In this document: positions 1-64,000 of the stretch, in pieces
Layout: each line of letters starts with the position of its first letter
How positions within the stretch are numbered: the stretch's first letter is position 1
Source: Halorussus gelatinilyticus
GTDB taxonomy: Archaea > Halobacteriota > Halobacteria > Halobacteriales > Haladaptataceae
DNA length: 64,000 nt
Reading direction: 5' to 3'
Assembly (NCBI RefSeq): GCF_023238445.1
Contig: NZ_CP096658.1
Location: 1,364,001-1,428,000 of the forward strand
Notes under the pieces: generated by a model
Database searches by the model: none
The model's input: only the letters and a program-made list of their open reading frames with translations
Told to the model about the DNA's origin: nothing
Program-made: the position numbers and the translations under genes

Positions 1-468
1 GTCCTCGCGGGGTTCGACCGGGTCGTCGCCGTCGCGGATGCGCTTGAACGCCGCGACGATGGTCGGAATCTTCGCGGTGATGCGTTGGCCCTTCCGGAGG
101 TTACTCTCGCGGTCGGTCGGGTCGGCGTCCGAGTCGTCGGCGTCGTAGGCCGAGAGCATCGACACCGCGGTCCGGAGCGCGGCCATCGGCTGTTCGTCGG
201 CCTCGGCGAGCTTTCGCACGGTGTCGAGTACGTCCTCGTCGAGTTCGCGCTCGGCGGCCATCTCCTCGGAGAACGCGTCGAGTTCGTCGCGTGTCGGGAG
301 TTCGCCGTGCCAGAGCAGGTAGAGGACCTCCTCGTAGCTCGCGTTCTGCGCGAGGTCCTCGATTTCGTAGCCGCGGTAGATCAGACGACCCTCGTCGCCA
401 TTGATAAAGCTGAGTTCCGATTCTGCGACGACGACGCCCTCCAACCCTTTCTTGACCTCTTCTGACAT
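1..468 (-). CDS. citZ: Citrate synthase, N-terminal part (runs off the window edge)
   Basis: Citrate synthase condenses oxaloacetate and acetyl-CoA in the cytosolic citric acid cycle. The first 156 residues are visible; the 3' end lies beyond base 1. The N-terminus (GLEGVVVAESELSFINGDEG, then LIYRGYEIEDLA and LLWHGELPT) is the typical opening of archaeal and Gram-positive type citrate synthases. The ATG at 468 is the natural start for this family. The catalytic His and Asp lie in the missing part, so activity cannot be judged. A 193-bp divergent gap separates it from the next gene. 2-methylcitrate synthase is the main alternative, since the two are hard to tell apart from the N-terminus. Confidence 0.9.
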   Translation of the reverse strand, partial: MSEEVKKGLEGVVVAESELSFINGDEGRLIYRGYEIEDLAQNASYEEVLYLLWHGELPTRDELDAFSEEMAAERELDEDVLDTVRKLAEADEQPMAALRTAVSMLSAYDADDSDADPTDRESNLRKGQRITAKIPTIVAAFKRIRDGDDPVEPRED

Positions 469-661
469 GCGTTGAACTTCTCGGCAAGACCGGAAAAGGA
501 TTATCTTTCCTTTCCGTTTCGAGTTATCCCCATCCAACCCCGCCGACGACGCTCGCCGGGCGACGTTGACCGGCGATGGCGGACGACCGACGTTCGCCGA
601 CCGACGCTCGCCGGCCGGTCCCCGACGAACGTTTTTATCGAATGCCGCATAACTGTCGGAC

Positions 662-1879
662 ATGGACTCCTCGGGCGGTGACGTCGAGTACGAACCCGTC
701 GGCGTCAAGCAGGTGCTGGCGGAGATGAAAGACACCGCGGAACTCCTCATCGACCTCTCGTTTTCGGCGGTCCTCAACGGGAGCGACGACATCGCCGCCG
801 AGGTTCTGGACCTCGAAGCCCGGATGGACGTCCTCCAGATGCGGGCCCGGATGAGCCTCCTGATGGCCGCCAGAACCACCGACGACGCCGAGCAGTTGGC
901 TCCCGTGCTGGGCGTCGTCGGCGCGGCCGAGAAGATAAGCGACGCCGCGGGCGACGTCGCCAAGGTCGTCTTGGAGGACATCGGCCTGCCCGACGCGATG
1001 CGGGCCGCGCTCCCCGAGGCGGTCGAGACGCTCGTCCGCGCGGAGGTCGCCGACGACGCGGCCCTCGCGGGCCGCACGCTCGGCGACTCGAACATCGAGA
1101 CCGAGACCGGCGTCCGGGTCATCGCCATCCACCGCCGCGACGACTGGATTACGAATCCGGACCGCGACACCGAACTCCTCGGCGGCGACACGGTCCTCCT
1201 GCGCGGCCCGGACGAAGGTATCGCCGACGTGTACCGGCGCGCGACCGGCGACGCCTACGAACCCCCGGAACCGCCGGAACCCGGCATCGAGGACTTGGAG
1301 CGCGCCGTGGACTCCATCGTCCTGATGAAGAACATCAGCGAACTCGCGGTGGACTTGGCCTACGGGAGCGTCCTCTTCGACAGCAAGGACGTGGCCGAGG
1401 AGGTGGTCGAACTCGAAGCCGAGGTGGACGCCCTCCAGTCGCGCTTCGAGGCGTGGACGCTCCGGGCGGCCGCCCGCGTCGAGGACCCGGTGTCGCTCCG
1501 CGGACTGGTCCACCTCGCCAACGCGACGGAGGTCATCAGCGACGCCGCGGTCGAAATCAGCGAGGGCGTCCTCCGCGGACTGGGCACCCACCCCGTCGTC
1601 GAGCAGGCGGTTCAGGAGAGCGACGAGGTCATCGTCCGGCTGACGGTCGCGCCGGGAAGCGAGTTCGACGGCGTGACCTTGGGCGACCGCGAGGTCAAGA
1701 CCGAGACCGGGATGCGCGTCATCGCGGTCCGACGCTCACAGTCCGGCGAGCGCGACTGGGTGATTCAGCCCGGTCCCGAGACCGAACTCCGCGCCGGCGA
1801 CGTGTTCCTCGTCAAGGGGACCCGATCGGGTGCCGAGCGACTGGCGGACCTGACCGGTTCGGAGTTCGCGTCGGAGTGA
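662..1879 (+). CDS. Potassium-channel regulatory-type protein: duplicated PhoU-like plus TrkA-C modules
   Basis: A cytosolic protein of 405 residues made of two homologous halves. Each half has a helical PhoU-like segment (about residues 14-115 and 217-320) followed by a TrkA-C/RCK-C domain (about 118-190 and 322-400) with the pattern TLGD..ETETG.RVIAI and then a gD..LL(R/K)G turn. TrkA-C domains bind ligands such as cyclic dinucleotides or nucleotides and gate K+ channels and transporters. No membrane segment is present, so it would act on a partner encoded elsewhere. A TATA-like element (631-640) about 27 nt before the ATG suggests a leaderless mRNA. The family is clear; the partner and ligand are not known. 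Confidence 0.85.
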   Translation: MDSSGGDVEYEPVGVKQVLAEMKDTAELLIDLSFSAVLNGSDDIAAEVLDLEARMDVLQMRARMSLLMAARTTDDAEQLAPVLGVVGAAEKISDAAGDVAKVVLEDIGLPDAMRAALPEAVETLVRAEVADDAALAGRTLGDSNIETETGVRVIAIHRRDDWITNPDRDTELLGGDTVLLRGPDEGIADVYRRATGDAYEPPEPPEPGIEDLERAVDSIVLMKNISELAVDLAYGSVLFDSKDVAEEVVELEAEVDALQSRFEAWTLRAAARVEDPVSLRGLVHLANATEVISDAAVEISEGVLRGLGTHPVVEQAVQESDEVIVRLTVAPGSEFDGVTLGDREVKTETGMRVIAVRRSQSGERDWVIQPGPETELRAGDVFLVKGTRSGAERLADLTGSEFASE

Positions 1880-1941
1880 GGACCCTCGGATTCGGACCTC
1901 GAACCGACGCGCCTTTTATCCGGCCGTCCTAACCTCCGCCC

Positions 1942-2208
1942 GTGTCCGAGAGCGTCCCCGAGCGGCCGCGAGCGAACTTCGTGGCCGCGCTGAACGTCCG
2001 GCGCAACGCCATCCGCGGGTTCGCGTTCAGTCTGCTGTTCACCGCGGCGGTGCTGGCGGTGTTCGTCGTGCTACCGGGGACGCGACAGCCGACGCCGTAC
2101 TACGTCGCGTTGGGGTTCGTCCTCTCCACCGCGCTCGGCGCGGTGGCGACGACGGTGCTGACGCTCTTCTCCGCCTATCGACTGGCGAAAGAGACCGACT
2201 TGGAGTGA
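1942..2208 (+). CDS. Small two-helix membrane protein
   Basis: An 88-residue protein starting at GTG 1942. It has a short polar N-terminus ending in Arg/Asn-rich sequence and two hydrophobic helices (about residues 29-48 and 54-78), followed by a short charged tail. The positive-inside rule puts both ends in the cytoplasm. It resembles small uncharacterised haloarchaeal membrane proteins (DUF7536-like, from memory). It lies 62 bp after the TrkA-C gene on the same strand and may be co-transcribed with it. No function can be read from the sequence. Confidence 0.75.
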   Translation: MSESVPERPRANFVAALNVRRNAIRGFAFSLLFTAAVLAVFVVLPGTRQPTPYYVALGFVLSTALGAVATTVLTLFSAYRLAKETDLE

Positions 2209-2326
2209 GTATCGAGGGAGTCCGTAGCCCGAACCGAGGACTTCCTCGCTTCGCTCGGTCGTTCTGCTCCGAACACGCCGAGTCCGAAAGCCGGATTTTG
2301 TATTCGACGGCTGACAACCGACGCAC

Positions 2327-2572
2327 GTGAACGACGGAGACGTGCTGGCGATGTGCGGCGGCTCGGTTCTCCTCGCCGCATTCGGGTTCGCGGTCGCCGG
2401 CTGGGCCGGAATGGGTTCCGTCGGCGCGGTCGTGCTGGTGGTCGGCATCGTCCTCGGTAGCGAAGCCGCCGATTCCGCGGACGACGACCCGCCGACCCGG
2501 AACTGCACCGAGTGCGTCGCGGTCGTGGACGGGGAATCGTGCGACTACTGCGGTCGCTCGCTCTCGGAGTGA
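2327..2572 (+). CDS. Small membrane protein with C-terminal zinc ribbon
   Basis: An 81-residue protein starting at GTG 2327. Two hydrophobic segments (about residues 9-27 and 31-45) are followed by an acidic linker and a four-cysteine motif, C60-x2-C63 and C72-x2-C75, of the short zinc-ribbon type. Such small membrane zinc ribbons are common in Haloarchaea and mostly uncharacterised. Its last 28 bases overlap the 3' end of the convergent MFS gene, and a GC-rich coding pattern persists to the stop. The function is unknown. Confidence 0.7.
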   Translation: MNDGDVLAMCGGSVLLAAFGFAVAGWAGMGSVGAVVLVVGIVLGSEAADSADDDPPTRNCTECVAVVDGESCDYCGRSLSE

Positions 2573-3834
2573 CCCCGACCGTTCGCCGCGCCCGGGACCC
2601 GCCGCTCCAGCGACAGCACCCCGACGCCCAGCAGGAGACACATCCCGACCAGCGCGGGCCAGAGCAGCGCCTCGACGCCGTAGTCGAAGAACGCCCCGCC
2701 GACGACCGGACCGATGCCGAACCCGAGTCGCTTGGCGACCTCCAGCACCGAGAGCTGTGACCCGCGCTCCTCGACGGTGCCCACGTCGCTCGCCAGCGCG
2801 GTAATCAGTGGCGCGTGCAGAATCTCGCCGATGGTCCGGAGGACGAGGAACGCCCCGACAAGACCGACCCCGAGGAGGACGGGCGCGCCGTGCGCGACGA
2901 CGATGGCGACAAAACTCGCGGCCCAGAACAATGCCGAGAGCGCCAGTCCCCGCGTCCGCCGCCACGACCGGACCCACGACACCATCGGCAACTGGAAGAG
3001 AACGATAACTAACGGGTTCAGCACGTAGAGCGTACCCAACTGCTCGCTGCTCAGCCCGAAGGTCAGTTTTGCGAACACCGGGACCGTACTCTGCATCTGG
3101 GCGTAGGCCACCGCGAACCCGACGTTCAGTAGCGCGAGCGCGAGAATCGTCGGTTGCGTGACCGCGCGACCCCACTCCCGGAGCGTCGCGGCGAGCGACG
3201 CGTCCTCCTCGCCGTCGGTCGCCGACTCGTCGGTCTCGGCGCGTTCGTCGTCTGTGACTCGCGGGAGCGCGACCGCCAGCAGGACCGCGACGCCGCCGCT
3301 GGTCGCGCCGTCGGCGACGAAGACGGCGGTGTGGGCGACGCCGTAGAGGAGTCCCCCGACCACGAACCCCGACCCGAACCCGGCGTTGCTGGCGACCTTC
3401 AGCAGCGCGTAGGCCTCGTCGCGCTCGGCGTCCGGCGTCAGGTCCGCTATCATCGCCTGACTCGCGGGGGCGAACAGTCCGGCCGCCAGCCCCGCCGCGG
3501 TGGCGACCGCGATAAATGCGGGCGCAGTCGTCACGAGCGCGTAGGCCGCCAGCGTCGGCGCCGAGAGCGCCATGCTCGCCACCATCACGGGCTTGCGGCC
3601 GTACTGGTCGGCGAGGTAGCCGCCGACGAGCGTCCCGGCCGCGGTCGCCACGCTGTTGGCGAACAGGCCGGTCCCGACGAGCGTGAACGGGATGCCGACC
3701 TCGCCGTAGAAGTAGAGCGTGGCGAACGGGTAGACGATGCCCGACCCGAGGACGTTGACGAACCGCGCCGCGGCCACGACGAAGACCGCGCGGTCGAAAC
3801 CTCGGAGGTCTGACATCGACGAGCGAAACGACAT
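2545..3834 (-). CDS. MFS transporter (drug/sugar-type, 12 TM)
   Basis: A 429-residue major facilitator protein with about 12 hydrophobic helices. The loop between TM2 and TM3 has the MFS signature G-x-x-ADQYGRKPV. The N-half begins with ARFVNVLGSGIVYPFATLY, similar to multidrug/sugar efflux MFS proteins. A charged central loop (about residues 190-220) separates the two six-helix halves. A second ATG at 3816 (MSDLRG...) is an equally good start. It is convergent with the zinc-ribbon gene, with a 28-bp tail overlap. The substrate is unknown. Confidence 0.85.
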   Translation of the reverse strand: MSFRSSMSDLRGFDRAVFVVAAARFVNVLGSGIVYPFATLYFYGEVGIPFTLVGTGLFANSVATAAGTLVGGYLADQYGRKPVMVASMALSAPTLAAYALVTTAPAFIAVATAAGLAAGLFAPASQAMIADLTPDAERDEAYALLKVASNAGFGSGFVVGGLLYGVAHTAVFVADGATSGGVAVLLAVALPRVTDDERAETDESATDGEEDASLAATLREWGRAVTQPTILALALLNVGFAVAYAQMQSTVPVFAKLTFGLSSEQLGTLYVLNPLVIVLFQLPMVSWVRSWRRTRGLALSALFWAASFVAIVVAHGAPVLLGVGLVGAFLVLRTIGEILHAPLITALASDVGTVEERGSQLSVLEVAKRLGFGIGPVVGGAFFDYGVEALLWPALVGMCLLLGVGVLSLERRVPGAANGRGHSESERPQ

Positions 3835-3940
3835 CGACCGGTGGTATTCGCGGTCGGGTGAAAGGGGTTCGGGAAGCGCGGGCGGCCTGCCGGTTCGACC
3901 GGGAACTTATGGTCCGCGTCTCGGTACTCCCGACGGAGCG

Positions 3941-4981
3941 ATGGCGGGAATCGAAACACCGTTGACCGACGTACTGGACCTCGACGTGCCGGTCGTGCAG
4001 GCACCAATCGGTAGCGCGACCTGTCCCGAACTGGCCGCGAGCGTGGCCGACGCCGGCGGCCTCGGGATGCTCGCGGTCACGTGGCGGAGTCCGGAGCGGA
4101 CCCGCGAACTCGTCCGCGAGACGCGCCGCTCGACTGACGGGCGGTTCGGAGTGAACGTCGTGGTGGACGACGACGCGAAGTCGGTTCCCACGGCGGACCA
4201 CGTCGCGGCCTGCCTCGACGAGGGCGTCGAAGTGGTCTCGCTGTCGTTCGGTGACGCCGACGATATCGTGGATCTCGTCCAGGACGAAGGAGGCGTCGTT
4301 CTCCAGTCGGTGGGGAGCGCGGACGCCGCGCGCGAGGCCGCCGAGGCCGGCGTCGATGCGGTCGTCGCGCAGGGGTGGGAGGCGGGCGGCCACGTCCAGA
4401 GCGAGGTCGCGACCATGCCGCTCGTCCCGAAGGTCGCGGACGCCGTCGACGTACCGGTCGTCGCGGCGGGAGGCATCGCGGACGGCCGCGGAATCGCGGC
4501 GGCGCTCGCGCTCGGGGCGGACGGCGCGTGGCTCGGGACCCGATTTCTGGCCACGGAGGAGGCCCGAGCTCACGACCTGTACCGCGAGCGCGTCCTCGAC
4601 GCCGACGAGACGGACACTTACTTCGGGACGCTCTTCGACGAGGGGTGGCCCGGCGTCCCCCACCGCGTCCTGCGGAACAGCACGCTCGAACGCTGGCAGG
4701 ACGCGGGCGAGCCGCCGCGAGGAGAGCGGCCCGGCGAGGACGAAGTCGTCGCCGAGACCGCGGACGGCGACTCGATAGCGCGATACGAGGACTCGCTCGC
4801 GGTTCCGGAGGTGACGGGTGACGTCGAAGCGATTCCGCTGTACGCCGGCCAGAGCGCCGGACTCACGGAATCGGTACCGTCCGCCGAAACTCTCACCGAG
4901 CGACTCGCCGAGGAGACGCGGACGGCGCTGAACCGCACCCGCTCGCTACTCGACGCGAGCGACTCCGGTCCCGAAACGTAG
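3941..4981 (+). CDS. Nitronate monooxygenase / 2-nitropropane dioxygenase-like FMN enzyme
   Basis: A 346-residue TIM-barrel flavoprotein. The start at ATG 3941 gives the family N-terminus (PVVQAPIGS...PELAASVADAGGLGML). Further family features are VVAQGWEAGGH near residue 150, where the His is the usual catalytic base, and PVVAAGGIADGRGIAAALALGADG, the phosphate-binding GGI loop for FMN. These enzymes oxidise alkyl nitronates; related proteins are enoyl reductases. The reading frame is open further upstream to 3737, but that stretch overlaps the divergent MFS gene and is not family sequence. It is convergent with the next MFS gene, with 16 bp between stops. Confidence 0.85.
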   Translation: MAGIETPLTDVLDLDVPVVQAPIGSATCPELAASVADAGGLGMLAVTWRSPERTRELVRETRRSTDGRFGVNVVVDDDAKSVPTADHVAACLDEGVEVVSLSFGDADDIVDLVQDEGGVVLQSVGSADAAREAAEAGVDAVVAQGWEAGGHVQSEVATMPLVPKVADAVDVPVVAAGGIADGRGIAAALALGADGAWLGTRFLATEEARAHDLYRERVLDADETDTYFGTLFDEGWPGVPHRVLRNSTLERWQDAGEPPRGERPGEDEVVAETADGDSIARYEDSLAVPEVTGDVEAIPLYAGQSAGLTESVPSAETLTERLAEETRTALNRTRSLLDASDSGPET

Positions 4982-4997
4982 GAGTCCGGCGCGTCGC

Positions 4998-6326
4998 TCA
5001 CCGGTACGCGGGCAACTCCTTGCCGAACAGCAGGAAGTAGCCGGTCCCGATCAGTCCGATAACCGTCGCCACGCCGAACGCCAACTGCGGGCCGGCCGGC
5101 GACAGACCGTAGAGCCATCCGCCGACGGCCGCGCTCGGGACGACCACCGCGTTGCGCGCGAGGTAGTACGACCCGACGACGCGCCCTCCGGCGTCCTCCT
5201 CCGCGGGGCCGACGATGAGCGCCTTGTGGGCCGGCAGGCCGGCGAACCGCAGGCCCGACACCGCGAACAGGAGCGTGACGAGCGTAGTCTCCGAGAAGGC
5301 GATTCCGGCGACGGTCAGGCCGCCCTCGGGTGCGTTGACCAGTAGGGCCGGGAAGACCGCGTAGACGACGAACCCGAGCGCGACGACCGGCTTGAGACCG
5401 AACCGCTGTGCGACCTTCGAGACGGGAATCATCACGACCAGCGCGACCGCCATCTCGACCGCGAGCAGGACGCCGAAGAAGGCGTCGGGACCGAGGACCC
5501 CGACCACGGGCAGGCGGGCGCTGACCTCCAGCACGTTCGTCACCACGAGGACGACGAAGACGTAGACCATCCCGTTCGCAAATCTGACGAGCGTGTCGCC
5601 GACCAGCAGCGTTCGGAGGGTCGCGGGCATCTCCCGGAGGTCCGAGACCACCTGCGCGACGCCCTCGAAGGACTTGCCGAACGAGTCCTCGCTGGCGTCG
5701 TACAGCAGGCGTTGGGCGACGGTCGCCACGAGTCCGAACCCGGCCGCGACCGCCAGCACGTACCGGAAGCCGACCTCGAACTCGTACATCGCCAGCAGGC
5801 CCGCGGCGACGAGCGGGCCGAGCAGGAACGCCGTCCGGCGGAACGTTTCGGTGCTGGCGAACCCGGTCGCCAGTTCCTCTGGCGGGACGCTCTGCTTGAC
5901 GATGGCGAACGTCGCGCCCAGTCCGAACGACTTCCACGCCTGGGCGAGCAGGAGGCCGACGAAAATCCACGTCCAGCCCGGAATCGGGAAGAAGTCGAAC
6001 TCGGGCGCGAGGAACCACAGCAGAAAGCCGAGCGTGGAGGTGAGGCCGAAGGCGGTGAGCGCGGTCCGTGAGCCGATTCGGTCCGAGATGGCTCCGCCGG
6101 GATACGGGTACACCGCGCCGATGAGGTTGCCCAGACTCCCGTAGAGGCCGATGACGATGCTCCCCGCGCCCAGCACCTCCAGATAGCGGCCCATGTACCG
6201 CCCCGTCATCTGGAAGCCGAGACTGAACGCGAACATCGCCAACGAGAGGACCAGCACGTCCCGTTCCAGCGCGAGGAACTGGCGGAACGCCGCGAAGGGG
6301 TCGGCCCGCTCCCTGTCGGTCGCCAT
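4998..6326 (-). CDS. MFS transporter
   Basis: A 442-residue integral membrane protein with about 11-12 helices. The TM2-TM3 loop (GGAISDRIGSRTALTAFG) matches the MFS G-x-x-xDRxGRR signature. A Glu/Asp-rich N-terminus precedes TM1 (VLVLSLAMFAFSLGFQ). The start is placed at ATG 6326 (MATDRERADPFAA); the frame extends 18 codons further, but that part is Arg-rich and unlike a halophilic N-terminus. It may be an efflux carrier. The substrate is unknown. Confidence 0.82.
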   Translation of the reverse strand: MATDRERADPFAAFRQFLALERDVLVLSLAMFAFSLGFQMTGRYMGRYLEVLGAGSIVIGLYGSLGNLIGAVYPYPGGAISDRIGSRTALTAFGLTSTLGFLLWFLAPEFDFFPIPGWTWIFVGLLLAQAWKSFGLGATFAIVKQSVPPEELATGFASTETFRRTAFLLGPLVAAGLLAMYEFEVGFRYVLAVAAGFGLVATVAQRLLYDASEDSFGKSFEGVAQVVSDLREMPATLRTLLVGDTLVRFANGMVYVFVVLVVTNVLEVSARLPVVGVLGPDAFFGVLLAVEMAVALVVMIPVSKVAQRFGLKPVVALGFVVYAVFPALLVNAPEGGLTVAGIAFSETTLVTLLFAVSGLRFAGLPAHKALIVGPAEEDAGGRVVGSYYLARNAVVVPSAAVGGWLYGLSPAGPQLAFGVATVIGLIGTGYFLLFGKELPAYR

Positions 6327-6450
6327 GTGCGAGGATTGGAGTCGGTCGTCAAAAATTCGGGGGCTCCGTCCGCATTCCAAGGGTTCGGAGACCGGAGTCG
6401 AGGGAGGCGCATTCGAATACGATGGTCGTTCGATCGGTTAGGATTAAGTG

Positions 6451-6458
6451 ATATATAA
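6451..6458 (+). promoter_or_regulatory. TATA box of the CHAT-domain gene
   Basis: The sequence atatataa lies in a short AT-rich stretch, centred about 26 nt before GTG 6480. That spacing is typical of haloarchaeal leaderless transcripts, so the GTG may be the first transcribed codon. Confidence 0.6.
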
Positions 6459-6479
6459 GTAGTTTCAGACACTACGTGT

Positions 6480-8528
6480 GTGTCAATGAATCCCGAGTTT
6501 ACCGCCCTCGTCGAACCCGACGGCGTCCGCATCACGGACCCCATCGAGCGCACGCAGTTCGACCTACACGCTCCGTCGGCCGTGTCGCCCGACGTGGCGG
6601 AGACGGACTCGTTTTACTTCCCGATAGACACCGCGATTTCCGTCCGGACGGACTCGCTCCGGACCACGAAAGGTCTCGACGTGTACGTCAGGGACGACGC
6701 GGGCGGGATGGTCGGGCAGTCCAGCGGCGGGTCCGAACTCGACCTCCCGGCGGACGCGTACAACCTCGAACTCGCCAACACGCAGATGAAGGTGTACCTC
6801 GCGGTCGAGAGCGAGGTGGCTATCTCGGGGAGTACCGAAGCCGTCGAACTCTCGTTCGGCGACGAGACCACCGTCGAAGTCGGCGCGCGGTCGCTCCACC
6901 AGACGCCGGCGGGGACGATTACGGTTCCCGACGACGTCGGCGCGCTGATGGACGCCGTGTCGCTGCTCGGGTCGGCGCTCAAGACGACGACCTGCGAGCG
7001 GTCGTTCCCCACGCTGCGGGGGCATCCGCCGCTGCTCGAACCCGGCGAGGAGTTCCGGGTCGAGGGCGACCTCGACCGGCCCGACACCGGCGTCAAAATC
7101 CAGATTCCCGAGGAGCGCGAGGCCGTCTACGCCGTCGCGCCGCTGGCGTTCTACCTCGGCGCGGACGTGGTGCCGGGCGAGGAGCCACGCCTGCTGACCG
7201 ACGAGTTCGGCCACTCGCTCGACGCGCCCGACGGACTGGAGGCGGCAGTCCGGCGCGTCCTCCAGCAGGTCTTCTTCCTCGACTGCGTGACCCGGACCGA
7301 GGGCTACTACGAGGTCGACCTCCGGGAGCGCCGGCGACTCGAACCCGACGTGGACCTCGACTTCGAATCGCTGTACGACGAGCCGCTGGCCGAACAGCTC
7401 CGCCAGTACCTCGAAATCCCCTTCGAGGTGGTCGAACCCCACCTCCCGCAGTGGAAGGTCACGATGGACGTGTCCCCGTCCCACGAGAACCTCGCGGTCC
7501 TCCCGTTCGCCGCGGACGAACTCGCCTTCGTCAGATGTCCGGACCAGCCCGACCCGTCGGTGGTCGAACCGGAGCCGAGCGAGTTGGAGGCGTTCTATCG
7601 CTCGGCCGACGACGAGGCGGCCCCCGTGAGCGACGTGATACAGCCCGACCCGACCGACACCATCGAACACGTCTGGGTCGGCGACGAGATGCCCATCGGT
7701 GCGAGCAAGGCGACGCCCGAGGCCCTGAAGCGCCGCCTCGACGTGACGCCGAAACACCACATCTCGGTGGACGTGGTGTGCAACGACGAGCGCATGCGCG
7801 AGGAGGACGTGGTCGGCGACATCTACGGCACGCGGGACCTCTACAACTTCTCCGTCTCGCTCCACAACGACCTGACCACCGGGGAACTCCGGGACCTACT
7901 CGAATCCGGCACGGACTTCCTCCACTACGTCGGCCACGTCACCGACGACGGCATCCAGTGTTCCGACGGGATGCTCGACGTGGCGACCCTCGAAGAGTCC
8001 GGCGTCCGCGGGTTCATCCTGAACGGTTGTCGCTCCTACCAGCAGGGCGAGACGCTAGTCGAGAAGGGGAGTAAGGTCGGCGTCGTCACGCTGACCAAGG
8101 TCGGCAACGAACCGGCGACGGACGTGGGCAAGGAGTTGGCGCGGTTGCTGAACCACGGGTTCTCGATGCAGAGCGCGCTGTCGGTGGTGACTGAGGTGAA
8201 CACGCTGGACCGGCAATACGTGATTGTCGGAGACGGGAGTCAGGAACTAGTCGAAGCGAAATGCGGAGCGCCGTTGCTTATCAAACCGCACCGCGAGGGG
8301 GAGACAATTGAAACAACGTTCCGGAAATTCCCAACCATAAATTCCCCACTCGGAGGACTGGCTACCAAGAAATTAGACGGCGAGTCGATTAACTACATCA
8401 ATTCTACAATCATTCAGGAGAACGTCAATGATGACTCTCTTGATGAATACCTGAAAACTTCTACTCTCCCTGTGAAGATTCAGGACGAGATTTTCTGGAG
8501 TGACGAAATTACTGCGGACGATATTTAA
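6480..8528 (+). CDS. CHAT-domain (caspase-like) protein with AT-rich variable C-terminal tail
   Basis: A 682-residue cytosolic protein. Residues 1-450 show beta-rich modules that I do not recognise. Residues 470-580 form a CHAT/caspase-like region: HYVGH (His486) followed about 30 residues later by ILNGCRSY (Cys517), the His-Cys dyad spacing of CHAT peptidases, then GVVTLTKVGNEPATD, like the segment after the catalytic Cys. From about base 8230 (last 100 residues) codon use switches to AT-rich and lysine/asparagine-rich, unlike the rest of the gene. The GTG start at 6480 fits the TATA box; ATG 6486 is the alternative. It could be a regulated protease in stress or defence. Its substrate is unknown. 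Confidence 0.7.
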   Translation: MSMNPEFTALVEPDGVRITDPIERTQFDLHAPSAVSPDVAETDSFYFPIDTAISVRTDSLRTTKGLDVYVRDDAGGMVGQSSGGSELDLPADAYNLELANTQMKVYLAVESEVAISGSTEAVELSFGDETTVEVGARSLHQTPAGTITVPDDVGALMDAVSLLGSALKTTTCERSFPTLRGHPPLLEPGEEFRVEGDLDRPDTGVKIQIPEEREAVYAVAPLAFYLGADVVPGEEPRLLTDEFGHSLDAPDGLEAAVRRVLQQVFFLDCVTRTEGYYEVDLRERRRLEPDVDLDFESLYDEPLAEQLRQYLEIPFEVVEPHLPQWKVTMDVSPSHENLAVLPFAADELAFVRCPDQPDPSVVEPEPSELEAFYRSADDEAAPVSDVIQPDPTDTIEHVWVGDEMPIGASKATPEALKRRLDVTPKHHISVDVVCNDERMREEDVVGDIYGTRDLYNFSVSLHNDLTTGELRDLLESGTDFLHYVGHVTDDGIQCSDGMLDVATLEESGVRGFILNGCRSYQQGETLVEKGSKVGVVTLTKVGNEPATDVGKELARLLNHGFSMQSALSVVTEVNTLDRQYVIVGDGSQELVEAKCGAPLLIKPHREGETIETTFRKFPTINSPLGGLATKKLDGESINYINSTIIQENVNDDSLDEYLKTSTLPVKIQDEIFWSDEITADDI

Positions 8529-8850
8529 GGGCCTGTAGTTACGCAATCTGCACAGCCCATCGGTTCGACAAATTCTGTCAAATAAAAACCAAAAGAAAAC
8601 ATTGCCCCGATTGCCCACGGATGCCGTTTTAACCACGTACAAATCTTGCCTCTGACCATACTCGTACTCACACAAGCAACCAGAAAATACTTTCTTTAAA
8701 ATTTATATCTAGAACGGAATACAAGTTGTTAGCTGTTTTCTCGCTCACGTAATTTCTCGTCGCGTCCATCGGTCGAAATAGACTCTCATAGTATTATACC
8801 TACACGACGAGTAACAAATTTTAAATCATACATAGCCGTCTATAGCCGAT
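8529..8850. other. AT-rich intergenic region
   Basis: These 322 bases have no convincing gene and are markedly AT-rich, continuing the composition of the CHAT gene tail. They contain A and T tracts near 8581-8600 and 8695-8710. At the downstream end is a TATA-like ttttaaat (8819-8826), 28 nt before the next ATG. A 100-codon minus-strand frame (8373-8675) crosses the CHAT tail and has no coding character. Confidence 0.6.
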
Positions 8851-9585
8851 ATGAGCGACGATTCGAGCGACGTTCCGATAGCGGACATCCGCCGGAAGCT
8901 CAAGCGACTGAAACGAAACGGCTGTAACCTGCTCGTGACGGGGAACGTGCGCGAGGAGGCGTCTCACCGCACGACGCGGAAACTCCTCGGCGCGCCGGAG
9001 GTGACTCGGACTCGACTCCTCGCGCTGACCGACCACGACCGAGAGGACGCCCCCGTCCTCCTGCCCGGCGACGTTCGGGCGACCGACGAGCGGGTCCGCT
9101 TCCTCCAGTACGACTCGGGGACCCGGACCGCGAGCGTCGCGACGCCCGCCGCTTCCGCTCGCTCGGCGACCGACGCCGTGGCTTCCGAAACCGACTCGTC
9201 GGCGTTCGACACCGACTCGTCGTCGGTCGCGCGCGACCTCGACGACTTCCAGAGTGCGCTCTGCAACGCCATCACGACCGCGAAAATCTCCGAGTCCGGA
9301 TTCGACCCCGCCGAACTCCGCATCTCGGTGTTCACCCTCTCGTACCTCGTGAACCGTCACGACCCCACGGCGGTCGACCGGTTCGTCAGCGCGGTCGGCG
9401 ACCACGTCCGCGGCGTCGGCGGGATGGCCCACTACCACCTGCCGGTCGCCGACGACTCGAAGCCGGTCCGGCGACTCTCCTCGCTGTTCGACGCCCGAAT
9501 CGAACTCCGCGAGAAGCACGGCCGTCCGGAGCAACGCTGGCACTTCCCGGACGACGACGTGCGGACCGTCTGGGTCGGACTGTAA
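8851..9585 (+). CDS. DUF7504-like haloarchaeal protein
   Basis: A 244-residue soluble acidic protein. The N-terminus has basic KLKRLKRNGCNLLVTGNV, like a Rossmann-type first strand without a Walker A lysine. The central part (about residues 95-130) is Ser/Asp-rich and probably disordered. The C-terminal part (about 150-244) has alternating strands and helices ending in WHFPDDDVRTVWVGL. From memory this resembles the haloarchaeal DUF7504 family, often found beside bacterio-opsin-activator and HalX regulators. The mRNA is probably leaderless. The function is unknown. Confidence 0.6.
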   Translation: MSDDSSDVPIADIRRKLKRLKRNGCNLLVTGNVREEASHRTTRKLLGAPEVTRTRLLALTDHDREDAPVLLPGDVRATDERVRFLQYDSGTRTASVATPAASARSATDAVASETDSSAFDTDSSSVARDLDDFQSALCNAITTAKISESGFDPAELRISVFTLSYLVNRHDPTAVDRFVSAVGDHVRGVGGMAHYHLPVADDSKPVRRLSSLFDARIELREKHGRPEQRWHFPDDDVRTVWVGL

Positions 9586-9727
9586 TCGTCGGAACCTCGT
9601 CGCTCGCTCCCGTCGCTCACTCCAACTGCTCGTCCTCGCGACTTCTCCGTTCGTCACCGTCTCGACGTTCGTCCTTCTTCGCCGAGACCGAACCGCTAAA
9701 GGGCGTGTAGGCGTCCGTTATGGTATA

Positions 9728-10684
9728 ATGAAGACGCTCGGAACGGCGAGTGCCGCCCCCGGCGAGATTGACACCGGGCGGTTGCAGGTCGGCGAAACGC
9801 GTGACGGCGGCGAGTTCGGTCTCCCGGTCGCGGTCGTCAACGGCGCGGCGGACGGCCCGACGCTCTACGTACAGGCGGTCAGCGACGGCGACGAACTGAA
9901 CGGTCTCGGGGTCCTCCAGCGGGCGATTCCGCAGATTCCGCCCGCGGACCTCTCGGGGACGATTCTCGTGGTCGGCATCGTCAACTACCACGCCTTTCAG
10001 GTGGCCGAACACCGCAACCCCATCGACGACACGAAGATGAACCGCACCTACCCCGGCGACGAGTCGGGGACCTCCAGCGAGCGCATCGCGGCCGCGACCT
10101 TCGAGGCCGCCTCGCGCGCCGACCTGATTTTGGACCTGCATCAGGGCTCGACCAGTCAGATGCTCAACGAGGTCCGGGTCCGGTGCGGCCAGCGCCACCG
10201 CCTCCACGACGAGTGCCTCGAACTCGCCAAGGTTTTCGGCTGCGGGCACGTCCTCGACCAGAAGGGACCGGACGGCCAACTCGCCCGCGCGGGTCCCGAC
10301 GAGGGCATCCCGACCATCGACCCGGAACTCGGCGGCTGCGTGGGTTGGGACGAGGAGAGCATCCGGTACGGCGTCGAGGGCGTGTTCAACGTCCTACGCT
10401 ACTACGGCTTCCTCGACGGCGACGTGGACCTCACACCCCAGACTCGCGCGACCGGATTCGACCGCTACGGGTCGCCTTCGGGCGGTCTCGTCCGGTTCCG
10501 GAAGGAGTTGGGCGACGCCGTCGAGGTCGGCGACGTCATCTTCGAGGTGACCGATCCCTTCGGCCAACTGAAGGCGGAAGTGACCGCGGACGACCGCGGC
10601 GTCTTCTGGCGCTCGCGCCGCCTGCCCCAAGTGGCGACCGGCGAGTACGTCTGTTCGGTCGGCACTGACGTAGACGAGTTCTGA
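9728..10684 (+). CDS. Succinylglutamate desuccinylase/aspartoacylase-family zinc hydrolase
   Basis: A 318-residue member of the M14-like AstE/AspA family, which removes acyl groups from amino acids. Residues 50-60 read AVSDGDELNG where the family has GxHGxExxG, so the first zinc ligand His appears to be Asp53, with Glu56 kept. The other ligand, His138, is in LDLHQGS, and the substrate-binding MNRTYPG lies at 104-110. The C-terminal 70 residues form the usual beta domain. Of two nearby ATGs (9720 and 9728), the first meets a stop after two codons, so 9728 is used. The Asp-for-His change may alter metal binding. The substrate is uncertain. Confidence 0.78.
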   Translation: MKTLGTASAAPGEIDTGRLQVGETRDGGEFGLPVAVVNGAADGPTLYVQAVSDGDELNGLGVLQRAIPQIPPADLSGTILVVGIVNYHAFQVAEHRNPIDDTKMNRTYPGDESGTSSERIAAATFEAASRADLILDLHQGSTSQMLNEVRVRCGQRHRLHDECLELAKVFGCGHVLDQKGPDGQLARAGPDEGIPTIDPELGGCVGWDEESIRYGVEGVFNVLRYYGFLDGDVDLTPQTRATGFDRYGSPSGGLVRFRKELGDAVEVGDVIFEVTDPFGQLKAEVTADDRGVFWRSRRLPQVATGEYVCSVGTDVDEF

Positions 10685-10804
10685 GCGTCGCCTCCTGCAC
10701 TCGACCTGCGTCCTCCGCTCGACCTGCGGTCTCCCCCTTCGGCCGTCCCCCGAGCGCGGCGCTCCTCCGATAACTATTGATGCCCGAGCGCGACAGTACC
10801 GAGT

Positions 10805-11917
10805 ATGCCGACCGACCTCGCCTGCCCCGACTGCGGCCGGACCTACGACGCCGGCCCGGACGAACCGTGGCGCTGTGACTGCGGCCATCCGCTCGAATTC
10901 GCCGACCGCCCGCGACCGGACGGTCCCGCGCCCGACTTCGCCGAGTTGGACACCCGCGCCGGCCTCTGGGCGTTCGAGGACTTCCTGCCGGTCTCGCCCG
11001 AGGTCACGCTCGGCGAGGGGTTCACGCCGCTCGAAGAACCCGCCTCGGCGAACTGGGAAGAGAACGTCCAGTTCAAACTGGAGTACGTCTTCCCTTCGGG
11101 GAGTTTCAAGGACCGCGGCGCGACCGCGACCCTCTCGCGCGCCGCGCAACTGGGCGTCGAAACGGTCGTCGAGGACTCGTCGGGCAACGCCGGGGCGGCC
11201 ATCGCCCAGTACGCCGCCCGCGCCGGCATCGACGCCGACGTCTACGTCCCGGCCGACGCCAAGGACTCGAAACTCGCGGCCATCGAGCGCGTCGGCGCGA
11301 CTCCGATTCGCGTCGAGGGTACGCGACAGGACGTGACCGACGCCTGCATCGAGGCCGTGGAATCCGAAAACAGCGCGGGCTGGTACGCCAGCCACGCGTG
11401 GAATCCGGCGTTCTTCGCGGGCACTTCGACCTTCGCCTTCGAGGTGGCGGCCCAGCGCGACTGGGAAGTTCCGGACGCCGTGGTCACGCCGCTGGGCCAC
11501 GGCACGCTCTTCCTCGGAGCCTACCGCGGCTTTCGGGCGCTGAAGGCGGCCGGCTGGACCGACCGGATGCCCCGCCTGCTCGGCGCGCAGGCCGCCGGAT
11601 ACGCGCCCGTCGCCGAGGAACTGCACGGCGACGAGGCCGCCGCGGGCGACAACGCGGTCGCCGACGGCATCCAGATTCTCGACCCCGCCCGGAAGGACCA
11701 GATTCTCGCCGCCATCGACGCGACGGACGGCGACGCCATCGCGCTCGATTCGGACTCGGTCGCGGAGGCTCTCGACGGACTCCACCGCGGCGGGTTCTAC
11801 ACCGAACCGACCTGCGCCGTCGCGCCCGCCGCGCTCGCGGAGTTCCGCGAGCGCGGCGTACTGGACGAAGGGGACGAGGTCGTGGTGCCGCTGACGGGAA
11901 GCGGGCTGAAGTCGTGA
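10805..11917 (+). CDS. thrC: Threonine synthase-like PLP-dependent enzyme
   Basis: A 370-residue fold-type II PLP enzyme. The N-terminus has a small zinc-ribbon-like CPDCG...CDCGH (Cys7, Cys10, Cys24, Cys26), common in archaeal threonine synthases. The PLP lysine is Lys102 in SGSFKDRGA, and the phosphate/substrate loop is SSGNAGAAIAQYAAR. Threonine synthase makes threonine from O-phosphohomoserine. Haloarchaea usually carry several paralogues, some annotated as cysteate or diaminopropionate enzymes, so the reaction is probable rather than certain. Confidence 0.8.
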   Translation: MPTDLACPDCGRTYDAGPDEPWRCDCGHPLEFADRPRPDGPAPDFAELDTRAGLWAFEDFLPVSPEVTLGEGFTPLEEPASANWEENVQFKLEYVFPSGSFKDRGATATLSRAAQLGVETVVEDSSGNAGAAIAQYAARAGIDADVYVPADAKDSKLAAIERVGATPIRVEGTRQDVTDACIEAVESENSAGWYASHAWNPAFFAGTSTFAFEVAAQRDWEVPDAVVTPLGHGTLFLGAYRGFRALKAAGWTDRMPRLLGAQAAGYAPVAEELHGDEAAAGDNAVADGIQILDPARKDQILAAIDATDGDAIALDSDSVAEALDGLHRGGFYTEPTCAVAPAALAEFRERGVLDEGDEVVVPLTGSGLKS

Positions 11918-11927
11918 CGAGCAACTG

Positions 11928-11984
11928 ATCTCAAGTCTCTGCCGTACAGCGAGCGGTTCGAACGGGCGTAGGTGCACTTGAGAT
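11928..11984. repeat. 9-bp inverted repeat downstream of the threonine-synthase-like gene
   Basis: ATCTCAAGT (11928-11936) and ACTTGAGAT (11976-11984) are perfect inverted repeats separated by 39 nt, in the 90-bp convergent gap. A self-complementary GTTCGAAC lies between them. It may form a 3' stem-loop for one of the two converging transcripts. There is no T-tract, so it is not called a terminator. Confidence 0.5.
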
Positions 11985-12007
11985 AAGCGACTGCTCGGTT
12001 CCACCGC

Positions 12008-12460
12008 CTATCCGGCGCAGTTGGTCGTGTGGAAGATGGCGAGACGGGGGTCGTCGGTATCCGTTCCGGACTGTCCGAGCTGTGCGACAACCCCGAGACA
12101 CTCGGAATCAAACTCCGCAAAATCGAGTGTGTCAGCTTGCCTCTCTTGGCGGTCGTCTCGCCACGCAGAGAGGACGTAGGGCCCAGACCGCGTCGGATAG
12201 CCGGTGAACACGGCCGCCCCTGACCCGTTTGGGCCGTCCGCCTCCACTCGCTTCGACTCCCGATACACGGTCTCGCCCTCCCGTTCGATTCGGACGTGAA
12301 CCTTGTGTGGTTCGTCGTCCTGATTGAGCGCGGTCAGTTCGACCAGTTGCGGCGTCGTCGACTCCGACTCGCCGCCGAACGCCGTACACCCGGAAACGCC
12401 CGCGATACAGGCCATCCCCGCAGACTGGAGGAGGGAACGCCGACCGAGTTGGGGAACCAT
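12008..12460 (-). CDS. Tat-type lipoprotein, hypothetical
   Basis: A 150-residue exported lipoprotein. The start at ATG 12460 (MVPQLGRRSLLQ) places twin arginines at 7-8, a hydrophobic stretch, and a lipobox GVSGC with the lipidated Cys25. This is the usual haloarchaeal Tat lipoprotein layout. The mature part (about 125 residues) is a single beta-rich domain with HKVHVRIEREGETVYRES, like the small Ig-like domains of many haloarchaeal lipoproteins, and two cysteines near the C-terminus (SECLG and TTNCAG). The ligand and role are unknown. Confidence 0.8.
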   Translation of the reverse strand: MVPQLGRRSLLQSAGMACIAGVSGCTAFGGESESTTPQLVELTALNQDDEPHKVHVRIEREGETVYRESKRVEADGPNGSGAAVFTGYPTRSGPYVLSAWRDDRQERQADTLDFAEFDSECLGVVAQLGQSGTDTDDPRLAIFHTTNCAG

Positions 12461-12626
12461 ACCCCGTATCTCACAGTCGAGGGACGAATAATTTTCTGGA
12501 GAACAGCGCCACAACCCACTCGGCCACGTCACTGCTCCTTGAAGAAGGCCACTCGCCGACGGCGCGGCCGTCTACTGGGCGTTTCGCTCGGGCCCGTTCC
12601 GCGAGACGTAACACGTTCTGCCCCTG

Positions 12627-14018
12627 TCATTTCTCCGGATGAATCGGCGCATCGAACCCCCCGCGAACCAGCGGCTTGGCGATGTGCCTGCGAGCTTCCG
12701 GAGGTACCTCGTACCAGCCGACCTCCAGCTCCCGCTCGACCTCGCGTTCGACTTTCCCGTCCGCCGCGGTCTTGCAGTCCCGACACCGGTAGCCCTGCCC
12801 GGCCCCGGCGCTCTCCATCGACCGGCCGCAGTCCGGGCAGTCGGGGGTGACGAGTTCGGTCCGGTCCAACTCGCGCACGGCGAACTTTTCGAGTTTGAGG
12901 GTGCCGTCCGAGACTTCGCCGCAGGCCGCGATTCGGTCGCCGGGCCGGAGGTCGCGCACTCGGTCGCGGAAGCGTTTGGTCGGTTCGAAGGCGGCGCACC
13001 GGAGTTTCGCGCCGGATTCGGAGTCCTCCAGCGCGAAGAAGACGTGGCCGCCCCGTCGGGTCTCGGGCGCTTCGGCGACCGTGCCCTCGACGCGGTAGGC
13101 CCGGCCGTCCTCGACCGCTTCGAGACCGCCGGCGTCCCGGAGGTGGGCGTCGGTGCCCTGATTCGTCACGAAGAGCGCGCGGCGCGAGACCGGTTCGCTC
13201 TCGATGGCTTCCGCGACTTCCCGGACGGTGGCGTGGTCGTCGCCCCGAATCCCGTGGAGGATGGGACCGGGCGTGTGCGGGACGCAGACCAACTCGCCGG
13301 TCTCGCGATCCACGGTGTCCCACGCGGCGGGGTAGGCCGCGTCCGCGGCGTCGAAGACCGACTCGGCGTCTACCTCCCGAGGGGTCCCGACGCGCTCCCG
13401 TTCGCGGTAGGAGATGCACTCGTAGGTCCAGTCGGCGGCGATTCCGACGGAATCGCCGCCGCCGACCGCGGCCTGCCCGCCGAACGCTCTCCACGCGCCG
13501 ACCGCCGCGAGTGCGCCGATTCGTCCCCGTCCGAGTTTCCAGCCGTCGCTCCGGTAGCCCGCGTCCTCGATTACCGCCTCGGCGTCCTCGATTGCGAGGC
13601 GGTCGCGGACTGCGCTGCGAGCGAACTCCGCGACCGCTTCGGGCGCGTCTCCGGGGGCGCCCGGCGCGACGACGAGTCCGGGATTCGTCCGCGGGTCGTC
13701 GGTCTCGGCAACTCGGGCGACCTCCTCGCGGGCGATTTCGAAGGCCGTCTCCGGGTCGGCGTCGGTGTGGACCGCGAGCGCGGCGTTCCCGCGGGTCTTG
13801 TGTTCGACCGCGGGGTTGAGTCGGACGAGGAGCAGTCGCTCGACGCTCGCGCCCTCGTCGGGGTTGTCCGAACCCGCGCCCCCGTCCGAGTCGTCCGAAC
13901 TCGCGTCCTCGTCGGTGCGTCCGCCCTCACGCAGGCGCTCGGCGAGTTCGGCCGCGAGATAGGTCGTACACATCCCCCGTTCGCGGGAGTCGGTGTCGTC
14001 CACGCCGATGACCGTCAC
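12627..14018 (-). CDS. tiaS: tRNA(Ile2) 2-agmatinylcytidine synthetase
   Basis: TiaS converts the anticodon wobble cytidine of tRNA-Ile2 to agmatidine with ATP and agmatine, so that AUA is read as Ile; it is essential in Archaea. This 463-residue protein has the signature start MTVIGVDDTDSRERGMCTTYLA, a central catalytic domain (with GRGRIGALAAVGAWRAF), an OB-fold segment (about residues 275-390) and a C-terminal zinc ribbon CPDC...CRDC (about 395-420). All expected domains are present and the length is normal. An Asp/Gly/Ser-rich insertion (about 35-55) is a halophilic loop. Confidence 0.95.
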   Translation of the reverse strand: MTVIGVDDTDSRERGMCTTYLAAELAERLREGGRTDEDASSDDSDGGAGSDNPDEGASVERLLLVRLNPAVEHKTRGNAALAVHTDADPETAFEIAREEVARVAETDDPRTNPGLVVAPGAPGDAPEAVAEFARSAVRDRLAIEDAEAVIEDAGYRSDGWKLGRGRIGALAAVGAWRAFGGQAAVGGGDSVGIAADWTYECISYRERERVGTPREVDAESVFDAADAAYPAAWDTVDRETGELVCVPHTPGPILHGIRGDDHATVREVAEAIESEPVSRRALFVTNQGTDAHLRDAGGLEAVEDGRAYRVEGTVAEAPETRRGGHVFFALEDSESGAKLRCAAFEPTKRFRDRVRDLRPGDRIAACGEVSDGTLKLEKFAVRELDRTELVTPDCPDCGRSMESAGAGQGYRCRDCKTAADGKVEREVERELEVGWYEVPPEARRHIAKPLVRGGFDAPIHPEK

Positions 14019-14138
14019 GGCTCCCCGTTGGTGCGTGTCGGATTAACGACTTTCGGAGCCGCCCCGTCTATCGTTATCAAACTACCGCCGCTCGCCCGGC
14101 CAATCGCAAGCAGCGGCGGGGGTACGACCAGCACAACG

Positions 14139-14146
14139 CATATATA
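14139..14146 (+). promoter_or_regulatory. TATA box of the COG1395-type regulator gene
   Basis: The motif catatata, in a short AT-rich stretch, is centred about 26 nt upstream of ATG 14169. This is the spacing expected for a leaderless haloarchaeal transcript. Confidence 0.6.
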
Positions 14147-14168
14147 GGGGAATCACTTACATGCGGAT

Positions 14169-15128
14169 ATGTCCCGGTCTGCACTGGTCGGGAACGTGAC
14201 CGCAATGCTGGAGGACGCGGGATTCACGGTCAGCGACCGGTGCGCAATCCGACCCAAGAGCTTCGACGTGGCCGCGCGCCGCGGCCGCGACTTGCTCTTG
14301 CTAAAGGTGCTGGCGAACGTCGACGCGTTCGACGGTGCCACCGGTCTAGAGATGCGACGACTCGGCGATTACCTCAGCGCAACGCCGGTCGTCGTCGGCC
14401 TCCGAACCCGCGACGAGGAGTTGGAACCCGGCGTCGTCTACTTCCGACACGGCGTCCCCGTGCTGAGTCCGGACACCGCGATGGAACTGTTCGTCGAGGG
14501 GATGTCGCCGCTGGTCTACGCCGCGCCCGGCGGTCTCTACGTCAACATCGACGGCGACGTGTTGCGCGACGAGCGCGAGGAGCGCGGCTGGAGCCTCGGC
14601 CGTCTGGCCTCCGAACTGGGCGTCTCCCGGCGCACCGTCTCGAAGTACGAGGACGGCATGAACGCCAGCGTGGACGTGGCGCTCGAACTCGAAGACATGT
14701 TCGAGGGCGACCTGACCAGCCCCGTGGACGTCCTCGAAGGGGCCGACGAGGTCCGCGAGGGCGAACCCACGCCCGACGACCCCGAACCGGAGGACGACGA
14801 CGAGCGTATCGTCACCGTTCTCACCCGCGCTGGCTTCGAGGTTCACCCCACCGTCCGTGCGCCGTTCAAGACCGTCAGCGAGGACAACTCCAGCGAGGAG
14901 AACGTCCTGACGGGCCACTCGGCGTTCACCAAGGCCGCCGAGAAGCGTGCCCGCATCATGTCCTCCATCGGCGAGGTCGCCCGGACGCGCTCGGTCTACT
15001 TCGTGGACGAGGCCAAGCGCGAGAGCGTGGACGGCACGGGCCTCGTCGAGCGCGAGGAGTTGGAGGACATCGACGACCCCGACGAACTGCGGGAGCTGAT
15101 TCGGGAGCGCGGCGAGAAACCGGCCTGA
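14169..15128 (+). CDS. HTH-type transcriptional regulator (COG1395 family)
   Basis: A 319-residue protein of the archaeal regulator family COG1395. The N-terminal 120 residues resemble a nuclease-like/RecB-type fold ([23 protein letters not shown]). A Cro/CI-type helix-turn-helix follows at about residues 135-180 ([32 protein letters not shown] in outline). An acidic linker leads to a second domain repeating the alpha/beta pattern (about 215-319). The family is conserved across Archaea and its regulon is mostly unknown. It is transcribed divergently from tiaS. Confidence 0.85.
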
Positions 15129-15186
15129 GCGCTCTCGAACTGACTCTTCTACACCGTACCGTACCGGAAAATAACGAACCGAGTCG

Positions 15187-15444
15187 TTACGCCGCGCCGC
15201 TGCCGTACTCCTCGTCGAGGTACTCCACGATGTCGTCGCTCTCGGGCATTCCTTCGACGCCGTTCTCCTCGTCAACCAGCACGGGGACGCCGCGCTGACC
15301 GCTGACCTCCTCGACCTCGTCGCGCTCGGACTTGGGACCGGCGACCATGTGGGACTCGTAGTCGAGGTCGAGTTCGTCGAGTTTGTCGATGACCTTCGCG
15401 CAGTACGGACAGCCGTCGAGTTCGTACAGTTCGAGGTTCGCCAT
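15187..15444 (-). CDS. Glutaredoxin / GST N-terminal-like thiol protein
   Basis: An 85-residue thioredoxin-fold protein with the active site CPYC at about residues 12-15 in ELYELDGCPYCAKVIDKL. A cis-proline segment GQRGVPVLVD (about 49-58) and a C-terminal helix (SDDIVEYLDEEYG) complete the glutaredoxin fold. Haloarchaea use gamma-glutamylcysteine rather than glutathione, so it probably handles that thiol or protein dithiols. It is convergent with the COG1395-type regulator gene. Confidence 0.85.
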   Translation of the reverse strand: MANLELYELDGCPYCAKVIDKLDELDLDYESHMVAGPKSERDEVEEVSGQRGVPVLVDEENGVEGMPESDDIVEYLDEEYGSGAA

Positions 15445-15610
15445 GTTAGTCAGTAGGGACTTTACGCGGAAGAGCGTGGTGGTCGCGGAAGGGTGTGACG
15501 CGAACGCAGAAGGAATTGAAAATCTATTCTTCGAGTGGGTGTAGATATGTTATAGACGGGTAGGTACTTCTCGTAATCCGAACGCGAGCGAACTCCCGAC
15601 GCAGAAAATC

Positions 15611-17059
15611 TCACTCCACCGGTCGCCGGACCCGGTTCGCCAGCCGCGAGACGCCGCGGCGAATCCGGCGTCGCTGGTAGACCGCTTCGCCGAGACCCCA
15701 CGCGAGGAGGACGCCCCCGGCCAGAATCGCGGCGAGGAACTCCCAACTCGTCATCCAGACCGGGCGAATCCACGGCGTGACGTGCGCCCACGTCCGGGCC
15801 AGTTCCTTCGCCTGCGCCGCTACCGGCGTCCCGTGGAACGTCTCGACCAGCCAGAACGAGACCGTCTTCGTGCCCCCGCCCGAGACCTTGAGTCCGCTCC
15901 CGCTGAGGTCGTAGCTCCCCGACTTCCCGAGGTCGCGCATCGTCGGGCCGCCGGCCTCGTCGTCGTAGGTGATGCGCTCTGCGTCGTAGGGTGCCCACGG
16001 CGCGTGGAACTCCCAGACGACCGTCCCGGTCGGCGTCACCTCGAAGACGCGGTGGTGCATCGTGTCCACGACCAGCGTGTTGCCGTTCGGCAGGCGGTCG
16101 GCGTCGCGGGGCCAGTTCAGCCCGCGGGTGCCGATGCTCCACGTCTTCGTCCACCCGCTTCCGACCGGGGCGTTAGCGTCGGTCTTGGCGTACTCCACGA
16201 TGCGGTCGTTCTCGCTGTCGGCGACCAGCATCGTCGGCGTGCCGTTCTCGCTTTCGAGAAATTGCGGGTTGTGCTGTTCGTAGAGCGTGCTGTGGTTGTC
16301 GTCGCTCCCGAGCCGCATCGTCACGCTGTCGGTCGAGCGGTTCACGACGATTACCTGGTCGAAGTTCCGCGGCGAGACCAGATACTCGCCCTCGCCGATC
16401 TTGTCCACGTCGTTGACGTGGGTCCAGTCGGCCTTCCCGCCGCCGCCGGAGGCCTCGTAGCCGTGTTCCTCGAACTTCCACTCCCAGACGGTCTCGTCGG
16501 TCGTCATGTTGTGGACGAAGATGCGGTCGTTGCGGTCCGGCGCGCGCATGTTGGCGACCAGCAGTTGGTCGCCGTTTATCAGGTCCACGTCGTGGGTGTC
16601 GTGGATGGGCAGGCGCTCGGTCCAGACGCGCTCTTGGGTCTTCGGGTCGAACTCGTAGACCAGCGTGGCGTTCGGCGTCGTCGCGGTCACGAGCAGATTC
16701 CGATCGTCGAGGGGGTCCACGTCGTAGAACCAGCGAGCGTCGAAGCCCGACCCGTTGTGGACCCACTTCACGTTCCCGCGGGGTCCGACCGCGAGGAGGC
16801 GCGCGGGCTTGTCCTCGTTCGCCATTCCCTTGAAGTGGAATCCCTGAATCGAGATGACGGTCGTGCCGTTCGCGGGGTCGTCCACCGACGCCCGCAGGTT
16901 CGTCGGGTTCTCGGTCGTGGCGACGTGCGTCGCACCGGAGATGGCCGCGGGCGCGACTAACGAGACGACCAGCAGGGCCGCGACGCCGCGGACGACCCAC
17001 CGGCGCGACACGTCGCCGAGCGAGTCCGGGAGGGAGGGCAGGTTCATATCTCCGTCCAC
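15611..17059 (-). CDS. Membrane-anchored arylsulfotransferase (ASST)-like propeller protein
   Basis: A 482-residue protein with an N-terminal signal-anchor helix (about residues 20-46, GVAALLVVSLVAPAAISG) and a C-terminal helix (about 435-458) followed by an Arg-rich cytoplasmic tail. Between them lies a beta-propeller with repeated strands such as NLLVTATTPNATLVYEFD, DHTHDVD-like and NWPRDADRLPNGNTLVVDT, as in the arylsulfotransferase/ArylSulfotran_2 family. Several NxS/T sites fit an extracellular, glycosylated domain. A second ATG at 17047 (MNLPSLPDS) is possible. Enzymatic activity is not assured; many relatives may be structural. Confidence 0.72.
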   Translation of the reverse strand: MDGDMNLPSLPDSLGDVSRRWVVRGVAALLVVSLVAPAAISGATHVATTENPTNLRASVDDPANGTTVISIQGFHFKGMANEDKPARLLAVGPRGNVKWVHNGSGFDARWFYDVDPLDDRNLLVTATTPNATLVYEFDPKTQERVWTERLPIHDTHDVDLINGDQLLVANMRAPDRNDRIFVHNMTTDETVWEWKFEEHGYEASGGGGKADWTHVNDVDKIGEGEYLVSPRNFDQVIVVNRSTDSVTMRLGSDDNHSTLYEQHNPQFLESENGTPTMLVADSENDRIVEYAKTDANAPVGSGWTKTWSIGTRGLNWPRDADRLPNGNTLVVDTMHHRVFEVTPTGTVVWEFHAPWAPYDAERITYDDEAGGPTMRDLGKSGSYDLSGSGLKVSGGGTKTVSFWLVETFHGTPVAAQAKELARTWAHVTPWIRPVWMTSWEFLAAILAGGVLLAWGLGEAVYQRRRIRRGVSRLANRVRRPVE

Positions 17060-17107
17060 GAAACGGACAGAATTAAACGTACGGTTCCCGGACCGGACGA
17101 GCGCGGT

Positions 17108-17401
17108 TCAGACCGGGAGCAGGTCCGCGAAGTCCTCGAACTCGCCGTCGGTGATGCCGTAGCCGACGACGCGACGGCCGTTGCGCGAAAACGAGGCGTA
17201 CTCCGGTGACTTCACCCCGATGACCTTGTCGGCGGGAATCGAGACGTAGTCGTACTCGTCGGTCGCCACCTGATCGAACCCGATCACCCAGTCCCAGTCC
17301 TCGATGATGAACGCGGCGTCCACCTGCGTCGCCTCCTCGTCGGCGTAGTAGATCTTCGCAATCGTGTCGTCGGTCGGCTTCGGACTGTCGTACTCGTTCA
17401 T
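17108..17401 (-). CDS. Conserved haloarchaeal hypothetical protein
   Basis: A 97-residue acidic soluble protein without signal peptide or membrane helix. It is rich in Asp, Glu and Tyr and predicted alpha/beta, with two short hydrophobic strands (AAFIIEDWDWVIGF and VGYGITDGEFEDF). The GC-rich third positions and compact operon-like placement 48 bp upstream of the sulfotransferase-like gene support it as real. I do not recognise a family with a known function. Confidence 0.65.
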   Translation of the reverse strand: MNEYDSPKPTDDTIAKIYYADEEATQVDAAFIIEDWDWVIGFDQVATDEYDYVSIPADKVIGVKSPEYASFSRNGRRVVGYGITDGEFEDFADLLPV

Positions 17402-17506
17402 TGTCGAAGTGTAAATCGACAGATAACGACATAAGTGTTTCCGCAGGGAGAGAACGTCTCGCAGGGGAATCGCGGAAGGTGAGGAAAGAACAGGGATGAG
17501 CGCGCC

Positions 17507-18985
17507 TCAGACGTTACCCTGAAGCATTCCGCTCGTCCGGACGAAGAAGTACAGGACGAACGCGGCCGCCAGCGCCCAGTGGCCGGGCCGGGTGTCGTCG
17601 AGTTCGCCCGCGGCGAGTTTGACGATGGGGTAAGAGACGATGCCCGCCGCGATGCCGTAGGCGATGGAGAACGTGAACGGCATGACGAGGATGGTCATGC
17701 CCGCGGGGACGGCGTAGGTCAGGTCGTCCCACGCGATTTCGACCACGTTCCGGAGCATCACGACGCCGATGACGACCAACACGAGGTGCGAGGCGTAGGT
17801 CGGCACGGCGGTCGCCAGCGGGACGAGCGCCAGCGACGCGAGGAAGAGGAGTCCGACCACGAGCGCGGTCATACCGGTCCGGCCGCCCTCCTTGACGCCG
17901 GTCGAGGACTCGATGTAGGTCGTGACCGTCGAAGTCCCGAGCATCCCGCCGACCGTGGTGCCGACCGCGTCGGCCATCAGCGGCTTGTCGATGTCCGGGA
18001 GATTGCCGTCCTCGTCCAAGAAGCCCGCGGCCTGCGAGACGCCCGTGAGGGTGCCCGCGGTGTCGAAGAAGTCCACGAAGAAGAACGTGAAGACGACGAG
18101 CGCGAACGAGAAACTCTCGACGTTCTGGAGTCCGGTCACGAACGCGCCCGCCAGCGGCGCGATGTTGTACGCCGCGGCGTCGTAGGTCGCCGAGACGCTC
18201 GGCGCGAGCGCTATCGGCCCCTTGAGCGTGATGCCCGGCGGGGCTTGGTCGGCGGGGAACGCCGAGTAGCCCAGCGCGCTCGCGGCGTAGCCCATCAGCG
18301 AGGTCAGGACGATACCGACGACGATGGACCCGCGGAGACCGCGGGCGTAGAGCGCGAGCGTGAGGAAGAGACCGACGACCGAGATGATGGCGACCGGGTC
18401 GGACGCGAACACCGGGTTGAAGGTGAGGAAGGTCGCGCTGTCGCCCGCGACGACGCGCATCTCTTCGAGACCGATGATGGCGAGGAAGAGACCGATGCCC
18501 GCGCCGACCGCGAGTTTCACGGGTTCGGGGAATAGGTGGATGATGTACTCGCGCGCTCCGACCGCCGTTAGGGCGAGGAAGACGACGCCCTCCACGACGA
18601 CCGCGGCGAGTGCGGTCTGCCACGGGACGCCGAGCGCGCCGACGACGGTAAACGCGAAGAAGGCGTTCAGCCCGAGTCCCGGCGCTTGCGCGAACGGTCG
18701 GTTCGCGTAGAACGCCATCGTCAGGGTCGCCACCGCCGCCGAGATGAGCGTCACGACCGCTATCATCTGGAACGTCCGTTCGGGACCGACGCCCGCCGGT
18801 TGAATCGCCGTCGAGAGGATGGCCGGGTTGACCACGACGATGTAGCTCATCGTCAGGAACGTGGTCACGCCCGCGAGAATCTCCGTCCGAAGGTCTGTAC
18901 CGTGCTCCTCGAAGCCGAAGTACTCCGCGAGCGCGCCGGTCGCACCCGAGTCGGAGCGCGAATCACTCGTTTCTTCGATTCCCAT
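17507..18985 (-). CDS. NCS2-family purine permease (AzgA/PbuG type)
   Basis: A 492-residue nucleobase permease with about 12-14 helices. The start (LAEYFGFEEHGTDLRTEILAGVTTFLTMSYI) is diagnostic of the AzgA-like branch, which imports hypoxanthine, guanine or adenine by proton symport. Other family segments are PGLGLNAFFAF and FFFVDFFDTAGTLTGVS, where the Asp and Thr lie near the substrate site, and GTSTVTTYIESSTGVKEGGRTG. It lies upstream of nothing on its strand but is followed in the window by the GfcR-like regulator and pyrE, all on the minus strand, suggesting a nucleobase/PRPP context. Confidence 0.9.
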   Translation of the reverse strand: MGIEETSDSRSDSGATGALAEYFGFEEHGTDLRTEILAGVTTFLTMSYIVVVNPAILSTAIQPAGVGPERTFQMIAVVTLISAAVATLTMAFYANRPFAQAPGLGLNAFFAFTVVGALGVPWQTALAAVVVEGVVFLALTAVGAREYIIHLFPEPVKLAVGAGIGLFLAIIGLEEMRVVAGDSATFLTFNPVFASDPVAIISVVGLFLTLALYARGLRGSIVVGIVLTSLMGYAASALGYSAFPADQAPPGITLKGPIALAPSVSATYDAAAYNIAPLAGAFVTGLQNVESFSFALVVFTFFFVDFFDTAGTLTGVSQAAGFLDEDGNLPDIDKPLMADAVGTTVGGMLGTSTVTTYIESSTGVKEGGRTGMTALVVGLLFLASLALVPLATAVPTYASHLVLVVIGVVMLRNVVEIAWDDLTYAVPAGMTILVMPFTFSIAYGIAAGIVSYPIVKLAAGELDDTRPGHWALAAAFVLYFFVRTSGMLQGNV

Positions 18986-19146
18986 ATTGCACGAGTGAGC
19001 ATACTCTCGAAAGCGTACTTAACTATTCCCATCGAACCTAAGCATATACGCACAATCTTGCATGGATGCGTCGGGGTAACCCGTGAGAAAATCGAAAAGT
19101 CTACACGGACGTGCCCACGCCGAGACGCCAGTCGTTTTCGCTTCGG

Positions 19147-19863
19147 TTACGCCTCGAAGGTCGTCAGCGCGCCCACGGGGGCCTCGGTTCGGCCCTTCGC
19201 GCGGTCCAGTCCCTCGTCTCCGGCCGCGATGAGCGCGAAGACGCCGCCGACGCGAGCGTCCGCGCGGTCCACGATGTCCAACAGTAGTTCTTGGGTCTCG
19301 CCCGACCGGATGAGGTCGTCCACGACCAGCACGGTCTCGCCCGCGTCGATTGCCGACGCCGGGAGGTAGTAGGTCAACTCGATGCCCGACTGGAGGCGCT
19401 GGCGCGACTCGATGAACTCCTCGACGGCGGTCTCCTTGGACTTCTTGGCGTAGGCGACCCGCGCGTCGAAGTTCCGGGCCATCGCGGCCCCAAGCGTGAT
19501 GCCGTCGGTCGCCGCGGTCAGCACCACGTCGGGACGGTCGAACCCGAGTGACTCGGCCGCGACGGGGGCCACGAGGTCGAGGAACGACTGGTCGAAGACG
19601 ACGCTGGAGTTGTCCACGTACCCCTCGTCGTCCACCCGAATCCGGGCCTCCAGTTCGGCGGCGAGTTCGTCGCGGCCGACGCCGCCGACGATCTCCTCGG
19701 CGCGGTCCACGCTCGGCAGGACGTGACCGTTGACGTAGCGGTTCAAATCGCCCGCCGGGAGGCTCGTCACCTCGGCGAGTTCGTCGTACGTTCGGGTCTC
19801 CTTCAGCATCCGGAGGACGGCGACCGCCTGCAACTGCAGGGTCGCCTTCTCTGCGCGGTTCAT
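19147..19863 (-). CDS. gfcR: GfcR-like transcriptional regulator (HTH plus phosphoribosyltransferase domain)
   Basis: A 238-residue protein combining an N-terminal helix-turn-helix (about residues 22-50, TYDELAEVTSLPAGDLNRYVNGHV) with a PRTase-fold domain (about 80-238). The PRPP loop is ETVLVVDDLIRSGETQ. The architecture matches the haloarchaeal regulator GfcR, described in Haloferax as controlling sugar catabolism genes and previously annotated as an orotate PRTase. It is therefore a PRTase-like ligand sensor rather than an enzyme. A 15-bp palindrome and extra TGCGCAA half-sites lie just upstream of its start and may be autoregulatory. Confidence 0.82.
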   Translation of the reverse strand: MNRAEKATLQLQAVAVLRMLKETRTYDELAEVTSLPAGDLNRYVNGHVLPSVDRAEEIVGGVGRDELAAELEARIRVDDEGYVDNSSVVFDQSFLDLVAPVAAESLGFDRPDVVLTAATDGITLGAAMARNFDARVAYAKKSKETAVEEFIESRQRLQSGIELTYYLPASAIDAGETVLVVDDLIRSGETQELLLDIVDRADARVGGVFALIAAGDEGLDRAKGRTEAPVGALTTFEA

Positions 19864-19924
19864 GTTCTGTCCGGTCGTATTCCACGAACTTGAATAGACC
19901 GATAGGAGAGCGAGAGGATTTCGG

Positions 19925-19985
19925 CAGTACTGCGCAAACGTGTAGTTTCGAACTGCGCAATCGCGGCCCGCCGCGATTGCGCAGT
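19925..19985. promoter_or_regulatory. Palindrome and TGCGCAA half-sites between pyrE and gfcR
   Basis: A perfect inverted repeat has arms of 15 bp (19952-19966 and 19971-19985), reading ACTGCGCAATCGCGG and its complement around a 4-nt loop. Another TGCGCAA half-site is at 19931-19937, inside gcagtactgc. The palindrome begins 5 bp after the pyrE stop and ends about 90 bp before the gfcR start. It could be the pyrE 3' hairpin, an operator for the GfcR-like protein, or both. There is no T-tract. Confidence 0.6.
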
Positions 19986-19990
19986 CGCGG

Positions 19991-20533
19991 CTACTCGGCG
20001 TCGAGCAGTTCGCTCGCGGTCAGCAACGACTCCAGTTCCACGTCGTACTCGGCCAAGTTCTCGCTCGCGCCCTCCTCGCGGTCCACGACCACGAGGACGC
20101 GGTTCACCGTCGCGCCGGCGTCGCGAAGGGCCTCCACCGCGTCGGCCGCGCTCTGGCCGGTCGTGGCGATGTCTTCGAGGACGACGACCTCCTCGCCCTC
20201 GTCGAGTCGGCCCTCCACGAGGTTGGCCGTCCCGTAGTCTTTCTGCTGTTTGCGGGCGATGACGTAGGGCGTCCCGGTCTCGACGCTCGTGACCGCGACG
20301 AGCGGGACCCCGCCCAGCGCGACGCCCGCCAACTTCTCGTCGCCGGCGTGCCACTCGGCACGCTCCAAGCGTTCGGCGAACGCCTCCGCGATGCGTTCCA
20401 GACAGTCCGGGTCGGTCTCGAAGAGGTACTTGTCCACGTAGTAGTCGCTCGTGCCGCCGTGGGAGAGTTCGAACTCGCCGTACTTCACAGCGTCAGCGTC
20501 CCGGAGCGCCGCGATGAGTTCCTCGTTGGTCAT
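19991..20533 (-). CDS. pyrE: Orotate phosphoribosyltransferase
   Basis: PyrE joins orotate and PRPP to make orotidine 5'-phosphate in pyrimidine synthesis. The 180-residue protein starts with [18 protein letters not shown] (substrate-binding loop), continues with [17 protein letters not shown] and [17 protein letters not shown] (the flexible catalytic loop with lysines), and has the PRPP motif [13 protein letters not shown]. Length and motifs are complete, so it is the true enzyme in contrast to the HTH-bearing paralogue downstream. The ATG at 20533 is the family start. Confidence 0.93.
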
Positions 20534-20597
20534 GTCGAGAACTCGGGGCGGCGGGAGTGAAAAGCGGTTCCGTTTGGCGCGAGTCGCCTCGGATCGG

Positions 20598-20969
20598 TTA
20601 CGCTTCGACGCGGGACTCGACCCACTCGTCGGCCCACGATTCGAGTTCCGAGAAGACGGGGCACAACTCTCGACTCTTCTCGGTCAGGCTGTAGTAGGTG
20701 GCGATTGGCTTGTCCTCGACGCGCCGGTTTACGAGCCCGTCCTCCTCCAAGTCGTCCAGAACCCGCGAGAGCGTCCGGGAACTCGCGTCGGTCGAGCGCT
20801 GGAGTTCGTTGAAGCGCTTCTCGCCGTCGCCGTGGAGGTCGTGGAGGACCACGAGCCGCCACTGCGAGCCGATCTGCTCGATGGCTTCCACGACGGGGCA
20901 CGCGCCGGCGTTCTTGGTCTCGGTCGCGTCGGTCTCGGTCGTCTCTGTCTCAGTGTGCATCGAGGACAT
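20598..20969 (-). CDS. HxlR-family winged-helix regulator
   Basis: A 123-residue DNA-binding protein. After a Thr/Glu-rich N-terminal tail comes [23 protein letters not shown], the HxlR hallmark with a redox-capable cysteine just before helix 1. The recognition helix region is [20 protein letters not shown] and the wing is [13 protein letters not shown]. HxlR proteins often sense electrophiles or oxidants through the N-terminal Cys and repress neighbouring genes as dimers. Candidate operators lie upstream at 21026-21110. A second ATG at 20960 is possible. Confidence 0.88.
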
Positions 20970-21025
20970 GGATGTTTACTACTGACTCCATCGTCGCCAA
21001 ACCCACAAATAGGTTCCGTTCGGAA

Positions 21026-21110
21026 GTAGGTAACGAGACGAAACCTACTGTTCGACCGACAGCGACGACTGTTCGGTAGTGTGCTGCCGAAGTGTTCGCG
21101 GTCACGAACA
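21026..21110. promoter_or_regulatory. Candidate HxlR operators upstream of the regulator
   Basis: Two inverted repeats lie 57-141 bp upstream of the HxlR gene: GTAGGT/ACCTAC at 21026-21031 and 21043-21048, and TGTTCG-N6-CGAACA at 21093-21110. CTGTTCG also recurs at 21048 and 21069. Spacing and symmetry suit a dimeric winged-helix protein. This is inference from symmetry only. Confidence 0.4.
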
Positions 21111-21218
21111 GTTGCAGTCAGTACCAGAGCGGTGACGGTTCGCACCGGGGATTCACCGCGAGCGAGAGAGCGGAGCGACCGAGCGAGCGCAGGCTTTTTG
21201 GTAGCGCTTTTTATCGTG

Positions 21219-21241
21219 AGGGGTCGCCGACGGCGACCCCT
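21219..21241. repeat. Strong hairpin downstream of carS
   Basis: AGGGGTCGCCG and its reverse complement form a perfect 11-bp hairpin, 20 bp after the carS stop. In the carS direction the bases that follow are A-rich rather than T-rich, so it is a 3' stem-loop rather than a classic terminator. T5 tracts lie on the plus side (21195-21213). The rest of the 290-bp gap 20970-21260 shows no gene. Confidence 0.5.
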
Positions 21242-21260
21242 TACGCAAGAAAACGGTCCT

Positions 21261-21806
21261 TTACCACGGCTCGTCCTTCAGTCCCAGCGCGTACGCGATG
21301 GCGTTCGTCACGAGATGCAACAGCGGCGTCACGACCACGACGACGACCAGCACCGACAGGGTGAACACCTCACCGAACCAGTCCGGTGCGGCGAGAAACG
21401 CCAACAGGAGCGCGAACACCACGAAGTCGAGTTGGTCCACGCCGGGGAACGCCGCGCCGCGCTGGCGACCCGTCCGGCGCTTGAGGAACGACGCCGCGAT
21501 GTCGCCGAGCATCGCGCCCGCCGGGAGCGCCAGCAGGACCGCGGCCGGAAACGTCGGCAGGGCGACGCCCAGCAGGTCCGACGCGCTCGCTTCGACCGCG
21601 TTGAGGGCCACCCCGAGGAGCGCACCGGCCAGAATCCCCATCGCGGTTCCCCGCCACGTCTTCCCGTCGCCGAGGATTCGGCGGCCGTTCCACGTTCGCC
21701 CGCCGTCGATGGGCCGGCCCCCACCGGCCAGCACCGCGGCGTTGTTCGGGACGTACGCGGGTAACATCGCCCACAGCGCGATTGCGACGGTCTCGAAGAC
21801 ACCCAT
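21261..21806 (-). CDS. carS: CDP-archaeol synthase
   Basis: CarS transfers CMP from CTP to 2,3-di-O-geranylgeranylglycerol phosphate, giving CDP-archaeol for archaeal membrane lipids. The 181-residue membrane protein has about five helices. The hallmark cytoplasmic loop is ILGDGKTWRGTAMGILAG (about residues 44-61), and the second loop has RRTGRQRGAAFPGVDQLDFV with the catalytic Asp. The length is normal for the family. ATG 21806 gives the typical first helix. Confidence 0.93.
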   Translation of the reverse strand: MGVFETVAIALWAMLPAYVPNNAAVLAGGGRPIDGGRTWNGRRILGDGKTWRGTAMGILAGALLGVALNAVEASASDLLGVALPTFPAAVLLALPAGAMLGDIAASFLKRRTGRQRGAAFPGVDQLDFVVFALLLAFLAAPDWFGEVFTLSVLVVVVVVTPLLHLVTNAIAYALGLKDEPW

Positions 21807-22026
21807 ATATTTCCATGAGTGAGCGCGGGGGTCTTAAGCGGGTGGTTCTCGCGAGACGGTTGCGGTTTCCGTCGTCGGTTCGGTCGCCGGTCTCGGGTTC
21901 GCTGTCGTCGCCACGGGCTGTCGGGACCACCGAGTAGTCGTTTCGGAAGGCCTCCGTTCGCTCGCGTCGGAGGCACTGGCGGCGAATCGGCCAACTTAAA
22001 GACCCGCCGGTCACAACGCCCGACTA

Positions 22027-22863
22027 ATGATTCCACCCATCGCAAGCAGGTTCGTCGCGGGGGAGTCGCCGGCCGAGGCGCTCGAACACGCCCGCGACCT
22101 GAACGACCGGAACGTGAAGGCCATCCTGAACCTGCTCGGCGAACACTACCACGAGCGCGCTCCCGCCGACGAGGACGCCGAGGCGTACCTCCGACTCGTG
22201 GCCGACATCGAGAGCGCGGCGGCGGAGGCGTGCATCTCGGTCAAGCCCTCGCAGGTCGGTCTCGACGTGGGGACCGAGGTCTTCCACGAGAACGTGGAGC
22301 GCATCGCGGACTACGCCGCCGACCGCGACGTGTTCGTCTGGATAGACATGGAGGACCACGACACGACCGACGCGACCCTCGACATCTTCGAGAAGTTGGC
22401 CCGGAAGCACGAGGGCGGCGTCGGCGTCTGCGTGCAGGCGAACCTCAAGCGCACCGACGACGACCTGGAGCGCCTCGCGGACCTCCCCGGCAAGGTTCGA
22501 CTCGTCAAGGGCGCTTACGACCCGCCCGCCGAGGTCGCCTACGAGGAGAAGTCCGCGGTCAACGCCGCCTACGAGCGCCAACTCGAATACATGTTCGAAC
22601 AGTTCGACGGCGGTATCGCGGTCGGAAGCCACGACCCCCGGATGATACGGCTCGCCGAGGAACTCCACGAGGAGTACGGCACCGACTTCGAGATTCAGAT
22701 GCTGATGGGCGTGCGCGAGGACGCTCAGACCGACCTCGCCGAGGAGTACGAGGTCTGGCAGTACGTCCCGTACGGCGACAAGTGGCTCTCGTACTTCTAC
22801 CGGCGCGTGATGGAGCGTAAGGAGAACCTGCTGTTCGCGGCCCGCGCCGTCCTCGGTCGATAG
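22027..22863 (+). CDS. Proline dehydrogenase
   Basis: A 278-residue FAD-dependent TIM-barrel enzyme that oxidises proline to pyrroline-5-carboxylate. Family motifs are ISVKPSQVGL near residue 75, a FVWIDMEDHDTTD strand, RLVKGAYDPPAEVAY (about 160-175) and the C-terminal YVPYGDKWLSYFYRRVMER, in which the Arg pair holds the proline carboxylate. It is monofunctional, as in Archaea and Gram-positives; no aldehyde dehydrogenase partner is nearby. A TATA-like acttaaag lies about 30 nt upstream. Confidence 0.88.
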   Translation: MIPPIASRFVAGESPAEALEHARDLNDRNVKAILNLLGEHYHERAPADEDAEAYLRLVADIESAAAEACISVKPSQVGLDVGTEVFHENVERIADYAADRDVFVWIDMEDHDTTDATLDIFEKLARKHEGGVGVCVQANLKRTDDDLERLADLPGKVRLVKGAYDPPAEVAYEEKSAVNAAYERQLEYMFEQFDGGIAVGSHDPRMIRLAEELHEEYGTDFEIQMLMGVREDAQTDLAEEYEVWQYVPYGDKWLSYFYRRVMERKENLLFAARAVLGR

Positions 22864-22936
22864 GCTGGACGGTCTTTCGCCGAGCTAATTCTCTGCATTT
22901 CGGGAACCGACGGCGTATTTTATCCCCGTAGAATCA

Positions 22937-22979
22937 AAATATATTCGTGTGGCAAATACTAACAACGGGCTGGGGGTGA
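22937..22979 (+). promoter_or_regulatory. TATA and Shine-Dalgarno leader of micropeptide 1
   Basis: An AT-rich atatatt element is followed by TAACAAC and a strong SD GGGGGTGA (22972-22979), four nt before ATG 22984. The 43 nt from atatt to the ATG align without gaps to the leader of micropeptide 2 (about 31 of 43 identical). Confidence 0.6.
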
Positions 22980-22983
22980 ACAC

Positions 22984-23052
22984 ATGGTTGACGTCTTCGC
23001 TTGGGGCTGTGGATACCACTACGGTTCCAGTCAAGTGATTTGCTTGGGATAG
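22984..23052 (+). CDS. Micropeptide 1 of a tandem pair (GCGYHYGS family)
   Basis: A 22-codon ORF, ATG 22984 to TAG 23052, encoding MVDVFAWGCGYHYGSSQVIC plus Leu-Gly. It shares M-x-D, GCGYHYGS, QV and the second Cys with the next micropeptide (13 of the first 20 residues identical). The shared SD leader and TATA indicate that both are expressed. Two Cys and one His could bind a metal or form a disulfide. It has no signal peptide. No known family is recognised; it could be a signalling or regulatory micropeptide, or a modified peptide. A T-tract terminator follows at 23136. Confidence 0.65.
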   Translation: MVDVFAWGCGYHYGSSQVICLG

Positions 23053-23135
23053 CGTCACCCGCCAGTCGAATCGTTCTCCGAACGCGTCGCGGTCGCGCGA
23101 CCTTCGCCGACTCAACCCACGAAACGCATCAATAC

Positions 23136-23149
23136 GCACGTTTTTGTGC
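23136..23149 (+). terminator. T5 tract with short stem after micropeptide 1
   Basis: GCAC-GTTTTT-GTGC gives a 4-bp stem around a T5 tract, 84 bp after the micropeptide 1 stop and before the second promoter. T-rich tracts end transcription in Archaea. Confidence 0.45.
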
Positions 23150-23171
23150 TGATTTAATGCTGAACCTCAAC

Positions 23172-23212
23172 GTATATTTACGTGGTAACTGATAACAACC
23201 TACTGGAGGTGA
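23172..23212 (+). promoter_or_regulatory. TATA and Shine-Dalgarno leader of micropeptide 2
   Basis: gtatattta (about 23172-23180) is followed by TAACAAC and the perfect SD GGAGGTGA (23205-23212), four nt before ATG 23217. The layout is the same as for micropeptide 1, 233 bp upstream. Confidence 0.6.
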
Positions 23213-23216
23213 ACTC

Positions 23217-23306
23217 ATGATAGACTTCAAGTTCTTCGGTTGCGGGTACCACTACGGTTCCCAGCAAGTGGTCTGTGCGCAGACCGATTCCGACGGGCAT
23301 CGGTAG
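23217..23306 (+). CDS. Micropeptide 2 of a tandem pair (GCGYHYGS family)
   Basis: A 29-residue ORF, ATG 23217 to TAG 23306, beginning MIDFKFFGCGYHYGSQQVVC and ending with a polar TDSDGHR tail that micropeptide 1 lacks. The GCGYHYGS-x-QV-x-C core is kept while the residues around it differ, which suggests selection on the peptide rather than a recent DNA copy. It has a perfect SD. Downstream (23310-23350) nested inverted repeats ACTACG/CGTAGT and CGGAC/GTCCG may form a 3' structure. The function is unknown. Confidence 0.65.
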   Translation: MIDFKFFGCGYHYGSQQVVCAQTDSDGHR

Positions 23307-23415
23307 TTCACTACGTCGCGGACGGCGGTCCGTGACGAGCGTTCCGTAGTCGGCCGCCGCGAAGTTCGGCCGATAACATCTAGTTTATACACCTGCGTTC
23401 GGATACTCCGACCAA

Positions 23416-24060
23416 ATGTCCTCGTGGAAACGCGACATCGCAAGCGGTCTCATCGTCCTCGCCCCCCTGATAGTTACGACGTACATCATCGCCTACCTGT
23501 ACTCCATGCTGGCGGGCCTCCCGTTCCTCGAAAAAATCAAACCGTACGAACTCGTCCCCGGACTGATAATCCCCTCGTCGGCGCTCCGGGTCACCATCGT
23601 CCTGCTGGTGTTCTCGATGCTGGTCCTCAGCGTCGGGTACATGATGCGGACCGCGGTCGGGTCGCTCGTGGAGAACGCCATCGACGGCCTGATGAACCAG
23701 GTTCCGGGCCTCCGCGTCGTCTACAACGCCTCGAAGATGGCGGCCGAGACGGCCCTCTCGGACTCGACCGACCTGCAAGCGCCCGTCAAAGTCGAGGCGT
23801 GGCAGGGGATGCGGATGACCGCGTTCAAGACGGGGAAAACGACCGACGACGGCCGCGAACTGCTCTTCCTCCCGACCGCACCGAACATCACCACCGGGTT
23901 CGTCGTCGAGATGAAACCGAGCGAGTTCGAGGAGACCGACGAGACCGTCGAGGACGCGTTGACCCGCATCCTGAGCGCCGGGTTCGGCGAGACCAGCGAG
24001 TCGGGCATCCCCATCGACGTGGAAGACGAGAAGGAGACCAAATCGCCGCCGCCGCAGTAA
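23416..24060 (+). CDS. DUF502 family membrane protein
   Basis: A 214-residue protein with two N-terminal membrane helices (about residues 9-31 and 55-79), then MNQVPGLRVVYNASKMA, the DUF502 hallmark, and a cytoplasmic beta-rich domain with TGFVVEMKPSEFEE. The C-terminal 20 residues are charged and disordered. DUF502 proteins occur in Bacteria, Archaea and plants (the plant homologues are LIKE-COV), with no established biochemical role. A TATA-like gtttatac lies about 30 nt upstream of ATG 23416. Confidence 0.85.
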   Translation: MSSWKRDIASGLIVLAPLIVTTYIIAYLYSMLAGLPFLEKIKPYELVPGLIIPSSALRVTIVLLVFSMLVLSVGYMMRTAVGSLVENAIDGLMNQVPGLRVVYNASKMAAETALSDSTDLQAPVKVEAWQGMRMTAFKTGKTTDDGRELLFLPTAPNITTGFVVEMKPSEFEETDETVEDALTRILSAGFGETSESGIPIDVEDEKETKSPPPQ

Positions 24061-24170
24061 CTACTGTCGTTCTCCTGTCGCTGTTGTGACCTCAGAGGAT
24101 GGTCCCAACGGTCTGCTGGATGCAGAGCGTCTATGCCGCATATTCCACCAATACGGCTTCGATAGGTGAA

Positions 24171-24758
24171 TTATAGAGATTTTGTCCGCTCGTGTAAATC
24201 AGAAATTCCGCCACCCAGGATGAGGAATCCGAGAGTTAGAATTGCGATAAACCCGAGCCAGTTCTGCATGACACCCTGTAGATAGTTTTGAGTAAGCAAT
24301 TCATTCGGTATTGGTCCTGAAACAGTAAATATCTGCAAGACAAACCCAACTGCAAGTCCAGCCACGCCGACATTTGTTTTGACAGAGAGTTCCGCTTTAG
24401 ACTCAATCTCTGATATTAACGTATTGGGTTGGTCGAAGGTGTCCTCAGCGAGGATTTCTGGGGTATACAACGTCGGCAACGCTAATGCGATACTGCCGAG
24501 CATCCCGAGAACTAGCCCATATATTTGCGAATCAAGGTGGAACAGCAGGTCATACGCAAGTAGCATTAACCCCGTCTTCCAGAGTACGCTCAAGTTCGCG
24601 TGTTCTACGTATTGTTGGGCGAGAATTGACCTTGTAATCGATACCTGCTCATCGCTCAGGTCATCCGGGTCACCATATCTACTGGGAAGAATTGCGAGAA
24701 TGTAATCTCGCGTCCATCGTTCTGTTCGATTGAGTTCCGGTTCAGTCAACTCCGGCAT
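24171..24758 (-). CDS. Hypothetical four-helix membrane protein, AT-rich
   Basis: A 195-residue protein with an N-terminal cytoplasmic region (about 60 residues, with TRSILAQQYVEHANLS) and about four membrane helices (65-82, 86-105, 130-148, 165-185), ending in a short basic tail. Codon use is clearly AT-richer than that of the flanking DUF502 and ilvE genes, suggesting later acquisition. I do not recognise the family. Membrane proteins of this layout can occur in toxin or immunity loci, but nothing here shows that. Confidence 0.65.
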   Translation of the reverse strand: MPELTEPELNRTERWTRDYILAILPSRYGDPDDLSDEQVSITRSILAQQYVEHANLSVLWKTGLMLLAYDLLFHLDSQIYGLVLGMLGSIALALPTLYTPEILAEDTFDQPNTLISEIESKAELSVKTNVGVAGLAVGFVLQIFTVSGPIPNELLTQNYLQGVMQNWLGFIAILTLGFLILGGGISDLHERTKSL

Positions 24759-24869
24759 ATTCTCCTCGTTGTGACTCCTTACAGATTAATCTATTCAGTA
24801 CTTGAAGTCTGAATATTACCGGAGCAGATGCGCTATGTATTCCGCACGACCGCTAAAATCTGTCAGAAT

Positions 24870-24916
24870 CGAGGGTTTCAACGAGGCCGCTCTCCTATTT
24901 TCGAGGGAAACCCTCG
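24870..24916. repeat. Inverted repeat downstream of ilvE
   Basis: CGAGGGTTTC (24870-24879) and GAAACCCTCG (24907-24916) are perfect inverted repeats. The second arm also contains a small CGAGGG-AAA-CCCTCG hairpin (24902-24916), 27 bp past the ilvE stop. It may be a 3' stem-loop for ilvE. Confidence 0.45.
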
Positions 24917-24942
24917 CTATTATTTGAGGTCTTTCGACGTCG

Positions 24943-25878
24943 CTACGCTTCGACGTAGTCGAACCACTCTTCGTAGTCGTCGGTCCGGCGGTTCACCACG
25001 TCGAAGAAGCGCGACTGAATCTCCTCGGTGACGGGACCCCGGCCGCCGTCGCCGATTTCCACGTTGTCCACCTGTCGGATGGGCGTGACCTCCGCGGCCG
25101 ACCCGGTGAAGAACAGTTCGTCGGCGGTGTTGAGTTCGCCCCGCGAGATGGTCGCCTGGTCGTGGACCTCGTGGCCCAGTTCCTCGGCCAGCGTGATGAC
25201 CGAGTCGCGGGTGATGCCGTCGAGGATGCTCTCGGCCAGACCGGGCGTGAATATCTCGCCGTCCTTGACCATGAAGAGGTTCTCGCCGGGACCCTCCGCG
25301 ACGTTGCCCTCCTTGTTCAGCACGATGGCCTCCGCGAAGCCGTTCCGGCGGGCCTCCTCGCCCGCGAGCATGCTGTTGACGTACAGCCCCGTCGTCTTCG
25401 CGTTGGTCGGAATCTGGCTGGAGGCGTGCTTGCGCCACGACGACACCATGACCTCGACGCCGTTCTCCAACGCCTCGTCGCCCAGATACGCGCCCCACGG
25501 CCACGCCGCGATGGCGGTCCGGGTCGGGCAGTCGCCGGGACTCACGCCGAGGCTCTCGTAGCCGTAGAACGCGATGGGTCGGACGTAGCAGGAGGCGAGG
25601 TCCTGCTCGCGGATGAGCGTCTTCGTCGCCTCGGTCAGCTCCTCGGGGTCGTGGTCGATTTCGAGGTCGTAAGGCTTGCAGGAGTCGTACAGTCGCTCCA
25701 GATGCTCCTCCCAGCGGAAGATGGCTGGCCCGTTCTCGGTGTCGTAGCACCGAACGCCCTCGAACACGCCGCTCCCGTAGTGTAGGCCGTGCGTGAGGAC
25801 GTGGATCTGTGCCTCGTCCCAATCGACGAACTCGCCGTCCATCCAGATCGTATCCACGTCCATCTCGTCGAAGCTCAT
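24943..25878 (-). CDS. ilvE: Branched-chain amino acid aminotransferase
   Basis: A 311-residue fold-type IV PLP enzyme that transaminates Leu, Ile and Val with 2-oxoglutarate. The typical opening WMDGEFVDWDEAQIHVLTHG is followed by HYGSGVFEGVRCY, the PLP lysine Lys161 in NAKTTGLYVNSMLA, and EGPGENLFMV, whose Glu contacts the pyridine ring. The length and motifs match IlvE closely. ATG 25878 is the family start. It is a stand-alone gene here; no other ilv genes are in the window. Confidence 0.95.
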   Translation of the reverse strand: MSFDEMDVDTIWMDGEFVDWDEAQIHVLTHGLHYGSGVFEGVRCYDTENGPAIFRWEEHLERLYDSCKPYDLEIDHDPEELTEATKTLIREQDLASCYVRPIAFYGYESLGVSPGDCPTRTAIAAWPWGAYLGDEALENGVEVMVSSWRKHASSQIPTNAKTTGLYVNSMLAGEEARRNGFAEAIVLNKEGNVAEGPGENLFMVKDGEIFTPGLAESILDGITRDSVITLAEELGHEVHDQATISRGELNTADELFFTGSAAEVTPIRQVDNVEIGDGGRGPVTEEIQSRFFDVVNRRTDDYEEWFDYVEA

Positions 25879-25990
25879 ACGTGCGGACGAACGGAAGCCT
25901 CCGTTAAGAGTGTTCCCGGTTCGTCACGGACGCGTGCCGGGGAGCCGTCCGACTTCCGGAACTGCTTGCCGCAAAACGGTTATCCGACTC

Positions 25991-26647
25991 TCAGTCCACG
26001 TACGCGACGACTTCCGACCCTTCCAGATACGGGAAGCCGTGGCGCTCGGCGTAGGCCTGCGCGTCGTCCGGGGAGAGCGCCTCGCCGGTCACGTCGTCCA
26101 GCATCTCGCAGACGACGACCGCGGGCTCCCGGTCGGCGGCCTCGGCGAGCGCGATTCCCAGTTCGGTGTGACCCTCTCGGTCCGCGACCAGGTCCGGAGC
26201 GGCCCGGAGGACGTGGACGTGACCCGGCGCGCGGAACTCCTCGGCGAAGTCGGTCTCGGCCGGATTCTCCGCGGCCGCGGCCAGTTCGGTAATCGTCTTC
26301 GCGCGGTCCTCGTCGGTGATGCCGGTGTAGGTATCCCGGTGGTTCACCGGGAGCGAGAACGACGAGCGCTCGTCGTAGCCCAACTCGTGGGCCGCGCTCG
26401 CGGGGTGGTCCAGCGTCTCCTCCAAAAAGGGAAGGTCGAAGGCGTCGGCCACCGCGTCCGAGAGCGCGACGCAGACCAGTCCCCCGGCATCGTTCCGCAT
26501 CCGGGAGACGTCCTCGGGCGTGACCGCCCCCGCCGGGTAAATCAGGTCGGTCTCGCCCTCGCGGTCGGCGGCGTCGTGGACGAGGACCGGCGACCCCTCG
26601 CGGAACGCTTCGATGGCGGCCTCGACGCCCGCGGCGGCCTGACTCAT
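25991..26647 (-). CDS. ribB: 3,4-dihydroxy-2-butanone 4-phosphate synthase
   Basis: RibB makes the four-carbon precursor of riboflavin from ribulose 5-phosphate. The 218-residue protein has [18 protein letters not shown], where the acidic loop binds Mg2+, and [18 protein letters not shown] with the substrate-binding Arg/Thr/Asp, followed by [12 protein letters not shown]. The ATG at 26647 overlaps the stop of the upstream ribK by four bases, so the two are translationally coupled. The open frame upstream of 26647 overlaps ribK and is not part of this gene. Confidence 0.93.
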
Positions 26648-27351
26648 GCTCGCTCCTCGACGTGGACGGTCACGTGGTCGCCGTCTTCGAGTCCCAGCTC
26701 CTCGCGCAACTTCTCGGGAGCGATGACCTCCAACTGGTCCTCGTCGTGGTGAGTGCGCTCGGGCGCGATGGTGTGGGCCTGCTCGTACACCTCGCCGTCT
26801 TGCGTCTCGACCACCGCGGGGTAGCAGACCGCGGGACCGTACGTCCGGTCGTCGTCCTCCCAGCCGTCGATGGGGACGGGGTCCAACGCCCCCATCGCCG
26901 ACCGAGCGCGCAGGCTCTCGTCGGTCAACTCGACGTTCAGCGTGCCCAAGAACGGCTCGTAACCGAGTCGGTCCTCGAACTGTTCCATGTAGCCCGGCAG
27001 GGAGATGTAGTGGCGACCTTCGCCCATCCCGCTGGTGACGGTGCCCGTCAGGTCTACTCCGGCGGGCGTCTCGAAGATGCGCCGGTAGTCCTCGTACTCG
27101 CGCTTGAGCGACCACTCGCCGTCCTCCGTGATGGTGACCCACTGGCCGTCGCTGACCATCTCGCGCTCGACCAGTCCGGCGTCGTCCAGTCGCTGAAGTC
27201 GCCGCGAGGCGGTCTGGTTGGAGGCGTCGAGGCGTTCGGCGAGACCGGAACAGGAGACCTTGACCTCGCCCTCTAACCCGCCGTCGAGCGCGAGGAGTTT
27301 GAGCGCCGCGAGTTCGTCGTACCCGACTGCGCGCGGCCGTGTCGCTGACAT
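26644..27351 (-). CDS. ribK: CTP-dependent riboflavin kinase with N-terminal HTH
   Basis: RibK phosphorylates riboflavin to FMN using CTP, the archaeal route. The 235-residue protein has an N-terminal winged helix (about residues 12-85, [27 protein letters not shown]) and a C-terminal kinase barrel with [26 protein letters not shown] and a [11 protein letters not shown]-type tail. The HTH fusion is known for many archaeal RibK proteins and suggests regulation of rib genes by flavin. It forms an operon with ribB through an ATGA overlap. Confidence 0.93.
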
Positions 27352-27554
27352 ACCCGATACTCCGGCCGCGCTCGGTTTAAGGATAACGGATGCGGTACGG
27401 TTCTCAGAAATGGAATGGCGCTCGTTGGGGCCTCGAACCGACGCACCTGTCCGAGCGCCGCGGTGGTCTCCACGGAGTGCGTCGCGCGAGAGACGTCGCG
27501 GTGGGCGGAAAACAGGCCCGAGCGTTTTCCGTTCTCGCTCCCGAACGTGCTACC

Positions 27555-27956
27555 GTGAACGCGACTGCCATCGACCACGTCAACCTGAAGATTCCCGACG
27601 ACGGGAAAGACGCCGCCCTCGACTTCTACTGCGACGGTCTCGGCTTCGACGCCGACGACCTCGGCGTCTACGAGTCCGGCGAGAAACCGTTCTTCTCGAT
27701 TCGGCTCTCGCCGGGGAGCGTCCTCCACCTCTGGCCGGACGCCGACTTCGAGGCCCCGACCGGGACCAACTACGACCACGTCGCAATTCGCTTGGACGAG
27801 TCCATCGCGGAGGTGAAGGCGACGCTGGACGACGCCGGAATCGAGATCCTCGACGAGTTCGAACCGCTCGGCGCGACCGGTACGGGTCCCGCGGTGTACG
27901 TCGAAGGCCCCTTCGGGTACCGCGTCGAACTGAAGGTCGAGTCCACCGAGACATGA
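27555..27956 (+). CDS. VOC (glyoxalase/dioxygenase superfamily) protein
   Basis: A 133-residue protein of two beta-alpha-beta-beta-beta modules. His8 in IDHVNLKIPD, a second His in SVLHLWPD or YDHVAIRLD, and Glu in GYRVELKVES sit at the usual metal-ligand positions. The start is GTG 27555; the frame is open further upstream but Arg/Gly-rich and unlike this family. Its stop overlaps the cupin ATG by four bases, so the two are coupled. The reaction is unknown; glyoxalase-type or dioxygenase chemistry is possible. Confidence 0.8.
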   Translation: MNATAIDHVNLKIPDDGKDAALDFYCDGLGFDADDLGVYESGEKPFFSIRLSPGSVLHLWPDADFEAPTGTNYDHVAIRLDESIAEVKATLDDAGIEILDEFEPLGATGTGPAVYVEGPFGYRVELKVESTET

Positions 27957-28393
27957 CTGACGACGAATCGACCGGGAAGACCGAGGACGAATCGACCGGG
28001 AAGACCGAGGACGAATCGACCGAGAAAGTCAGCCTCGACGCTGCATTCGACTCCTTCGAGGAGCAGTGGTCGCCGCGTCTCGCGGCGGAACTGAACGGAC
28101 AGGCCGTCAAACTCGCCAAGTTGGAGGGCGAGTTCGTCTGGCACCACCACGACGAGGCGGACGAACTGTTTCTGGTCCGGGAGGGGCGACTCCGCATCGA
28201 GTTCCGGGACGAGGAGGACCGCGACGACGTCACGCTGGACGCGGGCGAACTGCTCGTCGTCCCGGCGGGCGTCGAACACCGTCCGGTCGCCGACGAGGGC
28301 GAGGCGGAAGTGTTGCTGTTCGAGCCGAGCGAGACGCGGAATACGGGGAACGTCGAGAGCGAGGAGACCGAGGAGGAGTTAGAACGAATCTGA
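27953..28393 (+). CDS. Small cupin-domain protein with repeated acidic N-terminus
   Basis: A 146-residue protein. Residues 2-26 are a tandem repeat (DESTGKTE units) encoded by a 24-bp DNA repeat. A single cupin barrel follows, with metal-binding HHHDEADELFLV and VPAGVEHRP (motifs 1 and 2). The C-terminal tail is Glu-rich. It is coupled to the VOC gene by an ATGA overlap, so the pair may act in one pathway. The enzymatic role is unknown. Confidence 0.82.
   Translation: MTDDESTGKTEDESTGKTEDESTEKVSLDAAFDSFEEQWSPRLAAELNGQAVKLAKLEGEFVWHHHDEADELFLVREGRLRIEFRDEEDRDDVTLDAGELLVVPAGVEHRPVADEGEAEVLLFEPSETRNTGNVESEETEEELERI
27962..28027 (+). repeat. 24-bp in-frame tandem repeat at the cupin N-terminus
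   Basis: A 24-bp unit beginning gacgaatcgaccgggaag occurs at 27962-27985 and identically at 27986-28009, with a partial, slightly diverged copy at 28010-28027. It adds eight residues per copy in frame, so copy number could vary by slippage without breaking the gene. Confidence 0.85.
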
Positions 28394-28407
28394 CTCCGCA
28401 GTAAACG

Positions 28408-29190
28408 TCACTCTTCCCAATCCGGGTGACGACTCGGTGTCGGTACGATGTCCACGGAATCACGGAGTTCGGATTCTTCGACCCACGGTTGACATCGGTC
28501 GTGTAACTCGAAGAGTCGGAACTCGTTGATATGAACCCAACTGTAGGACACAGTATCGCCGTCATCGCGCTCTTCTATCGCGTCGAAGAGGTCATCCTTC
28601 GAAACGTCGATTCCTGTCTCTCGGGCTTCTACAGCTAGAGATTCGATTTCGTCTCCTTTTTCGTCGTCGGTGAGGTCGTCGTTATCGTAGACGGTCATCG
28701 CAGCCGCGACGACATCTGCTTTCCCGTCGAAGTTATCACCGGTCATCCAGCAGTAGTCCCGAGGGAGGACGTACGACTTGTCGAAGTACGGCGTCTCGCT
28801 AGTTTTCCCCAACTCCGTCACTTCACCTCCGGCGTCCTGTTCGTACACTCCGACGACGTAATCCGCGTACGACGCTAGGAGATGGAACCTGATTCGAAAC
28901 TCGGGGAGTCGGTCGAGGCCGATTTCCCGGAGGTCACCCATGACGAACGCGTACGCACCGAGTCGCTTGTTTAATTCGTTCTCGACCTTCCGAAGTCGGC
29001 GAACGTACGGGTTCCGATAGCTTCCGAGGACATAGTAGGAGGTTTCCGGCGTCTGTAGATGCGATAGCTCCTCGTTTGCAAACCCAAGAATTGCGGCGGT
29101 TTCGTGTGGTTCCAGTTCGAGACCGTGGAGGGCTTCGTCTACGGCGGTTTCGATTTCGTCCGCGTTGGGGGGTACTGAAGGGTCCGCCAT
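28408..29190 (-). CDS. Unrecognised protein, possibly NDT/TIR-like fold
   Basis: A 260-residue soluble acidic protein; start at ATG 29190 (MADPSVPPN). About residues 45-150 look like a Rossmann-type domain: strand SYYVLGSYRNPYVRRLRKVE, strand YAFVMGDLRE, then ASYADYVVGVYEQDAGGEVTELGK, which recalls the G-x-x-xE-x-G segment of nucleoside deoxyribosyltransferase and TIR-like folds. The C-terminal 100 residues are helical. Base composition is AT-richer than in neighbouring genes. It is divergent from a winged-helix gene 115 bp away. The fold call is my inference only. Confidence 0.6.
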   Translation of the reverse strand: MADPSVPPNADEIETAVDEALHGLELEPHETAAILGFANEELSHLQTPETSYYVLGSYRNPYVRRLRKVENELNKRLGAYAFVMGDLREIGLDRLPEFRIRFHLLASYADYVVGVYEQDAGGEVTELGKTSETPYFDKSYVLPRDYCWMTGDNFDGKADVVAAAMTVYDNDDLTDDEKGDEIESLAVEARETGIDVSKDDLFDAIEERDDGDTVSYSWVHINEFRLFELHDRCQPWVEESELRDSVDIVPTPSRHPDWEE

Positions 29191-29305
29191 TAGTCTCGAG
29201 TACCTATCCAACTCGTTTATATCTTCCTGACTGATTCGGCTAATTTACTGAAAACCAGACTGGTTGACCCAAAGTATTATTCGTCGTACCTTCGAAGGTT
29301 GTTGT

Positions 29306-29755
29306 ATGAGCGATAGCTCGTCGGCTACCCAACCCGGGCCGTTCGAGGAGCAACGGCGCATCTTCGATCTTCTCTCCCAAGAGACGCGCCATCTCATTAT
29401 TCAGTGCGTCCTCGGCCATCCGAAACACCTCATGTCTCTCGACGAGCTGAATTACATGATTCCGAAGAGCAAGGCGGCTATCAGCGACCAAGTGGACAAT
29501 CTCGCTCAGGCCGGAATCCTCGACCTGTATCGCCACGAACCGAGCAAAAACAAACGGGACTACCCATCGAAATTCTACGGATTAACAGAGTATGGCGTAG
29601 AGGTTCTCTACGAGTACAACTATCTCCGAGGAGTCCCCGCGGCGCGAGCGCTCTACGAGAAGACCCGAAAATCGGAGAAAATCGAACGCCATCAAGAAGC
29701 GCCGCGACCGGACCTCCCTCACTCCGTCCGAGAAGCCCTGACTGCTAACGAGTAG
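29306..29755 (+). CDS. Winged-helix DNA-binding protein
   Basis: A 149-residue protein whose N-terminal half is a winged helix: FEEQRRIFDLLSQETRHLII (helix 1), then LDELNYMIPKSKAAISDQVDNLAQAGIL (recognition region) and a wing ending SKFYGLTEYG. This type is frequent near haloarchaeal accessory genes. ATG 29306 follows the likely promoter; an upstream in-frame start at 29264 adds 14 residues with little support. It is divergent from the unrecognised gene at 28408-29190 and may control it. It is convergent with taw1. Confidence 0.8.
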   Translation: MSDSSSATQPGPFEEQRRIFDLLSQETRHLIIQCVLGHPKHLMSLDELNYMIPKSKAAISDQVDNLAQAGILDLYRHEPSKNKRDYPSKFYGLTEYGVEVLYEYNYLRGVPAARALYEKTRKSEKIERHQEAPRPDLPHSVREALTANE

Positions 29756-29774
29756 TCTCCATAAGCGCCGGTCT

Positions 29775-30752
29775 TCAGTCCCCGGTAACCGCATCGCGCG
29801 CCCAGAAGTCGCTGTCCTTCTTCAGCTTCGGGACCCACGTGTCGTCGGTCTTCGACAGCAGCGCCACCCGCGAGACCGGCACGTCCTTTAGATACTCGTG
29901 GTCGGGCATGTGTTCCTGAATCTCCTCGGAGAACGCCACCACGTCCTCGTGGTCGAGCATCGACTCGCGGGCCACTCTGTCGCGCGACTCGCCGACGTGC
30001 ATGTAGGACTTGAGTTCCACGAAGTCGGGGTCCGCGCGCTGGTAGAATCCGGCGTACCACTCGGGGTGGTGGACGTTCTCGCCGCCGACGAGCGTCGTCC
30101 GGAGGACGGTCCGGGTCTCGTCCTTGTCGGCCAGCACGTCCATCGTCTCGACCAGTTTCTCCCACGCGTCGTCCTCCATCGCCTTGACCACCTCGTCGAA
30201 GGTGTGGCGCTCGGGGGCGTCCACGCTGACGTAGAGTTGCGTCGGGTCGCAGTCCCGGATGATGTCGGGCCGCGTGCCGTTGCTCACGAGGAAGGTGGTG
30301 ATGTCGCGGTCGTGGAACGCGTCGATGAGTTCCGGGAGATAGGGGTAGAGCGTCGGCTCGCCGTCGAGGCTGATGGCGACGTGGCGCGGTTCCATGCTCT
30401 CCTCGAAGCGCTCGCGGGGCACCTCGTCGTTGCCGCCGAACCCAGACAGGAGCTTCTTCTGGAGTTCGATGCTGGCGTCCACGACCGCTTCCGGATCGTC
30501 CCATTCGACATCTCCGAGTTCGTACGCGTGACCGGCGTGATCCCGCCAGCAGAAGACGCACCGCTCGTTGCACTTGACGACGGGCGTCATCTGAATACAG
30601 CGATGTGACTCGATCCCGTAAAATATATTTTTGTAACATTTTCCTTCTCCTCGAAGGGCGTTGGCCGTCCATCCACACGTTTGGGCCGCGGTGTGATTCT
30701 CGCTGTGGTAGTCCGGGCTGTCTACCTGTTTCGGGCCGTCCGATTCGCTCAT
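29775..30752 (-). CDS. taw1: tRNA 4-demethylwyosine synthase
   Basis: Taw1 (TYW1 without the flavodoxin domain) is a radical SAM enzyme that builds the tricyclic wyosine precursor at G37 of tRNA-Phe from pyruvate. The 325-residue protein has the radical SAM cluster CNERCVFCWRD (CX3CX2C) and the second-cluster cysteines in the N-terminal region (TCGW, KCYKN, HRCIQM). Family segments SLDGEPTLYPYLPELI and FVELKSYMHVGESRDR are present. The start at ATG 30752 (MSESDGPK) is preferred; ATG 30773 adds seven residues. Confidence 0.93.
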   Translation of the reverse strand: MSESDGPKQVDSPDYHSENHTAAQTCGWTANALRGEGKCYKNIFYGIESHRCIQMTPVVKCNERCVFCWRDHAGHAYELGDVEWDDPEAVVDASIELQKKLLSGFGGNDEVPRERFEESMEPRHVAISLDGEPTLYPYLPELIDAFHDRDITTFLVSNGTRPDIIRDCDPTQLYVSVDAPERHTFDEVVKAMEDDAWEKLVETMDVLADKDETRTVLRTTLVGGENVHHPEWYAGFYQRADPDFVELKSYMHVGESRDRVARESMLDHEDVVAFSEEIQEHMPDHEYLKDVPVSRVALLSKTDDTWVPKLKKDSDFWARDAVTGD

Positions 30753-30883
30753 TGGAGGACAGATGGTGTCCAAGGGTAAAACGTTCTTTCCTCTCCGGTT
30801 CCCAGCCTTCTCGCTGCTCCTCTCGGACGTCCCCCGACGGGGAATCGACCGCGACCCGACCCCCAGAACCGGGAGGTGAGGCT

Positions 30884-31018
30884 GTGCACCCTGACAATCC
30901 TATGGAAGATACGATTTTCCTCGCCGTCCGGACCGACTTCGTCGCCCTCCTCGACAGTCTCCCGGCGTGGCAGGCGGTCGCGCTCGCCGTCGCGGGGTGG
31001 TGTCCCGTCTCGATTTAA
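30884..31018 (+). CDS. 44-residue hydrophobic micropeptide with strong SD
   Basis: A 44-codon ORF from GTG 30884 to TAA 31018, preceded by a perfect GGAGGTGA (30872-30879) with four-nt spacing. Third codon positions are strongly G/C, as in real genes here. The peptide begins MHPDNPMEDTIFLAVRTD and continues as an amphipathic or hydrophobic helix with AWQAVALAVAGWC, long enough for one membrane pass. An internal ATG at 30902 is the alternative start. It is divergent from taw1. No family is recognised. Confidence 0.5.
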   Translation: MHPDNPMEDTIFLAVRTDFVALLDSLPAWQAVALAVAGWCPVSI

Positions 31019-31151
31019 GTACTTCTGGCGACAACGGATAGATACGAAGGACGTTCTCGCCGGGACTTACCGCCATCGAGTCGCGACGCTCTCGACTGTC
31101 ACGGGGTCTCGGCTCTTTCTCTCACCGAAGAAAACCGGAACCGCGGCTATC

Positions 31152-31334
31152 TCAGCCCTCCAGCGTCGCGTCGAGCGTGATTTCGGGTCCGGCAAGCGCC
31201 TTCGACACCGGGCAGTTCTCCTTGGCGCGCTGCGCGAGGTCGTCGCGGGTCCCGGTCGCGCGTCCGGTCTCGGTCGCGAGTTCGGCCCCGGTCGGCGTGG
31301 GACTTCGTTGCACGCTCGGTCCGAGACGGTCCAA
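31152..31334 (-). pseudogene. OsmC-family C-terminal remnant
   Basis: A 60-codon minus-strand frame ends with LAQRAKENCPVSKALAGPEI and then TLDATLEG, which matches the C-terminal helix and strand of OsmC/Ohr-type peroxide-reducing proteins, including the resolving CPVS cysteine. The preceding about 100 residues of the family, with the first catalytic Cys, are absent. Upstream of the fragment the frame is not OsmC-like. It is a decayed copy left after deletion of the 5' part. Confidence 0.65.
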
Positions 31335-31372
31335 ACGCCAACTTTCATGCGCGTTCTCGGAGTCGATACCGT

Positions 31373-31615
31373 ATGCGGAAACCGAGAGCGCCGAGGCGCG
31401 GCTGGGCCAAGATTACCCTCGGAGTGTCGCTGCTGTTCGCGGTCGGCGTGTTCGTCTACTTCTCGCTCGCGGGCGCGCCGCTGAACGGCGCGGTGCTGGG
31501 CGCGCTCGTCGTCGTCGCCGGTGTCTGGGAGTACCGCCGGAAGCTGCAGGACCAGATTACCGCCGAGAAGTACGAGGCGGAGGCCGAACAGCGCCAGCGG
31601 CGGAACCGACGGTAG
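31373..31615 (+). CDS. Small two-helix membrane protein
   Basis: An 80-residue protein with a basic N-terminus (MRKPRAPRRGW), two membrane helices (about residues 14-32 and 38-55) and a charged coiled-coil-like tail (RRKLQDQITAEKYEAEAEQR). It is convergent with dppF, 15 bp between stops. No function is recognised. Confidence 0.65.
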   Translation: MRKPRAPRRGWAKITLGVSLLFAVGVFVYFSLAGAPLNGAVLGALVVVAGVWEYRRKLQDQITAEKYEAEAEQRQRRNRR

Positions 31616-31630
31616 AGCCACCGAGAGCGA

Positions 31631-32728
31631 TTAATCGTCGTCCGAGCGCGCTCGGTCCGGGCTCTCGTCGCCCTCGGCCCGACCGGCGAGTTCGGCCTCG
31701 GGGTCGAAGCCCTCGGCGCTCTCGTAGAGGTGACACGCCGCCTCGCGGTCGTCGTCAACGTCGGCCTTCTCCTCTAACGGCGGCGACACCGCGTCGCAGA
31801 CCTCGCCGATGTACTCGTCGCACCGGTTCTTGAACCGGCACCCGCTCGGGACGTTGATGGCGTCGCCGACCTCGCCCTCCAACTCGACGCGCTCGCGGCC
31901 GGCGTTCGGGTCGGGCACCGGCACGGCGTCGATGAGCGACTTGGTGTAGGGGTGTTTGGGGTCCGTGATGATGTCCTCGGTCGGTCCCTGCTCGACGATT
32001 TTGCCCATGTACATGATGGCGAGGCGGTCGCACATGTGGCGCAACAGCGAGAGGTCGTGGCTGATGTACACCACCGAGAGGCCGAACTCGTCGGTCATCT
32101 CCTCCAACAGCGACAGCACGCCCGCCCGGAGGCTCACGTCGAGCATCGAGACGGGTTCGTCGGCGACGATGAAGTCCGGGTCCACGACCAGCGCGCGGGC
32201 GATGGCGAGACGCTGGCGCTGGCCGCCCGACAGTTCGTGGGGATACTGGTCGAAGAACTGGTCTGCGGGTTCGAGCTCCGCGAACTCCATGGCCCGCCGG
32301 ACCCGCGCTCGCTGGTTCGGGATGTCGTGGATGCGGAGCGGTTCGACCACGGTGTCGTACACCGTCATCCGGGGGTTCAGGCTCTCGAAGGGGTCCTGAA
32401 ATATCATCTGGGCGTTCCGGCGGAAGCTGGCCAGTTCCGACCCCGACTTGTCCGCGATGTCCTGACCGTCGTAGTAGATGCTCCCCGCGGTCGGTTCGTA
32501 GAGTTTGGCCAGACACATCCCCGTGGTGGTCTTGCCGCACCCCGACTCGCCCGCGATGCCGAACGTCTCGCCCTCCCGGAGTTCGAAGGAAACGCCATCG
32601 ACCGCGTGGACCTTGTCGGTCTCCTGCCCGCGGACGCGGTTCAGCGCGTCGTTGACGAGTCCGCTCTCGACCGGGAAGTGCTTCTTCAGGCCCTCCACGT
32701 CAACCAGCACGTCGTCGTAGTCAGTCAT
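31631..32728 (-). CDS. dppF: Peptide ABC transporter ATPase (DppF/OppF type)
   Basis: A 365-residue ATPase of the dipeptide/oligopeptide importer. It has Walker A GESGCGKTT, signature LSGGQRQRLAIARAL, Walker B with FIVADEPVSMLD, and the C-terminal oligo_HPY domain with Cys-rich CRFKNRCDEY. The start at ATG 32728 (MTDYDDVLVDV) overlaps the dppD stop by eight bases. It ends in an acidic disordered tail. It is the last gene of the five-gene dpp operon. Confidence 0.9.
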   Translation of the reverse strand: MTDYDDVLVDVEGLKKHFPVESGLVNDALNRVRGQETDKVHAVDGVSFELREGETFGIAGESGCGKTTTGMCLAKLYEPTAGSIYYDGQDIADKSGSELASFRRNAQMIFQDPFESLNPRMTVYDTVVEPLRIHDIPNQRARVRRAMEFAELEPADQFFDQYPHELSGGQRQRLAIARALVVDPDFIVADEPVSMLDVSLRAGVLSLLEEMTDEFGLSVVYISHDLSLLRHMCDRLAIMYMGKIVEQGPTEDIITDPKHPYTKSLIDAVPVPDPNAGRERVELEGEVGDAINVPSGCRFKNRCDEYIGEVCDAVSPPLEEKADVDDDREAACHLYESAEGFDPEAELAGRAEGDESPDRARSDDD

Positions 32729-33755
32729 CGGCCACCCCCTCGCCGGTCTCGTCGTGCCACGTCTCGGCGCTGTCGGCGACCGGCCGGAGTTGCGAGTCCA
32801 CGTCATCGACGTGGTGACAGTACGACCGCAGGTCGCCGGTCTCGACCTCCGGCGGGTCCTCCTCGACGCACTGCCGGGTCGCCAGCGGACACCGCTCGGC
32901 GAACCGACAGCCCGTCGGCGGGTCGTGGAGGTCCGGCGGGTGGCCGCCGATGCTCACGAGGTCCTGATTCGACCGCTGGATGTTCGGGAACGCGCTCTTC
33001 AACCCGATGGTGTAGGGGTGGTACGGTCGCTGGAAGATGGCCTCTGAGGGTCCCTCCTCCGCGATTTCCCCGGCGTACATCACGACCACGCGGTCGCAGG
33101 TCTCGGCGACCACGGCCACGTCGTGGGTGATGACCATCATCGACGAGTTGACCTCCTGCTGGATGCCGTTGATGCGCTTGAGAATCTGGTCCTGCATGAT
33201 GACGTCGAGTGCGGTGGTCGGCTCGTCCGCGAGGATGAGCGACGGCTCCAGCACCAGCGCCATGGCTATCATGGCGCGCTGGCGCATCCCGCCCGAGAAC
33301 TGGTGGGGGTAGTCGGTCTGGCGCTCGCGGTCCAGCCCCACGAGGTCGAACATCTCGTCGATTCGCTCTTGGGACTCCGTGCGACCCATCTTCGGGTGGT
33401 GGGCCTCGATGGCCTCCAGAATCTGCTCGCGGATGGTGTACACCGGGTCGAGCGCGTTCATCGCCGACTGGGCTATCATCGAAATCTCGTCCCAGCGCAG
33501 TTCCCTGCGGCGCTTCTCGGGGAGATCCGTGAGGTCCTCGCCGTCGAAGTAAATCGACCCGCCGTTGATGTAGCCGTTCTTCGGCAGGATGCCGATTATC
33601 GCCTTGGCGAGCGTGGACTTGCCGCATCCCGACTCGCCGACGACGCCGACGTTCTCGCCCTCCTCGATGCGGAAGCTCACGCCGTCCACCGCCTTCACGG
33701 CTCCTCGCTCGGTGTCGTAGTAGACTTCGAGGTCCTCGACTTCGAGCATCGTCAT
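32721..33755 (-). CDS. dppD: Peptide ABC transporter ATPase (DppD/OppD type)
   Basis: A 344-residue ATPase with Walker A GESGCGKST, the family-specific MNALDPVYTIREQILEA segment, signature FSGGMRQRAMIAMAL, and Walker B with LILADEPTTALD. The C-terminal oligo_HPY domain has CRFAERCPLATRQC. The start ATG 33755 has a Shine-Dalgarno GAGGTGA six nt upstream (33762-33768), fitting an internal operon gene. It pairs with DppF as the heterodimeric motor of the importer. Confidence 0.92.
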   Translation of the reverse strand: MTMLEVEDLEVYYDTERGAVKAVDGVSFRIEEGENVGVVGESGCGKSTLAKAIIGILPKNGYINGGSIYFDGEDLTDLPEKRRRELRWDEISMIAQSAMNALDPVYTIREQILEAIEAHHPKMGRTESQERIDEMFDLVGLDRERQTDYPHQFSGGMRQRAMIAMALVLEPSLILADEPTTALDVIMQDQILKRINGIQQEVNSSMMVITHDVAVVAETCDRVVVMYAGEIAEEGPSEAIFQRPYHPYTIGLKSAFPNIQRSNQDLVSIGGHPPDLHDPPTGCRFAERCPLATRQCVEEDPPEVETGDLRSYCHHVDDVDSQLRPVADSAETWHDETGEGVADD

Positions 33756-33807
33756 TCGTCGTCACCTCGCTCGCTCGGCGCTCGATCGCTCGCTGTCGTT
33801 TCTCTCA

Positions 33808-34791
33808 TCACCGTTCCACCTGCAGTTCCGGATTGACTATCTCCTCGTATCCCCGTCCGATGAGGAAACCGCTGATGACGACCAGCGCGATGCAGACGCC
33901 CGGCGGCACGAACCACCACCACGCGCCCTCGACCATCGCGCTGTAGACGCGGGCGCTCTGGAGCATGACGCCCCACGAGACGCTGTTGGGGTCGCCCAAC
34001 CCGAGGAACGAGACCCCCGCCTCGGTCAGAATGGCCCACGCGATGGCGAACGCCGCGTAGAGGAACGCCATCGGCAGGACGTTCGGCGCGATGTGCCGCG
34101 AGATGATGCGCCAGTTGCTCGCGCCCGAGACCTTCGCGGCCTTGACGAACGACCGTTCCCGAAGCGACAGCACCTGTGACCGGATGACTCGCGCGGACGT
34201 CCGCCACTGGAGCAGGACGAACGCGAGGATGATGCTGTCCAGTCCCGGTCCCATCAGCGTCACGAGGACGATGACGGTCGGGAGGAGCGGCAGGCCGTAC
34301 ACGAAGTCCACCATGCGCATCAGCACGTCGTCCACGTAGCCGCCGTAGTAGCCCGCGGTCAGTCCGACCATCGTCCCGATGCCGACGGTCATGAACGCCG
34401 CGACGAGGCCGACGACGAGCGCTGGTCGCGCGCCGTACACCAGTTGGCTGAAGATGTCGTAGCCCTGCGCGGTCGTGCCGAGGAGGTAGTTCCCCTGCCC
34501 GCCGAGCAGCGACGGGTCCATCCACTTGGCGATGAGGACGCCGTTAGGCTGGTAGAGGCGTTCGGTCGGTCCGTGGGGCGCGATGAGGGGTGCGAACAGC
34601 GCGACCAGACCGAAAAAGCCCAAGGTCGCCATCGCGGCCACCACGAGGTAGTCGTCGGTTAGCAGGTCCCACTGCTCGCTCAGGGTCTCCTTCCAGAGCC
34701 GAAGGTTGCGCCGCCACGCGCTGAAGTCGTCCTCCTCGCTCTCGTACTCTTCGACGTCGGTGAATATCGAACGCTCGTGTTGTTGGCTCAT
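33808..34791 (-). CDS. dppC: Peptide ABC transporter permease (DppC type)
   Basis: A 327-residue permease with a long cytoplasmic N-terminus and about six helices. The EAA-type loop is FVKAAKVSGASNWRIISRHIAPNVLP, which docks onto the ATPases. LLGTTAQGYDIFSQLVYGARPAL is the typical DppC/OppC extracellular segment. Its start lies three bp after the dppB stop. It ends 52 bp before dppD. Confidence 0.92.
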   Translation of the reverse strand: MSQQHERSIFTDVEEYESEEDDFSAWRRNLRLWKETLSEQWDLLTDDYLVVAAMATLGFFGLVALFAPLIAPHGPTERLYQPNGVLIAKWMDPSLLGGQGNYLLGTTAQGYDIFSQLVYGARPALVVGLVAAFMTVGIGTMVGLTAGYYGGYVDDVLMRMVDFVYGLPLLPTVIVLVTLMGPGLDSIILAFVLLQWRTSARVIRSQVLSLRERSFVKAAKVSGASNWRIISRHIAPNVLPMAFLYAAFAIAWAILTEAGVSFLGLGDPNSVSWGVMLQSARVYSAMVEGAWWWFVPPGVCIALVVISGFLIGRGYEEIVNPELQVER

Positions 34792-34794
34792 GGT

Positions 34795-35772
34795 TTAGTC
34801 GTAAGTCACCCTCGGGTCGAGGACGCCGTACAGCAGGTCCGCGATGAAGTTCATCACGATGACCGACAGCGCGAGGACGAGGAACGTCCCCTGCGCGACG
34901 GGGTAGTCCCGGCGCAGGACCGCCCGAATCATCTCGCGGCCGATGCCCGGCCACCCGAAGACGGTCTCTATCAGGACGCTCCCGCCGATGGCGTACCCCA
35001 CCGCGATGGCGGCCGCGGTCAGGACCGGGAGCATCGCGTTCCGGGCGGCGTGCCTGAACATGATGGCGCGCTCGGTCAGCCCCTTCGCCCGACAGATGTC
35101 GATGAAGTCCTCCGAGAGGGTCTCTAACATGCTGTTTCGCATGATGAGCAGGGGATAGCCCATGTAGTAGAACGCCAGTACCGCCACCGGAGCGACGAGG
35201 TGGTGTAGGAATCCGACCGAGAACACCATGTCCCAGAACCCGGACGGTTCGGTGCCGATGGCGGTCATCCCGCTCATCGGGATGAGGCCGAGGGTCGCGC
35301 CGAACACCCACAGCACGAGGATGCCGACCCAGAAACTGGGGACCGACCGGCCGACCAGCGCGGTGACGACCGCGCTCTTCTCGAAGTCGCTCCCCCGGTA
35401 CCAGCCGGTCAGCACGCCCGCCGTCACGCCGATGGTGTACGCGATGACGAACGCCGTCAGCATCAGTATCAGCGTGTTCGGCAGGTAGGTCGCCAGGATT
35501 TCGGCGACCTGCTCGTTCGTCTTGAACGACCGCCCGAGGTCTAACGTCGCCAAGTTCTCGATGTACCGGACGTACTGGACCCACATCGGGTCGTTCAGCC
35601 CGTAGTTGGCGATTATCTGCTGGCGAATCTCCGGAGTCATCTGGGGCGAGACGATGTAGGAGGTCGGGTCCCCCGGCATCAGCCGAAAGAGTACGAAGAG
35701 GACAGTCGCCACTGCCCACAGCGTGAGGACCAACTGTACCGTCCGTCGCACGAAGAAGTTGACCTTTCCCAT
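34795..35772 (-). CDS. dppB: Peptide ABC transporter permease (DppB type)
   Basis: A 325-residue permease with six helices. It starts with FFVRRTVQLVLTLWAVATVLFVLFRLMPGDP, the DppB/OppB opening, and has the EAA loop DFIDICRAKGLTERAIMFRHAARNAMLP. It forms the translocation pore with DppC. It lies 24 bp after dppA and three bp before dppC, in a tight operon. Confidence 0.93.
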   Translation of the reverse strand: MGKVNFFVRRTVQLVLTLWAVATVLFVLFRLMPGDPTSYIVSPQMTPEIRQQIIANYGLNDPMWVQYVRYIENLATLDLGRSFKTNEQVAEILATYLPNTLILMLTAFVIAYTIGVTAGVLTGWYRGSDFEKSAVVTALVGRSVPSFWVGILVLWVFGATLGLIPMSGMTAIGTEPSGFWDMVFSVGFLHHLVAPVAVLAFYYMGYPLLIMRNSMLETLSEDFIDICRAKGLTERAIMFRHAARNAMLPVLTAAAIAVGYAIGGSVLIETVFGWPGIGREMIRAVLRRDYPVAQGTFLVLALSVIVMNFIADLLYGVLDPRVTYD

Positions 35773-35796
35773 GGTTGCGAAAGCGTGGTGGTTCGA

Positions 35797-37494
35797 CTAC
35801 TCGGGGAAGTGAACCTTCCCGTTGCTGTCGAACGTGTATCCGGCCTCTCTCAGTCGCTCTTTCCCGACCTCCACCCCGTTACCTTGCTGTTGGTACTTCT
35901 TGACATCCGGGTTGCTGTACTTGCCGAACGACTCGCCGACGAGGTTCCACCCCTCGGTGGCGAATCCGTACAGCACCTGCTCGTTGATGGCGGTCTTCGG
36001 GATGGTGTGGACCGCGGCCTGCCGGACCGCGACGTCGTCGAGGCCCGGCTTGCGCGTGTTCTGGCTGAAGTGCCACCAGCCGTCGCCGGGCGTACTCTGG
36101 ACGCCGATCTGGCTCTGTTTCTGGTTCTGGGACAACTGCCGCCCGATACGGGTGAAGGGCAGGTAGTTGAGCGTCCCGTCCTTCAGCAGCGACCACACCG
36201 TCGAACTCTCCGGGATGATGCGCCAGATGCGCCGGTCGAAGTTGACCGTGTTCCAGTGGTCGCCGTACTTCGTCAGGCTCAGTTCGCTGCCCTGGTCCCA
36301 GTAGTCGAACTGGAGCGGACCGCTCCCGACCGGCTTCTCGATGGACATGTTGGCCGGGTCGCTCCGGCTCTCCCACTTGTGCTTGGGCACGATGGGAATC
36401 TGATTCGAGAACAGCGTGTGGACCGGGCCGATCTTCTCGCTGAAGTTGACCTGCACCCACTGGCCGTCCACCGACACCGAGTCGGTGCCGTACATCTCGT
36501 GTTGGGTCGAGTACAGCGGAATCTGGCTGTCCTTGATGTAGTCGAGCGTGAACTTCACGTCCTCGGGCGTGACGTCCTCGCCGTCGTGCCACTGGTGGTC
36601 CTGCCGAATCTTGTACCGGACCGTCTGGTCGTTCGGGCGCTCCCACTCGGTCGCCAGGCTCATCTTCGGGTCCGGCTCCAGCTCGGAGTTGATGCGGATC
36701 AGCTTGTCGTACAGCATCTCGAACTGGTGGATGAGCTTCGTCTCGTTGTTGTAGCCCAGCACGTTCATGGTGCCGAGCGTCTCGGGCCACGTCCCCCGAA
36801 GCTCGTTGTGGTCGGCCTTGACCTTCACGTTCGTCATCGGCTCGAAGTGGTAGTAGCCGACGATGTGGTCGGTCCAGCCCGTCACCTGCTGGTTGTTGTA
36901 GGCGATGATGTTCGGCATCTGGACGATGGGGTGCATCGGCACGTCCCGATTGACGGTCTTCTGAATCTGATGCAGCATGTTCACCCGCTCGTCGGTGTTG
37001 CTGGTCTGCAACTGCTGCATCAGCGTCGGGTCGAGATCCTTGTTCACGTACCCCGTGAAGTTCCCCTCGCCCGGACTCGTGTTCGACGAGTGGAACATCT
37101 CGGGCATCCGGCGGCCGGGGTCGATTCCCAGTCCCCGGTTCCACGTCGTGAACCCGAAGTTCTGCTCCTGCATCACCCGATTGTACAGCGTGCCCCACTC
37201 GAACACCTGCACGTTCGCCCGGAGACCCAGTTTGTTGAGTTGAGTCCCGATGAGGTTGATGGCGTCGTGTCGCGCCGGGTTGTAGTTCGCCGGATTGTTC
37301 AGGTACGTGTACTGCGGCAACAGTTGGCCCGCCCTGTCGCCCCCGCTCTGCGTCGTTTCTTGACCGTCTCCGGTCGTCGTTTCTTGCGCACTCCCCGCTC
37401 CCGCAACCGCGCCCGTCGCCGCGAGACCGCCCGCTGCCGTCGTCTTCAGGAAGTGTCGTCTGTCCATCCCCGCTCCCGTGTCATTCTCTCCCAT
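35797..37494 (-). CDS. dppA: Tat-exported peptide-binding protein (SBP_bac_5) with circularly permuted order
   Basis: A 565-residue extracellular binding protein with a Tat signal (DRRHFLK at 11-17, then an Ala/Gly-rich core). Residues 60-210 hold what is usually the C-terminal part of the family (YNPARHDAINLIGTQLNKLG, GNFTGYVN, DERVNMLHQIQ, AYNNQQVTGW). Residues 240-565 hold the usual N-terminal and middle parts (EMLYDKLIRIN, WHDGEDVTPEDVKFTLD at 302-318, then domain III up to KERLREAGY). The order is swapped relative to classical DppA. ATG 37494 fits a TATA at about 37530; ATG 37509 is the alternative. It is first in the dpp operon. Confidence 0.88.
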   Translation of the reverse strand: MGENDTGAGMDRRHFLKTTAAGGLAATGAVAGAGSAQETTTGDGQETTQSGGDRAGQLLPQYTYLNNPANYNPARHDAINLIGTQLNKLGLRANVQVFEWGTLYNRVMQEQNFGFTTWNRGLGIDPGRRMPEMFHSSNTSPGEGNFTGYVNKDLDPTLMQQLQTSNTDERVNMLHQIQKTVNRDVPMHPIVQMPNIIAYNNQQVTGWTDHIVGYYHFEPMTNVKVKADHNELRGTWPETLGTMNVLGYNNETKLIHQFEMLYDKLIRINSELEPDPKMSLATEWERPNDQTVRYKIRQDHQWHDGEDVTPEDVKFTLDYIKDSQIPLYSTQHEMYGTDSVSVDGQWVQVNFSEKIGPVHTLFSNQIPIVPKHKWESRSDPANMSIEKPVGSGPLQFDYWDQGSELSLTKYGDHWNTVNFDRRIWRIIPESSTVWSLLKDGTLNYLPFTRIGRQLSQNQKQSQIGVQSTPGDGWWHFSQNTRKPGLDDVAVRQAAVHTIPKTAINEQVLYGFATEGWNLVGESFGKYSNPDVKKYQQQGNGVEVGKERLREAGYTFDSNGKVHFPE

Positions 37495-37525
37495 GACTAC
37501 ATCTGTCATTCCACGACGTGACTGA

Positions 37526-37557
37526 TAAAAGGGACTCATAATCCGAGGGGGTCCCCC
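37526..37557 (-). promoter_or_regulatory. dpp operon promoter region with a GGGGG-T-CCCCC palindrome
   Basis: On the minus strand a TATA-like cttttatca lies about 30-35 nt before ATG 37494, and a compact palindrome (ggggg-t-ccccc, 37547-37557) sits directly upstream of it where the BRE or an activator site would be. It could be a regulator site for the operon. Confidence 0.4.
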
Positions 37558-37644
37558 GATTAGTGTTTCAGAAATTAGTTGTTGAGGGTTGGTATGTGTT
37601 AACTGGCGACACGAAACCGTCGAGTCCCAACCGCGACCGACCCG

Positions 37645-39156
37645 CTACTCGCGCAGGACGCGCGCCGAGAGTCGGACGCCCGGAGCGGTCACGGCGTAGG
37701 GGAGCGTCGATTTGTGCTTCGTGCAGGTGCCCGTGACCGTCTCGGTCCGCGCGCCGAACGCGTCGAGGGTTTCGAAGTCCGCGAGTTCGACTTCGAGCGC
37801 GGCGTCGGACAGGCGCGCCACTCGCTCGCCGCCATCCAGCGCGTAGCCTTCGACAACCGGAAACCTGAGTCGCTGGTTCGACGCCTCCGCGTCGAACTCC
37901 GCGGGCGTCGTCTCCCCGATGTCCCGCGCGTAGAGGAGCGAAGGCGGCATTCCACTCGTGCGCTTGGTCCGGGTCGCCTCGTTGACGACGTGCGGCGACC
38001 CGACTCGTTCGACGGACGCAGTCGCCCCGCTCCGACGCTCGGACGCCGTCGCCGTCCCGCTCTCGACCCGGAGGTGGCGGGCGTGGACCCGCGGCGGTCG
38101 GTCGAACCCGAGACTCGGGACGAGGTTGCCCGCGGGAAACGCCTCCTCGCGGATGGCCGCCGCGGAGTCGTAGACGTGGTTTCGTACGACGCCGCCGGCG
38201 ACCAGCGACGCCGACTGCGTGGGCCGCCCCTCGGCGTCGTAGGCGCGGGCGGCCCACGACCCGGCGGGCACCTCGTCGGCCATCGACAGCGCGTCGGGAC
38301 CGATGCGGTCGCCGATTCGGTACGGACTCGACCCGAAGTACACCGCGTCGATTTCGAGGTAGTGGGCGAGGTGGTGGAACAGTTCGGCCGCGGCCCGCGG
38401 GCCGACGGCGACGGTACGGCGACCCGGCTCCGGCGTGCGACTCGGCAGGGCGCTCGCGCTCTCCGCGTCGGCGGCGCGCCCGACTACGTTCGCCAGTCGC
38501 TCCGAGAGCGAGTCGAGGAACGCCGCGCCGGTCGTCGCGCCGACGTGGCCCCCGCGTTTCGTGCCGGTCTCCGGGACCACCGTGGGTTCGACCGACGCGC
38601 GCTCGACGGTGGTGTTGACCGCCGACCCGGTGGTCGTCAGCAGAACCGACTCGACCGTCTCGTCGCGGTAGGTCGCTCGGGTTCGCTCGGCGTCGAGGTC
38701 GGCGACGGCGCGCTCCAGCGCCGTCCCGACGGTCTCGGCTTTCTCCGCGGCGTCGATGGCGTCGAGCGACTCCTCGTCCGTCGAGTGTCCGGATTCGACC
38801 GGCCGCCTCGCCCACCCCGGATGGGTCGCCCGGTGGACCGTCCCGCGGTCGTACTTCGCCGGGGTCTCCTGCCCGAGGAGTCGCCCCGACCGGACCGACT
38901 TCTCGACGAGCGTGTCGAGGTGGTTCGCGTCGAACGACGTGGTGTACCGGTAGTCGGCGGCCCCGTCGGCGAACAGTCGCCACCAGACGCCGGTCTCGGC
39001 CACGTCGCTCGCGCTCCGGACCTCCTCGGCGGTCACGACCGCGTCCGTCGCTCGCCGGGCGACGCCCCCGACCTCGGCGTACGCCACGTCGTCGTTCGAT
39101 TCGAGTCGGTCGAGGACCGACTCCGTCACGTCGATGACGGCCTCTAACTCCCCCAT
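37645..39156 (-). CDS. TldD/PmbA-family protein with degenerate metal motif
   Basis: A 503-residue protein of the TldD/PmbA metalloprotease family, which digests modified peptides. It has the family beta-rich ends, the SVRSGRLLGQETPAKY-type N-terminal region and a C-terminal TGMPPSLLYARDI-like segment. Where TldD has the zinc motif HExxxHxxE, this protein has FHHLAHYLE (near residue 260), so the first His and Glu are lost. It may be the non-catalytic PmbA-like partner. It lies upstream of the dpp operon on the same strand, 150 bp away. Confidence 0.75.
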   Translation of the reverse strand: MGELEAVIDVTESVLDRLESNDDVAYAEVGGVARRATDAVVTAEEVRSASDVAETGVWWRLFADGAADYRYTTSFDANHLDTLVEKSVRSGRLLGQETPAKYDRGTVHRATHPGWARRPVESGHSTDEESLDAIDAAEKAETVGTALERAVADLDAERTRATYRDETVESVLLTTTGSAVNTTVERASVEPTVVPETGTKRGGHVGATTGAAFLDSLSERLANVVGRAADAESASALPSRTPEPGRRTVAVGPRAAAELFHHLAHYLEIDAVYFGSSPYRIGDRIGPDALSMADEVPAGSWAARAYDAEGRPTQSASLVAGGVVRNHVYDSAAAIREEAFPAGNLVPSLGFDRPPRVHARHLRVESGTATASERRSGATASVERVGSPHVVNEATRTKRTSGMPPSLLYARDIGETTPAEFDAEASNQRLRFPVVEGYALDGGERVARLSDAALEVELADFETLDAFGARTETVTGTCTKHKSTLPYAVTAPGVRLSARVLRE

Positions 39157-39342
39157 GCCACGGTCTCACGGCGGCGAGCCCAATAGTAGTGTGCGACGAA
39201 ACGGGTCGGGGCCACGGGCGCGACGCTCCCGGCGATTCGACCCACCGGAATCCTGATATAGGTCGTCGCCGTCGGTTGACGCGCTTAGAACTATGATAGC
39301 ACTGCGCACGACGCTCGTCGGCGGCGAGACCGGGGTGACGCG

Positions 39343-40098
39343 ATGACGGTCTCGCTCGACTACGACGAGTACGACCTCGGGAGCATGACGTGGGAAGACG
39401 CCGAGACCGCCATCGAGGAGGCCGACTTCGCGGTCCTGCCGCTCGGGAGCGTCGAGCAGCACTCGTTGCACCTTCCGGTGACGGTCGATACGCTCCGGGC
39501 GGAGAATCTCTCGCGGGAACTGGTCGAAGCCGCCGACGACCGCGACCTCTCGATGGTCCGTCTGCCGACGCTCCCCTACGGCTACTCCGAACACCACATG
39601 AACTATCCGGGGACGGTCACGCTGATGGCCGACACGTACCAGTCGGTCCTCGAAGAGATCGGCGAGTCCCTCGCGGCCCACGGTGCCGACCGACTGGCGT
39701 TCGTCAACTGCCACGGCGGGAACCGCTCGCCGATGAAACTCGCGGCCGACCGTATCCAGCGCGACCACGGCGTCGAGGTGTACCCGATTCACTGGACTGA
39801 CTACGCTCGCGACCAGTTGGAAGCAGAGTTCGGCGACGAGTGGGGTCACGCGGGCGACCACGAGACCAGCGTCGTCGAACTGTTCCACCCCGACCTCGTG
39901 CGCGAGGAGAAGAAGGAGCCACAGACCAGAAAGGCGGAGTTCGAGGCGCGTCAGTTCGCGTACTTCGACGACCTCACCGAGCAGGGCGGGTGGGGCGACC
40001 CGACGAACTCGGACCCCGAGTTCGTCGAGCGGGTCGTCGCGGACGCGACCGAGCGTATCCTCGACGCGCTCGAATCGGACGTGGACGCTGTGGAATAA
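39343..40098 (+). CDS. Creatininase-family metal-dependent hydrolase
   Basis: A 251-residue protein of the creatininase superfamily, which includes creatinine amidohydrolase, MftE and the riboflavin-pathway formamide hydrolase ArfB. The metal ligands are visible: Glu38, His40 and Asp49 in GSVEQHSLHLPVTVDT, His124 in NCHGGNRSP, and Glu174 in HAGDHETS. Substitution of Gly by Ser in QHG-x-HLP is a minor variation. Its place between TldD/PmbA and the NhaC-type transporter suggests amide or peptide breakdown. The substrate is not evident. Confidence 0.85.
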   Translation: MTVSLDYDEYDLGSMTWEDAETAIEEADFAVLPLGSVEQHSLHLPVTVDTLRAENLSRELVEAADDRDLSMVRLPTLPYGYSEHHMNYPGTVTLMADTYQSVLEEIGESLAAHGADRLAFVNCHGGNRSPMKLAADRIQRDHGVEVYPIHWTDYARDQLEAEFGDEWGHAGDHETSVVELFHPDLVREEKKEPQTRKAEFEARQFAYFDDLTEQGGWGDPTNSDPEFVERVVADATERILDALESDVDAVE

Positions 40099-40218
40099 GC
40101 AGTTTTGTAGAAGAACTGTAATATCTCTAGAAATGTGAAAACAATGTCGAGTTATAGCGATTTCCGTGCCACGATTGAACAACGTTTAAACTTCTGTGTG
40201 AAATACGCCGCTGTCGTA

Positions 40219-41781
40219 ATGGCATCCGAAACGTACGGTATCATCAGTCTGCTGCCAGCACTGCTCGCCATCGTGCTGACGCTGGTCAGCAGACAGGTGT
40301 TGCTCTCGCTGTTCGCGGGCATCTGGATCGGAGCGACCATCTTGGTCGGGTGGAACCCGGTCGTCGGGGCGGCCCACTCCCTCCAGTTGGTCATCGACAA
40401 CATCACCGCGTCGTTCAACAGCAAACTGCTGTTGTTCACGTTCCTCTCCGGTGCGATGCTCGGCATGATCTTCCTCTCCGGGGGCATGAAGGCTCTCGCG
40501 GAGCGCATCATCTCGCGGATTCGGACCCGCCGTCAGGCCGAACTCGGGACGAGCATCCTCGGGATGCTTATCTTCGTGGACTCGTACGCGAGTACGATGA
40601 TTACCGGCTCGGTCATGCGACCCATCACCGACAAGTTCGACGTCAGCCGCGAGAAACTCGCGTACCTGCTGGACTCGACCACGTCGCCGGTCGTCAGCGT
40701 CGCGGTCGTCTCGACGTGGGTCGGCTTCGAGGTCGGACTCATCAAAGAGCAGTTTCAGGCGCTGGGCATCGACCAGAGCGCGTTCGTGGTGTTCCTCCAG
40801 AGCATCCCGTTCCGCTTCTACAGTCTGCTCGCGGTCGCCCTCGTCTTCATCACCGTCACAACGGGCTGGAACTTCGGCCCGATGAAGAGCGCCGAGAAGC
40901 GCGCGAAGGAGACGGGGAAGGTCCTCCGCGACGACGCGGACCCGCTGTTGGAGACCCGCGAGGAGGACATCGTGACGCCCGACCACGTGGACCCGCGCTG
41001 GTGGTACTTCGCGGCCCCCATCGTCGCGCTCGTGGTAGTTACGGGCCTCGGTCTGCTCACCTCCGGGGGCTGGCCGGATGTCGCGCCGGTCGAGGCGCTG
41101 AAGGACGCCGCGACGGCCGACGCCATCCTCTGGGGCGTCTTCTCGGCCTGTGGCCTACTGCTGGCCATCCTCGTCGGCCACGCACGGGTCGAGTTAGAAG
41201 CCATCAGCGACTCCATCTTCGAGGGGTTCAAGATGGTAATGTTCCCGGTCGCCGTCCTCTCGCTGGCGTGGACCATCGGCTCGGTCAGCGAGGCGCTCGG
41301 CGTCGGTCCCTACGTCGTCTCGGTCGCGCAGGGGATCATCACCGCCGAACTCCTGCCCGCGGTCGTCTTCCTCGCGGCCGCCATCATCTCGTTCAGCATC
41401 GGGACCTCGTGGGGGACGATGGGCATCATGTTCCCCGTCGCGGTGCCGCTGGCGTTCAACCTCGGGGCACCCCTGCCGGGCGCTATCGGCGCGATTCTCA
41501 CCGGCTCGCTGTTCGGCGACCACTGCTCGCCCATCAGCGACACGACGGTCCTCTCGTCGATGTTCGCAGGAGCGGACCACGTCGACCACGTGAACACCCA
41601 GATTCCGTACGCGGTCCTCTGCGGGGCCGTCGCGACGGGCCTGTTCCTCGCCAGCGGCTACGGCGTCTCGCCGCCGCCGCTACTGGCGGTCGGCGTCGTC
41701 GCGCTCTCGGTCGCCGCGTACACGCTCTCGAAAAGCAATAGAGACCCGATGCCGCGGGTATTCGGTTCCGACGCGGACTGA
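40219..41781 (+). CDS. NhaC-family Na+/H+ (or amino-acid) antiporter
   Basis: A 520-residue membrane protein with about 12 helices. Segments SGAMLGMIFLSGGMKALAE, FVDSYASTMITGSVMRP and SFSIGTSWGTMGIMFPVAVP are typical of NhaC-type transporters, whose members exchange Na+ and H+ or organic acids such as malate/lactate. The start at ATG 40219 follows a TATA-like gtttaaa (40184-40190) by about 30 nt; the frame is open to 40135 but AT-rich there. It lies downstream of the creatininase-family gene. A T5 terminator follows the stop. Confidence 0.85.
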   Translation: MASETYGIISLLPALLAIVLTLVSRQVLLSLFAGIWIGATILVGWNPVVGAAHSLQLVIDNITASFNSKLLLFTFLSGAMLGMIFLSGGMKALAERIISRIRTRRQAELGTSILGMLIFVDSYASTMITGSVMRPITDKFDVSREKLAYLLDSTTSPVVSVAVVSTWVGFEVGLIKEQFQALGIDQSAFVVFLQSIPFRFYSLLAVALVFITVTTGWNFGPMKSAEKRAKETGKVLRDDADPLLETREEDIVTPDHVDPRWWYFAAPIVALVVVTGLGLLTSGGWPDVAPVEALKDAATADAILWGVFSACGLLLAILVGHARVELEAISDSIFEGFKMVMFPVAVLSLAWTIGSVSEALGVGPYVVSVAQGIITAELLPAVVFLAAAIISFSIGTSWGTMGIMFPVAVPLAFNLGAPLPGAIGAILTGSLFGDHCSPISDTTVLSSMFAGADHVDHVNTQIPYAVLCGAVATGLFLASGYGVSPPPLLAVGVVALSVAAYTLSKSNRDPMPRVFGSDAD

Positions 41782-41791
41782 GCGACTCCGC

Positions 41792-41796
41792 TTTTT
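41792..41796 (+). terminator. T5 tract after the NhaC-type gene
   Basis: gctttttcc begins ten bases after the stop codon. T-rich tracts act as terminators in Archaea. The site precedes the IS target duplication, so it belongs to the antiporter gene. Confidence 0.45.
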
Positions 41797-41806
41797 CCGA
41801 CGTTGG

Positions 41807-41814
41807 AAACTGCT
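41807..41814. repeat. Left target-site duplication of the IS element
   Basis: AAACTGCT directly adjoins the left terminal inverted repeat and is repeated exactly at 43265-43272. Eight bp is the size reported for the ISH1 group of the IS5 family. Confidence 0.9.
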
Positions 41815-41831
41815 GGCTCTGTTGAAATCCT
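41815..41831 (+). repeat. Left terminal inverted repeat of the IS
   Basis: GGCTCTGTTGAAATCCT, complementary to 43248-43264 with one mismatch (C versus T at the eleventh position of the right arm). Confidence 0.9.
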
Positions 41832-41881
41832 ATTTATTCGACATCCTTATCTCTGAAACACCTGTTGGGTACTGTGCGTAT

Positions 41882-42325
41882 TTAGTGCCACCTTCGCCAT
41901 CCAAACACGGTAATGACGATGACACCACCGAGAAGTGCAATAAGACTGCCCCAGAATTTAAAGATGGCCCACCCGTTGGCACAGTCCGAAACGAACAGAG
42001 GACTTGTTTCGTACTGCTCGCCCTGATACGTCACCACTTTCTCCGACAGGCCTTCAAGCGGAGTTGAGTTCTGGTATATCGGTGTCTCCTCAGCAGTCAG
42101 TATGTCTTGAAATACCTGTTGCTCGGTCGCGGAGAGATTGCTGTACGCGACGTGTTCGGCAGTCGGGGAAGCTGTTTCATTCTCCTCTAACTTGGTAATC
42201 GTTAGCCCATAACCGGATTCACAGGTGTCGGCAGTTTGCTGGTAAACGCCCCAGCTACCGCTTGCAACACCAACGACGAGCAAGACAAGACCGATTGTCA
42301 TTACAGAACGGGCAATGGAGGGCAT
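41882..42325 (-). CDS. IS passenger: two-helix membrane protein with a cysteine-containing outer loop
   Basis: A 147-residue protein encoded inside the IS, between the transposase and the left inverted repeat, on the same strand as the transposase. It has helix 1 at about residues 5-27, an extracellular loop of about 90 residues with a Cys pair (TCESGYG and VSDCANGW) that could form a disulfide, several NxS/T sites, helix 2 at about 121-141 and a basic end (GWRRWH). It is AT-rich, like the transposase. No function is recognised. Confidence 0.75.
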   Translation of the reverse strand: MPSIARSVMTIGLVLLVVGVASGSWGVYQQTADTCESGYGLTITKLEENETASPTAEHVAYSNLSATEQQVFQDILTAEETPIYQNSTPLEGLSEKVVTYQGEQYETSPLFVSDCANGWAIFKFWGSLIALLGGVIVITVFGWRRWH

Positions 42326-42390
42326 GAGTCCATCTGGTCTATTGCACAGTAAATACTTTCTGTCGTTAACTTCACGCTCGACACCTAACT

Positions 42391-43212
42391 TCAGAGTGCT
42401 TTGTTGATATTGTGAGTGAGGCAGCCGACAGCGAGTTCACGGAACTGCTTCCACCAGTGTCGTGAGCGGACGAATGCGCCATATTTCCGTTTAATGCGAG
42501 AGTTCACCGTCTCGTTCTGACTACGTTGACCGTAGAGATCGGCATTCAGCCGAGCGTTCCACGCCTTGTGGAGCGACGAAAACTCTCGGTGCTTGATGAG
42601 GGGACGAACACCAGTTTCACGGGCTAACGCGCGAATCTTCTGGTCGTCGTATCCCTTGTCGCCGAGGAGAACTGCTACTTCACCGACATTCCGCTTGATG
42701 AGCGACGGTGCGATTTTCGTGTCGTGTTTTCTGGTCGTCGTTACGTGCAAATCGAGGATGGCATTCGCTCTCGTGTCCACGAGAAGTGTGACCTTCAACT
42801 GCTGAATCGTCAACTCAGCTCGCTTCGTGTAGTGTTTTGAGGCGTGACTCCGGTCAAAGCCAGAGGCATCAATCCCGACGACACCGTTCGTCGGGAGGAG
42901 TGTAACCGAGAGGTTGAGCAGGACGCGCCAAACCGTCATATCGAGCCGATTGAACACCTTACACAACGTCGAAGGGGAGGGGAGTTCCTTGAGGCCAATC
43001 GCTCTCCGAATCCGAGGCATCTCGATGAGTTCGTCAAGAAGCGTCCGGTACGTCGTATTCTTCCGCACCTTGAGACAGAGGAGGACGATGTGTTGATGAA
43101 GTGTGTACCGCCGTTTTGAGAACTTTGAGGAGTAACGAGCGACAGCTCGCCGAGCCATGTGCATCGCTTGCTCAACGAACCGGAACAACCGCGACTTCGG
43201 GAGGGCCTGCAT
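42391..43212 (-). CDS. IS5-family transposase
   Basis: A 273-residue DDE transposase. The catalytic triad is visible as Asp115 (GIDASGFD), Asp185 (LGDKGYDD) and Glu234 (NETVNSRIKRKYG), with the IS5-type Y-(2)-R-(3)-E-like signature around ETVNSRIKRKYG. The N-terminal third is helical and basic for DNA binding. It begins 52 bp inside the right inverted repeat, reads leftward and is intact. Confidence 0.93.
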   Translation of the reverse strand: MQALPKSRLFRFVEQAMHMARRAVARYSSKFSKRRYTLHQHIVLLCLKVRKNTTYRTLLDELIEMPRIRRAIGLKELPSPSTLCKVFNRLDMTVWRVLLNLSVTLLPTNGVVGIDASGFDRSHASKHYTKRAELTIQQLKVTLLVDTRANAILDLHVTTTRKHDTKIAPSLIKRNVGEVAVLLGDKGYDDQKIRALARETGVRPLIKHREFSSLHKAWNARLNADLYGQRSQNETVNSRIKRKYGAFVRSRHWWKQFRELAVGCLTHNINKAL

Positions 43213-43247
43213 TCAGTCAAACTACCGGGTGAAACTGTAACGCTCCG

Positions 43248-43264
43248 AGGATTTCAATAGAGCC
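43248..43264 (-). repeat. Right terminal inverted repeat of the IS
   Basis: AGGATTTCAATAGAGCC, complementary to the left end with a single mismatch, lies 36 bp outside the transposase start. Confidence 0.9.
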
Positions 43265-43272
43265 AAACTGCT
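43265..43272. repeat. Right target-site duplication of the IS element
   Basis: AAACTGCT, identical to 41807-41814. Removing the element and one copy restores a continuous intergenic sequence between the NhaC-type gene and the propeller gene. Confidence 0.9.
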
Positions 43273-43392
43273 ATAGCGGTTCGTAGCAATCGGGATACTC
43301 GTTTAGAAAAACCGATATAGCGTCGAGCGCCGACGCTCTCCGTTCCGCGCTCGGAGAAAAATACATGTGAACTCGCCGAGACGCCCGAGACG

Positions 43393-45495
43393 ATGAAGCG
43401 GTCGCCGACCAGACGGACGTTCCTCGCCGCCGCGAGCGGACTCGCCGCAGTCGCCGGGTCCGGCCGCGCCGCGTCGCTCGACGCGGCGCGGCCCGCGGGT
43501 CTCGGTGACGTCTCGCTCGGGAACGCGATCGACGCGGTGCCCGACCACCCGCTCGCGCCGACGGCCGACGTCGAGTGGTCCGTCGAGACCGACGGCGAGC
43601 GCCCGCTGGTGAGGCGGTCGGCGGCAGACGAGACCATCTACGTCGGGACGCCGACCGGCGTCTCCGCGTTCGCGCCGGACGGCACCGAACGCTGGCGTCG
43701 CTCGGTGGCGAGCGTCGACTCGGACTGGCCGGTCCCGGTGTACCCCGGCGACGGCGCTGTCTACGTCGAAGGGAAGGCCGGACTCCGCGCGTTCGACGCC
43801 GAGGACGGCGACGCAAAGTGGCACTACTCCGGCGACTCCGGCGTCGCGACGGGTCACGTGGACGTATCGCTGGTGACTCCCGAGACGGTCTTCCTCTCGG
43901 AGAACGGCGTCACGGCGCTCGCGGCGGCCGACGGCGAGGAACGGTGGCGGTTCGAACCGGACGACCCGTTCTGGGTTCGCCCAAAGTTCGACGGCGGCAC
44001 CGTCTTCGCCGGGACGATTCGGGGCCACCTCTACGCGCTCGACGCCGCCGACGGGAGTTTGCGCTGGCACGCCGACCGGTCGGCCGACGGTCCCCCGCGC
44101 TTCTTGGTCGCGGGCGTGACCGACGAGACGGTCCTCGCGTGGGACGGCGAGGCCGGGGAACTGTACGGCTTCGACCGGGACGACGGGGCGCTCGCGTGGC
44201 GGTTCGACCCGACGACCGACTCGACCGGCTTTCCGGGCGTCGTACTGGACCGCACGGCGTACCTCGGCGACGGGCGACTCGTCCGCGCGATTTCGACCGA
44301 CGGCGGCACCGAGCGCTGGCGATACGACGCCGGCGAGAACGTCGTCGGCTGGCCGCGGTTCGACGGCCGGGCCGGGTACTTCGGCACGGCCGGCGGCGTC
44401 CACGCCGTCTCGACCGACGACGGGACTCGCCGGTGGACGTTCTCGACCGGCGCGGACGCGCCGGCCTACGTCGCCGGCGTCGCGGACGGGACGGTCGTCG
44501 CGGCCAGCGAGGGCGACGCCGTCTACGGACTCGACGCCGAACGCGGCCGCCTCCGCTGGCGTTTCGGCTACACTGGCGACCCGCGGTGGTTCCCGCAAGT
44601 CGCCGAGGATGCGGTCTACGTCGCCACCGGAGCGGGCACCGTCTACGGCCTGTCGCCGCCCGACTCGACGCCGCTCTACGACGCCTACCGGACGGTCGCC
44701 TCGCCCCTCGGTCTCGGGGTCGGCGGCCTGTTCGCCGCCGCAGTCTCGGTCGCGGCGTACCGCCACCGGGAGCGCCGAAGGCGGACGCGCGACGAGGCAG
44801 ACGCGACCGACGAGACCGCCGACCGCTCGCTCGCGGACTACGACCTCGGCGAAGCGGTCGCCGAGTCGGACAGCGTCGCCGGGTTCGACCGCACCGCGGT
44901 CCTGACCGCCCGAAACCCGGCGGACGAACCGGTCGCGGTGATGCGTTTCGAGGCGGACGCGCTCCCCGACGCGGCGTTCGCCGGCGCGGTCGAGACGTGG
45001 GCCGACCTCGACGTCCGGGGCGTCCTCGCAGTCCGGGCGTGGGATAGCGACCCGGTGCCGTGGGTCGCCACCGACCCGGTGGACGCCACGCTCGCGGACC
45101 GCGCGGCCGACCTCTCGACGCCGGACCTCGCTCACGCGCTCGCGGACGCCGCCGAGGCGGTCCACCGCGCCCATCGCGCCGGCGTCCTCCACGGCGCGCT
45201 CTCGGCCGAGACGGTCTGGCTCGCCGACGGCGAGGTCCGGGTCGGCGGGTGGGGACTCGCCGCGGCGCGCCGCGGCGAGTCCGGGGACGGTGAGACGGGA
45301 GCGAGCGAATCCGGGGCTGGCGAGCCGGAGAACTCGGCCGGAGCGTCGCCGGAGCCGGACGTCTCCCGCCTCGCCGAAATCGCCGACGAACTGCTACCGG
45401 ACGACGTGCTGACCGACGATTCGGGGAATCTACTCGACGGTCGGGACTCCGCGCTCGAACTCGCCGACGCGCTTCGCTGGGCCGTGCGGGAGTGA
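43393..45495 (+). CDS. Tat-exported PQQ-type beta-propeller fused to a cytoplasmic pseudokinase-like domain
   Basis: A 700-residue single-pass protein. N-terminus [16 protein letters not shown] is a Tat signal. Residues 55-430 are a PQQ-like propeller with repeated blades ([71 protein letters not shown]). A membrane helix follows (about 438-458), then an Arg-rich stop and a region like a protein kinase: VAVMRFEAD at 514-522 where VAIK has Lys (here Met517), [18 protein letters not shown] where HRD becomes HGA (600-602), and VGGWGLA where DFG becomes GWG. The catalytic residues are all replaced. It is likely a receptor-like signalling protein; the ligand is unknown. Confidence 0.78.
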
Positions 45496-45587
45496 ACGCC
45501 CGTTCCGAGGCCGTCCGGTCGGGTTTCAGAACGCCTCGCGCACTTCAGAAACCCATTTACCCGCCGGTCGAAAACCATCCGGTAACG

Positions 45588-47348
45588 ATGTATCTTCAGT
45601 TCCGCGACGACGTGGAGGCGGCTCTGACCTCCGCACTCGAAGCGCTCGACCTCCCGACAGACGACCTCGGCGTCGAGGACCCGCCGGAGGGCGTCGAGGC
45701 CGTACTTGCTTCCAGCGCGGCGTTCCGACTCGCGGGCGAGGTCGGCGCGCCCCCGCCGCAGGTCGCGGGCCAGCTAGCCGACGAGATAGACGCGAGCGAG
45801 TACGACCTGATTTCGGCCGCGACGGCGCAGGGTCCCTACGTCAACTTCGCGCCGAGCGACGCCTACTACGAGGGCACCGTCGAGGAGGCCCAGCGCACCG
45901 ACTTCGGCCATCTCGAACCGACCGGCGAGGAGGTCGTGGTCGAACACACCAGCGCGAACCCGACCGGCCCGGTCCACGTCGGCCGCGCCCGCAACCCCAT
46001 CGTCGGCGACGCCGTGGCGCGGGTCCTCTCGTTCGCGGGGTACAGCGTGGACCGCCACTACTACGTCAACGACGCGGGCCGCCAGATGGCCGTCTTCACG
46101 TGGGCCTACGAGACGTTCGACGAGGCGGACCTCGATTCCGACCCCGAGCGCGACAAGGACGACTACGACCTCGTGCGCTACTACCGGAAGGGCAACGACT
46201 TCCTGGAGAACGGCGACCCCGACGAGGTCGAGGAAGCCGAGGCCGAGATTCAGGACATCATGCAGGGCCTCGAAGCGGGCGACGAAGCGACCTACGAGCG
46301 CGTCCAAGAAGTGGTCGATACCGTCCTCGGCGGGATGCGCGAGACGCTGGACCGCCTGCCCGCCGAGTTCGACGAGTTCGTCAAGGAGACCCGTTTCCTC
46401 CGCGACGGGTCGGCGGACGACGTGGTGGCTCGCCTGAAGGAACTGGACGAGGCCGTCTACGAGGACGAGGCGTGGCAACTCGAACTGGACGAGTTCGGCA
46501 TCGAGAAGAACTTCGTGTTCCTGCGCTCGGACGGCACCACTCTCTACGCAACCCGCGACCTCGCCCACCACGAGTGGAAGTTCGAGGAGTACGACCGCGC
46601 CGTGACCGTCCTCGGCGAGGACCACAAGCTACAGGCCAGTCAGATGAACGCCACGCTCGACCTGCTGGGCAACGACACCGACCAGTTACAGCAGGTCATC
46701 TACTCCTACGTCAACCTCCCCGAGGGGAAGATGTCCACCCGCGCAGGCACCGGCATCGACCTCGACGACCTGCTCGACGAGGCCATCGACCGCGCCCGCG
46801 AGGAGGTCGAAACCCGACTGGACGACCGCATCCGCGACGACGACCTGACCGACGAGGACGTCGAGCGCATCGCCGAGCAGGTCGGCATCGGCGCGGTCCG
46901 CTACGACATCGTGTCCAAGCAACCCACCAAGGCCATCACCTTCGAGTGGGACCGCGCCCTCGACTTCGAGGCCCAGAGCGCGCCCTACGTCCAGTACGTC
47001 CACGCTCGCTGTTGTGGCATCTTGGACGAGGCCGGACTCCGGACGGCCCCCGACTCCTTCGACGCCTCCCTGCTCGACACGGAGGCCGAGCGCGACCTGC
47101 TGGAGGTCGTCGCGCGCTTCCCCGCCGTCATCGAGGAGGCCGCCGAAGACCTCGAACCGCACGTCGTCGCCACCTACACCCGCGAAATCGCCGAGACGTT
47201 CAACACCTTCTACCGCGAATGTCCGGTCCTGTCCGACGACGTCGACGACGACCTGCGCGACGCCCGCCTCGCACTCGTCGCGGCGTCGAAGCACGCGGTC
47301 GGCAACTCCCTGCAAGTGCTGGGCGTCGCCGCGCCCCGGTCGATGTAA
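45588..47348 (+). CDS. argS: Arginyl-tRNA synthetase
   Basis: Class I synthetase charging tRNA-Arg, 586 residues from ATG 45588. The N-terminal Arg-tRNA-synthetase domain ([16 protein letters not shown]) is followed by the HIGH motif HVGR at 130-133 ([15 protein letters not shown]), the KMSK equivalent GKMSTRAG near residue 380, and the C-terminal DALR anticodon-binding domain (with [19 protein letters not shown]). Length and domain order are normal. The frame is open upstream to 45492 but that part is not conserved sequence. Essential gene. Confidence 0.96.
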
Positions 47349-47498
47349 TCACGCCGGGAGCGCGACGCTTCCCCCGATTCCGACGCCGACCGATATCACC
47401 TGTCCACCGACGAATAGGATAGCCCCCGCGCCGACTCCCAGCGCCAGAATCACGAACAGCAGTATCCACCAGAACGGAACCGCGGTATCGTCTGCCAT
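47349..47498 (-). CDS. 49-residue single-helix membrane protein
   Basis: A 50-codon minus-strand ORF from ATG 47498 (MADDTAVPFWWILLFVILAL) to TGA at 47349, immediately after the argS stop. It contains one strong hydrophobic helix (about residues 8-30), then a Gly/Val-rich second hydrophobic segment. Small membrane proteins of this kind are common and unnamed in Haloarchaea. It lies 42 bp from the 3' end... of no other gene on its strand; the minD-type gene ends at 47541 upstream. The function is unknown. Confidence 0.55.
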   Translation of the reverse strand: MADDTAVPFWWILLFVILALGVGAGAILFVGGQVISVGVGIGGSVALPA

Positions 47499-47540
47499 GC
47501 TGATACGTTCCGCCGCGAAGCACCTTATGACTTCGCGCCG

Positions 47541-49358
47541 TCACTTGAACAACGAGCCGATGCGACCCAGCATGCCGCCCTGTTCCGATTCGTCGTCCGG
47601 CCCGTCGGCGTCGTCGGACTCGGGACTGCCCTCCGCCGACTCGTCGTCGGCCCGCGTCGCGTCCGCGATGGCGTTCTGCGCGTTCTCGTCTCGGCCGCGC
47701 GTCTCGAAGGGGACGCCCTCCTCGTCGCCGCGCTCGCTCACTGGGTCGCCGCCGTCGTCCGCGGGCGGGTCGCTCTCGGCGCTTTCGGTCGAATCCTCGC
47801 CACCGGGAGCGAGCGACTCCTCGCTTCCGAAGGGGACGCCGTCCTCGTCGCCGGGCGTGTCCTCGCTCGCGTCGGTCCCTTCCTCCGCCTCGGTCTCGCG
47901 CTCCGTCGCTTCGCTCGCCGCGCTCTCGTCGAGTGCGCCGAGCGCACCTTCGTCGCCCGCGTCGCGGGCGTTCCCACCGTCTTCGGGGGAATCGCCGCCC
48001 TCGGACGCGAAGTCGTCGCTCGCGGCGAGCGGGTCGTCTTCACCTGTGGTCAGCGGGTCGTCTTCGTCCGTGGCGAGTGGGTCGTCCCCGCTCGCGGCGA
48101 GTCGTTCGTCGCTGATGTGCTCGCTGATGAGGTCGTCCACGCTCCGGGCCTCGCCGGTCTCCGAGGCGTCGTCGGCCCCGTCGTCCGCCGCGGAATCGGC
48201 GGACCGGTCTGCGCCCGGAGAGTCGGCGGCGTCCGGCGATTCGCCGGACGCCGCCGACTCATCCGCCGACGCGCCTGCGGACTGACCTCCCGACTCGCGT
48301 CCGGACTGCCCGCCGAACAGGGCGTCGGCGTCGCCGCCGGAGGCGTCGCCGAGCGCGTCCCGGACGTTCCGCGCGGCGTCGGCGCTGAGCGGGTCCTCGG
48401 AGGCGTCTCCGTCCTGTTCGACGGGTGCGGCCGCCGGACCGGCGTCCTGTGGGTCGGCGGCGTCCTGTGGGTCGGCGTCCTGTACGTCGGCGGCATCCGA
48501 CGAGGGGGCGTCCGACGGGGCGGCGTCAGGTGCTGGCGCGTCTCTCGACCCCATCTCGAACGGTTCGGTCTCGGCGGCGTCGGCGCTCTCGTCGGTCTCG
48601 GTACTCTCGCCGGTCTCGTCGTCGGCGCTCGCGTCGAGTTCCGGGTCGGGGTCGGCCTCGCCGGTCAGCACCGCCGCGAGGTCGCGGTACGCCTGTCCGG
48701 CGGGCGCGTTGGGCGCGAACGCGGCGAGCGGTCGCCCGGCGTCGATGCCCATCGGGACCGCCTCGTCCTGCGGGACGACCGCGAGGACGTCCGTACCGAG
48801 GGTCTCTTCCACGTCGTCGGCGTTCAGAATGTCGCTGCTGCGCTGGGTCAGGACCGCGCCCCGGACCGCGGTCTCGACGCGCTCGGCGAGTTCGCCGGTC
48901 TTGGCGGTGTCTCGGACCGAGGCCACGTCGGGGGTCGCCACCAGCAGGACGGCGTCGGCCAGCGCCAGCGGAACGAGGGTGTCGTAGCTGACGCCGGCAC
49001 CCGTGTCCAGCAGGACGTAGTCGTACGCCTCGCGGAGCGAGGCCACGACGCTCTGCAAGTTCGCGGGGTCGGACTTGACGAACGCTTGGATGTCGGTCGC
49101 GCTCGGGAGGACGTCGATGTCGCCGGGCGCTCGGTAGACGGCCGCCTCGAAGTCGGCCTCGCCCGCCAGCACCTCGTGGAGCGTCGGCGTCTCTATCTCG
49201 AAGTCGAGGAAGTCGGCGAGGTTCGCCATCCCCAAGTCGGTGTCCACGACGACGACCGAATGACCCCGGTCGGCCAGCATCGCGCCGAGGTTGATGGCGG
49301 TCGTCGTCTTCCCGACACCTCCTTTGCCGCTCGCTATCGCGTATACCGTGTCGGACAT
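47541..49358 (-). CDS. minD: MinD/ParA-type ATPase with long acidic C-terminal tail
   Basis: A 605-residue protein. Residues 1-260 are a MinD domain: deviant Walker A GKGGVGKTT at 11-19, VVVVDTDLGMANL, and YVLLDTGAGVS. Residues 270-590 are an Asp/Glu/Ser/Ala-rich disordered tail with repeats such as EDDPL near 450. The last residues, GGMLGRIGSLFK, form a short amphipathic helix like the membrane-targeting end of MinD. The start is ATG 49358. Haloarchaea have several MinD paralogues; one with a C-terminal extension (MinD4) positions archaella and chemosensory arrays in Haloferax. This may be that type, by inference. Confidence 0.85.
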   Translation of the reverse strand: MSDTVYAIASGKGGVGKTTTAINLGAMLADRGHSVVVVDTDLGMANLADFLDFEIETPTLHEVLAGEADFEAAVYRAPGDIDVLPSATDIQAFVKSDPANLQSVVASLREAYDYVLLDTGAGVSYDTLVPLALADAVLLVATPDVASVRDTAKTGELAERVETAVRGAVLTQRSSDILNADDVEETLGTDVLAVVPQDEAVPMGIDAGRPLAAFAPNAPAGQAYRDLAAVLTGEADPDPELDASADDETGESTETDESADAAETEPFEMGSRDAPAPDAAPSDAPSSDAADVQDADPQDAADPQDAGPAAAPVEQDGDASEDPLSADAARNVRDALGDASGGDADALFGGQSGRESGGQSAGASADESAASGESPDAADSPGADRSADSAADDGADDASETGEARSVDDLISEHISDERLAASGDDPLATDEDDPLTTGEDDPLAASDDFASEGGDSPEDGGNARDAGDEGALGALDESAASEATERETEAEEGTDASEDTPGDEDGVPFGSEESLAPGGEDSTESAESDPPADDGGDPVSERGDEEGVPFETRGRDENAQNAIADATRADDESAEGSPESDDADGPDDESEQGGMLGRIGSLFK

Positions 49359-49485
49359 GATACTCGTTGTCCCAATCGAACCATGACACGCATATAAAGT
49401 TAGTCCGTCAGCGGCGACACTTTCGGCCCGGTTGCGTCGGGTGGCCGAAGTATTCAACCGGCTTCCGGCCCAGATTGTGACAAGA

Positions 49486-50505
49486 ATGGGGGAGACGACC
49501 GACGGCGATTCGTCCGACGAGTACACCTTTCCGCAACTCAGCAACGGTCTCGGCTCCGTGCTGAAAAATCCGTTCGAGTGGTTCTTCCTGCTGGAGAACC
49601 GGGTCGTCATCGCCGGCATGATACTAGTCGCTTTTCTTATGTTCTTCCTCGCCATCGAACTGCTCATCGGGATGGCCCACGAGCAGATGGTCCCGCTGTT
49701 CTACATCTTCAGTTCGCTCATCGGCGGGAACCTGACGCTCATCACCATCGTCCTCTCCATCAACCAACTGGTCATCTCCCAGCATCTCAACTCGCCGGGC
49801 GGTCTCCGCGAGGAGATTCAGGGCGTCAACGAGTACCGCAACTCCGTCGAGGAGACGCTGACCCGCGAGGTCGCGCCGGTCACGCCCTCGGACTTCTTGG
49901 AGATGCTCTTGGAGAGCACCCAGCAGTGCGTCGAATCGGCCGACGAGCAGACGGACGAGATTACCGACCCCGACGCCGCCGAGGCGCTGTCCGACCTCCT
50001 CGACGACACGATTCGGACCATCGAACACTCCAGACGGGTCCTCGAACGGAGCGACGTGGGCCTGTTCAACGCGCTGTCGGTCACGCTGAAGACCAACTAC
50101 TCGCAGGAAATCTACCGCGTCCGGGACCTACAGACGACCCACGAGGAGTTGCTCACCGAGGATATCGACGACCACCTCGACGAACTCGTCGTCCGCATCC
50201 AGCAGATGGACGTGGCCCGCCAGTACTTCAAGACGCTGTACCTACAGGACGAACTCGCCTACCTGTCGCGGGTGTTACTCTACGTCGGCGTCCCCGCCGA
50301 ACTCACCGCACTCACGATGTTGCTGGTGTTCGCGGCCTCGACGCAACCGATTCTCGCTCCCTCCACGCTCGCGGTGGTCGTGCCCGTCGCGATCTGCATC
50401 ACGGCGGCACCACTGGCGATTCTGTTCGCGTTCGTGATTCGAGTCTCTGTCGTCGCCCAGCGCACCGCCGCCATCACCCCGTTCACGACTTCCTCGCAGG
50501 AGTAG
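49486..50505 (+). CDS. Hypothetical four-helix membrane protein
   Basis: A 339-residue protein from ATG 49486. Two hydrophobic helices (about residues 40-62 and 70-95, ENRVVIAGMILVAFLMFFLAIELLI and PLFYIFSSLIGGNLTLITI), a long cytoplasmic helical region (about 100-260) rich in Asp/Glu with coiled-coil character, and two C-terminal helices (about 262-285 and 295-320). From memory such proteins resemble uncharacterised haloarchaeal membrane proteins. It is divergent from the minD-type gene, 127 bp apart. The function is unknown. Confidence 0.75.
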   Translation: MGETTDGDSSDEYTFPQLSNGLGSVLKNPFEWFFLLENRVVIAGMILVAFLMFFLAIELLIGMAHEQMVPLFYIFSSLIGGNLTLITIVLSINQLVISQHLNSPGGLREEIQGVNEYRNSVEETLTREVAPVTPSDFLEMLLESTQQCVESADEQTDEITDPDAAEALSDLLDDTIRTIEHSRRVLERSDVGLFNALSVTLKTNYSQEIYRVRDLQTTHEELLTEDIDDHLDELVVRIQQMDVARQYFKTLYLQDELAYLSRVLLYVGVPAELTALTMLLVFAASTQPILAPSTLAVVVPVAICITAAPLAILFAFVIRVSVVAQRTAAITPFTTSSQE

Positions 50506-50678
50506 GAGCGCGGACTCACGGCGTCGGCCGGGTCCGACGACTGAGATTGTGCTCGCGGACGCGACCCTCGCCGTTCTCCCTCGAAAGCGGCTAACCGGCC
50601 TCGTCCGCGCATCCGCGTTCGATACACGGCGAGTGTATGCAAAGGTTACTTACCCTCTGGCTAGCCTAGAACGTCCTA

Positions 50679-51920
50679 ATGAGCGAGCAGGAAGGCGAGC
50701 AGTCCGACAGGAAAAAGTACGAGTTCCAGAAGGTCATCGAGGACCTGAAAGACTACGAAGGGTCGGGGACTCAACTCGTCACTATCTACATCCCGCCGGA
50801 CAAGCAGATAAGCGACGTGGTCGCGCACGTTACCCAAGAGCACAGCGAAGCGAGCAACATCAAGTCCAAGCAGACCCGCACGAACGTCCAAGACGCGCTC
50901 ACCTCCATCAAGGACCGTCTGCGATACTACGACGTCTACCCGCCGGACAACGGCATCGTCATCTTCAGCGGTGCCATCGACTCCGGGGGCGGCCGGACAG
51001 AGATGGTCACGAAAGTCCTCGAAAATCCGCCGGACCCCGTCCAGTCGTTCCGCTACCACTGCGACTCGGCGTTCCTCACCGAACCGCTGGAGGGCATGCT
51101 GGCCGACAAGGGTCTGTACGGTCTCATCGTCCTGGACCGACGCGAGGCCAACGTCGGGTGGCTGAAGGGCAAGCGCGTCGAACCCGTCAAATCCGCCTCG
51201 TCGCTCGTGCCGGGCAAACAGCGCAAAGGTGGTCAGTCCGCCCAACGGTTCGCCCGCCTGCGCCTCGAAGCCATCGACAACTTCTATCAAGAGGTCGCCG
51301 AGATGGCCAACGACCTGTTCGTTCCGAAGCGGGGAGAACTGGACGGCGTCCTCGTCGGCGGTCCCTCACCGACCAAAGACGAGTTCCTCGACGGCGACTA
51401 CCTCCACCACGAGCTTCAGGACCAAGTCCTCGGGAAGTTCGACGTGGCCTACACCGACGAGTCGGGTCTCTACGACCTCGTCGACAACGCGGAGGACGCG
51501 CTGGCCGACGCCGAGGTGATGAAGGATAAGAACGAGATGGAGGAGTTCTTCAAACAGCTTCACGACGGCAACAAGGCGACCTACGGGTTCGAGCCGACCC
51601 GTCAGAACCTCGTCATGGGGTCGGTGGACCGCCTCCTGCTGAGCGAGGACCTCCGGAAGGACGTGGTGGTCTACGACTGCGGCGAGAAAGAGGAGTACGA
51701 GTTCATCGACCAGCGCCAAGACACGCCGAGCCACACCTGCGAGGACGGGTCGGAGGTCGAGGCCGAGGAGCGCGAGGACGCCATCGAGTTCCTGATGAAC
51801 ATCGCCGAGCAGCGCGGGACCGAGACGAAGTTCATCTCCACCGACTTCGAGAAGGGCGAGCAGTTGCAGTCGGCGTTCGGCGGCGTCGCCGGGATTCTGC
51901 GGTACTCTACTGGCGTGTAA
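50679..51920 (+). CDS. prf1: Peptide chain release factor aRF1
   Basis: The archaeal release factor recognises all three stop codons and triggers peptide release in the ribosome. The 413-residue protein has the NIKS motif at 60-63 (stop recognition) and the universal GGQ at 184-186 (GKQRKGGQSAQRF) for peptidyl-tRNA hydrolysis, with the YxCxxxF-like region between. The C-terminal domain (with VVVYDCGEKE and HTCEDGSEV) binds aRF3/ABCE1. Length and motifs are complete. Essential gene. Confidence 0.97.
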   Translation: MSEQEGEQSDRKKYEFQKVIEDLKDYEGSGTQLVTIYIPPDKQISDVVAHVTQEHSEASNIKSKQTRTNVQDALTSIKDRLRYYDVYPPDNGIVIFSGAIDSGGGRTEMVTKVLENPPDPVQSFRYHCDSAFLTEPLEGMLADKGLYGLIVLDRREANVGWLKGKRVEPVKSASSLVPGKQRKGGQSAQRFARLRLEAIDNFYQEVAEMANDLFVPKRGELDGVLVGGPSPTKDEFLDGDYLHHELQDQVLGKFDVAYTDESGLYDLVDNAEDALADAEVMKDKNEMEEFFKQLHDGNKATYGFEPTRQNLVMGSVDRLLLSEDLRKDVVVYDCGEKEEYEFIDQRQDTPSHTCEDGSEVEAEEREDAIEFLMNIAEQRGTETKFISTDFEKGEQLQSAFGGVAGILRYSTGV

Positions 51921-51931
51921 ACGCTCTCTCC

Positions 51932-52528
51932 TCACTTCTCGCGCCGGTCAAGCGACCGGAGGTGCGCGACTTTCTGCTCGTACTCTCGGACGTGGCTCGG
52001 TAACTCGTCGGGACCGAACCAGTCGAGGTCCGAAACCCCGCCGTGGGCGTCGATTTCGTCTCCGGCCAGTTCCTCCCCGCCGGCGACTCGACCGGTGAAC
52101 TCCACGACCGGAATCGGGAGGAGTTCGGGTTCGCCGAGGTCGAGTTCCATCAGTCGCGTCTGGAGGACGCCCGTCAACTCGCACTCGACGCCGGTCTCCT
52201 CGCGGGTTTCCCGGCACGCGGTCTCCGCCGGGCGCTCGCCCGACTCCCCGGCACCGCCGGGCGTCTCCCACTCGTCGCGGACCGGACTGTAGACGCAGAG
52301 CAGTCGGCCCTCGTCGTCGGTGACGGCCGCGCCCGCGGCGTACGGGTAGAACCGGTCGAAGAATTCGTCGTCGCTCTCCGGAAACGACGCCTCGTCGTCC
52401 GGGAGCGGTTCGACGGTCAGCGGCTCCAATCGGGGCACGTCGTCCCAGCGCGACTCGACGCCCGCGAAGACCTCCTCGGCGTGGGCCGCGACCTCGTCGC
52501 GGATTTCGGCGCGGCGATTGCTGTTCAT
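51932..52528 (-). CDS. NUDIX hydrolase
   Basis: A 198-residue protein. The Nudix box GxxxxxExxxxxxxREUxEExGU is present as GAGESGERPAETACRETREE and then TGVE (near residues 88-111). The N-terminal 65 residues are helical, a haloarchaeal addition, and the C-terminal part carries VSDLDWFGPDELP, as in many ADP-ribose or dNTP-cleaving members. Its substrate cannot be told from the sequence. It is convergent with prf1, 11 bp between stops. Confidence 0.87.
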   Translation of the reverse strand: MNSNRRAEIRDEVAAHAEEVFAGVESRWDDVPRLEPLTVEPLPDDEASFPESDDEFFDRFYPYAAGAAVTDDEGRLLCVYSPVRDEWETPGGAGESGERPAETACRETREETGVECELTGVLQTRLMELDLGEPELLPIPVVEFTGRVAGGEELAGDEIDAHGGVSDLDWFGPDELPSHVREYEQKVAHLRSLDRREK

Positions 52529-52633
52529 ACGTGACGTTCGTGGCCGCTAACGTATAATTCCTGACGTAGGGTTCCCTTTCGTAGGTGGCCCGAGCGTCGT
52601 CGAAGAAGTTGAATCCGGACGGCGGAAGCTCGG

Positions 52634-53368
52634 TTACCCACGATAGTATCGGTGATACCGCACGTAGTATCGCCGAGACTGCTGTTGAGGCTGTTTTTGG
52701 GTGCCCTGTTGCCCCTGCCTCCGGTCTTGCTGTTGTGGGGGTTGCTGGGGTTGCTCGCGGGGTTGCGGCCGTCTGCCCGGCTGTGATTCCCCCTGCTGTT
52801 GGGCTTGCTGGGGCTGTTGCTGACCGCCCTGTCGGGGGTGCTGGCTCTGTCGGCGAGGCTGTTGGTCGCTCTGTCGGCGAGGCTGTCGAGAACCCTGTTG
52901 GGGCTGCTGGTCGGTCCGTCGGGGCCGCTGTTGGAGGCCCTGTTGCGGGGATTGGCGTTGCCCACCCTGCTGACTCTCCCGGGGTTGCTGGCTCTGCTGG
53001 TGAGGCTGCTGTGATTGTTGCCGTCTGCCCTGCTGTGGCCCCATCTGCTGATGGGCTTGCTGGGGCTGTCGCTGGCTACCTCGTTGAGGCTGCTGTGGGG
53101 GCCTTTGCTGTCCACCCGTCTGCTGAGACTGGCTCTGGCTCGGTGGAGCTTCGTGCGGCGTGGAGTCCCGAGTGGAGGCGTCGGGCGTCTGCTGGATTTC
53201 CGAGGTGAATCTCCCCGTTTCGGGGTCTCGCCGCTGGTGGTGGGCCTTCTCCCGTTGCATCTGGGCGAACTCGGGGGACCGACGGCGGTCTCGCGGCTCC
53301 GGGTCCGTATCTCGACTGCGTCGTTCGGACTGCTCTCGATATTCGTCCTCTGGTGGTCGTTGACTCAT
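52634..53368 (-). CDS. Gln/Arg/Pro-rich low-complexity protein
   Basis: A 244-residue, strongly basic protein, unusual for a halophile. Residues 1-55 are charged with FAQMQREKAHHQRRDPETGRF; residues 70-230 consist mainly of QQ, PQQ, RQ and SQ repeats; the end is SRRYYVRYHRYYRG, rich in Tyr and Arg. No globular domain, signal peptide or membrane helix is seen. Such sequences tend to phase-separate or bind nucleic acid. It lies between the DUF1508/amphi-Trp gene and the NUDIX gene on the same strand, about 100-bp gaps each. The frame and GC3 pattern support a real gene. Confidence 0.7.
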   Translation of the reverse strand: MSQRPPEDEYREQSERRSRDTDPEPRDRRRSPEFAQMQREKAHHQRRDPETGRFTSEIQQTPDASTRDSTPHEAPPSQSQSQQTGGQQRPPQQPQRGSQRQPQQAHQQMGPQQGRRQQSQQPHQQSQQPRESQQGGQRQSPQQGLQQRPRRTDQQPQQGSRQPRRQSDQQPRRQSQHPRQGGQQQPQQAQQQGESQPGRRPQPREQPQQPPQQQDRRQGQQGTQKQPQQQSRRYYVRYHRYYRG

Positions 53369-53470
53369 AGTGTGGAACCCCCGCGGTCGGTTTTGGCCTC
53401 CGTGGCCCTCTTCGGCAGTAAAGACTCGGTATCGGCGTTCATCACTCTACTGGCCTTTTAGCGATGGCTG

Positions 53471-53998
53471 TCAGCGTTCGGAATCCTCGACGACCTCCGC
53501 TTCCGGCGCGTTTTGCACGACGCTCCGAAGTCCCTTCTGGGCGTTGTGTTTTCGCGTGTACCCCTCGCCGCTGGTAGCGATGACGTTCCCGTTGCGGTGG
53601 CGGAGCCGCCATCGCCACTCGTCGGCCCGGTCACGGAAGACTTCGAACCGGGCGAGCGTTTGGGACGCGTCGGCGGCTCCCACGGGTGCAGCCAGTTCGT
53701 ACTCTCCGGAGGGGTCCTCGATGGGTTCCCCGGATGAGCTCTCGGTCGGAGAGTCGGCGGACTCTTCGACTTCCGGGCGGGGCCACTCCAGTTCGAGTTC
53801 CAGACTCAGTTCGTCGTCCTCGGCTTCGAGTTCGATTTCGAGCGTGATGTCCTCGGGAACCTCGACGCTGACGGCATCGGCTCCGTCGCCTAAGCGGATC
53901 GACCCCGCGGTAATCCCGTCTATCACTCCGCTCAGCACTGTCGCTACGTCGTCACGGGTGGCCGTCATCTCGGTCTCGTATTCGTCGTCTCCGGACAT
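53471..53998 (-). CDS. Amphi-Trp domain plus DUF1508 (YegP-like) protein
   Basis: A 175-residue protein from ATG 53998. The N-terminal half is an amphi-Trp-type beta domain (TRDDVATVLSGVIDGITAGS, then VSVEVPEDITLEIELEAED). An acidic Ser/Pro-rich linker joins it to a C-terminal DUF1508/YegP-like motif, FEVFRDRADEWRWRLRHRNG followed by NVIATSGEGYTRKHNAQKGL. YegP-like domains bind DNA or act in stress in other organisms; in Haloarchaea (HVO_2922-type) this combination is common. It is the first gene of a possible three-gene set ending with the NUDIX gene. Confidence 0.8.
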   Translation of the reverse strand: MSGDDEYETEMTATRDDVATVLSGVIDGITAGSIRLGDGADAVSVEVPEDITLEIELEAEDDELSLELELEWPRPEVEESADSPTESSSGEPIEDPSGEYELAAPVGAADASQTLARFEVFRDRADEWRWRLRHRNGNVIATSGEGYTRKHNAQKGLRSVVQNAPEAEVVEDSER

Positions 53999-54145
53999 AC
54001 CGACGACTACGCCGACATCTGTGGTAAAGCGTCGCAAAAGTATCCCGGTTCCCAGCGGGGGAAATCAAGTCGAAGCGCGCTGAGACGTACGCGCCCGGAC
54101 CTCCATCAGAGATGAAGAGTCTGACAGCGTCTCCTTCACAGAAAT

Positions 54146-55138
54146 TTACGCCAGCGGCGTCCGCTCGACGACCTGCCCGTCCACGGTCGGGTACTGCTCG
54201 ACGATTTCGCCCTCCTCCACGTCGCCCTCCTCTATCATCTCCTCCAGCAACCACCACGCCAGTTCGATGTGGTCGGACTTGACGGTGTAGAACTCCTCGG
54301 GCACGCCCAACTCTTCGAGGCGGCGCTCGGGTTCCCACGTCTTGCCGTAGACCAGCGTCCCGTCGTCGGTCACGTCGTCGAACTCCCGGCGGATGTTCCG
54401 GGCCATGCGCTTCATCCGGTTGCGGTGCTGGGCGGCGTCCTTGAAGACCGAGGTACAGAAGTAGACGCGCTCGTGGTCGCCCATCGCGTCCAGAATCTCC
54501 TTCGACCCCTCGACGGCGCTCATGTGGCCGTCCTGCAGTTCGTAGCCCTCCTCCTGCATCCGGCGGAAGTTCCCGTCCGACATCTCGAACTCGTTGACGT
54601 TACAGAACTCGGCCGCGCCCTCGTCCAAGAAGTCGAGGAACTCCTCCTCGGCGCGAATGCCGGGAATCTCGAACGCGGGCGTCAGGCCCTCCTCGCGGGC
54701 GATGTATAGAATCTCTTCCCACTCGGTGCCGTGCATCTCGCCCCACAGTTCGAGCGGCGGGTGGAACCGAATCTCGTCGAGTCCGGCCTCCGAGAGGCGG
54801 CGCATGTTCTCGCGGCCGCCCGTGATGCCGGTGTAGAGGTGCGTGTGGTGGTCCTCGCCGAACTCGTCTTTGAGCAGGCGGAGGTACCGACAGGTCTTCT
54901 CCATCGCCTCCTGGGGTTCGCCGCCGGTGATGGAGGTGCCGAGCGCGTCCATGCGCTTGGCCTCCGCGAGTACGTCCTCGTCGGACTCGACTTTCCGCTC
55001 GTTGGCGTACACGTCGGTCACGTTCTTGCGGTTTTCGCCGAGGGGGCAGTAGAAGCAGTCCCGCTGGTCGCAGTAGCCGTAGACGAAGAGGACCATCTTG
55101 CCGCCTTTGGCGCACTGTTCGCAACCCTTCGATATCAT
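54146..55138 (-). CDS. Radical SAM protein (COG2108-like) with atypical cluster spacing
   Basis: A 330-residue radical SAM enzyme of an archaeal family without known product. The cluster motif is CDQRDCFYC (Cys23, Cys28, Cys31), spacing CX4CX2C rather than the usual CX3CX2C, and an additional CEQC (Cys6, Cys9) lies at the N-terminus. ITGGEPQEA is the SAM-binding GGEP motif. Other segments, such as HTHLYTGITGG and AAEFCNVNEFEMSD, are conserved in COG2108 as I recall. A Cys-rich micropeptide unit lies 137 bp upstream. The substrate is unknown. Confidence 0.85.
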   Translation of the reverse strand: MISKGCEQCAKGGKMVLFVYGYCDQRDCFYCPLGENRKNVTDVYANERKVESDEDVLAEAKRMDALGTSITGGEPQEAMEKTCRYLRLLKDEFGEDHHTHLYTGITGGRENMRRLSEAGLDEIRFHPPLELWGEMHGTEWEEILYIAREEGLTPAFEIPGIRAEEEFLDFLDEGAAEFCNVNEFEMSDGNFRRMQEEGYELQDGHMSAVEGSKEILDAMGDHERVYFCTSVFKDAAQHRNRMKRMARNIRREFDDVTDDGTLVYGKTWEPERRLEELGVPEEFYTVKSDHIELAWWLLEEMIEEGDVEEGEIVEQYPTVDGQVVERTPLA

Positions 55139-55250
55139 TCGTTAGTAGTGGTTTATTCGTCCGACGCTGAAAAAGCGTGCGAATCGGGGAGCGGAGCGAT
55201 GCGGTGGTGCTACGCCGCGCTACCGCGAGGGAGACGGCGACGCCGCCCGA

Positions 55251-55270
55251 CAAAAAATCACGATGTCGTG
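55251..55270 (-). terminator. Hairpin plus T6 terminator of the Cys-rich micropeptide
   Basis: On the minus strand, a palindromic CACGACATCGTG five bases past the micropeptide stop is followed at once by ATTTTTTG. Stem plus T6 makes a convincing termination signal, so this mini-gene has its own end before the radical SAM gene. Confidence 0.65.
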
Positions 55271-55274
55271 CCGT

Positions 55275-55343
55275 CTACGCCCAGCAGTCGTCCGGCGTAC
55301 ACGGTTCGGGACAGCAGGTGTTGAACAGGTCGGTCAGTAGCAT
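55275..55343 (-). CDS. 22-residue cysteine-rich micropeptide
   Basis: A 22-codon ORF from ATG 55343 to TAG 55275 encoding MLLTDLFNTCCPEPCTPDDC plus Trp-Ala. Four cysteines in 11 residues (CC-x3-C-x4-C) could bind zinc or an iron-sulfur cluster or be modified. A perfect GGAGGTGA lies six nt upstream, a TATA about 48 nt upstream, and a hairpin-T6 terminator directly downstream, so it is a complete transcription unit of about 120 nt. The radical SAM gene lies beyond the terminator. No known family is recognised. Confidence 0.65.
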   Translation of the reverse strand: MLLTDLFNTCCPEPCTPDDCWA

Positions 55344-55349
55344 CGTTTG

Positions 55350-55394
55350 TCACCTCCAGACGGAAATAACGATGTAATAATGTAAAGATTTAAG
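55350..55394 (-). promoter_or_regulatory. Promoter and Shine-Dalgarno of the Cys-rich micropeptide
   Basis: On the minus strand, an AT-rich stretch with cttaaatc (55387-55394) precedes the SD GGAGGTGA (55350-55357) and ATG 55343. The predicted leader is about 20 nt. Confidence 0.5.
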
Positions 55395-55463
55395 TAATAA
55401 ATGGTCGCCGGCACTGTCGAAATCCCCGAAAGAAGTTAAACCCCGGACGCATACCCCCGAGTA

Positions 55464-56570
55464 ATGCTGTTGGTCCTCTGCGTGGACCTCGACGACGACC
55501 TCGGCCGCAAGACCGACTTCGATACCCCCGTCATCGGCCGCGACAACGTCGAAGCCGCCGCGGTCTCGTTAGCGACCGCTGACCCAGAGGACAGCGACGT
55601 GAACGTCATGTTCGAGGGCGTCCACCTCGCGGACCGCATCGAGGACGAGACCGTCGAAGTCGCGGTCGTCACGGGGACAGAGACCGGCGACGTCGCCGCG
55701 AACCGGGCGGTCGGCGACGAGGTGGACGAGGTGCTGGCCAGCCTCTCGACCCGCGAGGAGGTCCAAGCGGTCATCGTCACCGACGGCGCGCAGGACGAGA
55801 GCGTGATTCCGGTCATCCGCTCGCGGGTGCCCATCGACGGCGTGCGCCGGGTCGTCGTCCGGCAGGCACAGGACCTCGAATCGATGTACTACACCATCAA
55901 GCAGGTGCTGGACGACCCCGAGACGCGCGGGACCATCCTCGTCCCGCTGGGCATCCTGCTTCTCATCTACCCCCTCGCCATCATCTCGGACTCGCTCGGG
56001 CTTCCCGGCGCGGCGGTCTTCGGCGTCACCTCGGGCCTGCTGGGGCTCTACGTCCTCGGCCGGGGACTCGGCGTCGAGCGCCTCCTCGACCGCGCGGCCG
56101 AGAAGGCCAGAAATAGCCTCTACGCGGGCAGAGTGACGCTAATCACCTACGTCGTCGCGGCCGCCCTGCTGGTCGTCGGCGGGGTCCGCGGCGTCGAGAC
56201 TCTGGAGTCCGTCGAGGCGGCGACCGGCGACGCGATGGGACCGCTCGAAGTACTGGCGGCGCTGGTCCACGGCGCGGTGACGTGGTTCACCGCGGCGGGC
56301 GTCACCACCAGCCTCGGTCAGATCACCGACGAGTATCTGGCCGACCGCTTCCAGTGGCGCTACCTCAACGCGCCGTTCTACGTCCTCTCCATCGCGCTCG
56401 TGTTGCACGCCATCAGCGCGTACTTCCTCCATCGAGTGCCGCTCGAACTCCCGCGGCTCACCTACCTCGCGGTCATGCTCACGGTCGGGACCCTGCTCGG
56501 TCTCACGAGCACGCTGGCGTTCGCCATCGCGGAGTCGCGGCGGTCCCGCCGGGCCGAGCAGGTCGGTTAG
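55464..56570 (+). CDS. DUF373 family membrane protein
   Basis: A 368-residue archaeal protein. The cytoplasmic N-terminal domain (about residues 1-150) begins MLLVLCVDLDDDLGRK, the DUF373 hallmark, and contains AVGDEVDEVLA and VIVTDGAQDESVIPVI; six membrane helices follow from about residue 155. The family is conserved across Euryarchaeota with no known function. ATG 55464 fits the domain start. Its last bases overlap the stop of the convergent gene at 56567 by four nt. Confidence 0.9.
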   Translation: MLLVLCVDLDDDLGRKTDFDTPVIGRDNVEAAAVSLATADPEDSDVNVMFEGVHLADRIEDETVEVAVVTGTETGDVAANRAVGDEVDEVLASLSTREEVQAVIVTDGAQDESVIPVIRSRVPIDGVRRVVVRQAQDLESMYYTIKQVLDDPETRGTILVPLGILLLIYPLAIISDSLGLPGAAVFGVTSGLLGLYVLGRGLGVERLLDRAAEKARNSLYAGRVTLITYVVAAALLVVGGVRGVETLESVEAATGDAMGPLEVLAALVHGAVTWFTAAGVTTSLGQITDEYLADRFQWRYLNAPFYVLSIALVLHAISAYFLHRVPLELPRLTYLAVMLTVGTLLGLTSTLAFAIAESRRSRRAEQVG

Positions 56571-57094
56571 CCGTCCGTGGTCGTTCCTTCGCTCGCCTCA
56601 GTCGTCGTCTGTCTCCCCGCTTCCGTCGTCGTCTGTTCACCGGCTTCAGTCGTCGTTCGACCCGTCGTCTCCGATTCGGAGACCGGTCCGAACGTGACCT
56701 GCCATACCGGCGTCCCGCGCTGATTGACGGGCCGGAGGCTCTGGCTGAGTTCGTACACCGCCCCTTTCTGCACCTCGGCGTCGTTCGCCGGGAAGAACAG
56801 CACGCGCTCGCCGGTGTTCAGATATTTGATGACCCGCGAGTTGTACTCGCCGAACGTCCGCGCCCCTTGCGGGACGACCGGCGTGTAGTTCAGCACGTCG
56901 GAGGTCACCTCGAACCGGGCGCCGGGGTGGAAGCTCCCCGCGAATATCAGCGCCTCGTACCGTTTAGTGTCGACCTCGTCCTCGTCCTGGGCCAGCGCCA
57001 CGTTCGTACCGGTTCCGATGGCCAGTCCGCCCGCGAGCGCTCCCGTCAGGAACGTCCGGCGGGAGGACTCGCCGCCGTCGAATTTCCCTGTCAT
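56567..57094 (-). CDS. Tat-exported hypothetical protein with Thr-rich repeat tail
   Basis: A 175-residue secreted protein. ATG 57094 gives MTGKFDGGESSRRTFLTGAL, a Tat signal with twin Arg and an Ala-rich core ending near GTNVALAQ. The central domain (about residues 45-135) has FGEYNSRVIKYLNTGERVLFFP and is likely beta-rich. The C-terminal 45 residues repeat TTTEAGxQ several times, a Thr-rich, glycosylation-prone stalk. A 10-bp helical repeat array lies upstream. The function is unknown. Confidence 0.78.
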   Translation of the reverse strand: MTGKFDGGESSRRTFLTGALAGGLAIGTGTNVALAQDEDEVDTKRYEALIFAGSFHPGARFEVTSDVLNYTPVVPQGARTFGEYNSRVIKYLNTGERVLFFPANDAEVQKGAVYELSQSLRPVNQRGTPVWQVTFGPVSESETTGRTTTEAGEQTTTEAGRQTTTEASEGTTTDG

Positions 57095-57160
57095 GGGTTC
57101 ACAACCCATAGGTGGAAGGCCGCGAACGTCCTTAAGCGACCGACGTCGTTCGATGGGTTC

Positions 57161-57199
57161 CGCGACGTAACGCGACGTAACGCGACGTAAATCGGCGTA
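57161..57199. repeat. 10-bp tandem repeat array upstream of the Tat-exported protein gene
   Basis: cgcgacgtaa occurs three times without gaps at 57161-57190, followed by a diverged copy (atcggcgtaa, 57191-57200). The period equals one helical turn, so all copies face the same side of DNA. It lies about 25-60 bp upstream of the TATA-like cttaagc (57131-57137) of the downstream minus-strand gene. Confidence 0.8.
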
Positions 57200-57227
57200 A
57201 TTCGGCGATGTGAGGAGAAACGACCCG

Positions 57228-58070
57228 CTAGTGCTCCCGGGTCACGACGAACTCTGCGAGGTCGCGGAGGTAGTCGGTCGCCGCGAGGTCGGGCGTGGCG
57301 GCCCGGTCGAGTGCCGCCAGCGCCTCGTCGGACTTCCGGTGGGCGAGGCCGGCGGCCTCGTCGGCGTCGAGGTCGGTCACCCGGACGATGGAGGGTCGGC
57401 CCATCTCGGCGTCGTGGCCGGTCGGCTTGCCCAGGTCGCCCTCGTCGGCGGTCGCGTCCAACACGTCGTCCCGAATCTGGAAGGCGACGCCGACCTTCTC
57501 GGCGTACTCGCCGAACGCCTCGACGGTGGTGGGGTCGGCGTCGGCGGCTATCGCGCCCAATTCCGCGGCGGCCCGGAACAACGCCCCGGTCTTCCGGCGG
57601 GCCAACTCCATGTACTCCTCGCGGTTGGTCGGCCGGGCGACGAGTTCGGTCGCCTCGCCCTCGCCGAGTTCGACCATCGCGTCGGCGACCGCCTCCATCG
57701 CTCGCGGGTCCGGCGAGAACAGCTCGAAGGCCTCGCCGATGAGACCGTCGCTGGCGACGATGGCCGGCGAGTAGCCGTACTCGGCCCACGCGCTCGCGCT
57801 CCCGCGGCGCGTGTCCGATCGGTCGATGATGTCGTCTACCACCAGCGAGGCGTCGTGGACGAGTTCGACGCCCACCGCGAAATCGACGGCCGCCTCCGCC
57901 TCGCCGCCGGCCGATTCGCAGGACAGAACGGTGACGGTCGGCCTGACGCGCTTGCCCCCCGACAGCGCGACGTGCCGAACCTCGTCGGCGAGTTCCGTCG
58001 GTTCGACGCGGTCGAGGACGCATTCGAGACGTTCCTCGACCATCGCCCTCCGGGACTCCGGATAATCCAT
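57228..58070 (-). CDS. Polyprenyl diphosphate synthase (geranylgeranyl/farnesyl type)
   Basis: A 280-residue trans-prenyltransferase. The first Asp-rich motif VVDDIIDRSDTRRG and the second FQIRDDVLD are present, with GGKRVRPTVTVLS at the allylic-substrate site. The enzyme elongates isoprenoid diphosphates with IPP, feeding archaeal lipids or quinones. The chain length is set by residues before the first motif that I cannot score by eye. The gene is slightly shorter than typical (about 300-350 residues) and may be a paralogue. Confidence 0.87.
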   Translation of the reverse strand: MDYPESRRAMVEERLECVLDRVEPTELADEVRHVALSGGKRVRPTVTVLSCESAGGEAEAAVDFAVGVELVHDASLVVDDIIDRSDTRRGSASAWAEYGYSPAIVASDGLIGEAFELFSPDPRAMEAVADAMVELGEGEATELVARPTNREEYMELARRKTGALFRAAAELGAIAADADPTTVEAFGEYAEKVGVAFQIRDDVLDATADEGDLGKPTGHDAEMGRPSIVRVTDLDADEAAGLAHRKSDEALAALDRAATPDLAATDYLRDLAEFVVTREH

Positions 58071-58214
58071 TGGCCGGGACTCAGAACCGATAAAACAAGT
58101 ACGTGACGATACGTGGCGTCTCCGCGTCGTCGGGTCTCGACGAGTAGCCGTAGCTTAAACCGCGGGTTAAGGTAACGTGACAGCTTTTTCGTGTCCCTCC
58201 GTCTATCGACGCGT

Positions 58215-59231
58215 ATGTCCCCGAGCGAACTGACGAGCGACGTACCGCTGTCCGCGGTCCTCCTCGCCTTCCTCACGGTAACGTCCGGCGTCGCAGTGAC
58301 GCTGGCGGTCCCGAAAGCGGCGGGTGGGACGACCGACGGAGCGGACGCGACCATCTTCACCGACGGCGAAACGTTGACCCTCGACCAAGCGCCGGACCAG
58401 ACGATTCGCGGGAAGACGACGCTGGACCCCGGAACGACCCTGAGTATCAACCTCAAAGGAGAGACGTTCCTGAAGACGAACAGGGCCACGGTCACCGCCA
58501 ATCGGACGTTCAACGCGAGTTTCGACATGAGCGATGTAGACCGAGGGACGTTCGAGGTGCGGGTCTACCGAAACGAGACCGTGCTGGCCGAAGCGGAGGG
58601 ACGAGTGGTCTGCTCGACCGACTGCACGACGCCGACGACCTCGACCGACGAGAGCACCCAGTCGGTCGATAGTCCCGCCGTTCAAGCGGTCACGGAAGTC
58701 ACGCAGAACCGAACCGCGTCCATCAAAGTGCTGTTCGGGCAGGCCGAAACCGTCTCGGTCTCCATCGGCGGACCGAACGTCAACTACGTCGTCAACGGAA
58801 CCGTCCGGGACCGCGACGGCGACGGGAGTGCGACCATCCTCTTCCACACCGACCACGCGGGAACCGACGCGCCCACGCTCGGCGTCGTGGACAACGGAAC
58901 GACCCGCGTCGTCGAGGCGAGTTCCGAGACCTCGCTCGACGCGCCGCTCGCGCCCGCCTCCTACAACGTGCGGCTGTACGCCGGGCCGACGACGGACGGC
59001 GAACTGGAAGCCAAAGGAAGAGTCGTCGTCTACACGGATACCAGCGGAGCGCCCAACGAGGCGTCGGCGACCGCGACGACGGTCGGAACCGTCGCCGGCG
59101 GAACCGACGCGACCGGTTCGACGCCCGACGGCTCCGGCGACCGACTGCTCGGGAGCGTCGGCCTGATAGCGACCGGCGGTCTCCTCGCGGTACTCGGCAT
59201 CGGCGTCGTCCTCGGTCTCTTCCGCAACTGA
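58215..59231 (+). CDS. Secreted surface protein (BGTF/Ig-like) with C-terminal anchor
   Basis: A 338-residue protein from ATG 58215. N-terminal signal helix (about residues 15-38), a beta-rich region typical of haloarchaeal surface (BGTF-like) domains with TVTANRTFNASFDMSDVDRG, a Thr/Ser linker with a Cys pair (VCSTDCTTP), a second beta domain (about 150-290) with many NxS/T sites, a Thr/Gly-rich stretch, and a C-terminal membrane helix (about 312-335) with short basic end. This suits an S-layer-associated surface glycoprotein. An upstream GTG start at 58191 is possible. Confidence 0.75.
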   Translation: MSPSELTSDVPLSAVLLAFLTVTSGVAVTLAVPKAAGGTTDGADATIFTDGETLTLDQAPDQTIRGKTTLDPGTTLSINLKGETFLKTNRATVTANRTFNASFDMSDVDRGTFEVRVYRNETVLAEAEGRVVCSTDCTTPTTSTDESTQSVDSPAVQAVTEVTQNRTASIKVLFGQAETVSVSIGGPNVNYVVNGTVRDRDGDGSATILFHTDHAGTDAPTLGVVDNGTTRVVEASSETSLDAPLAPASYNVRLYAGPTTDGELEAKGRVVVYTDTSGAPNEASATATTVGTVAGGTDATGSTPDGSGDRLLGSVGLIATGGLLAVLGIGVVLGLFRN

Positions 59232-59272
59232 ACCCCCGCGACGCTCGTTTCGCGCCTCTCCTCCCTTCGCGC

Positions 59273-59887
59273 CTATCGGTCCATCACGAGCGCCCCGACG
59301 GCGATGACGAGGAGACACCCGACGAAGAAGACGACCCCCGGTTCCGCGAGGTCGAACACGAACCACGCGATGGTCTCGCGTGCCGTCGTCGGGTCGGCCG
59401 TCGGACTGGCCGGGCCGACCACGGTCCCCCGTCCGATTGCCGGACTCGCGAGTTGCTCGACGCCTCGTTGGACGAGCAGGCTGGCGGCCGCCAACACCCC
59501 GACGCCGCCGACCACCTCCGCCAGCGAGTTCTGGACCTGCGGGCGGATGTCGCGGTCACCGACCAGAACCAGCGGGTCGGTCGCGGGCGCGTACACCGCC
59601 ATCTCGTTGCCTTTCTCGGAGTATCGCGTATCGACCTGTGCGATGAGTCCGGCCTCCTCCAAGGTCGAGAGGTGGTAGTGGAGGTTCTGGACGGACGTAT
59701 CGACGCGCTCGGCGAGTTCGGAGGGCGTTCCGGGCGACTCGAATAGCGTCCGGTACACCTCGCGGCGGGTGTCGGGACCGAGCGCGTCGAGTACGTCGTC
59801 GGTCTCCTCGCCCTCGACGTCGAGGACCCGCAACTGCTCGTCGCCGCTCGCGGTCCGGTCTTGCAGTCGTTCGATGAGTCCCGACAT
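59273..59887 (-). CDS. Membrane-bound ArsR-type winged-helix protein
   Basis: A 204-residue protein. Residues 25-95 form a winged helix (LDALGPDTRREVYRTLFESP, TPSELAERVDTSVQNLHYHLSTLEEAGLI), the wing ending VDTRYSEKGNEMAVYAP. Two C-terminal membrane helices (about 125-145 and 175-198) tether it to the membrane. Haloarchaea have many such HTH-membrane proteins, probably one-component sensors. It is convergent with the surface protein gene, and its neighbour downstream on the strand is none; a subtilase gene lies upstream of it on the same strand. Confidence 0.83.
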   Translation of the reverse strand: MSGLIERLQDRTASGDEQLRVLDVEGEETDDVLDALGPDTRREVYRTLFESPGTPSELAERVDTSVQNLHYHLSTLEEAGLIAQVDTRYSEKGNEMAVYAPATDPLVLVGDRDIRPQVQNSLAEVVGGVGVLAAASLLVQRGVEQLASPAIGRGTVVGPASPTADPTTARETIAWFVFDLAEPGVVFFVGCLLVIAVGALVMDR

Positions 59888-59952
59888 GGCGTCTCGTTGT
59901 CGAATCCTCCGTAAAGCGACTACTAAATCCTGTCCATAGCTTAAAGCCGGCT

Positions 59953-61242
59953 TTAACCGGTCGCGTTGCGCTCGACGCCGACCGCCGGGAGCGGCCGGAG
60001 TCGGCCGTGCCCTGTTATCGGGTCGATTCCGGCGTCACCGACGTCGAGTGCGGTGGTCTCCATCCGTCGCTCGACCGCGCGCGGAGGGAGACCCGGCCGT
60101 TCGTCTACGACGAGTGCGGCGATGCCGCCGGCGTACGCGGTGGCGGCCGACGAGCCGACGAACCCCTCCGCGTCGGCCGCGGCCGGACTGCTCGGGGCGA
60201 CGAGGTCAACCCCGTTTCGACCGTCGAACGTCGGCCCGCGGGAGCTGAACGGTTCGACTCGGCCGCTATCAGCGTCGTACGCGCCCACCGCCAGGACCGA
60301 CCGGGCGCTCGCGGGCGCGACGAGGCTCCCCGCGGGCCGGACGTGCTGGAAGTCGTGAGTCGGCGACGAGAGCTCGAGACGGGCACCCGTCGCGTTCGCG
60401 GGTCCCTCGACCGTCACGTAGTAGGTCCCCGACTGGACGCGGGCGACGATGCGCTCGTTGGGCACCCCGTCGCCGGGGTACGGCGACGAGCGCGCGACGA
60501 GCCGACGCCGCTTACCGTCGGTCCAGTAGAGGTTCGCGGTGTAGTCCTGTCCGTGGTGGGCGCGGTCCCACGACAGCCACACGGTCACGTCCCGTCCGTC
60601 TCCTCTGATGTAGTTGCGCGCGTTCCCGTCGAACGCGAGCGTGCCGTTCCCGGCGGCTCGGTACCGGCCGGACCAGTGACTCTGCGCGAGATTTCCGACG
60701 GGCGCGACGAAGACGACGCCCGCCTCGGTCGCGCTCGCCGCGACTTCGGCGACGGCCGACGTCCCGTCGCCGGGCATCCCGTAGAACGAGACCGGGGCGA
60801 CGACGACGTCCACGTCCTCGGCGACGAGCCACTCGACCGCGCGCCGATACCCTCTCGGGGAGTCCACGGTCGCCAGATAGAGGTCGGCGTCGGGGGCGAC
60901 TCGCGCGACCGTCTCGGCCGCCGCGGTGCCGTGAGTCCCCGCACCGCCGTAGACCGACGTCTCGGAGTCGAACGCTCTGGCGTCGGTGACGCGACCGTCG
61001 AGCGTTCCCGAATCGGCGTCGAACCCGGTCACGTCCACGACGCCGACGGTTACGTTCTCGCCGGTCGCACCCGCGTCGTGGAGCGCCGAGATCGTCGGCC
61101 CGACGCCGCGGACCGCCGCGGGGTCGGCGGACTGCCCGCCCCCGGCGGACAGCGAGGCGGCGAGGAGACCCAGCCCTCCCGCGAGGACGACCACGCCGAT
61201 AACGACGACCGTCAGCGTCCGCCGGAACGCGGCAGCGTTCAT
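59953..61242 (-). CDS. Membrane-anchored subtilisin-like serine protease (S8)
   Basis: A 429-residue protein with one N-terminal membrane helix (about residues 9-31). The S8 triad is present: Asp70 (VGVVDVTGFD), His104 (GAGTHGTAAAE) and Ser365 (GSSAATAYAGG); the oxyanion Asn is Asn184 in APVGN. Between 190 and 300 an inserted beta domain (YIRGDGRDVTVWLSWDRA) resembles a C-terminal P-like or pre-peptidase domain. The short form without a clear propeptide is common in Haloarchaea. It probably acts outside the cell on surface or secreted proteins. Confidence 0.85.
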   Translation of the reverse strand: MNAAAFRRTLTVVVIGVVVLAGGLGLLAASLSAGGGQSADPAAVRGVGPTISALHDAGATGENVTVGVVDVTGFDADSGTLDGRVTDARAFDSETSVYGGAGTHGTAAAETVARVAPDADLYLATVDSPRGYRRAVEWLVAEDVDVVVAPVSFYGMPGDGTSAVAEVAASATEAGVVFVAPVGNLAQSHWSGRYRAAGNGTLAFDGNARNYIRGDGRDVTVWLSWDRAHHGQDYTANLYWTDGKRRRLVARSSPYPGDGVPNERIVARVQSGTYYVTVEGPANATGARLELSSPTHDFQHVRPAGSLVAPASARSVLAVGAYDADSGRVEPFSSRGPTFDGRNGVDLVAPSSPAAADAEGFVGSSAATAYAGGIAALVVDERPGLPPRAVERRMETTALDVGDAGIDPITGHGRLRPLPAVGVERNATG

Positions 61243-61382
61243 CGCACGGGACTGGCGACCGACGAATCAAATACGTGTCGGAACTGCAACGGCTACGGAG
61301 AAACGAAACCGGACTACTCCTCGGCGTTCGCAACCGAGACGCGTCGCGTATCGCCACGCGCAAAAATCGAGAGTAAGCGGAG

Positions 61383-62333
61383 TTACTCGAACTCTTCGAT
61401 GAGTTCGGGCACGACCTCGAAGAGGTCGCCGACGATGCCGTAGTCGGCGATGTCGAAGATGGGCGCGTTCGGGTCGGTGTTGACGGCGATGATGGTGTCT
61501 GCGCCCTTCATCCCGGCGACGTGCTGGACCGCGCCCGAGATGCCGATGGCGAGGTAGACAGTCGGCGTGACGACCTTCCCGGACTGGCCGACCTGCCGGT
61601 TCTTCGGGAGCCAGCCGTTGTCCACGATGGGCCGCGAGGACGCCAGCGTCGCGTCGGTCGCTTCCACGAGGTCCTCGATGAGCGGGAGGTTGTCCTCCTC
61701 CTCGATACCGCGGCCGATGGAGACGATGAAGTCGGCCTCGCTGATGTCCACGTCACCGCCGCCGACCTCCTCGAAGCCGGTGACGACCGACCCGTCGTCG
61801 GCTTCGATGTCCACGTCGAACTCCGCGATTTCGGCGTCGCCGACGCCCTCGGCGGCGGGCCACTCGGCGCTCCGGATGGTGACGGCCTGCTGGTCGCCCG
61901 ACACCTCGACGGTCGTCTCGACCTTCGAGCCGTACATCTCGCGGGTGACGGTCAGTCCGTCGTCGTAGTCGAGGCCCACGGCGTCGGTCACCAGCGGGAG
62001 GTCGAGGCTGTTGGCGACCGCGGGCGCGTAGTCGAGTCCGTTGACGCTGTTGGGCATCAGCAGGACCTCGGGGTCGAGGTCGGCGTGGAGCGCTTCGACC
62101 GCTTGGGTGTACACGTCGTGGTCGAACTCCTCGCCCTCCGAGACGGTGTGGACGGCGTCCACGCCCTCGCGGTTGAGCGAGTCGGCGAACGACTCGGTGT
62201 CGCCGCCGATTACGGCGAGGTGGAGGTCGCCGCCGGTCTCGTCGGCGAGGTTACGCCCGGCGGTGATGACCTCGAAGCTCACGTCGCGCAACTCGCCGCG
62301 GCGGTGTTCCGTGACGGCCAGCACGTCGCTCAT
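61383..62333 (-). CDS. etfA: Electron transfer flavoprotein alpha subunit
   Basis: EtfA (316 residues) binds FAD and, with EtfB, carries electrons from acyl-CoA and similar dehydrogenases to the quinone pool. The C-terminal FAD-binding domain is clear: SIGRGIEEEDNLPLIEDLVE, ASSRPIVDNGWLPKNRQVGQSG and YLAIGISGAVQHVAGMKGAD, TIIAVNTDPNAPIF. The N-terminal domain has LAVTEHRRGELRDVS. Its ATG overlaps the etfB stop by four bases, so the two are coupled. Confidence 0.95.
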   Translation of the reverse strand: MSDVLAVTEHRRGELRDVSFEVITAGRNLADETGGDLHLAVIGGDTESFADSLNREGVDAVHTVSEGEEFDHDVYTQAVEALHADLDPEVLLMPNSVNGLDYAPAVANSLDLPLVTDAVGLDYDDGLTVTREMYGSKVETTVEVSGDQQAVTIRSAEWPAAEGVGDAEIAEFDVDIEADDGSVVTGFEEVGGGDVDISEADFIVSIGRGIEEEDNLPLIEDLVEATDATLASSRPIVDNGWLPKNRQVGQSGKVVTPTVYLAIGISGAVQHVAGMKGADTIIAVNTDPNAPIFDIADYGIVGDLFEVVPELIEEFE

Positions 62334-63121
62334 TCTGCCACCCCCTTCTCGCGGAGGACTTCAGCGAGCTTCCCGGCGGTCTCGCTGGCGTCACCCTCGA
62401 ATATCTCGGCGTCGCTCTCGCTCTCGGGTTCGTACATGGCGGTCAGGTCGAGGTCGCTCTCGACGGCCCCCGCATCGAGACCGAGGTCGTCGAGGCTCTT
62501 GGGCGCGATTTCCTTGCTCTGGGCCTGTCGGATGCCCCGGAGGCTGGCGTACCGGGGTTCGTTGATACCGGTCTGAATCGTGAGGACCGCGGGCAGGTCG
62601 ATGTCGGTCAGTTCCTCGACGCCGCCCTCCAGTTCGCGGTGGACGTGCGCGACGTTCTCGGCTTCGTCGTAGTCGAGCGCGTTGACGACCGCGCCCCACT
62701 GGAAGCCCAATTCGTCGGCCAGCGAGACGCCGGTCGCGCCGAAGTTGTCGTCGCCCGACTGGACGCCGGTCAGGACGAGGTCGGGGTCCTCCTCCTCGAC
62801 GACCGCTTCGAGCAGGGTCGTCTTGGTCTCGACGTCGAGGATGTCGGGCTCCTCCAGCGCGTCGTCCCAGACGCGGACCGCCCGGTCGGCCCCCTTCGCC
62901 AGCGCCATCCGGATGGTCTCTTCGGAGCGCTCGGGACCGACGGTCACGGTCACGACCTCCTCGGCCGGGCCGTTCTCCTTCAACTGGACGGCCTCCTCGA
63001 CGGCGTAGTCGTCCCACTCGTTCAGGTCGTACTCGAGGTAGCGCTCGTCTACCTCGGTCCCCGCTATCTCGAAGTCGTCGGCGACTTCAGCGACCTCCTT
63101 CACAGTCACCAGAACCTTCAT
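62330..63121 (-). CDS. etfB: Electron transfer flavoprotein beta subunit
   Basis: EtfB (263 residues) holds the AMP or bifurcating FAD and the docking loop of the ETF dimer. Family segments are KVLVTVKEVAEVADDFEI (N-terminus), EAVQLKENGPAEEVVTVTVG, ALAKGADRAVRVWD, VLTGVQSGDDNFGATGVSLADELG and LTIQTGINEPRYASLRGI. It lies first in the operon, followed by etfA with an ATGA overlap. The partner dehydrogenase and ETF-quinone oxidoreductase are not in the window. Confidence 0.95.
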   Translation of the reverse strand: MKVLVTVKEVAEVADDFEIAGTEVDERYLEYDLNEWDDYAVEEAVQLKENGPAEEVVTVTVGPERSEETIRMALAKGADRAVRVWDDALEEPDILDVETKTTLLEAVVEEEDPDLVLTGVQSGDDNFGATGVSLADELGFQWGAVVNALDYDEAENVAHVHRELEGGVEELTDIDLPAVLTIQTGINEPRYASLRGIRQAQSKEIAPKSLDDLGLDAGAVESDLDLTAMYEPESESDAEIFEGDASETAGKLAEVLREKGVAE

Positions 63122-63199
63122 GAACGAAAAATCGCCGTCTTGGGGGTAAACGGTTTCGAAATTAACGACGCGAAACGCTCGACGGGTTGACGCGGGTTT

Positions 63200-64000
63200 T
63201 CAACTCGTCTCGGTCACGTCTTCCTCCGGCAGCGTGATGAGGTTCTCCCGACCGATGCGGAGTTTGTCCACGTCGTCGTTGTCGTCCATCTTCGAGAGGA
63301 GTTGCGAGACCTTGGCGTTCGACCAGTTGGTCTCCTTGACTATCTGGCCCTGCTTCATCCGGCCGTCGTTGTCCCGGAGCAGGCGGAGGACCCGCTCCTC
63401 GTCGCTCAACAGTTCCGGTTCGGGTTCGTCGTCCTCCCCGTCGTCCGCGACCGCTTCGCCGCCGCCGTTCGGCCGCGACACGACGGCCGAAGCTCCGGTG
63501 TCGTCGCCCGGCGAGTCGTCCGACGAGGGGTCCGCGACGGGCGTCGGGTCCACGTCGCGGCGCTGTGCCAGCGCGTACGCGCCGAAACTCCCGGTCAGGA
63601 GCAGGAAGACGACGACGATGCCCCACAGACTCGACCCGCCGGGAAGGATTCCCTTCTTCCGGGTCGTGGTGGACGTCTCGGTACTCTTCGGTGAGTACGT
63701 TATCGCAAAGTCTCCGCGCTCGAACTGCTGGGGACCGTCGTAGCGCAGGACGGTCCCGTTCACGATCTTCCCGCCCGACGGACTCCCGCTCGACAGGTAG
63801 TACTGACTGGGGACCGATATCGTCAGCGTCTGGTCTTCGTCCAGCGCCGGGAGCCACGTGTCCGACCCGATCCAGAACGCGTCGCCGAGGACGATTTGCT
63901 CGTCGGCGATTTGGGTGAAGTTCGTCCACGTGAACGACAGCGAGAGGACGCCGACCGTGCCGTTGTGCTGGAGTCGCGCCGACCGACCGACCTCCCGGAG
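63200..64000 (-). CDS. Membrane HTH protein (DUF7345/DUF7343-like), 5' end off the window
   Basis: The last 266 residues of a longer protein; the frame is open to the window edge at 64000. The visible N-terminal part is an extracellular beta domain with HNGTVGVLSLSFTWTNFT and several N-glycosylation sites. A single membrane helix follows (about WGIVVVFLLLTGSFGAYALA), then an acidic linker and a C-terminal winged helix (SDEERVLRLLRDNDGRMKQG, KETNWSNAKVSQLLSKMDD). This outside-sensor, inside-HTH layout is a haloarchaeal one-component regulator type. The real start is not visible. Confidence 0.78.
   Translation of the reverse strand, partial: LREVGRSARLQHNGTVGVLSLSFTWTNFTQIADEQIVLGDAFWIGSDTWLPALDEDQTLTISVPSQYYLSSGSPSGGKIVNGTVLRYDGPQQFERGDFAITYSPKSTETSTTTRKKGILPGGSSLWGIVVVFLLLTGSFGAYALAQRRDVDPTPVADPSSDDSPGDDTGASAVVSRPNGGGEAVADDGEDDEPEPELLSDEERVLRLLRDNDGRMKQGQIVKETNWSNAKVSQLLSKMDDNDDVDKLRIGRENLITLPEEDVTETS

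Follow-up and report, generated by a model that had tools for sequence, protein, structure and literature searches.

The window, which is the whole stretch of 64 kb that was analysed and part of a 3.67-Mb contig, carries two short cysteine-bearing open reading frames (ORFs) arranged in tandem between a proline dehydrogenase gene and a gene for a DUF502 protein. The features of this locus, and a further member of the same family found elsewhere in the window, are as follows.

22027-22863, + strand: flanking proline dehydrogenase gene (Pro_dh, PF01619), assigned by Pfam
22936-22945, + strand: A/T box (TATA-like) of copy 1, AAAATATATT, placed by the A/T runs across the family
22972-22979, + strand: Shine-Dalgarno (SD) sequence of copy 1, GGGGGTGA, read from the sequence
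22984-23052, + strand: micropeptide gene copy 1, MVDVFAWGCGYHYGSSQVICLG, with an orthologue at the same locus in genome G008
23141-23145, + strand: T5 tract between the copies, a possible terminator, read from the sequence only
23173-23180, + strand: A/T box (TATA-like) of copy 2, read from the sequence and fitting the SD + A/T pattern
23205-23212, + strand: SD sequence of copy 2, GGAGGTGA, read from the sequence
23217-23306, + strand: micropeptide gene copy 2, MIDFKFFGCGYHYGSQQVVCAQTDSDGHR, which is MIDFKFFGCGYHYGSQQVVCA plus an 8-residue extension through loss of a stop codon; the orthologue in G013 is MISITFFGCGYHYGSQQVVCA, followed by its stop
23314-23337, + strand: inverted repeat CGTCGCGGA...TCCGTGACG, 3' of copy 2, with pairing kept in related units
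23416-24060, + strand: flanking gene for the DUF502 protein (PF04367), by which the orthologous locus was recognised in each of the 18 Halorussus genomes
55275-55343, - strand: further family member, MLLTDLFNTCCPEPCTPDDCWA, with four cysteines and the SD GGAGGTGA, found by the architecture screen

The first-pass annotation had described the pair as homologous micropeptide genes, and both ORFs are indeed present, with 13 of their first 20 residues identical. When the initiator methionine is left out, 12 of 19 residues agree, compared with a maximum of 7 in 20,000 shuffles. The spacing of 233 bp given for them is correct from ATG to ATG, but the gap from stop codon to ATG is 164 bp. As claimed, an SD precedes both copies, in the form GGGGGTGA at copy 1 and GGAGGTGA at copy 2. 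The T tract proposed as a terminator comprises five T only, and the better-conserved 3' feature is the 8-bp inverted repeat downstream of copy 2. The eight C-terminal residues of copy 2 derive from a lost stop codon, CAG at 23280, where G013 and a decayed copy in G008 have TAG. Copy 1 differs from its G008 orthologue by three synonymous changes and one conservative nonsynonymous change.

A codon pattern for GCGYHYG was found in 4 of 17 genomes of the same genus and in none of the 22 other sampled genomes. Homologues with a GCGYHYG or GCGYYAG core lie at the same locus in four other Halorussus genomes with the frame conserved. The interval between the proline dehydrogenase and DUF502 genes was compared in all 18 Halorussus genomes. 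It holds two units in the genome analysed here (G000), three in G008 and one each in G013, G003 and G011; in the remaining 13 genomes it holds none and is mostly a short intergenic gap, with an unrelated insert in G015. The three tandem units of G008 (L501, G008 C6, 16670-17170, - strand) comprise an intact one, a decayed middle one, in which the start codon is gone and GCGY has become GRGY (Cys to Arg), and a diverged one, MFEIFAWGCGYYAGAGEVVCLG. The 8-bp inverted repeat follows 6 of the 8 units at this locus; each of the 6 related units compared keeps all eight pairs, two of them by way of a G-U change.

When leader and ORF together served as a sequence model, weaker matches came up in G005 and G008 at unlinked loci, and these matches encode very different short cysteine-bearing peptides. 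We then inspected every GGAGGTGA-N(2-8)-ATG site in G000, G005 and part of G008. The sites fall into two classes: those with a GC-rich leader precede ordinary genes or chance frames, whereas those with an A/T-rich leader precede short cysteine-bearing ORFs. All such sites behind an A/T octamer, 6 of 6 in G000 and 10 of 10 in G005, belong to short ORFs of the two-cysteine type. Widened to the Haladaptataceae as SD plus upstream A/T run, the screen brought the short ORFs with this architecture (A/T promoter, GGAGGTGA, start codon) to 56 distinct ones, of which 52 have at least two cysteines, compared with 3 of 21 short ORFs behind GC-rich leaders; the sequence model, and not the architecture screen, supplied a few of the loci, and the unbiased subsets agree. 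Cysteine makes up 11.2% of residues in the screened ORFs. Two ORFs with the same architecture have no cysteine: MTFPFPWTPIYPLL (L358, 1554, + strand) and MLMDAALIFYTEQKATRVNL (L371, 1496, - strand).

The anatomy of the family was described from 53 distinct two-cysteine peptides, the family ranging from 14 to 29 residues. The N-terminus is hydrophobic, its commonest residues being M-[FI]-[GDLS]-[FI]-x-P-[LF]. The first cysteine lies at residues 9 to 13 in 46 of the 53 peptides and the last lies 0 to 3 residues from the C-terminus in 42; neither mean position was reached in any of 2,000 shuffles. The loop between them is of variable length, 1 to 10 residues in nearly all of the peptides. In charge, the majority range from neutral to slightly acidic; 22 of the 53 contain neither Lys nor Arg, and none has a membrane-spanning stretch. 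Conserved across the family are its gene architecture, a hydrophobic N-terminus and the two placed cysteines, and not the GCGYHYGS core that the first reading took as invariant; that reading did not see that the tandem pair belongs, as a single subfamily, to a dispersed family.

Among 51 members, the A/T run has its median position 42.5 nt 5' of the start codon; the SD begins a median of 13 nt 5' of it. The usual distance from TATA box to transcription start in archaea is about 27 nt, so the 5' untranslated region would be only about 15 to 17 nt long, essentially the SD. We infer that the mRNA starts just before the SD; the ungapped 43-nt leader of the earlier description would be mostly core promoter, in keeping with A/T runs centred about 42 nt 5' of the start codon family-wide.

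G000 has nine peptides at eight loci, G005 has 12 and G008 at least 14 intact ones; the counts from our own genome were obtained by pattern search and may be underestimates. Members also occur in G001, G002, G003, G006, G011, G013, G014 and G015, and in G020, of a sister genus. Both flanks are homologous in 11 of the 12 locus groups tested, and one group, adjoining a Trm112p-like gene, is common to Halorussus and the sister genus. The neighbours are diverse (aconitase, thermosome, phosphoglycerate mutase, methylmalonyl-CoA mutase, tRNA methyltransferase and others); the member at 55275-55343 lies between genes for a radical SAM protein (54146-55138, -) and a DUF373 protein (55464-56570, +). 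No neighbour is common to the family loci, whose flanks are unrelated housekeeping genes, and the surroundings of the peptide genes showed no signal peptide, exporter, protease or immunity gene. At the thermosome locus G000 encodes MFGFVEAIYCAPFSGACIMV, and G008, its closest sampled relative and its partner in the tree, the unalignable MIVEALCTAGYCPCDAFPPYYCP; both map to a single site in G004, a genome without peptides, in which four syntenic sites hold no remnant of SD or peptide and the DUF502 site is also empty. G002 has a divergent subtype, MELSDLTEKQHSEGDFIPCICFVDE, with an acidic N-terminus unlike the remaining family, as an identical tandem pair (L296, 3450 and 3943, +) and one variant (L312, 2576, -).

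No family member was seen outside the Haladaptataceae among the class-wide matches examined. The SD + GCGY pattern, searched in 391 genomes of the class, occurred in Halorussus only, apart from two non-homologous chance matches. An MFG pattern in 212 class genomes had its genuine matches in Halorussus only, six matches in other genera lacking such ORFs, and the SD + A/T pattern in 174 class genomes revealed no two-cysteine micropeptide at about 25 non-Haladaptataceae loci examined. In a search of 85k species genomes and of viral contigs, those of the listed GCGYHYG matches that were examined are chance frames, apart from the ones in Halorussus (L148; L055 is G011). Among the MFG matches listed for viral contigs there are just short phage ORFs of unrelated look, and tblastn against plasmids and phages gave no match. 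Exact patterns miss variant SDs, of which copy 1 is an example, and these absences apply to pattern-visible members. Viral contigs L375 (4039), L383 (10853) and L452 (6140) share a conserved short phage ORF with a strong SD and two cysteines (MFGFLTFGASFWECFWFGKCK and variants), which is similar in form to the family but probably unrelated. In genus g23 (L324, L325, L327 and L329-L332) a conserved A/T box and SD precede an 86-residue protein with a TTG or GTG start (MSTRTDGPDGF...).

Synonymous and nonsynonymous changes were compared in 13 orthologue pairs, hand-chosen as alignable, not all independent and descriptive of the alignable subfamilies only: pS was 0.38 and pN 0.13 (pN/pS 0.35), with 71 of 137 differences at third codon positions. 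Alignable orthologues are under purifying selection, and subfamilies such as GCGYHYG, FCTCKEFPT, PLHYCDAD and IWCDYLGC are conserved rather than diversifying. Homologues in relatives, a conserved frame and third-position change bear out the earlier proposal of selection on the peptide, and its remark that no described family has this core agrees with our searches: the peptides queried had no match in Pfam or NCBIfam, the best hit of copy 1 among PDB sequences had E = 2.3, Rfam gave nothing at the locus with E up to 0.5, and no family, motif or paper covering the peptides was met in the literature searched, most subscription journals lying outside the search. We concluded that these genes are a new family of selected micropeptide genes defined by their architecture, and that they are dispersed, vertically inherited, SD-led single genes of Halorussus and a sister genus.

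In archaea the lanthipeptide synthetase LanM is reported mainly from Halorussus and also from Haladaptatus (PMC12144867). In the 18 Halorussus genomes, LanM and the peptides are both present in 10, both absent in 6 and discordant in 2, G010 and G011, the latter only 62% complete. The association of the peptides with class II LanM has a Fisher p of 0.0025. A correlated-evolution test gave p = 0.0026 on a three-gene tree in which some genes are missing for some genomes and one node is very weak; peptide counts at its tips are provisional, with presence or absence unaffected. As a control, Cas1 showed no association (5/11 vs 2/7). The GCGYHYG locus lies 7 to 11 kb from a LanM gene in G003, G008 and G013; among 20 LanM neighbourhoods scanned, these loci alone were within range, with no other family member. 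The neighbourhoods hold ordinary LanA-like genes of about 40 to 60 codons without the SD architecture of the peptide family. With 18 genomes and a single tree behind it, the association is solid enough to be pursued; it could reflect an export, protease or regulatory path in common, or just a common lifestyle. On contig L499, a LanM gene (10055-13189, -) and a LanA-like ORF (13556-13714) adjoin a homologue of the window gene at 29775-30794, which we take to encode a TYW1-like protein; the counterpart interval in the window, 30.8-40.2 kb, has other content.

The reading that we favour, tentatively and at rather less than an even chance, is that the genes encode peptides with a cysteine-closed loop and a hydrophobic tail for competition or signalling, each expressed from its own TATA promoter. 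The promoter would give a short mRNA with its 5' end little beyond the SD, and the SD would ensure strong initiation in genomes in which most other promoter-proximal genes seem to be leaderless. The two cysteines might close a small ring, by a disulfide or an enzyme-made bond, leaving the hydrophobic tail free, and the product could act outside the cell or at membranes in antagonism or signalling, as small peptide toxins and pheromones do. Translation, ring closure and the outward-facing role are what we infer from the sequences: the tail with its variable loop, copy-number variation, tandem copies, absence of the whole set from some species and sequence turnover at fixed loci argue for an outward role over a fixed housekeeping one. 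Points against it are the lack of signal peptide, exporter, protease and immunity genes nearby, the subfamilies that are conserved and the mostly neutral to slightly acidic charge.

Close behind the outward-facing role in likelihood comes an intracellular one, although taken by itself it too is rather doubtful. The peptides would then be micro-proteins whose two cysteines bind a partner protein or a metal or thiol and tune an enzyme or stress response. Purifying selection in several subfamilies, stable syntenic loci, the lack of an export signal and the mostly neutral to acidic charge agree with this, as do the roles in stress and growth that two reports give to haloarchaeal cysteine-pair micro-proteins (PMC6562870, PMC10716476). 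With cysteine spacings from 1 to 10 residues there is no common metal site, and this variable loop length counts against one fixed site; a CPxCG-like motif occurs in 1 of the 53 peptides, unalignable peptides occupy the same loci in sister species, and whole sets are missing from some species.

It is improbable that the genes are type I toxins held by antisense RNA, or dual-function small RNAs bearing an SD, in which the peptide matters little. Tandem copies, single intergenic genes, a strong SD and a hydrophobic start would suit such elements, and Haloferax volcanii has small RNAs that associate with ribosomes (PMC12482152), but the cysteine pair and the codon-level constraint indicate that the peptide matters, no membrane-spanning stretch is present, and Rfam has no match in the tandem-pair region. 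Orphan lanthipeptide precursors modified in trans by LanM would explain why peptides and LanM agree in presence or absence in 16 of the 18 Halorussus genomes and why some GCGYHYG loci lie near it. This is a slim prospect, since lanthionine is impossible in the 11 of 53 peptides without Ser or Thr, the leader motif is absent from all 53, and the true LanA-like genes beside LanM are of another build. Small selfish elements copying the promoter-SD-peptide unit around the genome, as the many scattered copies whose front ends are alike, the tandems and the differing peptides at one locus might suggest, are very improbable, for the loci are fixed and syntenic between species, once between genera, and no transposase or terminal repeat was seen at those examined.

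Returning to the favoured reading of looped peptides for competition or signalling, a bolder and unlikely version of it is that the Haladaptataceae possess a dispersed, fast-turnover set of cysteine-loop micropeptides tied to the lanthipeptide machinery, made as leaderless precursors of about 20 codons and used in communication or warfare. The LanM link makes a role in chemical communication directly testable. Genes of about 20 codons fall under the usual limits of annotation, and a simple promoter + SD signature uncovers a whole family of them in GC-rich archaeal genomes, whose sequences argue strongly that the peptides are in use; if translated, its products would be among the shortest conserved ones of archaea.

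Among known systems, the CPxCG zinc-finger micro-proteins of Haloferax volcanii are likewise haloarchaeal, very small and cysteine-bearing; they are below 70 residues and have two C(P)XCG motifs (PMC10716476, PMC11241148). The present peptides have 14 to 29 residues and mostly two cysteines, and we did not assign them to that group: CPxCG or CxxCG occurs in one peptide, and there singly. Bacterial type I toxins such as Ibs/Sib are, like the family, about 20 codons long, tandem and intergenic, but they span the membrane and have no conserved cysteine pair. Archaeal class II lanthipeptides (LanA/LanM; archalans), of which Halorussus and Haladaptatus are two of the main carriers (PMC12144867), resemble the family as short cysteine-bearing peptides and co-occur with it. 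LanA precursors have a median of 51 residues, the leader motif Kx(Y/F)(D/E)xx(F/Y) (PMC10105419) and a clustered LanM, whereas the family has no leader motif and is unclustered; assignment as LanA was rejected on that motif, on the peptides without the Ser and Thr that thioether rings require together with Cys, and on the distance from LanM. The peptides also differ from typical cationic antimicrobial peptides in charge. The peptide halocins of haloarchaea are processed from larger secreted precursors; the present family shares with them small size and a possible role in competition, but differs, going by their description, in that its ORFs are themselves of about 20 codons and encode no signal peptide.
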